Of a stretch of 30,743 nt of DNA, positions 1 through 30,743 are shown in pieces. A model generated the notes under the pieces. It was not told where the DNA came from and did no database searches. It saw nothing but the letters and a program-made list of their open reading frames with translations. This DNA comes from a virus. Each line of letters starts with the position of its first letter. Position 1 is the stretch's first letter. The stretch lies in IMG/VR virus record IMGVR_UViG_3300006922_000113, positions 1-30,743 of that record, one strand, 5' to 3'. Both the position numbers and the translations under genes were made by a program.

Positions 1-1
1 A

Positions 2-400
2 GAAGCCCCTGTGGTGGAAGTTGACGCAATCAGCCGTAAGGCCGCTCCATTCTTCCGAATCATCGGCCTCTTCTCCCTCGCCCTCTTTATCGCCCTCATT
101 GCTGCTTTATGTAGTAGTGGTGATGGAGGTGGAGAAGCACTTGACGGTGGTGTCTACCACGTTACCTGTTTCTCAGGAGACACTGTTCTCTTCAACGGTC
201 TTTCGACCGGAGAAGATCTCAAAATTAAGAAGAACTCCCTTGCGGGCAAGTTCTTCTTGTTTGAAAACAATACTATTACTGCAGGTAAAACTGCAGTGCC
301 ATTCCTTACAGGAAACTGTAAGGTAGTTAAATTAGATAATAATACCAAATATTATAATTTGGTAAAAAGTCATAACAGCAAATTCGTGCTGTTTGACTAA
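2..400 (+). CDS. Single-pass membrane protein, 5' end probably outside window
   Basis: The frame is open to the left edge of the window, so the true start may lie upstream. The first in-window candidates are two consecutive GTG codons at 11 and 14, neither with a convincing SD site. One hydrophobic segment (IIGLFSLALFIALIAALC) is followed by a short Gly-rich linker and a roughly 85-residue polar C-terminal domain. That domain is rich in Phe, Asn and Lys and has two cysteines. This suggests a membrane-anchored protein with a small beta-type domain. I do not recognise the family. The stop TAA is followed by two inverted repeats (416-488). The next gene on the same strand starts about 220 bases later with its own candidate promoter element. 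Confidence 0.55.
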   Translation, partial: EAPVVEVDAISRKAAPFFRIIGLFSLALFIALIAALCSSGDGGGEALDGGVYHVTCFSGDTVLFNGLSTGEDLKIKKNSLAGKFFLFENNTITAGKTAVPFLTGNCKVVKLDNNTKYYNLVKSHNSKFVLFD

Positions 401-415
401 AAAGTTTCAAGGATC

Positions 416-488
416 CCTTAGTTAATAACCTTGCTAAGGAATAAGATATACAAAGGTTTACCTTGTTTGGTAGTACTAAATCTTATTC
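416..488 (+). repeat. Two adjacent inverted repeats in the 3' region of the first gene
   Basis: CCTTAG (416-421) pairs with CTAAGG (434-439). Directly after it, GAATAAGAT (439-447) pairs perfectly with ATCTTATTC (480-488), and the enclosed loop contains a further AAGG/CCTT mini-stem. The two stems share base 439, so they are either alternative or coaxially stacked. No T-run follows closely; the nearest is at about 509-515. A canonical terminator is therefore unlikely. A transcript-end structure or an operator is possible. Confidence 0.4.
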
Positions 489-528
489 GTTGTACTATTA
501 AATTTACATTTTTTTAGCTCACAAAATA

Positions 529-551
529 ACCTCTCTTTTCTGGCATAAGTA
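529..551 (+). promoter_or_regulatory. Repeated upstream element, copy A (ACCTC...TGGCATAAGTA)
   Basis: This stretch matches 2927-2947 nearly base for base over about 20 positions. Both copies read ACCTC, then a pyrimidine run, then TGGCATAAGTA. Both sit 60-70 bases upstream of the ATG of a plus-strand gene (620 and 3008) and nothing else nearby is shared. The position suggests a phage-specific promoter or activator site. That role is inferred; no factor can be named. Confidence 0.45.
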
Positions 552-619
552 ATTGAACCAAATCATCTAGGTAATTCTATCTATATGATGTTCTTAATTT
601 TTCATTGTGAGGTATAGCT

Positions 620-949
620 ATGAATAAACTTATATACAATGAGCTAGTGTACCAGGTTCTGGAGCTAAAACAGGTGCCAGCATCGGGGGTATCGCTCTCG
701 TTCTTCCATAAGAAGAAAAAAGAGTTCCGGTATCCTTGTATACAAGACATCCCGGACAATTACAGTGGCCTAGTAAAAGCCACCTTCTATGAAGTGGGTG
801 GAGTTGAAATTGCTCCTCCGGGGAAAGCCCGGTGGATTATAAGAGTAGCCTTCTTCCAGGTAACCCCTGAAGAAGTTACTCTAATGGGCTATGCGGATAA
901 CTGCCGAGAGGATGTTTCTCTCGAGGAGTGCTGCTGCAATACCCCTTAA
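620..949 (+). CDS. Hypothetical soluble protein with cysteine-rich C terminus
   Basis: The start is supported by GAGG (609-612) shortly upstream of the ATG at 620. The 109-residue product has no membrane segment or signal peptide. It has a basic patch (HKKKKEF) near residue 30 and a predicted beta-rich middle. The last 17 residues hold four cysteines, three of them consecutive (ECCC), which could bind metal or form disulfides. No family is recognised. The gene is monocistronic: it follows a 219-base non-coding stretch carrying a repeated regulatory element, and a bidirectional terminator separates it from the convergent gene at 983. Confidence 0.75.
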   Translation: MNKLIYNELVYQVLELKQVPASGVSLSFFHKKKKEFRYPCIQDIPDNYSGLVKATFYEVGGVEIAPPGKARWIIRVAFFQVTPEEVTLMGYADNCREDVSLEECCCNTP

Positions 950-953
950 AAAG

Positions 954-980
954 AAAACCGGGTGAGAGACGGTTTTTTTA
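954..980. terminator. Bidirectional rho-independent terminator
   Basis: AAAACCG (954-960) pairs with CGGTTTT (970-976) around a nine-base loop. The plus-strand exit is seven or more Ts. The minus-strand exit is also T-rich, after the stem. It lies between the ends of two convergent genes (stop at 949 and stop at 983), so it can serve both. Confidence 0.8.
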
Positions 981-982
981 GC

Positions 983-1612
983 TTACATAAACTTAGAGAA
1001 TAAAGCTCTGTAAGTATCTGTATTTGTTGCTTTATTTAAATATTTAGACAACAAACTATCTGCTACAGGGGATTTAGTAATAGCTTTAGCTACTGAACTA
1101 GAAGGCACTTTTTGCTTACCGCCTCTAGCAAGAAGAGCACCTACTAAACTGCCTGTCGCAGCACCTCCGCTTGCTAAAGCACCGGTACCTTTAAGAAGCC
1201 TATCCTTAACGCTAGCCGCTATAGCATCCCTAGTTAAACTAGCAGGAGCCATTTCATCAGCCACAGCCGACAGCATAGAGGCCGGGATAGACGTATTACC
1301 TAGCAGAGCATCTACTGGTTGCGAGGCTTTCAAAGCCCCAAACAGGTGCTTATTCTGCAAGGCATCTCCAGCGTAGCCTTCTAAAACTCTATTCAGCCTA
1401 TCAGGTAAGGGCCCAAAAGGCCTAGTAAAAAAATCTTCTAGATCGGATCTAGACATTTCTGCAGCTAATCCTCCAAAGTAGTCTTTAAGGCTAGAATCCG
1501 GTAAGGATTCAGCTAAGTTAACTACTGCAGGTCCTGCAGCTAAACTAGCTACTGGCGCGGCTAAAGCACCTGCTCCGGCTCCAGCTAATATTTTTTTAGT
1601 TTTAGATTTCAT
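983..1612 (-). CDS. Ala/Gly-rich protein, possible virion or membrane-active protein
   Basis: The 209-residue protein begins with a basic stretch (KSKTKK) and then a long hydrophobic Ala/Gly segment (about residues 8-35) resembling an uncleaved signal anchor. A second Gly/Ala segment (about residues 140-165) is followed by a basic patch (RGGKQK). The middle is helical and contains several Pro-Leu motifs. No family is recognised. The composition matches other minus-strand proteins nearby (2468, 4475, 4931, 5624), which suggests one functional group, possibly proteins carried in the virion. No good SD is visible: the nearest purine run upstream of the ATG is about 13 bases away. Translation may be weak or the start may differ. 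Confidence 0.65.
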   Translation of the reverse strand: MKSKTKKILAGAGAGALAAPVASLAAGPAVVNLAESLPDSSLKDYFGGLAAEMSRSDLEDFFTRPFGPLPDRLNRVLEGYAGDALQNKHLFGALKASQPVDALLGNTSIPASMLSAVADEMAPASLTRDAIAASVKDRLLKGTGALASGGAATGSLVGALLARGGKQKVPSSSVAKAITKSPVADSLLSKYLNKATNTDTYRALFSKFM

Positions 1613-1673
1613 AGTTAAAAAGCTATCCCGTAAAGTAAGATGAAGTCTATAAGTTGGTAATCATCCCATTCTG

Positions 1674-2183
1674 CTATCTTAAAACTTGGTAAGCTTGTAC
1701 GCCCGCTAAACCCACTGCTAAACCACTCATACCTACCAACAACCAAAAGTAGACTCTATGAGAGGTTCTATACTCTTCTCTTTCAATCTTAACTATGGTT
1801 AGCTCGTTAATAAGAAGTTGCTGTTTAATAATACTCTTCTCCAAATCAAGCCTAGCTAAGGACAACCCTGCTTGAAGTTTTTTTAAATTAGGGGCTAAGG
1901 TATCTTTAAAATGCTCTAAGCTAGCTGCGTAATCCCTAGTATCTTTTAAAGAGTTATAGTCCCCAACACTTAGTAAAGCTCCTGTTATAGGAGCCATACA
2001 ACTAAGAGGCATTTTTAATGCTAACCCATCTTTGTAGTCATGTTTCTTAGGGCAAGGCTTACAAGTTTGAGTGCCGCCACTAGAAATCCACATACCTTCT
2101 CCAGGTAAACAAACGTTAGCCTCTACCTTAGGCATAGCTATAAGACTAGCAATTACTAGTATACTAAAAAGTCGCCGAATCAT
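1674..2183 (-). CDS. Exported membrane protein: signal peptide, Cys-rich head, coiled coil, C-terminal TM (spanin-like layout)
   Basis: The ATG at 2183 is chosen because AAGGAG lies seven bases upstream; an ATG at 2201 would have that SD inside the reading frame. Residues 1-22 form a signal peptide (MIRRLFSILVIASLIA, cleavage after VEA). Four cysteines follow, including a CKPC pair. A helical or coiled region spans about residues 75-140, and one membrane segment lies near residues 144-164. The predicted topology is a periplasmic domain anchored by its C terminus. This resembles unimolecular spanins in outline, but no lipobox cysteine is present. The gene overlaps the 3' end of the upstream membrane gene, an arrangement often seen for lysis pairs. 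A lysis role is only a guess. Confidence 0.7.
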   Translation of the reverse strand: MIRRLFSILVIASLIAMPKVEANVCLPGEGMWISSGGTQTCKPCPKKHDYKDGLALKMPLSCMAPITGALLSVGDYNSLKDTRDYAASLEHFKDTLAPNLKKLQAGLSLARLDLEKSIIKQQLLINELTIVKIEREEYRTSHRVYFWLLVGMSGLAVGLAGVQAYQVLR

Positions 2184-2460
2184 TATCCTGCTCCTTAGCA
2201 TTCTTTGGTTTGTTCTTGCCGACTACTTCTTTTTTAGTAGGTATTGTAATTTTTTTTGCAGCAGAATCTATGGCCTCTAAAGTTTCTTGTGCTTGGATAA
2301 CCTCGCCAGTAGAGGTACCTAGTAAGCGATTTGTTTTTTCGTTATCGCACCTAACCCATACAGAACTAATCAGCGCTATAATAGCAGCGGCGCTAATTAC
2401 ATATACTTTATATTCGGCTACGCTAGAAGCAGCTTTTGCTAAAACATTTAAACTAATCAT
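2164..2460 (-). CDS. Small single-TM protein
   Basis: The 98-residue product has one transmembrane segment at about residues 19-36 (VYVISAAAIIALISSVWV). A charged, Lys/Asn/Asp-rich tail follows that looks extended and flexible. The start has GAGG about seven bases upstream (rc of 2467-2470). The 3' end overlaps the signal-peptide gene that follows by 20 bases and contains that gene's SD, so the two are probably translationally coupled. The pair (inner-membrane protein plus exported coiled-coil protein) would fit an inner/outer spanin arrangement, but no sequence hallmark confirms it. Confidence 0.65.
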   Translation of the reverse strand: MISLNVLAKAASSVAEYKVYVISAAAIIALISSVWVRCDNEKTNRLLGTSTGEVIQAQETLEAIDSAAKKITIPTKKEVVGKNKPKNAKEQDNDSATF

Positions 2461-2467
2461 TAGGACC

Positions 2468-2851
2468 TCACTTCTTTATAAGTTTCCTAGCCTTTTTATA
2501 ACCTAACGCTCCGCCGCTTAGATTTCCTAGATACTTCATAATTTGCTGACTTATCTCATTATCATATTGCTCGGGCAAAAGGTTGGGTAAGATTTTACCG
2601 CCTTTGTAAGCCCCCGCAGCAGTTCCACTAGATATCAATCCAGCATCCGCTATAGAAACTAGAGGCTTATTTAATTTAGCTAAAGCAGAAATAGGGGCTT
2701 TAGGTGCGGACCTTAAAGCTATCTGCCTAGGGCCGCTAGGCATAATTTTTTTCAATAGGTTCTTTAAAAAGTTAGCTTCTTTAGTAAGCCCTGCTTCCTT
2801 ACAAGCTTGTATAACACCTAGCTCGGCATAATATCTTTGTAAATCGTTCAT
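2468..2851 (-). CDS. Basic Gly/Ala protein with candidate cleavable leader (KEA)
   Basis: The 127-residue basic protein starts with a helical acidic leader. The leader carries two KEA tripeptides (residues 18-20 and 24-26), the second followed by NFLKNLLKK. The remainder is rich in Lys, Ala, Gly and Pro, with a short Gly/Ala hydrophobic stretch (SSGTAAGAYKGG) and a basic C terminus (KKARKLIKK). The K-x-A plus F-L-K-basic junction also occurs in the protein at 4475 and, less closely, at 5624. I infer a shared processing site and possible packaging into the virion. The SD AAGGAG (2858-2863) overlaps a perfect hairpin (2862-2881). The gene family is not recognised. Confidence 0.7.
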   Translation of the reverse strand: MNDLQRYYAELGVIQACKEAGLTKEANFLKNLLKKIMPSGPRQIALRSAPKAPISALAKLNKPLVSIADAGLISSGTAAGAYKGGKILPNLLPEQYDNEISQQIMKYLGNLSGGALGYKKARKLIKK

Positions 2852-2861
2852 AGTAATCTCC

Positions 2862-2881
2862 TTTACTACAAGTATAGTAAA
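2862..2881. promoter_or_regulatory. Perfect 7-bp inverted repeat abutting an SD site
   Basis: TTTACTA (2862-2868) and TAGTAAA (2875-2881) are perfectly complementary around the six-base loop CAAGTA. On the minus strand the structure abuts the AAGGAG of the gene starting at 2851, and a -10-like TATACT lies within it. It could be a repressor operator or a translation-blocking hairpin for that gene. This reading comes from position only. Confidence 0.4.
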
Positions 2882-2926
2882 ACATCCCTTAGATGGCTAG
2901 GGTAGGGGATAAGCACGCAAATAGGT

Positions 2927-2947
2927 ACCTCCTTTATGGCATAAGTA
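2927..2947 (+). promoter_or_regulatory. Repeated upstream element, copy B (ACCTC...TGGCATAAGTA)
   Basis: This is the second copy of the element at 529-551. It sits 61 bases before the ATG at 3008. Its sharp match to the first copy, in an otherwise unrelated non-coding stretch, is why I treat it as regulatory. Confidence 0.45.
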
Positions 2948-3007
2948 TATGAGGCTACCAGAATGGTTCTGAAAGTCTCAGTAGTAAACTTTTCATAAGG
3001 AGTATTT

Positions 3008-3559
3008 ATGAACTCACTACGACACTTAATTGGTATTGTAGGCGCCCTAACTATGGGCGTCATTGCTTTTAACCCTTTATGCGCCGCGCTTGCAGTAAAA
3101 GAACCGGAATCTAAATTTCTAATAATTTTAGTTTTTCTATTCTTTATGCTTTCAGTTTCTATTTCCTTTTCTCCTTCTGAGAAGAAGGAGAAGAAGGTGA
3201 AGGAGAAGAAGGTTGAAAAGGTAGAGACTCCTGAGAAATCGGAGCCTCCTCCCCCACCTTTGAAACCTGCTCCAACCCTGTCCGACCAGGAAAAAGAAGA
3301 CCTTCAACGATTCAAGGATCGATTGAAGGGCAAAAAGAAGAAGGGTCCTTTGACGGTAGAAGATATCACTTCTTTTATCAAGAAGGATGACACCTTTAAG
3401 GAACATACTATTACTAATATTAGCATGGCCTATTCCTTAAAGGAGTTTCGAAAAACCGGCGAAGATTTCATAATAGTCAAAGGCTCCAAAAAGAGAGGTG
3501 GTTGCGTTGCGATCACCTTAAGAAACAATACAGAGAAAGAAGTATTCATCTTAGGATAA
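3008..3559 (+). CDS. Two-TM protein with Lys/Glu and Pro-rich linker and C-terminal domain
   Basis: An SD AAGGAG lies just upstream of the ATG. The 183-residue protein has hydrophobic segments at about residues 7-28 and 37-56. A highly charged Lys/Glu stretch (residues 58-78) follows, then a polyproline linker (PPPPPLKPAP) and a globular C-terminal part of about 90 residues. The layout (membrane anchor, Pro/Lys/Glu-rich extended linker, small domain) recalls TonB-type periplasm-spanning proteins, but no TonB signature is recognised and orientation is not determinable. The linker is encoded by a purine-only low-complexity tract (about 3179-3222) full of SD-like GGAG motifs. The gene is convergent with the one ending at 3620. 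Confidence 0.7.
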   Translation: MNSLRHLIGIVGALTMGVIAFNPLCAALAVKEPESKFLIILVFLFFMLSVSISFSPSEKKEKKVKEKKVEKVETPEKSEPPPPPLKPAPTLSDQEKEDLQRFKDRLKGKKKKGPLTVEDITSFIKKDDTFKEHTITNISMAYSLKEFRKTGEDFIIVKGSKKRGGCVAITLRNNTEKEVFILG

Positions 3560-3619
3560 TACTCTATTTCTCTATTTCTCTATCCTTCTTTCTTAACCTT
3601 TTTCTTTAGCTACCAGAGT

Positions 3620-4066
3620 TTATATAGGAGGCAAGCCCCAACTAGGTAAGTGTGAGTAAGTATTGTAGGAATCCATGTCAGAAGCATAGTCAACACAATC
3701 TTGACTAGTAGCATAGTAGCTTAGTACATAGTAAACTAATTCTCCGCCTCTAATGTTAGCTAAGCTACTTAGATCAATCCGCGTACACTCACGTTCTAGT
3801 TTTCTGAGTTTAAGAACTGCGTTAACCAACGACTCCGCTAGAACACCCTCCGCATCTCTGGATAGGTGTATAAAGTAAGCACATACATTTTTTACATTAT
3901 ATTTACTCCAAGGTTTAAAAGGTGACTCTGGAGTGTGTATAATTAAAGTAAATGGCTTAGACATAGCGCTAAGCTCAAAAGCACTTGAGAAAGCCCATTT
4001 ATGGTTTAGCCCAAGTTCTTTTTTTAGGTACCAAGTGCAATCCATTAATTGTTTTGTTATAAACAT
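3620..4066 (-). CDS. Hypothetical soluble protein, 148 aa
   Basis: The start is preceded by GGCGGTAAG close to the ATG. The protein has mixed alpha/beta character and no membrane segment, with four or five cysteines and an aromatic C-terminal third (VYYVLSYYATS). I recognise no family or catalytic motif. The gene is divergent from the coiled-coil membrane gene at 4107, with only 40 bases between the two starts, so the promoters must overlap or lie within the neighbouring gene. A pyrimidine-rich stretch (3560-3619) without an evident hairpin separates it from the convergent gene at 3008-3559. Confidence 0.65.
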   Translation of the reverse strand: MFITKQLMDCTWYLKKELGLNHKWAFSSAFELSAMSKPFTLIIHTPESPFKPWSKYNVKNVCAYFIHLSRDAEGVLAESLVNAVLKLRKLERECTRIDLSSLANIRGGELVYYVLSYYATSQDCVDYASDMDSYNTYSHLPSWGLPPI

Positions 4067-4106
4067 ATCTTACCGCCTATAAAAACGTGTACGGAGACAA
4101 TACCTT

Positions 4107-4421
4107 ATGAACTCTAATCTTACAATAGCCTTAGAATGGGTAGCCAAGATTTTAAGTATGATGATAATACCCACCTTATTTTGGTTAAACACTCTAGAAG
4201 TAGAACGTGCTATACAAGCTCAGAGCATAAAAATACTTCAAGAAAAAGTCGCTAAGCAAGAAGACGAATTATCTAAGGTTAAAGGATTAGTTAGTAAAAA
4301 TGCTGCAATGTTAGGTAAGATTCAGGTCACCTTAGAAAACATGAGCACTACCTTGAATGAGGTTAGGAACGCAATGCGTACACACGAATCCTTACATCTT
4401 ACAGGTACTACAAGAAGATGA
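4107..4421 (+). CDS. Membrane-anchored coiled-coil protein
   Basis: GGAG (4094-4097) precedes the ATG by about nine bases. The product has a single membrane segment at about residues 6-29 (LEWVAKILSMMIIPTLFWL). From residue 31 to about 92 it is a long heptad-like helix with Leu/Val/Met spacing and many Lys/Glu residues. The architecture is that of inner-membrane spanins (Rz-like) or membrane-tethered coiled-coil anchors. The sequence gives no closer identification. The stop TGA overlaps the start of a 27-codon ORF in an ATGA junction. Confidence 0.7.
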   Translation: MNSNLTIALEWVAKILSMMIIPTLFWLNTLEVERAIQAQSIKILQEKVAKQEDELSKVKGLVSKNAAMLGKIQVTLENMSTTLNEVRNAMRTHESLHLTGTTRR

Positions 4422-4501
4422 CTGATGATGATATTAAAAAATTACAAAGTGTAATGTTGCTAGCTGTAATTAGCTTAGCCTTGAGAGCCATAGTAATCTA
4501 A
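4418..4501 (+). CDS. Candidate 27-aa small membrane protein
   Basis: ATG at 4418 overlaps the preceding stop as ATGA. The ORF encodes an acidic/basic start (MTDDDIKKLQS) and then a hydrophobic helix (VMLLAVISLALRAIVI) before a TAA at 4499-4501. The ATGA overlap implies coupled translation, since no independent strong SD is present (only AGAAG). The end overlaps the 3' end of the convergent gene at 4475 by 27 bases. It may be a small accessory to the membrane coiled-coil protein, but an ORF this short could also occur by chance. Confidence 0.35.
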   Translation: MTDDDIKKLQSVMLLAVISLALRAIVI

Positions 4502-4918
4502 GTACTGATTATATTCTTCAGGACTCATATCAGCGCTGTACCCCATAGATTCTTGCGGATCCATAGGCATAGCATAGTCCATAGCTCCAGGTGCTGAGTA
4601 ACCCATCATAGCAGCTTGAGGATCTTGCATAGATCTGGCTAGGTTTATGTAACCCATAATTTCTTCAGGACTCATGTCACTTAGCATCTCTTTACCACCA
4701 TCTAGCATATTATCTAAAGTAGAAGGCTCTTCTCTGGAAGCCCGCATACCTGCGACACCTGCTCCTAAAGCACCTAGTCCCAAAGCTACTCTACCGCCTC
4801 TAGATTTGGGTATAAGTCTTTTAAGAAAAGCAGTTTTAATATGTGGTTGATTACCATCTAAAGCTGCTTGAGCTCCTAAGGCACTAAAAAAATTAATAAA
4901 ATTAGCTACTTTTTGCAT
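4475..4918 (-). CDS. Protein with K-x-A leader, glycine-zipper segment and Met/Tyr repeats
   Basis: AAGGAG sits seven bases upstream of the ATG. Residues 1-30 form a leader with KVA (3-5) and KTA (28-30), followed by FLKRLIPKSRGGR. A Gly/Ala-rich segment follows at about residues 44-57 (ALGLGALGAGVAGM). The acidic C-terminal half contains a repeated DMSPEE block (EIMGYI, then YNQYL) and three MGYS or DYAM-type Met-Gly/Tyr motifs. The K-x-A/FLK junction matches the protein at 2468-2851. I infer a virion protein processed at KTA. No family is recognised. Confidence 0.7.
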   Translation of the reverse strand: MQKVANFINFFSALGAQAALDGNQPHIKTAFLKRLIPKSRGGRVALGLGALGAGVAGMRASREEPSTLDNMLDGGKEMLSDMSPEEIMGYINLARSMQDPQAAMMGYSAPGAMDYAMPMDPQESMGYSADMSPEEYNQYLDYYGSQG

Positions 4919-4930
4919 GTAACGATCTCC

Positions 4931-5620
4931 TTATTTTAAACCGTATTGTTGGGCAATGCCTTTATATTTTTTAGGGGCAATACCTTTTTGTAGTTGTTTG
5001 ATTCGTCTAGAGGTGGCCATATTAGAAAACCCTTTGGAGGCACCACGAAGAAGTCTAGGTATTGCTAACGCCCCCGTACCTCCTGCAAGGAGTAAGGCTG
5101 TTTTTGGATTAGCTTGCATTAAAGCAACTAGCTTAGTACCTAATGCCGAATCCAACCCTTTAGCAGTCCAAGACATAGGTGCGGTTAGTAGTGCGGCTCC
5201 CGGCTTATGCAAGGCAGAAACGCCTTGTAATAATCTAGGATTATTAGCTAACGACGTACTTCCTAACACAGGATCTATGGCCTTACCCATATTAAGAATA
5301 GAAGTAAGAAAAGGCTTACTTGCGGCACCTCCGTACCTTAGTGGAGTAGAATTAAATAAGCCGTAACTAGCTAAACCGGCCGCTATAGTTGCTGCGTCCT
5401 GCTTACCACCTTTTAAAGTGTTGGGTAAAACGTTCTTAGCGTAAGTAAATTTACTTACTAGATCTGACTTAGGACCAGAAGGTTTACTTAAATTGGTAAA
5501 AAACCCATCTAGATATTTAGCTTGGGCCAGTGAAAGACCCGAGTCTAAACTTAGACCTGCTAAGCTCTTGGCTTTTTGAGACCTAAAACCTTTTCTTAAA
5601 CTATCTAAAATGGACTTCAT
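4931..5620 (-). CDS. Ala/Gly/Leu-rich basic protein, possible packaged virion protein
   Basis: GAGG precedes the ATG by seven bases, and the stop of the upstream gene is only three bases away, so the two are cotranscribed. The 229-residue protein is basic. It carries several short amphipathic or Gly/Ala helices (for instance TALLLAGGTGALAIPRLL near residues 174-191) and ends in a Lys/Arg-rich region (RRIKQLQKG...KKYKG). A YGGAASKPFLTS stretch and repeated Leu-Ala segments suggest membrane association rather than an enzyme. There is no clear K-x-A junction, unlike its neighbours. The family is unknown. Confidence 0.7.
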   Translation of the reverse strand: MKSILDSLRKGFRSQKAKSLAGLSLDSGLSLAQAKYLDGFFTNLSKPSGPKSDLVSKFTYAKNVLPNTLKGGKQDAATIAAGLASYGLFNSTPLRYGGAASKPFLTSILNMGKAIDPVLGSTSLANNPRLLQGVSALHKPGAALLTAPMSWTAKGLDSALGTKLVALMQANPKTALLLAGGTGALAIPRLLRGASKGFSNMATSRRIKQLQKGIAPKKYKGIAQQYGLK

Positions 5621-5623
5621 AGT

Positions 5624-6121
5624 TTAACCTCTTGCGGCTCTTCGCTCTAACGCTTTAACTAAAGCGGGCCTAGCGGCTAATCCAGCAATAGCTCCTAGGC
5701 TAGAACCTAGAAATTTATTGTCATCATCGCTTAAAGCATACCCCAAACCAGCACCCGCAATAAGAGGTAAACCTCTAGGTATCGCTAAGTGGGCAGGGAC
5801 TTTCTTTGCTAGATTTTGAGTAATATTCTTAGTAGTTGATGCAGCTAAATTTTTAGGTGCTCTACTAAATAAGTTGCGTAACGCCGAAGTAGTTCCCATA
5901 AAGCCCCCCGTAGCTTTAGCTCCAGAAAACATACCAGCACCTCCAGCGCCTAAAGCAGCGGGCAAACCCATACCGGTAGCCAAAGCAATAGGTATAGCAA
6001 GAGCTCCCCCTAATAGAGCACCTTTACCTGCTCCTTTTAAGCCTCCCGTAGCAGTAGCCGCTAACCTTTTAAGTATATTGGCCTGCTTTACCATAGCTTC
6101 GATATCTGTAGTAGAATTCAT
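5624..6121 (-). CDS. Glycine-zipper membrane protein with short K-x-A leader
   Basis: I take ATG at 6121 as the start. AGGTG lies seven bases upstream, and the alternative GTG at 6130 would use part of that SD. The leader of about 14 residues ends in KQA and is followed by NILKRLAATATGG. Residues about 28-65 form a long Gly/Ala zipper (GAGKGALLGGALAIPIAL), with a second hydrophobic Gly stretch near residues 118-130 (GLPLIAGAGLGYAL). Glycine-zipper helices are typical of membrane-inserting or pore-forming peptides. The gene heads a minus-strand run (5624, 4931, 4475) and has its own candidate promoter at 6159-6187. The function is unknown; an ejection-protein role is inferred. Confidence 0.7.
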   Translation of the reverse strand: MNSTTDIEAMVKQANILKRLAATATGGLKGAGKGALLGGALAIPIALATGMGLPAALGAGGAGMFSGAKATGGFMGTTSALRNLFSRAPKNLAASTTKNITQNLAKKVPAHLAIPRGLPLIAGAGLGYALSDDDNKFLGSSLGAIAGLAARPALVKALERRAARG

Positions 6122-6142
6122 ATAAAGCACCTGTATTAAGTA

Positions 6143-6171
6143 TTGACGGTATACTTATATTATAGTATCTA
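6143..6171 (+). promoter_or_regulatory. Candidate sigma70-like promoter for the tRNA block
   Basis: TTGACG (6143-6148) is separated by 17 bases from TATCTA (6166-6171), about 16 bases before the first tRNA. The -35 is good and the -10 is poor. It overlaps the opposing candidate promoter at 6159-6187. Confidence 0.4.
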
Positions 6172-6187
6172 TGTTAGATATGAGCAA
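6159..6187 (-). promoter_or_regulatory. Candidate sigma70-like promoter for the 5624-6121 gene run
   Basis: On the minus strand a perfect TATAAT (6159-6164) lies 17 bases downstream of TTGCTC (6182-6187). Initiation would fall about 30 bases before the ATG at 6121. The -35 abuts the first base of the divergent tRNA, so the two transcription units share this 45-base region. Confidence 0.45.
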
Positions 6188-6260
6188 GCACTTATAGCTC
6201 AGTCGGAAGAGCACCACTTTCCTAAAGTGGGTGTCGCAGGTTCGAGCCCTGTTGAGTGTA
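6188..6260 (+). tRNA. tRNA-Arg (anticodon CCU)
   Basis: All four arms fold. The acceptor GCACTTA pairs with TGAGTGT using two G-U pairs. The D stem is GCTC/GAGC. The anticodon stem CCACT/AGTGG carries loop TTCCTAA with anticodon CCT (6221-6223). The T arm GCAGG-TTCGAGC-CCTGT is canonical and the discriminator is A. CCA is not encoded. It reads AGG, a codon often rare in enterobacterial-type hosts. Confidence 0.93.
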
Positions 6261-6408
6261 AATAATACCGCTTCCTAGGAAGACAGTGTTCTCGTAAAAG
6301 CCCGAAGCGTAGAATACTAAGTAACAAAATAATGCGGTGGGTTAATCTCTCAGACCTAAGACCCTCACTACACTTGAGAGCTAAACAGAATAGAACAGGA
6401 GATTTACT
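6261..6408 (+). other. Non-coding spacer with 12-bp palindrome and stems
   Basis: The spacer between the first tRNA and the 25-codon gene holds the perfect palindrome CTTCCTAGGAAG (6271-6282). A competing CGCTTC (6269-6274) / GAAGCG (6304-6309) stem and a CTCTCA/TGAGAG stem further downstream are also present. It does not fold as a tRNA. A 26-codon frame (6332-6412) is open but lacks an SD. The sequence probably belongs to the processed tRNA transcript or carries an operator. Confidence 0.4.
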
Positions 6409-6486
6409 ATGAGTAATCCAAACTATCCTTCTTCTACCGGCAACTCTTCAGGTGGTGGTCGTGGAAATACCCCTAAAGGTAAATAA
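6409..6486 (+). CDS. 25-aa Gly/Ser/Asn-rich micro-protein between two tRNAs
   Basis: AGGAG lies eight bases upstream of an ATG that opens a 25-codon frame ending in TAA, ten bases before the next tRNA. The peptide starts MSNPNYPSSTG, has an SSGGGRGN core and ends PKGK. It is basic, disordered and lacks hydrophobic residues. The strong SD and the peptide-like composition argue for real translation. No function is known to me. Its position within a tRNA transcript is notable. Confidence 0.6.
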   Translation: MSNPNYPSSTGNSSGGGRGNTPKGK

Positions 6487-6496
6487 GGTTTAACCC

Positions 6497-6568
6497 GCAT
6501 CTGTAGCTCAGTGGAAGAGCAGTGGCCTTCTAAGCCATTGGTCGTAGGTTCAAATCCTACCAGATGTA
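6497..6568 (+). tRNA. tRNA-Arg (anticodon UCU)
   Basis: The acceptor GCATCTG/CAGATGT, D stem GCTC/GAGC and anticodon stem GTGGC/GCCAT are all present. The loop CTTCTAA has anticodon TCT (6529-6531). The T arm is GTAGG-TTCAAAT-CCTAC and the discriminator is A. CCA is not encoded. It reads AGA (and AGG by wobble), complementing the CCU tRNA upstream. Confidence 0.94.
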
Positions 6569-6610
6569 CTCTCTTTTGTGATAGAAAGAGAAAAAGAAGT
6601 ATTACTTAAG

Positions 6611-6643
6611 CAGAGGCATCTTCGGGTGTCTCTGTTTTTTTTT
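6611..6643 (+). terminator. Strong rho-independent terminator with UUCG tetraloop
   Basis: CAGAGGCATC (6611-6620) pairs with GGTGTCTCTG (6625-6634) around TTCG, giving a 10-bp stem closed by C(UUCG)G and followed directly by nine Ts. It ends the tRNA-Arg transcript. Confidence 0.95.
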
Positions 6644-6680
6644 GTGTGTATTCGGTGAGAGGGGGTTGCTTTCTATAAAA

Positions 6681-6770
6681 GAGTGTGAAATTATCACGCT
6701 CCCGAACACTTGCAGTTCAATCCGTAGATGCCCCTCCATCTGCGAGTTGGTGCACCCGTAAGTGTTCGGG
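6681..6770 (+). ncRNA. Candidate structured RNA or 5' leader element
   Basis: Three nested or stacked helices are visible. GAGTGTGA (6681-6688) pairs with TCACGCTC (6694-6701). Immediately next, CCGAACACTT (6702-6711) pairs perfectly with AAGTGTTCGG (6760-6769). Inside that helix, CGTAGATG (6723-6730) pairs with CATCTGCG (6737-6744) around CCCCTC, with one G-U pair. A GGTGCACC palindrome (6749-6756) lies in the internal loop. A -10-like TATAAA sits at 6674-6679. The element follows a strong terminator and ends 19 bases before the SD of the gene at 6800, so it is either a small RNA or the leader of that mRNA. No known riboswitch class is recognised. Confidence 0.6.
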
Positions 6771-6799
6771 GTTTACTAACCTATGCATGAGGAGCAAAG

Positions 6800-7381
6800 A
6801 TGAAATCTTCTATATACACATTACTATTACTACTGGCCTTAACACCTGCTTTTTCTTGGGCTAAGATCCCTGACTGCAGTAATTTTAAACTTAAACCATT
6901 ACCGCACGGAGCGGTTATCGGTAAGAGCGTTAACCAGAATAAGCGCGGGATGAAAAAGAAGTGGGCCAAAAAAGGAAAGATTAAAGAGATCCAACAGGGA
7001 TCTGGCCAAGTACTTTTAACTGCAGAAATGAAAGAGGGGCGGCACGACCGCACCTTCGCCGGGTTCGGTGCCTTATCGAAAGACAATGTAACGTACGCAA
7101 TGATCTGGATGTACAGTGACTCCTTCTTGTCTCGGGCAGGGGGATGGCAAAGTGCTGCGCTAGCGTTAGCTAAGAAAATCAACGCTAAATACGGCCGAAA
7201 GGCCGATGATTCATCAGCAGACGATAATGGCGGAATCAAAGTCACATGGAATGAGGGCGATGACGGAGTACGGCTAGTACTTAGCGCTAGTGCTAAAATG
7301 ACATCATTATCTTTTGTGTGTGATGCGACTAAAGAGTACTTGGACGCACAGGCTCGAAAGAGTCTTGACGTCGGATTTTAA
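6800..7381 (+). CDS. Exported protein with cleavable signal peptide
   Basis: GAGGAG lies five bases upstream of the ATG. Residues 1-21 are a classical signal peptide (hydrophobic run YTLLLLLALTPAF, cleavage after SWA). The mature part of about 172 residues is soluble and basic at first (KKKWAKKGK), with two cysteines (about residues 26 and 175) that could form a disulfide. The second half predicts as a mixed helix/strand domain. I do not recognise the family. Exported phage proteins outside lysis modules are sometimes involved in superinfection exclusion or host modification, but nothing in the sequence decides this. It follows the structured RNA and precedes a 57-codon gene by three bases. 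Confidence 0.8.
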   Translation: MKSSIYTLLLLLALTPAFSWAKIPDCSNFKLKPLPHGAVIGKSVNQNKRGMKKKWAKKGKIKEIQQGSGQVLLTAEMKEGRHDRTFAGFGALSKDNVTYAMIWMYSDSFLSRAGGWQSAALALAKKINAKYGRKADDSSADDNGGIKVTWNEGDDGVRLVLSASAKMTSLSFVCDATKEYLDAQARKSLDVGF

Positions 7382-7384
7382 TAA

Positions 7385-7558
7385 ATGACTTCTCTACCAG
7401 AGGCAGTATCTAAATACTATGATATGAGGGATGTACATAGAGTTAAGTATATTTCTCCGGTAGACCGACACAGGCAACAAGTCCTAAGTATGTCTTCTAA
7501 GGATACAGTAAGTATATCTAAAGAAGCTAAAATATTGCTAGCAAATTCGGGCCTTTAG
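7385..7558 (+). CDS. Small hypothetical protein, 57 aa, ending inside a tRNA gene
   Basis: The frame starts three bases after the stop of the exported protein. It encodes MTSLPEAVSKYYD and so on, ending with DTVSISKEAKILLANSGL. The C-terminal pattern D-x-V-x-I-S-x-E-A resembles a short segment common in FlgM-like and other small bacterial regulators, but the match is too short to assign. Its TAG stop (7556-7558) is made of positions 8-10 of the CAU tRNA. No clear SD is visible, so coupling to the upstream gene is likely if it is translated at all. Confidence 0.45.
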   Translation: MTSLPEAVSKYYDMRDVHRVKYISPVDRHRQQVLSMSSKDTVSISKEAKILLANSGL

Positions 7559-7621
7559 CTCAGTGGTTAGAGCACCCGGCTCATAACCGGGCGGTCCTGG
7601 GTTCAAGTCCCAGAGGGCCCA
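7549..7621 (+). tRNA. tRNA with CAU anticodon: tRNA-Ile2 (lysidine type) or elongator tRNA-Met
   Basis: The acceptor is GGGCCTT/AGGGCCC. The D arm GCTCAGTGGTTAGAGC and anticodon stem CCCGG/CCGGG are present, with loop CTCATAA and anticodon CAT (7582-7584). The T arm is CTGGG-TTCAAGT-CCCAG and the discriminator is A. CCA is not encoded. G1-C72 pairing and the absence of three G-C pairs specific to initiators exclude initiator tRNA. As I recall them, the D arm and T loop are closer to E. coli ileX (Ile2, reading AUA after lysidine modification) than to metT. Together with two AGA/AGG tRNAs, an AUA reader would make functional sense. Confidence 0.92.
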
Positions 7622-7647
7622 TAGAATTCAATAAAAAGGATACTAAA

Positions 7648-7947
7648 ATGGCGCAGCCTAAATACATCTACAAAGTTACTACTAATAGTGGATGGTCATA
7701 CTGGTGGAGGATCTTTGATGATTACGAAAAAGATACACAAAACCACGTGGACAAACTAAACTCCCAAGGATGGGACTTGCACTCCTTTAGTTTACGTAAT
7801 AGTATGCTACCTAACGCTTCTCTAGGAAGTATACTGATTAGATCCCTAATCAGTATTGTAACTTTAGGATTTTTATCTTATGGTTATGGGGGAGTATGGG
7901 TATTCCGAAAGGAACTCCAAGAATCTCTTAAATCTTTAGAAAAATAG
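7648..7947 (+). CDS. DUF4177-like small protein with hydrophobic insertion
   Basis: AAGGA precedes the ATG. The ends of the 99-residue protein fit the DUF4177 pattern: an N-terminal YIYKVTTN strand, a helix ending LNSQGWDLHSFS, and a late VWVFRKE strand. Between them sits a hydrophobic segment at about residues 58-80 (LGSILIRSLISIVTLGFLSY) that probably enters the membrane. DUF4177 proteins have no established function. The gene follows the CAU tRNA by 26 bases and may share its transcript. Confidence 0.7.
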   Translation: MAQPKYIYKVTTNSGWSYWWRIFDDYEKDTQNHVDKLNSQGWDLHSFSLRNSMLPNASLGSILIRSLISIVTLGFLSYGYGGVWVFRKELQESLKSLEK

Positions 7948-7996
7948 AGCGCAGGTCTTCAGCTAACCCTCAGGTACTGCTTATCATGGAGGTTGT

Positions 7997-8194
7997 ATGG
8001 ATATGGATATTGAGTTAAGAAAGCTATGTACTAACCTAGCTATAGACTTATTACGTAAAGATAGAGATCACTATGTAGTAGATCTAGGTACCGTTATGGA
8101 CTACGCAAAAACTTTTTACTTTTTATCAAAAAGTTTAGAGGCTTCAGATACCGATGTCAGGGACAAAAATCAAAAGGACTTTTTTCTGTATTAG
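7997..8194 (+). CDS. Small helical hypothetical protein, 65 aa
   Basis: GGAGG (7988-7992) lies four bases before the ATG at 7997 and ten before a second ATG at 8003, so either could be the start. The product is short, mostly helical and acidic overall, without a membrane segment. Its last 38 bases overlap the 3' end of the convergent 761-residue gene. No family is recognised. Confidence 0.65.
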   Translation: MDMDIELRKLCTNLAIDLLRKDRDHYVVDLGTVMDYAKTFYFLSKSLEASDTDVRDKNQKDFFLY

Positions 8195-10442
8195 TAGTCA
8201 AAGACATATTAGAACTAAATAAGGGGATAGGCGCCTCTTCTGTTAACAGTAGCTCTTGAGGTACTAAATTAGGTAAGTCTACTGAAAGATTTCCAACCTT
8301 AGCTAAAGCCTCTGATAGGGGTTCTACTCTAGGAGTATCTTCTTCTTCAAATAACAGATCTAGTAACTTCTTTATATTATTAAGCTCGTCCAAAGTCCTA
8401 CTAGTAGCTACTAGGATAATACCACAAGTAGTGTCATTATCTGTAAACATAGGGCTTTTTGCTCCGGAATATGTTCCAAAAGTCCCACTACGTCTTTTAG
8501 GGACTATGTTAGAACTGGTAGCATAGTTATTAGTAGTCTCATCTTTTAGCTTAGATAAGTAGTCCTTATAGTTACCTACTACAGTCTCTACAGAAGAAGG
8601 AGACTCTTTAGCCACCTTAACTAAACCGTCTAAGGTTACATCCACTGTTTCTCTTTGTGGGTACTCAGTAAGTACTTCTGATAAGCTAGTAGGCTTAGTT
8701 TCTTCTGTGCTGAGATACTCTTCAAACATATTTAGAAAAGGAGAGGTACCTCCTTCTCCTGAAAACGCCATAACGGAAGCACCAATGCTTGTAGATATAC
8801 TAGTTAAACTATCTAGTAACTTAATAAAAGAGTCAATCTGCGCTATAAGATCCTGAACCATATTTAGAAAATCTTTTAAGCCATTAAGTAAGTTAGTTAA
8901 AAAATCTAAAACGCTATCAGAGAAAGCATCTATATAGGTTTTAAAAAGATCTAAAAAATTTACCACTTCAGATAACGCATTGGGCAGTATGTTTATTGCA
9001 AACCCTGCGGAGTACCAGCTAGGAAATAAGCCCCCTCCGGGATTTAATAGGGGATTGCTTGAGGTGTAGCTAATATCAAAACTACCTCCCGAATTAGCAG
9101 GAAGAACCTTAGTCACCATTGGTCCAGATAGCATGGGATAATGTAAGGTAGTTTGGTTAGCGGTAACTGAGTATACGTCTACAGCTAGGAACGCTTTATA
9201 CACTGGAATAGAGTAAGTGAGAGCTTCAAGCTCTACTACAGAGGTGTCTAGTTTTTTAATTAAATTAACTACTCTAGTAGTACTCGGCACACTTCTAGAA
9301 AATAACATAAAATTAGTATTTGTATTCCTAGTCTCTACATTAAGCTCATTAGCTACTCCTCCGGAACTATGTAAGAAAGTGTTTACATCCTTGGCTAAAT
9401 CGCTAGCTAAAGGAATAGCTTTATCCGAGGTTAGCTCACTACGTATACTAAAATAGATTAAGCGAGCTGTAAAAGTGAAGGTAGTAGTAGGGGACGAGTA
9501 GTCGGTAGGAACTAAAGGCCTACATACTATAGATCTTTGTACGGGGCTTAGCGAAATGCTATCCGGAGTGCTAGATAGCCTACCCGATAACTCACTAACC
9601 TTATGCGCTTGTATAGTAGGCGTAGGGGGGAAGTTCTCAGGAGGAGGTAACAGTAAGGTAGTACCTGGTTTTAGTAAGCTGTTAAAAGAATTCCAACTTT
9701 CTAGAACAGTATGAGGCAAAGGGCTACCTATAAACACACCAAACCCACACCAAAAGCTATTAGCACTGAGTTCTGGTCTATTGCTATCTTCTTTATCACG
9801 TACCTTTTTACGTAGAGTAGATAGCAAGTAGGCACTTCCAAAAGAAGGTGAATTATTTGCTATTAAGGAATCTATGTTACTTCTTAAAGAAGTAGGTAAA
9901 AAAGCAGTAGTTCTAGTCAAACTATCTATCAAGGTATTTTTAGCTGTAATGCTACTAACGTAGGCTTTTTCTTGCGCAGTACTATTACTATAGGTTTTTA
10001 AATCTTCTGTGACTTTACCAAACATAGGAGGAATGTAGAGTGCCGATAAATTTATAGAAGGGTTAAATAAGGCTATTAATTTATCTATCAAGCTGGCTAT
10101 GGATTGCAGAATAAGTTGAGTAGGCCCTTTAACTAAATCAGTGGATAGGGATATCACTATCTGTAATACCTCTATAGCGCCGCCTAGTACTACGTTAAAA
10201 ACCTTTAAAGCATCTCGTATGCTAGTGAGCTCTTCGAAACTTTCGGCATTAACACCTGTAAATAGGTTGGCGGCGTTCCAGTAGTAAGAATCTTCAAGCT
10301 GCGGCTTAACTACCCCAGAACCTGCAGAATACACAGTACTGTAATCATTAGAGAACCCTAGCAAAGTATTGTTAACATCTGAGGTGGCTTTTATAAACTC
10401 GCCTAAATGCTTTTTTATAGGTGTAAAGGTAGTGGCAGGCAT
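8157..10442 (-). CDS. Large virion protein, probably baseplate or tail-associated
   Basis: The 761-residue protein is the last gene of the virion cluster and follows the spike gene and a 46-codon gene with three bases between stop and start. The N-terminal part is mixed. The middle is beta-rich with Ser/Thr/Pro-rich segments. Residues about 475-550 consist of repeated amphipathic helices (NFLDLFKTYIDAF, FLTNLLNGLKDFL, LIAQIDSFIKLLDSL). There is no signal peptide and no enzyme motif. Size, composition and position after the sheath, tube and spike genes suggest a baseplate or tail-end component. It is too short and not Gly/Ala-helical enough for a typical tape measure. The name is inferred from context. 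Confidence 0.75.
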   Translation of the reverse strand: MPATTFTPIKKHLGEFIKATSDVNNTLLGFSNDYSTVYSAGSGVVKPQLEDSYYWNAANLFTGVNAESFEELTSIRDALKVFNVVLGGAIEVLQIVISLSTDLVKGPTQLILQSIASLIDKLIALFNPSINLSALYIPPMFGKVTEDLKTYSNSTAQEKAYVSSITAKNTLIDSLTRTTAFLPTSLRSNIDSLIANNSPSFGSAYLLSTLRKKVRDKEDSNRPELSANSFWCGFGVFIGSPLPHTVLESWNSFNSLLKPGTTLLLPPPENFPPTPTIQAHKVSELSGRLSSTPDSISLSPVQRSIVCRPLVPTDYSSPTTTFTFTARLIYFSIRSELTSDKAIPLASDLAKDVNTFLHSSGGVANELNVETRNTNTNFMLFSRSVPSTTRVVNLIKKLDTSVVELEALTYSIPVYKAFLAVDVYSVTANQTTLHYPMLSGPMVTKVLPANSGGSFDISYTSSNPLLNPGGGLFPSWYSAGFAINILPNALSEVVNFLDLFKTYIDAFSDSVLDFLTNLLNGLKDFLNMVQDLIAQIDSFIKLLDSLTSISTSIGASVMAFSGEGGTSPFLNMFEEYLSTEETKPTSLSEVLTEYPQRETVDVTLDGLVKVAKESPSSVETVVGNYKDYLSKLKDETTNNYATSSNIVPKRRSGTFGTYSGAKSPMFTDNDTTCGIILVATSRTLDELNNIKKLLDLLFEEEDTPRVEPLSEALAKVGNLSVDLPNLVPQELLLTEEAPIPLFSSNMSLTTNTEKSPFDFCP

Positions 10443-10445
10443 ACT

Positions 10446-10586
10446 TTATGATCCTCGATCCTTCTTATTAAGAGCTTCTACATAAGTACTGATCTCTTTT
10501 TGAGCTTCGGCTATCTTCATCTTACCTAGCTTATCCAGGGCTTTTTGAAGTTCTTGTAAAGATTTTTTTAATTCTGACTTATTCAT
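10446..10586 (-). CDS. 46-aa helical protein between spike and 761-aa gene
   Basis: This gene sits in what looks like a non-coding gap. AGGAGG, located inside the end of the spike gene, precedes an ATG that overlaps the spike stop as TAATG. The frame encodes a Lys/Glu-rich amphipathic helix (SELKKSLQELQKALDKLGKM and onward) and ends three bases before the next start. The near-perfect SD, the overlap and the coding-like composition make it convincing. It may be a small coiled-coil chaperone or structural peptide for the baseplate. The function is unknown. Confidence 0.75.
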   Translation of the reverse strand: MNKSELKKSLQELQKALDKLGKMKIAEAQKEISTYVEALNKKDRGS

Positions 10587-12109
10587 TATATACCTCCTAA
10601 ATGTACTGAAGTAGGCCTACCTATTGTAGGAGCCGCCATTAGAGCTAAAGCAGTAGCCATTATACCTGTAAAAATAGGTACTGATATAAAAGACGTTATA
10701 GGAAAAGCCGCAGTAAGCCCTTTATTACCGGCTGCTAGTAGCGCGGGATAATGTATGGTCATCTGTGAAAAGTGTTTTAAAGGACCATCTACTATAGGAG
10801 GTACTGGAGGGGCGAAAGGACTAATAACGCCTTTAGGAGTGTCGGGAACGCCAGCATAACCACCAAGTATTACATTAGGGGAGTTTAGTACAATACCATA
10901 ACTCCCTACACCCCCTGAACCACTCACACTAAGAGGTAGCGAAGCATCTAAAACTATAGATCCCGTAGAAAACCCCGACCCTACATTAGGGTTAGTTTTT
11001 ATGTGTATATCACCTCCCGCCTCCGACTCCAGTGCTATACCCGGTTTTGTTATACTGCTATCATTAGGTATTTTTAATCCGGATTTTATCTCTATACCTC
11101 CTCGAGCTGCGTTAAGTAGCAGTGTCTGGTCTATCCCTGGCAGAGCATTCTCTCGTGTATCATTAGAGATAATACTTACCTTAGCACCATCGATACTAAC
11201 GCCAGAATCCCCTTTTAACTTAGCTTGATTCCCGTGTAAATCTAGGGTCCCATAATCAGCTTTTATAGACACATTGCGAGTAGACTCTAAGTGGATATCT
11301 GTAGATAGTACCCTATGCAAGGTTTCCTCTTCACCTTCTCCCCAAGATTGCACCTTACCATCACTCTTTATAGTAACACTTTTACCTTCTAGAACTAACC
11401 GGCCCATACTATCTATACTTATACTGGACTTAGGCATTTTCAGCTCTAGAGGTTTATCTACAGAAGAGGTTATACTCATGGTAGGAGTAGAGCTCTCTTT
11501 GTAACTAGTTTTGTAAGATCCTCTATTAGATTTATTTCCTAAGAAAAAATCCATATCCATTCTAGGAGAGCTAGAACCTCCTGGGTCAGAAACCATAAAG
11601 GAAAACAAGGAATTATCGTGCTTTACGGTATTAGCAGAACTTCTAATACAAGAGTTGCCGTATTGATTATCTAGAACAATCTCAGCAGTACCTGATTTAG
11701 CCGAGTAACTAGAGTCTGTAAGAAGAACAGAGCTTGATCCTATCCTAGTTATAAGATCGCCCGGCAATATGTCGCTATCTAAGTTACCTTTATAATTAGC
11801 TACATCTTGATTAGCTATAGGATCTAAACTGGAAGGAGGCAGTCTTTCTGCGGATGTTTCTGGTAGGTACCCAAGTATAGTACCGTGCCCAGATACTGTA
11901 GATATAAACAGAACTTTAGTCTCCGCCTCTGGCAAGAAAAACCCAATAGAATCTTCTTTGGAAGAGTATACAGACTGTAGTATGTTGCACGTTATTGTAT
12001 CTTTAGAAGAGCCTATAGCAGAGTCTTCTCTGACTTCGCATGTATAGGTGTTGGGGCTAGAGGTAACTACTACCCCGTGCTGTATGTTAAAAGATTGTTG
12101 TATAGGCAA
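10586..12109 (-). CDS. Baseplate spike / gpV-like protein with beta-helix region
   Basis: The start is TTG at 12109, supported by AAGGAGG (12117-12123) seven bases upstream. The N-terminal region of about 90 residues looks like the OB-fold of baseplate assembly protein V / gp5-type spikes (TYTCEVRED, TKVLFISTVSGHGTILGYLP). Residues about 230-330 carry repeating short strands typical of a trimeric beta-helix (SVTIKSDGK, VSIKADYGTLDLHG). The C-terminal 60 residues are unusually hydrophobic (FISVPIFTGIMATALALMAA). Such proteins form the membrane-piercing tip of contractile tails. The position after the tube gene agrees. The exact family is not certain. Confidence 0.75.
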   Translation of the reverse strand: MPIQQSFNIQHGVVVTSSPNTYTCEVREDSAIGSSKDTITCNILQSVYSSKEDSIGFFLPEAETKVLFISTVSGHGTILGYLPETSAERLPPSSLDPIANQDVANYKGNLDSDILPGDLITRIGSSSVLLTDSSYSAKSGTAEIVLDNQYGNSCIRSSANTVKHDNSLFSFMVSDPGGSSSPRMDMDFFLGNKSNRGSYKTSYKESSTPTMSITSSVDKPLELKMPKSSISIDSMGRLVLEGKSVTIKSDGKVQSWGEGEEETLHRVLSTDIHLESTRNVSIKADYGTLDLHGNQAKLKGDSGVSIDGAKVSIISNDTRENALPGIDQTLLLNAARGGIEIKSGLKIPNDSSITKPGIALESEAGGDIHIKTNPNVGSGFSTGSIVLDASLPLSVSGSGGVGSYGIVLNSPNVILGGYAGVPDTPKGVISPFAPPVPPIVDGPLKHFSQMTIHYPALLAAGNKGLTAAFPITSFISVPIFTGIMATALALMAAPTIGRPTSVHLGGI

Positions 12110-12137
12110 GAGAACACCTCCTTATATTAGTTGTAAG

Positions 12138-12166
12138 AGTGTACTGCTCTCCTGCCTAGTTTGCAA
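12138..12166 (-). promoter_or_regulatory. Weak candidate promoter before the spike gene
   Basis: On the minus strand TTGCAA (12161-12166) is 17 bases from TACACT (12138-12143), in the 61-base gap between the tube and spike genes. Both hexamers match four of six consensus positions. Read-through from the sheath promoter may be enough, so this is tentative. Confidence 0.3.
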
Positions 12167-12170
12167 TATA

Positions 12171-12902
12171 TTAACGCAAGGTACCTGTACCAAAGTCGGT
12201 GTAATCTCCTTCAGAAGAAGTCACGGTATTTCCACCCGACTCAGTTCTAAAGAAGTTAGCAGTGGCATCAGTAGCCGCCGTAATATCAATAGGTAGAATC
12301 CTGTCAGCTAGTCCAGTAACATTCTCCATAACTACATTTTGTCCGGAGGCTATACCTATATTGTAGCTCTGAATCATGCAGGATTCGACGTAAAAACTAC
12401 CTAAATTACCTCCCGATTTATCTCTAAATAAGACGCATAGTCCAAAAGGTATCAAGAACAGTTCCGAATCTAAATTAAATACCCCATCAGTATAGGCTTG
12501 AGAAGAAGCCGGTTCTTCGGGATTAAACTTTGTCACGTTCTCATCATTAATTAGATTTTTGTACAGAGCCCTATTTAGATTGGGGCCTTTAGCAAAGAGA
12601 CGTCCGATATTAAGTTGCACGTTAGGTTTACCTGCTAAGAAGTAACTTCTACCTGACCCGATAGCTTGCACCGGCTGCACTGCTCTTTGTTGTGCCACAG
12701 ACATTTGCTGCATCATACCGATTGCAGTTAATTTATCGGTGCCTCCGCCATTATCATTAACGCTGGAATACCTAGCAGGCCCTACCAATACTAGCGTATC
12801 GTCGGGATGTGCACTAGTGTAGGCAGCATTATCCATAAATCTTTCAATGCAACTTCCTTGAGGGTTCCATTGACTTATACTTGTTACTTTATTTAACGCC
12901 AT
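12171..12902 (-). CDS. Tail tube protein
   Basis: The gene lies directly downstream of the sheath gene with an 11-base gap and its own GGAG SD. The 243-residue protein has the features of myovirus tube proteins. It is a compact beta-rich fold without hydrophobic segments, with a long loop (about residues 45-90, including QQMSVAQQRAVQPVQAIGSG) and a C-terminal strand set (LFLIPFGLCVLF, SFYVESCMIQSYNIGIASGQ). Stacked hexamers would form the inner tube surrounded by the sheath. The fold call rests on pattern and the conserved sheath-then-tube order. Confidence 0.85.
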   Translation of the reverse strand: MALNKVTSISQWNPQGSCIERFMDNAAYTSAHPDDTLVLVGPARYSSVNDNGGGTDKLTAIGMMQQMSVAQQRAVQPVQAIGSGRSYFLAGKPNVQLNIGRLFAKGPNLNRALYKNLINDENVTKFNPEEPASSQAYTDGVFNLDSELFLIPFGLCVLFRDKSGGNLGSFYVESCMIQSYNIGIASGQNVVMENVTGLADRILPIDITAATDATANFFRTESGGNTVTSSEGDYTDFGTGTLR

Positions 12903-12913
12903 TGTTCAACTCC

Positions 12914-15358
12914 TTAGCTAGAGACTACGTCTATGGTAATCTTATTTAAAACCTTAGGAAGGGACACAGTAATTTGAGTTTCTACTGTACCATCATCACT
13001 GGCAGATTGTTTTACAAAATCTACAGTCCCGCTTATGAGAGGAGCTCCGATAGTAGATACTCTTCTAGAACGTAGATTAGCTATACCAGAATCTAGGCTG
13101 GCTTTAATAATACCTAAAGTACTTTGAACAATATTAACAGTGCCTGCGAAAGGATTAACAATATCTTTAAAGTACCTAGATACAAAGTCAAAATTAGCTA
13201 GCACAGACAACTCTGTGAATTCTTGTGTGCCGGCTTGAGTCCCATGGAAAGTATTTACTTGGTGAATACAGAAAGGAGACGAGCTACTAGTATTCTGTTG
13301 GAACACTAAATATCCTGCATCAGAAATCTGATCTAGTTGGCTATCTGTAAAACGATTCCAATTAGCGAGGTTAGTAACCCCTTGCAGACCTATAAAGTTT
13401 TTAGGCCTATGAATCTCTACTCTAGCCAGTAGTCCTGAGAATGCTGCCGTTAGGTAGTACCCAGGAGCCCCCGCCAGAGATACCCCTCCCTCAGCGGTAG
13501 TAGCTGTTACAGTACATTTTCCAGGGAAAGTGATAAATAACCGTTTAGAAGCTACTCCTGCAGAGTCTGCGCTAAGTAACTCTATTTGCCTATCAATCTT
13601 AGTAGACGCAAGCAAGCTTCTTGTTACGGTGTAGGCGTCTACTGCAGCGATATCCCCTGTAGGAGCACTATTAGTATCCCAAGTAATGGTTAGCTTAGAA
13701 CTAGTTACTCCGGATACTGCTCCTGTATAGACTGTGCTTGCCTCTGTTAATGTAATAGTATCCCCTATCAAAACTGCAGATCCACTTCGTTTAAAAGAAT
13801 TAACAGTATCAATGATAGAAGTAGTATTGTGGGTATAAGAACCGGAAGTACTGGGTGTTGTAGCACTTCCAATAAGGTATTCAACACTAGGAGCTCCTGG
13901 GCTAGTACCTAAGCATATTCTAAACTTACCTTTAGCAGGTAGGCTTAAACTATCCGCCGCATTAGCAAATTGTTTAGCAATGCTGAGATCTTGTGTTAAG
14001 GGTACCATAGCGTAAATATTAGAATTACGATTAAGAATACTTAGGGCTTGGGTAAAAGCAGCTTTTAAAGACCTAGGAGTAGTCGCACCTTCTTCAGGAC
14101 TTAGGTCCAATCCTAAGACAGAAATAGAGCTATCACCCGAGTTTAACAAAGCTAGCTCAGCAGCAAGGCTAAGAGGGTTAGTACTAGAAGAAGCCCCAAG
14201 AACAGAGCTCCTGGTGTTAGCGTTTACAGAAACAGCACCTGTAGAGTATGTTGTATTTGCAACACTATAACTAGTGACTAAATCTGCTCTAACAATTTTC
14301 TTTGCTGCAGCTCCTGAGTAGCTGGGCGTAGCTACAAATTTGTCTCTATGAATAGTGAATTCGGCACCTGTGGCTGTCAAGGTAACAACAAGCGCGTCCG
14401 CTGCATCCGTAGTTTTACTTACTGGAGCATCAGCGTCTTCGATGGTATGGAGCAAGGCTCCTTTAGCACTGGCCTTATCCCCTACATCCACTGCGAAATT
14501 AGGTTCGGCATCGAATTCTACCCGAGCATAAGGGTCACTCCCCTCTGCAGAAAACCCTGTAATAGCGGCTTCAAAAACCTCTGGGTAATTTAAATCAAAG
14601 GATACGCCAGGAATAATATCAGCCAGAGCAGCAGTCGAATAGACACTAAAGCTTGAAGAGTTTTCCACCAACATAGCTCGAGAAACTGCATCAATGCCTC
14701 TTAGGTAAATAGCGCTCGCAGTTTTTCTAATAACCTTAAAAGTCCTGAAAGCAGTATTAACAGTGTCATACAGAAATACCGAGCCTCCGGGAGCTAGATC
14801 TCGCAAGAATTCATTAACTTCGGCAGAGTTTCCTGTACCTAGGATTCCTGTGGAAAAATCTACGCTGGAGTTTGTGGAGGCCACCAATTTATTAAAATGA
14901 GTGGATGCGGGCTGTAAAGCGATACTCATCTTACTTAGATCTCTATCTGCATACGCATCTAGAAGGTCGGGGTCCGCCAAAAGTATGCTACCTGATACAA
15001 AAGTAGCATCAACTGCGTTAGAATATCCTGCAGTAAGTTCGGCCTCAGCTACCACAACTTTTTTAAAGATGACTTCTAAATCACCTTCAATATCATAAGC
15101 ATCATCTCCTAGATCAATATCCTGATTTATAACTGTTCCAGGCTCACTGACCGACACTGCCTGATGGTCTGCGAACTGGGCAGTTATATATAGGGAATTA
15201 CCTGCAGGCACATCAGCTATGCGATCTACAGATTTTAAAATTTTGTTTTCAACATCCTTAACGTGTAAACCGACTAAACAAACCTGTTGCTGAGGATCGT
15301 TTATGGTTACAACAGGATTAAGTACGGACTGACGCACTTCTACCAATGGCCTAGGCAT
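12914..15358 (-). CDS. Contractile tail sheath protein
   Basis: The ATG at 15358 is preferred because AGGAG lies seven bases upstream; the ATG at 15364 would leave only one base. The C-terminal region has the sheath signature, including GLLARVEIHRPKNF, NWNRFTDSQLDQISDAGYLV and NPFAGTVNIVQSTLGIIKA. The N terminus starts MPRPLVEVRQ. At about 814 residues it is longer than the T4 sheath, with inserted Ser/Thr-rich beta domains (residues about 130-430) that probably form the surface protrusions. Contraction of the sheath drives the tube through the host envelope. It is the first gene after a sigma70-like promoter. Confidence 0.93.
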   Translation of the reverse strand: MPRPLVEVRQSVLNPVVTINDPQQQVCLVGLHVKDVENKILKSVDRIADVPAGNSLYITAQFADHQAVSVSEPGTVINQDIDLGDDAYDIEGDLEVIFKKVVVAEAELTAGYSNAVDATFVSGSILLADPDLLDAYADRDLSKMSIALQPASTHFNKLVASTNSSVDFSTGILGTGNSAEVNEFLRDLAPGGSVFLYDTVNTAFRTFKVIRKTASAIYLRGIDAVSRAMLVENSSSFSVYSTAALADIIPGVSFDLNYPEVFEAAITGFSAEGSDPYARVEFDAEPNFAVDVGDKASAKGALLHTIEDADAPVSKTTDAADALVVTLTATGAEFTIHRDKFVATPSYSGAAAKKIVRADLVTSYSVANTTYSTGAVSVNANTRSSVLGASSSTNPLSLAAELALLNSGDSSISVLGLDLSPEEGATTPRSLKAAFTQALSILNRNSNIYAMVPLTQDLSIAKQFANAADSLSLPAKGKFRICLGTSPGAPSVEYLIGSATTPSTSGSYTHNTTSIIDTVNSFKRSGSAVLIGDTITLTEASTVYTGAVSGVTSSKLTITWDTNSAPTGDIAAVDAYTVTRSLLASTKIDRQIELLSADSAGVASKRLFITFPGKCTVTATTAEGGVSLAGAPGYYLTAAFSGLLARVEIHRPKNFIGLQGVTNLANWNRFTDSQLDQISDAGYLVFQQNTSSSSPFCIHQVNTFHGTQAGTQEFTELSVLANFDFVSRYFKDIVNPFAGTVNIVQSTLGIIKASLDSGIANLRSRRVSTIGAPLISGTVDFVKQSASDDGTVETQITVSLPKVLNKITIDVVSS

Positions 15359-15397
15359 TGTCATTCTCCTAAATTATAAACATAGATGTATATAAGA

Positions 15398-15426
15398 ATT
15401 ATGCTTAGACTGGCTGTTTTTAACAA
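15398..15426 (-). promoter_or_regulatory. Sigma70-like promoter for sheath and tube genes
   Basis: On the minus strand TTGTTA (15421-15426) and CATAAT (15398-15403) are separated by exactly 17 bases. Initiation would fall about 33 bases before the sheath start. It lies in one of the few non-coding gaps of the cluster, upstream of genes needed in high copy. Confidence 0.6.
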
Positions 15427-15431
15427 GTAGG

Positions 15432-16025
15432 CTATGTTTTTACAGAAGTAAATATTCTTTCTAATCTTACAGCCAGAGGGTCTATTTTCCAAGATAAGTC
15501 ATAAGTAAACTCAGTAGTAACCCTAGTTATAAAAGTTCTATCATCCTTTTCCCAAGGTTGAGTAGCTCCTAAAGTAACAGGACTCATGTCTCTAAAACTC
15601 AGTACAGATCTAAAGACATCCTCACTCATTAATACATGGCTAGCCACTATATCTGCCAATGTCGTAGACTCTCCTCTATTTTGTGAGATACAGTCTATGG
15701 ATATCTGACCACCTCCTAGACAATAAAAGTCTTTTACACCAGTAGTAACATCGTAGTTAGCCATGTTGTTAATGGCCAACTTAGAGAACACCATGCTAGA
15801 CCTATCTAGGTATATTCCCGGACGAGCATCTTTTTGCTCATAAGAATCTACAGAGCCAGCTTCTATGAATACCCTGGTCTTATTAGAATCCTCTGAGTAT
15901 TTCCATGGAAACTCTTTAAACCTTTGATTAGTAAACCTGTCCCTCACTACGTAAACAAAAGCACCTATGATATCAAGAGTAAATTTTTCACCTACATACT
16001 TATTAGTATTTTCGTACTGCGCCAT
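15432..16025 (-). CDS. Tail terminator / neck protein candidate
   Basis: The gene is immediately upstream of the sheath gene in the position of the tail terminator (T4 gp15-type) in many myoviruses. The 197-residue protein is mixed alpha/beta without membrane segments. Motifs that may matter are IYLDRSSMVFSKLAINNMAN and the C-terminal EFTYDLSWKIDPLAVRLERI. Its start overlaps the end of the preceding gene by 23 bases and has GAGGT seven bases upstream, so the two are coupled. The assignment rests on gene order more than on sequence. Confidence 0.7.
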   Translation of the reverse strand: MAQYENTNKYVGEKFTLDIIGAFVYVVRDRFTNQRFKEFPWKYSEDSNKTRVFIEAGSVDSYEQKDARPGIYLDRSSMVFSKLAINNMANYDVTTGVKDFYCLGGGQISIDCISQNRGESTTLADIVASHVLMSEDVFRSVLSFRDMSPVTLGATQPWEKDDRTFITRVTTEFTYDLSWKIDPLAVRLERIFTSVKT

Positions 16026-16806
16026 CTGTTAACCTCACAGGGATAGAATACTCCACAGCTGTCCTAGCAAGCTCCGAGACTTGCAAGTCTTGGTGTACAG
16101 GAATGCCACTAGACTGTGTCTGTATTTTCTGTTTTACTAAGAACCGTCTATTAGTTTGTTGCTCCACAAGTATATCTTCTAGATCTATTAGGGGGTAATC
16201 CAGAGTTACAAATCCTAACATAGAGGATTCGCTAATACCTTGTGTACCAAACTGTTGACGTATGAGAGTAGGGTCTAACTTACCCCAAATACTAACAGGG
16301 TCATGGTAGCCACCTTCGTACCCAGTAGCATAACACTCCCCACAATTACTGAGTACTACGTCTTGGGTAAACTCATTATAACAAGTACTACATCTAGGCC
16401 CAAACCGTTTTCTTTTAAGTAAAACATAGATGCTACCGTTCAGTTTGCTTAGTGTTATATATAAGTCCCGCCTAGCTTTCCTAACAACTCTATATCTATG
16501 AGGCTGAGCATTAAACTCTACAGTTCTTGGGTCACTAAGAACTACCTCATCAGGTTTTACTTTAGAGGTAACTCGTAACCTGTACCAAAAGTTTTGACTA
16601 AGACCAAACTTAGCTAGCTCATAGTCCTGATAAAAGAACGTATCTGTAGGAAGGCCTTCTGCGACCACTTCAAAAGGTCCTTCGGGAGATCCCGCTCTAA
16701 GCAAATCTACCTTACCAGATTGAGAATTAGGATCGGAGATAGTCCACTGTACATGCATATACTCAGGGTATACGGGTAGAACTTTCTGTATAGTAGCGAT
16801 AATCAT
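16003..16806 (-). CDS. Neck/connector protein with FN3-like domain and zinc ribbon
   Basis: The N-terminal half (residues about 10-100) has the strand pattern of a fibronectin-III-like domain. Residues 139-158 contain two C-x2-C pairs (Cys139, 142, 155, 158) around a short loop, then a GYEGGY turn. This makes a zinc-ribbon-like element. I recall a similar Cys4 block followed by a GT/GYEGGY turn in structural proteins of SPO1-like and other large myoviruses. The C-terminal half is beta-rich (LVEQQTNRRFLVKQKIQTQS). The start overlaps the upstream stop as ATGA (16803-16806). It is probably part of the head-to-tail joint. Confidence 0.75.
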   Translation of the reverse strand: MIIATIQKVLPVYPEYMHVQWTISDPNSQSGKVDLLRAGSPEGPFEVVAEGLPTDTFFYQDYELAKFGLSQNFWYRLRVTSKVKPDEVVLSDPRTVEFNAQPHRYRVVRKARRDLYITLSKLNGSIYVLLKRKRFGPRCSTCYNEFTQDVVLSNCGECYATGYEGGYHDPVSIWGKLDPTLIRQQFGTQGISESSMLGFVTLDYPLIDLEDILVEQQTNRRFLVKQKIQTQSSGIPVHQDLQVSELARTAVEYSIPVRLTDGAVRKY

Positions 16807-17285
16807 CTTATGTATCTACTTTGCCCTACAGGAGAGCCCATTTGACCAAAAGAATTTAAATTATCCTGTATTTTAATGGCGGTAAGCATTTGTATAAACT
16901 CTTGCTGGTATTGGGCAGCTAAGGCTGCATAAGCCTGCTGCTTATTATCAATACCTACAGGCTGTATATTACCATCTTGATACATAGCTTCGTTTCTAAG
17001 TTGCCGTAAGCCTTCAGATTTGAGAAGGAAGCTACATACCCCCATAAGAAGTGTGTAGGCATTTGGAAAATTCGTAATAGTGTAATTAGTAGGGCGAGCA
17101 GTAACGTTACCCATAGAAAGCGTAAATGTAATAGCCCTCTTTATATCTGGGTCTGAAAACTCCACCCCATCTAATAATATGTTGTTATCTGGGAAATCTC
17201 GCATAAACTCTCGAACATCATCCGGTTTAATAACCCAAGCAGAGTATTCATCATTAATATTTACAGCGGTACCTTGAATAGCCAT
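16803..17285 (-). CDS. Neck / head-completion protein candidate
   Basis: GGGAGG precedes the ATG. The 160-residue protein has an N-terminal part with PDDVREFMRDFPDNN and ITFTLSMGNVTARPTNYTI and a helical C-terminal half rich in Gln and Ala (AYAALAAQYQQEFIQMLTAI). This layout is found in conserved virion proteins next to the zinc-ribbon connector in other myoviruses, as I remember them. The last four bases overlap that gene. An adaptor or head-completion role is inferred from order. Confidence 0.7.
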   Translation of the reverse strand: MAIQGTAVNINDEYSAWVIKPDDVREFMRDFPDNNILLDGVEFSDPDIKRAITFTLSMGNVTARPTNYTITNFPNAYTLLMGVCSFLLKSEGLRQLRNEAMYQDGNIQPVGIDNKQQAYAALAAQYQQEFIQMLTAIKIQDNLNSFGQMGSPVGQSRYIR

Positions 17286-17294
17286 GAGGCCTCC

Positions 17295-18224
17295 CTAAAG
17301 TTGTATTTGTGTGTTATCAGGTCCATAAGCATATGGTTTAAATAAAACTACTACGTAAGTATTGCCTGCCTCTACAGGTAGAGAGTCCACCCACCTACCA
17401 TAAGAGTCGGTTTTTGTTCTACCTACAGCGTTATCATAGACGCCAGAAGTATACTCAGATTGCTTAAATATATATACATCAGCACCTTCTATAAAAGCAC
17501 CATTACCTGCTAAGTACTGAAGATTATCTGGCGAGGGGGTGTTGTGGTCTACCAGTACAGTAGTGAACAGGACGCCCCTCTGCTGCTTATTGTTAGAAAC
17601 ATGCACCCTAACAGGAGAACCTGCTTTATACTCCACACCCTCTTTTAGATTGTATACAGAAACTTCTAATACGGTATCTTCTATAGTAGCTAAACTCTTA
17701 TTCAAGAGATACTGCGTACTACTTCCTGTAAAGCTATGCCTAAAGTTAGCTCTAACAGCTGCTAAAGCATCTAAAGGGTAGAAAACAGAAAAGCCACTCA
17801 TATCACTTTTTAAGTAGGTACCTGTAAAAGCATCTTTTATATAAGCAAATATATTTAGACCTGCTGGAAGTGTAGCTTCTATATTGATAGCCCCGTCCTG
17901 CACTTCTCCTCCCGATATAACTAGACTAACCACGTCTATAGGCAAGGACTCTATATTAGAGTCTAAAAATCTGCTTTGAACAGTATAATTACCGTCTAAA
18001 AAATTAGTCACATCTATTTCTAAGCGGTACAGCCCCGTTTTAATCTCAGTGTAGCTTATTCTAAAGTGCGATCTAGTGTCTTGGTCATTAGTTAAATGTA
18101 ATTGTTGATTTTCTACAAAAACACTATTAGTGTTATCGTACACTGCATTATCACTCTCTCTAGTAAGGAAAGCAAACGCAGTATTACCCGTGTCTCTGGC
18201 TAAGGAATGTGCTAGGGTACCCAT
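17295..18224 (-). CDS. Beta-rich virion protein with Ig-like or carboxypeptidase-regulatory-like domains
   Basis: The 309-residue protein is built almost entirely of predicted beta strands. The C-terminal 60 residues (GRTKTDSYGRWVDSLPVEAG, then TYVVVLFKPYAYG) resemble the carboxypeptidase-regulatory-like fold, in which a T-D-x-x-G-x-W/Y strand is typical. Earlier segments (VLEVSVYNLKEGVEYKAGSP) suggest another Ig-like repeat. It lacks enzyme motifs. It sits between the fibre block and the neck genes and may be a neck, whisker or head-surface protein. Its SD is half of a palindrome shared with the divergent DUF3310 gene. Confidence 0.7.
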   Translation of the reverse strand: MGTLAHSLARDTGNTAFAFLTRESDNAVYDNTNSVFVENQQLHLTNDQDTRSHFRISYTEIKTGLYRLEIDVTNFLDGNYTVQSRFLDSNIESLPIDVVSLVISGGEVQDGAINIEATLPAGLNIFAYIKDAFTGTYLKSDMSGFSVFYPLDALAAVRANFRHSFTGSSTQYLLNKSLATIEDTVLEVSVYNLKEGVEYKAGSPVRVHVSNNKQQRGVLFTTVLVDHNTPSPDNLQYLAGNGAFIEGADVYIFKQSEYTSGVYDNAVGRTKTDSYGRWVDSLPVEAGNTYVVVLFKPYAYGPDNTQIQL

Positions 18225-18231
18225 AAATATT

Positions 18232-18239
18232 CTCCGGAG
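18232..18239. promoter_or_regulatory. Palindromic CTCCGGAG serving as SD on both strands
   Basis: The plus strand reads GGAG five bases before the ATG at 18245. The minus strand reads GGAG seven bases before the ATG at 18224. One 8-base palindrome thus supplies ribosome binding to both divergent genes. With 20 bases between starts, each promoter must lie inside the opposite gene. Confidence 0.7.
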
Positions 18240-18244
18240 TAACT

Positions 18245-18580
18245 ATGAACGATGATATCTTTGGCAAAGCCGCTCTACAAATTATAGCAGAATCTATCCC
18301 TACTACCTTAAGAGCAGGACCTATGATTACTAACTTACTAGACGCTACTATGCATTTAGTAGAAGAACCTAGTAACGTAGACCACCCCAATCACTACCGA
18401 GCTAGCTCGGGTGTGGAAGCAATAGAAGCAATAGAAGCTTGGGGTTTAAACTTCAACCTAGGAAACGTAGTTAAGTACGTATGTAGGGCCGGGTTAAAAG
18501 CAGGTACGCCTAAGGAAGATCTTGAAAAAGCAATTTGGTACTTGCAACGAGAACTCGCTAATATAAGCGATGCCAAGTAG
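18245..18580 (+). CDS. DUF3310 protein, related to C-terminal part of T7 gp1.7 nucleotide kinase
   Basis: Residues about 45-104 match the DUF3310 pattern: VDHPNHYRASSGVEAIEAIE, then FNLGNVVKYVCRAGLK and a late DLEKAIWYLQRE. In T7, gp1.7 carries this domain and has been reported to phosphorylate dGMP and dTMP. Small DUF3310 proteins are widespread in phages but their chemistry is mostly untested. The 44-residue N-terminal helix is unlike the family. This is the only plus-strand gene within the virion cluster. It begins 20 bases from a divergent structural gene and its 3' end overlaps the next one by 23 bases. It looks like an independently acquired gene. Confidence 0.88.
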   Translation: MNDDIFGKAALQIIAESIPTTLRAGPMITNLLDATMHLVEEPSNVDHPNHYRASSGVEAIEAIEAWGLNFNLGNVVKYVCRAGLKAGTPKEDLEKAIWYLQRELANISDAK

Positions 18581-18872
18581 CTCCGTCACTTATTACAGTA
18601 GCAGTGTCTCCAGGCTGTAAGGTAACCCCTGTAATTCCAAGTAAAGTACTAGCTTGGGCTCCTGAATTATGTATGACAAATTCTCTACCAGAGTGGTCAC
18701 TGGCATCCGGCAAGGTAGCCACATAGTTATTTAAAAAAACTATATGATTAGAAGCACTAAGAATGTAGTTACTAGGCATAAGATACACTACTCTTCTTAT
18801 ACCTTTAGAAAATTGAGTATCCCCAACTCTGTTCAAGGTATACTTTCTAAAGTCCATACGCTTCCTAGCCAT
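18558..18872 (-). CDS. Small beta-rich fibre-type protein, 104 aa
   Basis: The N-terminal quarter is basic. The rest forms short strands ending FVIHNSGAQASTLLGITGV and GATWHRLY. The closing pattern (D-G-A-T-W-x-x-x-Y) is common at the ends of tail-fibre and head-fibre subunits. Its ATG overlaps the stop of the upstream gene by eight bases. The last 23 bases overlap the DUF3310 gene on the other strand. A fibre-tip or adaptor role is likely. Confidence 0.65.
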   Translation of the reverse strand: MARKRMDFRKYTLNRVGDTQFSKGIRRVVYLMPSNYILSASNHIVFLNNYVATLPDASDHSGREFVIHNSGAQASTLLGITGVTLQPGDTATVISDGATWHRLY

Positions 18873-19140
18873 TTAGTAATACCTCTAACTCAGTAACTTT
18901 GTTATGAAGCTTAGCAATCTCCCTAACTAGAACCATAATAACATTCTCCGCATCCAAGTACCCCTCTTCACCCTCTTCTGCTAGAGCGTCTTCTAGAAAA
19001 TTTTCCCCTACGAACCTTAGTCCTGAGGTATTTAAAACTTTCTTAATGTTACTGTTTGCAAGTAAACATCTAGAGGCCCTGGTAAAAGGTAAGTTGCGTT
19101 CTTTGGTACGTTTGTAGTTAAAAGGGTCTTTGTCAGCCAT
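18865..19140 (-). CDS. Small fibre-associated protein with C-terminal coiled coil
   Basis: GGAG lies five bases before the ATG. The 91-residue protein ends in a helix with heptad-spaced hydrophobics (VIMVLVREIAKLHNKVTELE). It is preceded by an acidic loop (EEGEEGYLDAEN). The overall pattern, a short region then a terminal helix, faintly recalls the end of S74-type fibre chaperone domains, but the catalytic Ser-Lys region is absent. The protein probably trimerises fibres or adaptors. Confidence 0.65.
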   Translation of the reverse strand: MADKDPFNYKRTKERNLPFTRASRCLLANSNIKKVLNTSGLRFVGENFLEDALAEEGEEGYLDAENVIMVLVREIAKLHNKVTELEVLLNG

Positions 19141-19141
19141 G

Positions 19142-19501
19142 TTAGCTCCAAGTTGTAGTAGGATTAAATACAGTAGGTGTAGGAACCTCTGAGTCTTGCT
19201 TAGCTATCTTCATAGAAGAGTTATCTATATTTACTATTAGCTTGAACTCAGTACCTGTACTTAATACCATCTTAGATGCAGAAGTGCTAGTATAATCCTC
19301 AGCTTCTACTCTAGTAAAGCTACTATTAGCAACCACCTTACTGGCATGTGTAACGTACATTTTACCAGAGTCAGGAGAAGCTACAGTAAGATTAACCCTA
19401 CTATAAGCATGGCTTGCAGCTAGTTTAGTTTTATTGGAGGATTTATCATCAACTAACACGGTTACAACAGAGTTAACTACATCTACAAAACTAGGTATCA
19501 T
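19142..19501 (-). CDS. Beta-rich fibre-block protein, 119 aa
   Basis: AAGGAG precedes the ATG by six bases. The protein is strand-rich with many Ser, Thr and Val residues and no cysteine, and no family is recognised. It sits between the large propeller-like fibre gene and two small fibre genes with gaps of only 1-9 bases, so it is cotranscribed with them. It is probably a virion surface subunit. Confidence 0.65.
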   Translation of the reverse strand: MIPSFVDVVNSVVTVLVDDKSSNKTKLAASHAYSRVNLTVASPDSGKMYVTHASKVVANSSFTRVEAEDYTSTSASKMVLSTGTEFKLIVNIDNSSMKIAKQDSEVPTPTVFNPTTTWS

Positions 19502-19510
19502 AGTAACTCC

Positions 19511-21508
19511 TTATAGAGTAAATGAGGCGCTTATAGTAATCATACCTGCCCCGCTAATAGTTAAACCTACAGTCGTATCCGCACTAGTACTTGTAGTAAC
19601 TGTAGAAGTAGTAGAAGAGTTACTTGTAAACACTGCGTTACCACTAGTAATAACTAGTTTAACACTTTTAGCTACCCGAGCACTACTTGTGTTATAGGCA
19701 TTAACCAAAACGTTCTTAGAAAGATTACTACCGGCATAGGTAATAGTGGCGTCCTCGAATTCGACCGTAGCAGCATTAGCCAGGCTACTAGAAACCACGT
19801 GTAGGTGGGTATTAAATGGTTTATGAGCAGTACCTCCATCATATACGGTAATATCACTCACATTTGCCATGTCACTATGATTATAGGCTACCCCAAATAT
19901 ACGGCCATCAGAATCCTTAGTCCCAGCTACGAAACTTCCTGATTCAGAAGCAGTCTCGGTAAAGCCACTACCTGCAAAAGACCACTGCTTCATAGCAGAG
20001 CCCTCAATAGAAAGTAGCGATGTATTATCTGAATCTAAACCTATTACAGCTAAAGCAGGAAAACTAGTACTTGAGTGATAAGTTAAGCTTGTAAAGTTTG
20101 TACTCGATATAGAAAAAGTAACTAAATTTCTTAAGGTAGCGGCAGTATTTGCACCCAAGTTATCTTGGCTACCGTAAGTGTAGCAGACACTAATATAGTA
20201 GTCAGATCCGTTTTTAGTAAGGATGCATCTATGTGTTGTTAGTAAGTTTTTAGGATCATCCTGTTGTCCATAAGTAATATAATCAGTCATAGACCCGCTA
20301 CTAAAACTTACGCTACATACAGAAACAGTATAAGCATTAGTACTGGTATTCCACTTATGGGAAAGTAGACTCATCACTCCCGTACTGGCATTAAAGCCAG
20401 CAGAGTAAGCATACTTAAAAGCACCCTCGCCGCTTATAGGACTGGTCTCAAAGTGGCTAGGTGCTTGCAAGCTAAGATGATCAGACACTGCTTCTGTCGC
20501 GTTATCCGTATTACCTACAAAGCCCTCAGTACCTTTTAAATCAGCCAAGCTTGTAGCTGTCTGTGTTGCTGGGTTATAACTGGTAAAACGGTATCTACCT
20601 TTATGAGCTGATTTAACAGCGGTAGAGGGTTGTTTACTAGAACTATTAGAAGTGCCCCAATAGTCGTACTCATTCTCTACGATAGTTAGAAAATAAGCTG
20701 TGCCTGAGGCTATACTTACAAGAAAACTAGGCTGTGAATCTAAAAACCTACCATTACCCTCAAAAACACTTAAATCAACATGGGTAGGTGTACCTAAGGT
20801 TATGGAGCCGTCTACAGGCACCGTAGTATAAGCTACTTTGAATATATCTGTAGATTGGGTATGGTACGCATAACTAGACCTAAAACAATCACTGGTTAAA
20901 TAAATAAATTTATTAGTAGTATCAACACCTATGGGTATATATAACCAAGCATGATTGGTAGAAGCGACTGTATCTCCTTGCTGATTGGTAATACCAGTTT
21001 TAATAACATAGTTAGTAGGGTTGGTAATATCAGAACCCTGTATCAGTGTTAGTGTAGAGTAACCACTTGCATTGTACTCTTGGTTATGTGTTGCTATATA
21101 GTGAACATTACCTCCGGAATCTGAAAATTTCAACAAACTCCCATTGTTCATCCTAGCTGTTTTATCTAAGTTTCTATCATACGAGAAGTTAGAATTACTT
21201 GCAAAATAAGTAGCACCTTGGTTGGACCCCGGAGACTCATCCCACCTAGTATTCTGACTGCAAAATACTACAGGCTTATCATAGAGCAAGGCTGTGGCCG
21301 TTGGGATATCTTTGTACCCTGCAAAAACATCTACCCCCCCTGCTAGTTTTTTATCAAACTGAGGTAGCAAAGTATCATAATCATAAGCCTCATCCTTAAT
21401 AAATATTAAGTCTTCATTAGGAGATATAACCACAGCTGTACCTTTATGAGATAGCTCGTAATCAGCAGAGCCGCTTCTTTTTGCTTTTACTGTTTTTAAA
21501 AGAGCCAT
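19511..21508 (-). CDS. Large fibre or receptor-binding protein with propeller-like repeats and Ig-like C terminus
   Basis: The 665-residue protein carries repeated strand pairs with aromatic turns (VHYIATHNQEYN, AYFLTIVENEYDYW, DYYISVCYTYGSQD) suggestive of a beta-propeller. The last 90 residues (KNVLVNAYNTSSARVAKSV through GAGMITISAS) resemble a bacterial Ig-like (Big_1-type) domain. It is Ser/Thr/Asn-rich, as surface-exposed virion proteins are. It has an excellent GGAGG SD and follows the 67-residue gene by two bases. Receptor recognition is plausible but not shown. Confidence 0.7.
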   Translation of the reverse strand: MALLKTVKAKRSGSADYELSHKGTAVVISPNEDLIFIKDEAYDYDTLLPQFDKKLAGGVDVFAGYKDIPTATALLYDKPVVFCSQNTRWDESPGSNQGATYFASNSNFSYDRNLDKTARMNNGSLLKFSDSGGNVHYIATHNQEYNASGYSTLTLIQGSDITNPTNYVIKTGITNQQGDTVASTNHAWLYIPIGVDTTNKFIYLTSDCFRSSYAYHTQSTDIFKVAYTTVPVDGSITLGTPTHVDLSVFEGNGRFLDSQPSFLVSIASGTAYFLTIVENEYDYWGTSNSSSKQPSTAVKSAHKGRYRFTSYNPATQTATSLADLKGTEGFVGNTDNATEAVSDHLSLQAPSHFETSPISGEGAFKYAYSAGFNASTGVMSLLSHKWNTSTNAYTVSVCSVSFSSGSMTDYITYGQQDDPKNLLTTHRCILTKNGSDYYISVCYTYGSQDNLGANTAATLRNLVTFSISSTNFTSLTYHSSTSFPALAVIGLDSDNTSLLSIEGSAMKQWSFAGSGFTETASESGSFVAGTKDSDGRIFGVAYNHSDMANVSDITVYDGGTAHKPFNTHLHVVSSSLANAATVEFEDATITYAGSNLSKNVLVNAYNTSSARVAKSVKLVITSGNAVFTSNSSTTSTVTTSTSADTTVGLTISGAGMITISASFTL

Positions 21509-21510
21509 TT

Positions 21511-21714
21511 CTACTCCTCCTCTACTACGGTCCGAGATAAACTGATTGTTTGAAAATAAGCGTTGGCTTCGTTTAGGTCGGCAAAGCCGGGATTACCTAA
21601 TTTAGTAGGATTACCGAGTGTCTTAAATATAATAGAACCATTTAGGCTAACTTCTAAGTTACCAGCATTTAAAGCTAGTGTGTAAGTCCCTCTACCGGGC
21701 ACAGTTACTTGCAT
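21511..21714 (-). CDS. Small fibre-block protein, 67 aa
   Basis: AAGGAT precedes the ATG. The protein has strands at the N terminus (VTVPGRGTYTLALNAGN) and a short helix with acidic end (SRTVVEEE). It could be an adaptor or a subunit cap between the 116-residue protein and the large fibre. Its stop contains part of the SD of the following gene, indicating coupled translation. The family is unknown. Confidence 0.6.
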   Translation of the reverse strand: MQVTVPGRGTYTLALNAGNLEVSLNGSIIFKTLGNPTKLGNPGFADLNEANAYFQTISLSRTVVEEE

Positions 21715-21726
21715 TATAGTTTATCC

Positions 21727-22077
21727 TTAATTGTGATAGGTGAATGAAAAAATTAAATCAGTACCCGCAGAACCTCCTGCTACAGAAGATACATCAACAC
21801 TTAGTTTAGTATCCGCAGTTACAGTGGCTTCTGTAGAAAGGCTAACACTGGTAGTACCTGCAGAGAAAGTAGCTGCATAAACAATATCGCTAGCGTCTCC
21901 GTTCTTTATAAGATTTACCACCGTAGAACCAGAACCACTAGGAGCTACTTGTAGAGTAGCTTTGGCTGATTTAATATGCATAGCCTGCCTAGGGTAAAAA
22001 GGAGTTCCTCCGGAAGAAGTGGTTAGCGTGCCTGATACATAAACATGTCGTTCTAGTTTTGGAGTTATCTTAGCCAT
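21727..22077 (-). CDS. Beta-rich fibre-block protein, 116 aa
   Basis: I choose the ATG at 22077, which has GGAG eight bases upstream and overlaps the stop of the previous gene as TAATG. An earlier ATG at 22092 would swallow that SD. The protein is Ser/Thr/Gly-rich and strand-forming, with a repeated VSLSTEATVTADTKLSV-type segment. It probably forms part of a fibre or surface lattice. Confidence 0.7.
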   Translation of the reverse strand: MAKITPKLERHVYVSGTLTTSSGGTPFYPRQAMHIKSAKATLQVAPSGSGSTVVNLIKNGDASDIVYAATFSAGTTSVSLSTEATVTADTKLSVDVSSVAGGSAGTDLIFSFTYHN

Positions 22078-22556
22078 TATATTAGCTCCCATATAGAATC
22101 AGTAGTGTTAGCTATAAGAGTAATAGAGTCATGCTCTACATCTAAGGTGAAACTAGTCTCATCATTTATTAAGTCACTAGTGCTAGTCGCTCTGCTAACT
22201 ACCACATTATTTGTACTACCTCGGACTCTAAAGAATATTCGTATAGTATCCCCATCACTGGCTCCAGATAAGGCAGGTAGTGTAACAGTAACGGCACCGG
22301 AGGCTGTAGTTATTGAATAGTGGTAATTAACCGCTGCCGAAAAGCTAGCGGATTTTCTAGAAAAGCTAATACTAGAGCCACCACCTCCGCCACTAACTGC
22401 TTGAAATACTACATTAGTACCGTTGCTAGTGAGTACGTGGCCGCTAGTGCCTACAGTACTAGGTATAGTGTAAGCTAATTCTGCACCATTATTGCTAGAA
22501 TTACCTATCACTAATTTATTCTGTGTAACCTTTAATTGTTTAGGTTTTATCTGCAT
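22077..22556 (-). CDS. Fibre protein with polyglycine hinge, 159 aa
   Basis: GGGAG precedes the ATG. The N-terminal segment (KQLKVTQNKLVIGNSSNNG and AYTIPSTVGTSGHVL) matches the style of phage fibre attachment regions. It is followed by a GGGGG hinge at about residue 57 and a strand-rich C-terminal domain (VTVTLPALSGASDGDTIRIF). Phages often use this domain type at fibre ends. The stop overlaps the next start. Confidence 0.75.
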   Translation of the reverse strand: MQIKPKQLKVTQNKLVIGNSSNNGAELAYTIPSTVGTSGHVLTSNGTNVVFQAVSGGGGGSSISFSRKSASFSAAVNYHYSITTASGAVTVTLPALSGASDGDTIRIFFRVRGSTNNVVVSRATSTSDLINDETSFTLDVEHDSITLIANTTDSIWELI

Positions 22557-22581
22557 TTGTAGCTCCCTAAAATCTAAGCAG

Positions 22582-22610
22582 TTAGTATACTATCGTGTGT
22601 ATGCTACTAA
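22582..22610. repeat. Imperfect inverted repeat between two fibre genes
   Basis: TTAGTA (22582-22587) pairs with TACTAA (22605-22610), extended by TAC/GTA with a three-base bulge. It lies in a 90-base gap. No T-run follows on the minus strand, so it is not a clear terminator. It could be an operator or a processing hairpin. Confidence 0.3.
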
Positions 22611-22646
22611 GTCTACTTCAATTTTAAGGAGCTAACTATAGAAACA

Positions 22647-24110
22647 CTATAGAGACGAATAGATAAAGTCTACGATATCATCTGTTTCTAGAGAATAGAC
22701 GCTAGATCCATTCCAGTACAGAGAATCTCCTGCAGCAATATCTCCCATAGCTCTAGCATTAGAACCGCTATCCCCACTAAAGTAGCAGGTCTTAGTTTTA
22801 ACACCATCGCCTAGTTCGACAGCAACGCCATTAACTTCTACACGAACAATTTGGTCTGCATTAGGAGTGTTTGTGATGTCTAAACCAGTATCGGTATTGT
22901 CAGCAGTTACATTAGAAGATACAGTTTGGCCTAGATCATCTTTTTGGAAAGTGCCAGCTCTTACACCGCTCGAAGATAAATCAAGGCTAGACCCATTTAA
23001 CTTAATTTTTAATGCACCTGAATTAGACTCTAAACCATCAGAAGCAATCCCGCCTACTATATTAGTTGCTAGAGTATTCCTAGTCATACGTTTAGCGATA
23101 CCATCGTCATCTAAAACAAAAGACATGGTACTTAACCAATCAGTGGTAGCACCAAGCTCACTAGGGGCAAATTTTAACGCCCCTGAATCGTAAGCAATAC
23201 CATACCCAGCAACCCCACTTTGTACCTTAGCAGCACCGTCCGAAGTAACCATTGATGTTCCGCCAATATACAAAGCGTTAATATCAATATCACCTAAGGT
23301 ACCTGAGAATACTTCACTGCTGTTGGTAGCATCAGGTATAAATGAGAAGCGACCAGTACTATCATCAAACCCAAAGAAACCTGCCTTAGCAGCAGTGCCG
23401 TTATGCCATCGGAACTCAATACCACGGTCTTTATTATCATCGGAACTAGGAGCAGCATCTCCACCCAACGTAAAGATGGGATCATCTACAGTTACGGTAG
23501 TAGAATTAACTGTGGTAGTGGTACCGTTTACTGTGAGATTACCTGTTACAGTTAAAGCCCCACCTACAGAGACAGAGCTATTAAAAGAAGCTGCGCCCGC
23601 ATCAGATCCATCTAAGGTCAGCATCGTAATGTCGGAACCGCCATCAGTTCCTTTAAATATAATATCGCTATCGCTAGCTTGCGCATCGATTGTAATATTA
23701 CCAGAAGAAGTCGCTATAGTAACCGCAGCATCCCCTGTTGTGATATCATCAGCAGCACTACTGCCTCCTCCACCACCCAACCCATCGGTGAAGTTTGCTC
23801 GAGTCATCTTACGGAGCGCGGAAGCAGAGGCATCGTAAATAAGAATTAGATCGGCATCATTTACAGTAGCTTCTGCAGTCTGACCAGTAATTACATTAGC
23901 ATTAACCATTGCGGTTTCGATAGCACCACTAGCAATAGTCAAAGCACCATTAGCAGCTAAAGTAGCATCGCCGCTTACTGTAACAGCAGCAAGAACACCG
24001 CTAGCTCCAGTTACTAGAATATCGCCAGCATCGGGGGTACTAGAAATACCGCTAAGTTTTGTAGTTAAAACACTAGCGTCCTTAATTTGTTTACCTTTAA
24101 TAAAAGCCAT
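22647..24110 (-). CDS. Long tail- or head-fibre protein
   Basis: The 487-residue protein starts MAFIKGKQIKDASVLTTKL, a typical fibre N terminus. It contains repetitive Gly/Ser/Thr/Val strands, a GGGGG hinge at about residue 115 and a region (SVGGALTVTGNLTVNGTTTT, DPIFTLGGDAAPSSDDNKDR, GIEFRWHNGTAAKAGFFGFD) widespread in fibres of aquatic phages. The C-terminal 100 residues look like a separate knob. Fibres of this kind trimerise and contact the host surface. GGAG lies about eight bases upstream of the ATG. Confidence 0.85.
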   Translation of the reverse strand: MAFIKGKQIKDASVLTTKLSGISSTPDAGDILVTGASGVLAAVTVSGDATLAANGALTIASGAIETAMVNANVITGQTAEATVNDADLILIYDASASALRKMTRANFTDGLGGGGGSSAADDITTGDAAVTIATSSGNITIDAQASDSDIIFKGTDGGSDITMLTLDGSDAGAASFNSSVSVGGALTVTGNLTVNGTTTTVNSTTVTVDDPIFTLGGDAAPSSDDNKDRGIEFRWHNGTAAKAGFFGFDDSTGRFSFIPDATNSSEVFSGTLGDIDINALYIGGTSMVTSDGAAKVQSGVAGYGIAYDSGALKFAPSELGATTDWLSTMSFVLDDDGIAKRMTRNTLATNIVGGIASDGLESNSGALKIKLNGSSLDLSSSGVRAGTFQKDDLGQTVSSNVTADNTDTGLDITNTPNADQIVRVEVNGVAVELGDGVKTKTCYFSGDSGSNARAMGDIAAGDSLYWNGSSVYSLETDDIVDFIYSSL

Positions 24111-24120
24111 AGCTTATCTC

Positions 24121-24708
24121 CTAAATAGAAATCCAGTTAGTACCAGTAGATACCAAAGTTATTTGAGTATTGTTGTTAGTCAAAAGAATACTAGCGCCAT
24201 TAACACCCCCATCAACGCTCTGATCTGCTTGAGGAGTGGTAGTTAGGTTAGCATTATTTGTAAGTAGGCTCTTAGCAGTTATTTTAAAACCAGCGACACC
24301 TGCAGCGGTAGGGAGGGTTAAGGTTACCCCGACAGCGCCTGTAGCATAGTAAATTCTGTGCTGCTCTGTACCTGAGATATTAGCCACTGTAGTAGCACCA
24401 GTAATCTCAGTAACAGAGGGCCTAGTGAGCAAAGAGCTATTTATAGTAGTGACGGTACCACTAAGAGTAGTAACACTCTCAGCAGTAGCTAAGGGCTTAG
24501 CTCCATTACCATCCTCTTTATTAATAGTAATATCACCATTGCTATCCGTAGCTATAGTAGTGAAGACTTCCGCATTAGCAGTAGCGTCTCTTACCACCCT
24601 AATAGCGGGGGAGCTAACTCTATAGGTATAAGTACTAGCCCAGCGTAAACTGTGCCTTCCTAAGTTACCATCATTTTCCGATTGTGGGACTATATTAGGC
24701 GTAGCCAT
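24121..24708 (-). CDS. Fibre protein with phage fibre N-terminal motif
   Basis: It begins ATPNIVPQSENDGNLGR followed by WASTYTYRVSS, an N-terminal block seen in marine phage fibres. It ends with a strand-rich domain (AVGVTLTLPTAAGVAGFKI, QITLVSTGTNWISI) almost identical in style to the 159-residue fibre protein, suggesting related tips. The start overlaps the upstream stop as TAATG with GGAG inside the upstream gene. Confidence 0.8.
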   Translation of the reverse strand: MATPNIVPQSENDGNLGRHSLRWASTYTYRVSSPAIRVVRDATANAEVFTTIATDSNGDITINKEDGNGAKPLATAESVTTLSGTVTTINSSLLTRPSVTEITGATTVANISGTEQHRIYYATGAVGVTLTLPTAAGVAGFKITAKSLLTNNANLTTTPQADQSVDGGVNGASILLTNNNTQITLVSTGTNWISI

Positions 24709-25100
24709 TATGAACTCCTAGGTATTATATCTTGACCGTTTCTCTGCCAGAAAGAGTCTGGGTGGAATTGTGAAGGATTGGGAGTAAGATCTATGTTTCT
24801 AGAGCGCAAAGGAGCTCGGCTAGCTTCACTAGCTATACCTAGGTCCACTACATCTTCGGCATCAATATACTTCCACTCTACGAAAGGAGGCGCATCATCA
24901 GGATCTAGGCTAGTATTAAAACTAGCAGTCCACATGCCACCCCTACCTACTAATTGGGCAGAAGGCACTAGGTCCGAAGTGCTACTAGTGTACTTCCATT
25001 GAGAGGTTTCGTCGAATACCACGCCGCCAGCGTTAATTATGGCTAACTGTTCCGGGGTTAATTCGCTTTGCTCTATTTCGATAATACGTATATTAGCCAT
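24708..25100 (-). CDS. Virion-associated protein, 130 aa
   Basis: The 130-residue acidic protein has an N-terminal strand-helix unit (IRIIEIEQSELTPEQLAIIN) and a proline- and tryptophan-containing C-terminal half. It lies at the upstream side of the fibre genes and overlaps the next gene by TAATG. It may connect fibres to the capsid or tail. No family is recognised. GGAG sits near the ATG. Confidence 0.7.
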   Translation of the reverse strand: MANIRIIEIEQSELTPEQLAIINAGGVVFDETSQWKYTSSTSDLVPSAQLVGRGGMWTASFNTSLDPDDAPPFVEWKYIDAEDVVDLGIASEASRAPLRSRNIDLTPNPSQFHPDSFWQRNGQDIIPRSS

Positions 25101-25111
25101 AAGAAAGCTCC

Positions 25112-25648
25112 TTACGAGTCAGATTTTTTCTTTCTAGTACGCCTGCGTTTTGGCTTAGTCGCTTCTTCTTTTACATCTTCTTCGTCATCCCCAAAACCAA
25201 GCATGTCGCCTATGCCTTCTACCACGCTACCTACAGCGTCGCTAACTGCCTCAGTAATATCTTCTACTACATCAGCTACTGCGTCTTCTGCAGCATCGAT
25301 AGCGTTATCTACGGCATTCTCAATAGTATCCTCTACTTTAGTAAGTACTGAATCTACTACTGCCCTAGCTGCGGTGGTATCTAAGAACGGATCTACTACA
25401 TCTAGAGCCATGTCTACAAGATCATCTAGTTTCTCACGGCCTTCTTCTATTAAGTTATCGGTAACTACTTCTACTGATCCACCAATAGTAGTAACCGCTA
25501 TGCGGCCACGGCTCATTTGATGTCGAACACTTTTATGAGTAAGCATTGATGTAGGTACGGATACGGATTGACCTTTTTTAAGTCTCAGGCCACCAGGTAA
25601 TTTAAAGCTGCCACCAGCTCTAACATTAGTTAGTTTAATTTTTTGCAT
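25112..25648 (-). CDS. Virion protein with acidic amphipathic helices and basic tail
   Basis: I use the ATG at 25648, with GGAG six bases upstream. A longer frame to 25687 runs back into the terminator hairpin and is rejected. The N-terminal region (SFKLPGGLRLKKGQSVSVP) looks like a small beta domain. Residues about 75-150 are a long acidic helix of heptad-like Val/Ile/Ala repeats (EDTIENAVDNAIDAAEDAVA and onward). The C terminus is strongly basic (KPKRRRTRKKK). This is the first gene after the capsid terminator. The charge split suggests contact with both protein and DNA. The family is unknown. Confidence 0.7.
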   Translation of the reverse strand: MQKIKLTNVRAGGSFKLPGGLRLKKGQSVSVPTSMLTHKSVRHQMSRGRIAVTTIGGSVEVVTDNLIEEGREKLDDLVDMALDVVDPFLDTTAARAVVDSVLTKVEDTIENAVDNAIDAAEDAVADVVEDITEAVSDAVGSVVEGIGDMLGFGDDEEDVKEEATKPKRRRTRKKKSDS

Positions 25649-25661
25649 TAGTTTCTCCAAT

Positions 25662-25698
25662 AAAAAACCTCGAATACTTCTTAACAAAGTATACGAGG
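25662..25698 (-). terminator. Rho-independent terminator after the major capsid gene
   Basis: On the minus strand CCTCG-T-ATACTT (25687-25698) pairs with AAGTAT-T-CGAGG (25668-25679), eleven base pairs with one T-T mismatch. The loop is seven bases and six Ts follow (25662-25667). It lies 52 bases after the capsid stop, so much capsid transcript should end here and the fibre genes would be read at a lower level. Confidence 0.85.
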
Positions 25699-25749
25699 CT
25701 TTTAAGGTGAGACCAAGGTCCTACCGGTGGAGACTATTACTATCTACTA

Positions 25750-26898
25750 TTAAGCGCCTACGCTCTTAAATCCAGAAAGTTTAATAACACCTTTAGTGTT
25801 ACCAATACCAATTCCAGGAGAAGAGTAAGACCAGAACTCAATCATATCAGCTTCTTGCTTAATGAATAGAGTAGCGTCTTGTAGAAGGAAGAAGTTACCG
25901 AGGTAGTTCTCAGGAGCAAACAAGTAGATTACGTTATCAGGAATAATGTCATTCTTGATAGTAGTAATTACAGGTACACCAAAGAGCTTATCTTCGCCTT
26001 CAAGACCGTTGTCATAGTGACGAGAAACAATGTCGTTACCAACATCGTTATAGTCAAATTTAAGAGCTTCCATGAAGGTAGTCTTGCTCATAAGCATTTT
26101 ACCGATAGGAAGTTTCTTAGCAGTCATAGCTTGGAACAACTGTGCGATAAGTTCTTTGCTAAGAGGTGCTTGTGCTCCAAGATCGAACTTAGAACCACTA
26201 ATTTCAGTAGCTCCTCCAGCATCACGTTCTGCAGCCCTAGCCACAAAGTTGTTACCATTGAGAAGTTGTTCTCCAGTAAACTGAGTTGCTCCTAGATTAC
26301 CAGTTAGATTTGCACCTACTGCTGAATCTGCAAGAGGTAAGAACTCTACTCCGCCAAAAGAGGTTACATTATCACCATCAATAGAAGCAGCTCCGTCACT
26401 GGAGCGTTTATCTAAAGTAGATCCTGCATCATCTAAAGCAGCTTCAATAGTTTCAATGAACTTTTGATCTTCTACGTCAGCCATATCTTTAACTGAGTTG
26501 TCAGTTAAGATTTTGCGGATGTCGTTTTGGTAAGTAAGAAGTTCGAACTTGCTCTTCATGAAATGTTGTGATTCAACTTTTCCGAAGAATACTGAGTAAC
26601 GAGGTCCACGGAAGAAAGTACGTTGTCCAGATCCTTTGAAAGTTACGAAAGTAGCTGTTGAATCAGGCTCTTTTTCGATGATTTTCTTAGGTTGATCTGT
26701 GTGCTCGTCACGATCGATCTCGTCTGGGCTAAGCTCAATAGGTTGCAAGATTTCTCGTGCAAAGCTTTCTTGGCGTAGCTTTGATCTAATGAACCGACTA
26801 CCTTCGTCAGCTGCTTCTTTTACTCGTCCTTCGTCCAATTTACGGACAAAGCTTTGATTAATAAACTGCGCACTTAGGCGCTCACGCTCTGTATTCAT
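25750..26898 (-). CDS. Major capsid protein
   Basis: The 382-residue protein has the layout of HK97-fold major capsid proteins. A charged helical N-terminal arm (residues 1-75) is followed by a core, then an A-domain region and a closing beta region. The closing segments are typical (KLFGVPVITTIKNDIIPDNV, APENYLGNFFLLQDATLFIK, IGIGNTKGVIKLSGF). A KEA tripeptide at residues 27-29 of the arm may be the maturation cut. Codons for Arg and Ile near both ends are mostly CGN and ATT, unlike several neighbours that use AGA/AGG/ATA, which fits very high expression. AAGGAG precedes the ATG. A terminator follows. Confidence 0.93.
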   Translation of the reverse strand: MNTERERLSAQFINQSFVRKLDEGRVKEAADEGSRFIRSKLRQESFAREILQPIELSPDEIDRDEHTDQPKKIIEKEPDSTATFVTFKGSGQRTFFRGPRYSVFFGKVESQHFMKSKFELLTYQNDIRKILTDNSVKDMADVEDQKFIETIEAALDDAGSTLDKRSSDGAASIDGDNVTSFGGVEFLPLADSAVGANLTGNLGATQFTGEQLLNGNNFVARAAERDAGGATEISGSKFDLGAQAPLSKELIAQLFQAMTAKKLPIGKMLMSKTTFMEALKFDYNDVGNDIVSRHYDNGLEGEDKLFGVPVITTIKNDIIPDNVIYLFAPENYLGNFFLLQDATLFIKQEADMIEFWSYSSPGIGIGNTKGVIKLSGFKSVGA

Positions 26899-26922
26899 GT
26901 GTTTTCTCCTTAGTGCGAGTTA

Positions 26923-27477
26923 TTAGTGTACGTATACGTCAATAGTATTATCTGCAGAATTTACAGCCATAACAGTAGCAACAATTCCAGATCTATTAGT
27001 AATTTCAGTAGTATTAACATCATTAGCAACTTCACCACTGGCTGGGAAACCTACGGTTGCTACGTACTCTGAAAGCTGGTTAGAAACAACTTTTAGCTGA
27101 TCGCCTACTGTAAAAGTACTAGCTGCGGCTGCTAAACATACAACGGTGTTTCCATCTGCATCTTTGTAGTTTTGAGGTACTCTAACCATGTATCCACCGC
27201 CGAGAAGGCAGGTAACTCTATGAGAGAACCTAGAAGAGTAGTCATCAGCGCCTTCAATAACAAGATAGCACTTAGTATCAAACGCACTAGAAGCAGCAGC
27301 GTCGTCAGTTTTCATAGTACCATCATTAGTGCTAGCTAGTTTTACCCAGGTACCTGCGGCATGTGGGTGAGTCCATCCGGATTGGTTTCCAGAAGCCCCG
27401 ATAATAAAATCTTCTTGTACAGCAGACCCATTAGGCCAGCCTCTTAGAATATCAAATTTAGATGTTAAAGCAACCAT
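26923..27477 (-). CDS. Capsid decoration/stabilising protein candidate
   Basis: The 184-residue, Ala/Gly/Ser/Thr-rich, beta-rich protein lies directly upstream of the capsid gene with AGGAG before its ATG. Segments such as GWTHPHAAGTWVKLAST and GDQLKVVSNQLSEYVATVGF resemble small beta-barrel head proteins. Genes in this place commonly encode capsid decoration proteins. The role is inferred from position and fold type. Confidence 0.7.
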   Translation of the reverse strand: MVALTSKFDILRGWPNGSAVQEDFIIGASGNQSGWTHPHAAGTWVKLASTNDGTMKTDDAAASSAFDTKCYLVIEGADDYSSRFSHRVTCLLGGGYMVRVPQNYKDADGNTVVCLAAAASTFTVGDQLKVVSNQLSEYVATVGFPASGEVANDVNTTEITNRSGIVATVMAVNSADNTIDVYVH

Positions 27478-27503
27478 GGCTTTTTCTCCTATAAATTATT
27501 TGT

Positions 27504-27848
27504 TTAACTTAAAATCCAATTAGCAAAATCACGATCAGCTCTATTAGAAGAACTAACCTTACCGTCTAGACCAGCAGTCTTGACAGTGCCAGAAGCACCC
27601 ATGCTAGGAGCTTCAGCTCCAGCCAAGCCACTAAGCATAGTTAAGACAGATTCGTCTACACCAGCTAGTTTGCTTTGAAGATCTTCTGGATCATCTCCAG
27701 TAATAAAGCTTAGCTTTTCAACTACCGGAGTTAGTTGCTCTTTACGCTTAGCTTCTTTAATAGTACTTAGCTCTTGCTCTAATTCAGATTTCTCTTCAGC
27801 AATAGCGTCAAGTACATCAGCTACTTTCATTAAAAAGTGATTACTCAT
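27504..27848 (-). CDS. Head-region coiled-coil protein with K-x-A motifs, 114 aa
   Basis: An N-terminal helix (residues 8-40, LDAIAEEKSELEQELSTIKE) is coiled-coil-like. K-x-A tripeptides occur at 8-10 (KVA), 31-33 (KEA) and 90-92 (KTA, followed by GLDGK). The linker near residue 80 is Gly/Ser-rich. Small helical proteins in this place can act as scaffold components. The ATG follows the stop of the 47-residue gene by four bases. No family is recognised. Confidence 0.65.
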   Translation of the reverse strand: MSNHFLMKVADVLDAIAEEKSELEQELSTIKEAKRKEQLTPVVEKLSFITGDDPEDLQSKLAGVDESVLTMLSGLAGAEAPSMGASGTVKTAGLDGKVSSSNRADRDFANWILS

Positions 27849-27852
27849 AATA

Positions 27853-27996
27853 TTAATCCTCTAACTTTCGTCTAAGTAATTCTAGACCTGTGGCTGCAAC
27901 AACCAAGTTAGCGGTCTTCTCTCGCTTAGTGGCTTCGAGATCCTGAGCATATTTACGAAGTTGTTGAGCAACTACTTTAATTTTTTTAGTATCCAT
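27853..27996 (-). CDS. 47-aa helical protein in the head cluster
   Basis: AGGAG sits six bases before an ATG at 27996. The 47-codon frame ends TAA four bases before the next start and fills an apparent gap. It encodes a basic amphipathic helix (KKIKVVAQQLRKYAQDLEAT) with KTA-N at residues 27-29, followed by a second helix (LVVAATGLELLRRKLED). The SD, exact spacing and K-x-A content shared with neighbours make it convincing. The function is unknown. Confidence 0.75.
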   Translation of the reverse strand: MDTKKIKVVAQQLRKYAQDLEATKREKTANLVVAATGLELLRRKLED

Positions 27997-27997
27997 T

Positions 27998-28204
27998 CTA
28001 CTCTCCTATAAAATCAAGTATGTCTTGATAGGTAGGCTCAGTAGAAACTTCTCGCAAGACAGAAGCGACTTTAGTAAGCGACTTAGCTACATCGCCATTC
28101 AGTGCCTCAATCCGCTCATCTACGCTAGCAACTTTTTCAATAGGCTCATTATGGGCTTCTTCTATAATGTTAGCTAGAGCTTGTTCAAATTTTGATGTAG
28201 CCAT
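27998..28204 (-). CDS. Small head-cluster helical protein with two KVA-S motifs
   Basis: The 68-residue protein is helical and acidic. The sequence KVAS occurs twice (residues 24-27 and 45-48), each at a helix junction. GAGG precedes the ATG. It overlaps or abuts its neighbours and is surely cotranscribed. I read KVAS as candidate cleavage points (see findings). The family is unknown. Confidence 0.7.
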   Translation of the reverse strand: MATSKFEQALANIIEEAHNEPIEKVASVDERIEALNGDVAKSLTKVASVLREVSTEPTYQDILDFIGE

Positions 28205-28212
28205 TTCTACCT

Positions 28213-28572
28213 CTATCCAATATCTTCTAGTTTAAGGGAACGAATATCGTCTGCGCTAAAGCCCACGGTACTTAATCCTGCCTCGCTAGGATTGCTCAGT
28301 GCTTTTAGCAAGTAAGGTACAGTAGCTCCTAAGCCCGCGCCAGCTAAAGCGTAATTTAGATGCTTTCTTTTTTCATCAGATTTACCTGATTTCTTGCCCG
28401 CCATGTAAGCTAAAGGAGCCCCTACTGCAGTAGCTAATGCTATATCGGAAAGAATGCTAGAAGTAGAAGCGGTCTTATTAGAAGCATAGTCTAAAGAAAC
28501 CTCTATTCCATCCGTAGTAGAAGTAGCCGATATCTTACTTAGTAAAAGTTCGTATTGTTTTTGAGCAGACAT
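28213..28572 (-). CDS. Gly/Ala membrane-type protein with KTA-S leader
   Basis: The first 35 residues end in NKTA, followed by STSSIL. A Gly/Ala helix (residues about 40-58, DIALATAVGAPLAYMAG) and a second one (LNYALAGAGLGATVPYLL) flank a basic stretch (KKSGKSDEKRKH). The design (leader, K-x-A, paired Gly/Ala helices) matches the left-arm proteins at 5624 and 4475. It may be packaged in the head. The SD is weak (GGGAT), suggesting coupling to the upstream gene. Confidence 0.7.
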   Translation of the reverse strand: MSAQKQYELLLSKISATSTTDGIEVSLDYASNKTASTSSILSDIALATAVGAPLAYMAGKKSGKSDEKRKHLNYALAGAGLGATVPYLLKALSNPSEAGLSTVGFSADDIRSLKLEDIG

Positions 28573-28578
28573 TTATAG

Positions 28579-29190
28579 TTATCCCAGATTAGATAAGATA
28601 TTAATTGCGTGAGAGTATCCTGTTTCTGCTCTAGATTCTGCAGCTACCTTAATCATTTGTTTAGCTTCTTGATAACCTGCTGTAATAGCTTCAGAGGCTA
28701 TTTTTTCCATAGCAGCTTCTTCTTCAGCTTGAGTATGGCCAGCAGTTTTTTCAGAAACATTTTGATAGCCAGTAGCGAAGGCTTCATTAGCAAGACCTTG
28801 TAACTGGTTAGTCGTCTCTCGGTAACCCAGTTCCATAGCTTGTTTTAATAACACTTCGTCCACGTCCACAGCGCCGCCAAAACTAGCTACTTTGACCCCA
28901 TTAGCATCATGTTCAGTCATTCTAGCTAAGAACCCATCGCAGACCGCTGCTCCGTACATCTCAGCTTCTTTTACTAAAGCTAATTGCTCGGCATCCGCTA
29001 GTCGTTGGGCTATCTTTATTAGATCTTCAGAAGGTTCAGATGCCTGAGCTACGCTCGCTGTTTTGTCCATAGAAAGCGCCTCTTCCAAAGCTCTATCAAG
29101 CTTGTTAGAGTGAGACTCGGATACGTGAGCTACCTTTTCAGTAGTAGCAGTATCGTTAGAAAGGGCGTCTAAAATTGAGGATAATTCCAT
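28579..29190 (-). CDS. Core/scaffold-like protein with nine K-x-A motifs
   Basis: The 203-residue acidic helical protein follows the prohead protease gene. It contains nine K-x-A tripeptides (residues 19, 43, 59, 74, 100, 116, 148, 163, 181). It also has repeated x-GY units (residues 122, 141, 172, 191; for example FATGYQNVSEKTAG and ITAGYQEAKQM). In many phages the gene between protease and capsid is the scaffold or core, which the protease degrades during maturation. The repeated motif fits that behaviour if K-x-A is the cut site. GGAG precedes the ATG by seven bases. The assignment is by position and composition. Confidence 0.7.
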   Translation of the reverse strand: MELSSILDALSNDTATTEKVAHVSESHSNKLDRALEEALSMDKTASVAQASEPSEDLIKIAQRLADAEQLALVKEAEMYGAAVCDGFLARMTEHDANGVKVASFGGAVDVDEVLLKQAMELGYRETTNQLQGLANEAFATGYQNVSEKTAGHTQAEEEAAMEKIASEAITAGYQEAKQMIKVAAESRAETGYSHAINILSNLG

Positions 29191-29229
29191 TTCAGTACTC
29201 CATTAGGGTGTAATTAGATTTCATAATAA

Positions 29230-29258
29230 ATAGTAATAAACATAAAGCCCGTAACCAA
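29230..29258 (-). promoter_or_regulatory. Weak candidate promoter before core/capsid genes
   Basis: On the minus strand TTGGTT (29253-29258) lies 17 bases from TACTAT (29230-29235), in the 71-base gap after the protease stop. It would give the core and capsid genes a separate start. The hexamers match three and four consensus positions, so this is weak. Confidence 0.3.
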
Positions 29259-29261
29259 TAA

Positions 29262-30731
29262 TTAAATATGGTTTAAGGCCAATACTGTTAGGGCGGTCCA
29301 AGGACGAGACTTACTATCTCTAAGCCCTTCTGTGTCTTGAGACCTAATAGAAGCTAGCTTAGTATATGAAGGGTTGTCAATAGTATCCAGTATAGTAGAT
29401 ATATACACAGCATAACTAATGCTGGCCACTTTATCTAATTCTGGCACAGCAACAGAGCTTCTTGGTAATATGGTGGAGCTAGAACACAGATTCTCGCTAG
29501 AGTTTTTTAAAAATTGAGTAGGTCTAGATAGTAACCAAGCCTCGTCTAAGGATCTAAGCGGTATATATTTAGCAACTTTATCTTGAACCTCAGGATCAAT
29601 AACTTCGGAACCCGTGGGTGCTATATCACTGTATATCAAATCTTCTGCCAAGTCTGGGTATTTAGCCACCATGCTAAATATATCTGATTGTAAGGAGATA
29701 AGATTTGATGCTAGACCTTCAGGAGCTTTTTTACCCACAGCCTTCAAATATACCAAGTCTAAAAATTCCGGGGTAGCTAGAAATATCCCCATATCACTTA
29801 AACTAGAAAGTACTTTAGGTAGGTTTTTCTTACTCAAGTAATCTTTATCTTCATCGTTCAATTCTATAAAAGAATTTTTAAGTTTCGGAACCACTGATTT
29901 AAGCCACTGCTTATTCAAGTAGCTAGAAGGATTACTATCTTCCTTGTTGGAAGTCATACCGATACCTACGCCACTAACCATTTTTTCTATCTCAGCAGCC
30001 TTGTCTAAGTACTTAGACAAGGTTACTCTAGCGGCTAGTTTCTCCGCTAACCACGCAGAACTAGCTCCCAACTCTCTTGAGTTAGCCACTTTTTTTAGCA
30101 TATAACCGGTTTTATCTGCCGGCCGCCATACTATAGATATATCGAAAAAATTAGGCTTAGGGTTGTACGCAGCCACTACCCTTCCATCTGGGTAGATTTT
30201 ATTGAGTTCATTTTTTAGGTGTTTACAGTACTGCGCACGAGTAGGTGCTTTGTTACCGCATATACTACAAACATCATACTTAATCTTACACCCCATTGAT
30301 ACGGCTACACTGTTACCGGAATTAATCTTAGTAACTATGTCTGGAGCTTTACCATTATCTATCTCTAAGACTAGCTCTACCCTATGCATATCATCGTTGT
30401 AAAAACTTTTAATCACTTTACCAAAGCTTTTAGCAGGGTCCTTGTTGACGTGAGACTTAAAAACATGAGCGTTGGTTTCAAAAGTGTGGTGATGCTCTTT
30501 CAACTCTTTTTCTTCAAAAGCATCTCCGTTCCTATTAGGCCCATAAAACTCACTAGCGCCCATAGCTAAAACTAGTATATAAGTCTTACCTGTTACGGGA
30601 GTAACCCTAGTAGCCCAGTCAGACGCAACAGAAGCAGTTTTGCTATTGAAGTCTATAAGTTGAACAGTAGGTTCGAGCCCATTAGACCCTCTAAAATAGT
30701 CATCTACTTCTAGTATTTTATTTAAACTCAC
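29262..30731 (-). CDS. Prohead maturation protease with zinc-knuckle insert and long C-terminal extension
   Basis: The start is GTG at 30731; an in-frame TGA at the right edge and GAGGTAAGG between them support it. Residues about 45-205 carry the phage head-maturation protease pattern. Elements visible are GASEFYGPNRNGDAF, then His89 and His94 in AHVFKSHVNKDPAKSFGKV, then Ser145 in NSVAVSMG, and a closing NFFDISIVW. The likely pair is one of these His plus Ser145. A C-x2-C-x10-C-x-H knuckle (Cys155, 158, 169, His171) follows the Ser. At 489 residues it is about twice the length of typical proteases such as T4 gp21. The extra 280 residues are helical with many K-x-A sites (such as KTAS at 31-34, KVAN at 214-217, DKVAS later). 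It processes scaffold and capsid proteins inside the prohead. Confidence 0.85.
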   Translation of the reverse strand: MSLNKILEVDDYFRGSNGLEPTVQLIDFNSKTASVASDWATRVTPVTGKTYILVLAMGASEFYGPNRNGDAFEEKELKEHHHTFETNAHVFKSHVNKDPAKSFGKVIKSFYNDDMHRVELVLEIDNGKAPDIVTKINSGNSVAVSMGCKIKYDVCSICGNKAPTRAQYCKHLKNELNKIYPDGRVVAAYNPKPNFFDISIVWRPADKTGYMLKKVANSRELGASSAWLAEKLAARVTLSKYLDKAAEIEKMVSGVGIGMTSNKEDSNPSSYLNKQWLKSVVPKLKNSFIELNDEDKDYLSKKNLPKVLSSLSDMGIFLATPEFLDLVYLKAVGKKAPEGLASNLISLQSDIFSMVAKYPDLAEDLIYSDIAPTGSEVIDPEVQDKVAKYIPLRSLDEAWLLSRPTQFLKNSSENLCSSSTILPRSSVAVPELDKVASISYAVYISTILDTIDNPSYTKLASIRSQDTEGLRDSKSRPWTALTVLALNHI

Positions 30732-30743
30732 GCCCTTACCTCA

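Follow-up and report, generated by a model that had tools for sequence, protein, structure and literature searches.

Background

To our knowledge, specificities have been worked out for few prohead proteases, and the best-described among them end in Glu. The T4 prohead protease has the cleavage rule [I/L]-x-E. The phiKZ-type protease gp245 of phage SPN3US cuts A-x-E|S (PMC10052503). In herpesviruses the protease frees itself from the scaffold (PMC4498786), and that of HCMV has been assayed on a substrate ...Asn-Ala-Ser-Ser... (PMC12632753). The experiment nearest to the system described here was carried out on phage G, where N-terminal sequencing of the capsid protein, 282 residues long, gave a mature form of 255 residues (Hua et al., PMC5646251). 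The loss of 27 of the 282 residues therefore places the phage G cut after Ala27 (A-L-A|Q), with Ala at P1. A literature search found no description of a K-x-A cutting rule, no paper on Salmonella phage Arash, nothing on Bixzunavirus capsid cleavage among the papers listed, and no virion mass spectrometry, proteomics or measured mature N terminus for proteins of the clade considered here.

The window, by which we mean the whole stretch of DNA analysed (30,743 nucleotides), is a 30.7-kb fragment from IMG/VR and belongs to an uncultured large phage. Its head cluster lies on the minus strand and runs from the protease to the capsid protein; between the two are encoded a 203-aa core-like protein, four small proteins and one of 184 aa (Table 1). 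A 147-kb record (G001) is identical to the window at the protease, the core protein and the capsid protein. An earlier note on this DNA had proposed that a tripeptide recurring in the head cluster, K-x-A followed by Ser, Asn or Gly, is the cleavage motif of the maturation protease.

Table 1. Positions of the head genes and of candidate catalytic and cleavage sites in the window
Feature	Position	Strand	Observation
Prohead protease, 489 aa, GTG start	29262..30731	-	PHROG head maturation protease match, E=9e-12
K31-T-A33, candidate N-terminal self-cleavage site	30633..30641	-	precedes folded domain; K-x-A in 15/22 homologues
His94 codon, candidate catalytic residue	30450..30452	-	at least 90% conserved in 18 proteases; role by analogy
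Ser145 codon (VSMG), candidate nucleophile	30297..30299	-	invariant in 18 proteases; role by analogy
K214-V-A216, candidate C-terminal self-cleavage site	30084..30092	-	follows folded domain; K-x-A in 21/22 homologues
K231-L-A and K244-A-A, linker sites	29994..30041	-	low-confidence linker; conserved in 11/22 and 13/22
Core/scaffold-like protein, 203 aa, nine K-x-A	28579..29190	-	homologues with 8-15 K-x-A each
119-aa head-cluster protein, K33-T-A-S	28213..28572	-	K and A conserved 5/5, middle residue 0/5
68-aa protein, KVAS at 24 and 45	27998..28204	-	K-x-A kept in 5/7 and 7/7
47-aa protein, KYAQ at 15, KTAN at 27	27853..27996	-	KTAN site K-x-A in 8/8; KYAQ in 3/8
114-aa protein, K-x-A at 8, 31, 60, 90	27504..27848	-	conserved in 10/11, 5/11, 6/11, 8/11
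Major capsid protein, 382 aa, HK97 fold	25750..26898	-	Foldseek to HK97 heads, E=6e-8 (best)
K27-E-A29, candidate maturation site in capsid N-arm	26812..26820	-	K-[E/Q]-A in 21/23 aligned sequences

K-x-A in the head and tail proteins of the window

All of the sites listed in the earlier note were found in the translations. The 203-aa core protein has the nine claimed, where 1.9 (1.89) would be expected from its own composition (p=0.0002), and nine of its 11 lysines fall in the motif (K19, 43, 59, 74, 100, 116, 148, 163 and 181). KVAS occurs twice in the 68-aa protein, KTAN, KTAS and KTAG are present in the 47-aa, 119-aa and 114-aa proteins, the site at residues 27-29 of the capsid arm reads KEA, and the "several" sites of the protease number eight, where 3.5 were expected (p=0.016). 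The four-residue form of the motif is narrower: Ser, Asn or Gly follows only four of the nine core sites, and the longer form thus covers fewer than half of them.

The head proteins are rich in Lys and Ala. Taken together, the eight nonetheless contain 29 K-x-A where their Lys and Ala content predicts 11.9 (p=2e-5), which ranks first among 2,000 two-residue spacings. The tail and fibre proteins (5,635 residues), in which the motif had been described as scarce, contain 20 compared with 19.3 expected; the motif there is at the level of chance and not depleted.

Blind ranking of residue pairs

K-x-A had been picked by eye, a source of bias, and for this reason all 2,000 pairs of the form a-(0 to 4 residues)-b were ranked blindly by their excess over each protein's own composition. 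T4 served as a positive control (genes 67, 68, 21, 22, 23 and 24). I-x-E came first and L-x-E fourth, and when genes 23 and 24 were omitted these two patterns were first and second. The test thus recovers the T4 rule and can be used as a predictor of specificity. In the window head proteins, neither I-x-E and L-x-E nor A-x-E, the phiKZ/SPN3US specificity, was among the top eight patterns.

The enrichment analysis that had been proposed with the motif gave the same outcome in the window, in the 147-kb record and in further relatives. K-x-A ranked first in the head proteins of G001 (51 vs 25.1 expected), Arash (46 vs 21.3), Vibrio phage D69 (51 vs 22.4) and mycobacteriophage I3 (21 vs 9.5), and likewise in those of three contigs (G005, G006 and G012), while in the tail or remaining genes tested its rank was in the hundreds or lower. 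When the core protein was left out, K-x-A kept its first place in seven of seven closer phages; in a distant contig (L007) it was second, behind L-x-K, the pair that P5 and P3 form in the same motif. In one contig (G004) K-x-A ranked 11, and 54 without its core protein. The compared genomes are related, so that these tests are not fully independent. Five distant protease relatives, Alexandra, BcepSauron, JA33, Lauda and GR11A, gave no K-x-A signal in the blind test; the idea that K-x-A holds throughout the protease superfamily was therefore rejected, and the rule is limited to one clade.

The residues flanking 122 head sites (Arash, D69 and G001) were compared with those flanking 219 K-x-A from non-head genes of G001. 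A hydrophobic residue (L/M/I/V/F) occupied P5, two positions before Lys, in 89 of the 122 head sites vs 80 of the 219 others (p=8e-11), and Ser occupied P1', directly after Ala, in 45 vs 23 (p=1e-8). Judged by these sequences, the fuller rule is hydrophobic-x-Lys-x-Ala with Ser, Ala or Gly preferred at P1'. Fixed P5, P3 and P1 positions with a free P2 would accord with a substrate bound in extended conformation rather than with the face of a helix.

Conservation of the sites

Among 11 distinct homologues of the core protein the mean column identity was 0.44. At eight of the nine core sites the conservation of Lys and Ala, 0.64-1.00, clearly exceeded this mean, and the middle residue was at 0.18-0.91; the ninth, K148, was not retained in place. 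The second K-x-A of the 68-aa protein (residue 45) and that of the 119-aa protein follow the same pattern, with Lys and Ala both at 1.00 and the middle residue at 0.00. Each homologue of the 114-aa protein has four or five K-x-A. The core proteins of Arash and D69 have no detectable similarity to that of the window, but they occupy the same gene position and, with 8 and 10 K-x-A, are as dense in the motif. Sites dense throughout the core (nine in 203 aa, 8-15 in homologues) are what a processed prohead core of the T4 gp22 type would have.

The two capsid sequences that depart from K-[E/Q]-A (L005 and L007) have KIA at residues 17-19. The mature capsid protein is predicted to comprise residues 30-382 (353 aa). 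A Pfam search with the capsid protein and the protease gave no family above the cut-off. In a sequence search of solved structures, phage G gp27 was the only match for the I3 capsid protein, the window capsid protein gave a weak match that was taken for chance, and the protease gave no match.

The position of K-x-A near the N terminus of Gly/Ala-rich small proteins was considered separately. The motif lies within the first 38 residues in 14 of 24 such proteins vs 8.7 expected; other genes show a similar excess (34 vs 21.2), and an N-terminal targeting peptide is not claimed.

The protease

A model of the protease based on 18 sequences was confident at approximately residues 33-203 and poor in 1-32, 204-287 and 400-489, giving a folded catalytic domain, a low-confidence linker (204-287) and a C-terminal extension. 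A Foldseek search with the whole 489-aa protein gave weak matches only, mostly to MCE domains (E>0.05), and VIA-align was needed for this reason. With residues 43-216 the best match was T4 gp21 (Z 9.8, rmsd 3.0, 129 aligned), followed by the herpesvirus proteases of VZV (9.5), PRV (9.1), and HSV and HCMV (7-8), against a background in which unrelated MCE-fold entries reached 6.3. The modelled domain thus appears to share the catalytic-domain fold of the T4 gp21/herpesvirus protease superfamily. The conserved Ser and His of that superfamily are also present, Ser145 and His94 being 51 residues apart. The Pfam Peptidase_S77 profile (PF03420) matched none of the 18 proteases at E<=1, and a search with it across the window also gave no match but carries no information, the controls having given none either. 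Following Ser145 is a Zn-knuckle-like arrangement, C155-x2-C158...C169-x-H171, which is also found in Arash, D69, I3, Skog and phage G.

The candidate self-cleavage sites bracket the folded domain (Table 1). The least conserved sites of the protease, K334 (1/22) and K385 (4/22), lie in the better-folded part of the C-terminal extension. The conservation of K214-x-A could have structural reasons.

Phage G gp19 is a homologue of the window protease (E=6e-39), and L-V-K-T-A, L-E-K-V-A-S and L-L-K-I-A-S flank its own domain. The phage G capsid site has Ala, not Lys, at P3, and K-x-A ranks only 11 in the phage G head genes. Phage G supports Ala at P1 for the protease family; its capsid site without Lys at P3 means that the Lys rule is not universal.

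A proposed cleavage rule and its alternatives

What was observed is the motif, with its enrichment, conservation and position, together with the fold of the modelled protease. We infer that cutting happens, that the bond lies after Ala, and the order of events. We consider it very probable that the protease is a prohead protease of the T4 type which recognises K-x-A as P3-P2-P1 and cuts after the Ala of hydrophobic-x-Lys-x-Ala during head maturation. The earlier reading of K-x-A as a cleavage motif is thus strengthened by the enrichment, the conservation and the positions of the sites. The 203-aa protein, with small accessory proteins, would make up the core around which the prohead forms. Cutting would follow after the Ala of hydrophobic-x-Lys-x-Ala, with a preference for Ser, Ala or Gly as the next residue, and the protease would release its own domain by predicted cuts after residues 33 and 216. 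The core protein would be fragmented into peptides of approximately 15-32 residues, the small head proteins would be trimmed, and the capsid protein would lose its first 29 residues, in a process similar to that of T4 gp21 at [I/L]-x-E sites.

The same protease and motif could instead act at a bond next to Lys (K|x or x|A), or Ala at P1 may be all that matters, with Lys a bystander. The phage G site, Ala-Leu-Ala|Gln, which has no Lys, is in accord with the latter, and a bond cannot be placed from sequence alone. Nevertheless, the enrichment of Ser, Ala and Gly sits at P1', the position next to Ala, conservation is as strong for Lys as it is for Ala, and the P3-x-P1 form is common to T4, SPN3US (PMC10052503) and the K-x-A motif, so that we regard these variants as improbable.

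Slightly less probable still is that K-x-A serves helical scaffold proteins for structure or docking, in contact with the inner face of the capsid or with the protease, and remains uncut. The core-like proteins have much Lys and Ala and look mostly helical, and Arash gp223 has an internal repeat that would copy any motif it contained. However, 1) the spacing of P5, P3 and P1 (i, i+2, i+4) suits a strand in extended conformation, not the face of a helix, 2) the enrichment is measured against the composition of each protein and persists when the core protein is left out, and 3) the capsid arm also carries the motif, as do the two flanks of the protease domain. Finally, the abundance of Lys and Ala in the head proteins might have yielded K-x-A by chance, but this was rejected with near certainty, because the count is well above that expected from composition (29 vs 11.9, rank 1 of 2,000), the enrichment is repeated in relatives with a different core protein, and the conservation of Lys and Ala also contradicts it.

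Comparison with known systems

Cutting after Ala at hydrophobic-x-Lys-x-Ala, the preferred reading, would provide a new and testable specificity for large myophages of an uncharacterised group, of which Arash and D69 are in culture. The K-x-A rule predicts the mature N terminus of the capsid protein and a list of processed head proteins, and the blind pattern test could be used to read protease specificity from other phage genomes. The claim that the specificity is new holds for K-x-A itself, which is undescribed in the literature searched, but not for Ala before the cut, for which the Ala-Ser bond of the herpesvirus assemblins and Ala27 of the phage G capsid protein are precedents.

A broader picture, which we favour by a small measure only, is that of a clade of large myophages with a Zn-knuckle-bearing prohead protease and the five-residue rule hydrophobic-x-Lys-x-Ala|Ser, combining the destruction of the core at many sites in the style of T4 with the Ala|Ser bond of the herpesviruses. 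The rule would also mark proteins encoded outside the head cluster, such as Arash gp242, as internal and probably injected head proteins, and specificity would have drifted within the family, this clade having K-x-A and the phage G capsid A-x-A. An Ala|Ser bond in a T4-like system would bear on the divergence of phage and herpesvirus capsid proteases.

The proposed system resembles that of T4 gp21 in the predicted catalytic-domain fold, in the order of the gene relative to those of core and capsid proteins, in the many sites of the core protein and in the P3-x-P1 form of the motif. It differs in having Lys-x-Ala in place of the Ile/Leu-x-Glu of T4, and the window protease has a Zn-knuckle-like insert after the Ser, a long C-terminal extension and no Pfam S77 match. 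With the phiKZ-type proteases it shares the large myophage head, the processing of several head proteins and the preference for Ser at P1', but there P1 is Glu and P3 Ala, whereas here P1 is Ala and P3 Lys. Phage G (gp19/gp27) has a clear homologue of the protease with L-x-K-x-A at its own ends and a capsid protein cut after Ala27, although its capsid site is A-L-A|Q and K-x-A is not foremost in its head genes. The herpesvirus assemblins (UL26/UL80) are similar in fold (Z 7-9.5), in the Ala-Ser bond and in the self-release of the domain, the last two being predictions for the window protease; they differ in having few sites per scaffold, and we know of no Lys rule at P3 for them. Of their Ser-His-His triad, the window protease has candidates for the Ser and one His. 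We therefore propose a system that is T4-like in layout and herpes-like in bond.

K-x-A motifs in Arash gp242 and in small proteins of the window

The Salmonella phage Arash protein gp242, annotated as structural, has eight copies of K-x-A, the predicted prohead protease cleavage motif, versus 0.9 expected, and all eight were of the hydrophobic-x-K-x-A form, making it a candidate internal, processed head protein. Small proteins of the window had K-x-A at their N-termini (KEANFL, KTAFLKRL and KQANILKRL), and Gly/Ala-rich hydrophobic sequence mostly followed this start. They look like ejection proteins whose N-terminus targets them to the head.

Coordinates of the features
Feature	Location	Remarks
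Small proteins with common N-terminal K-x-A-[N/F]-x-[L/I] stretch	Window 2468-2851, 4475-4918, 5624-6130	Minus strand
Arash gp242	L060:24466-25335	289 aa; far outside head cluster
Arash multisubunit RNA polymerase genes	L059:30093-34670, 39441-41261	Rpb2- and Rpb1-type domains, split
Vibrio phage D69 multisubunit RNA polymerase genes	L033:8604-13187	Rpb2- and Rpb1-type domains, split

Observations in related genomes

In both cultured relatives, Arash and D69, the polymerase genes lie closely upstream of the head cluster. The D69 gene immediately downstream of the capsid protein (L033:24771-25433) encodes a long EVEA repeat. Ser-Ser clustering was strong in predicted ORFs beyond the head block of G004, a 181-kb record (995 SS pairs versus 515 expected).

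On a related contig, the gene for the prohead protease (L007:6926-9943) is split by an intein-like insert with Hint and LAGLIDADG matches, both under the curated cut-offs; the insert is located immediately past VSMGC, the conserved motif that holds the putative nucleophile. Actinobacteriophages have the protease domain at the head of 1,082-1,408-residue proteins, I3 gp103 (L034:11950-16176) and its counterpart in Skog (L103:7887-11135), which are probably protease-scaffold fusions; the presumed fusion is reminiscent of herpesvirus UL26.
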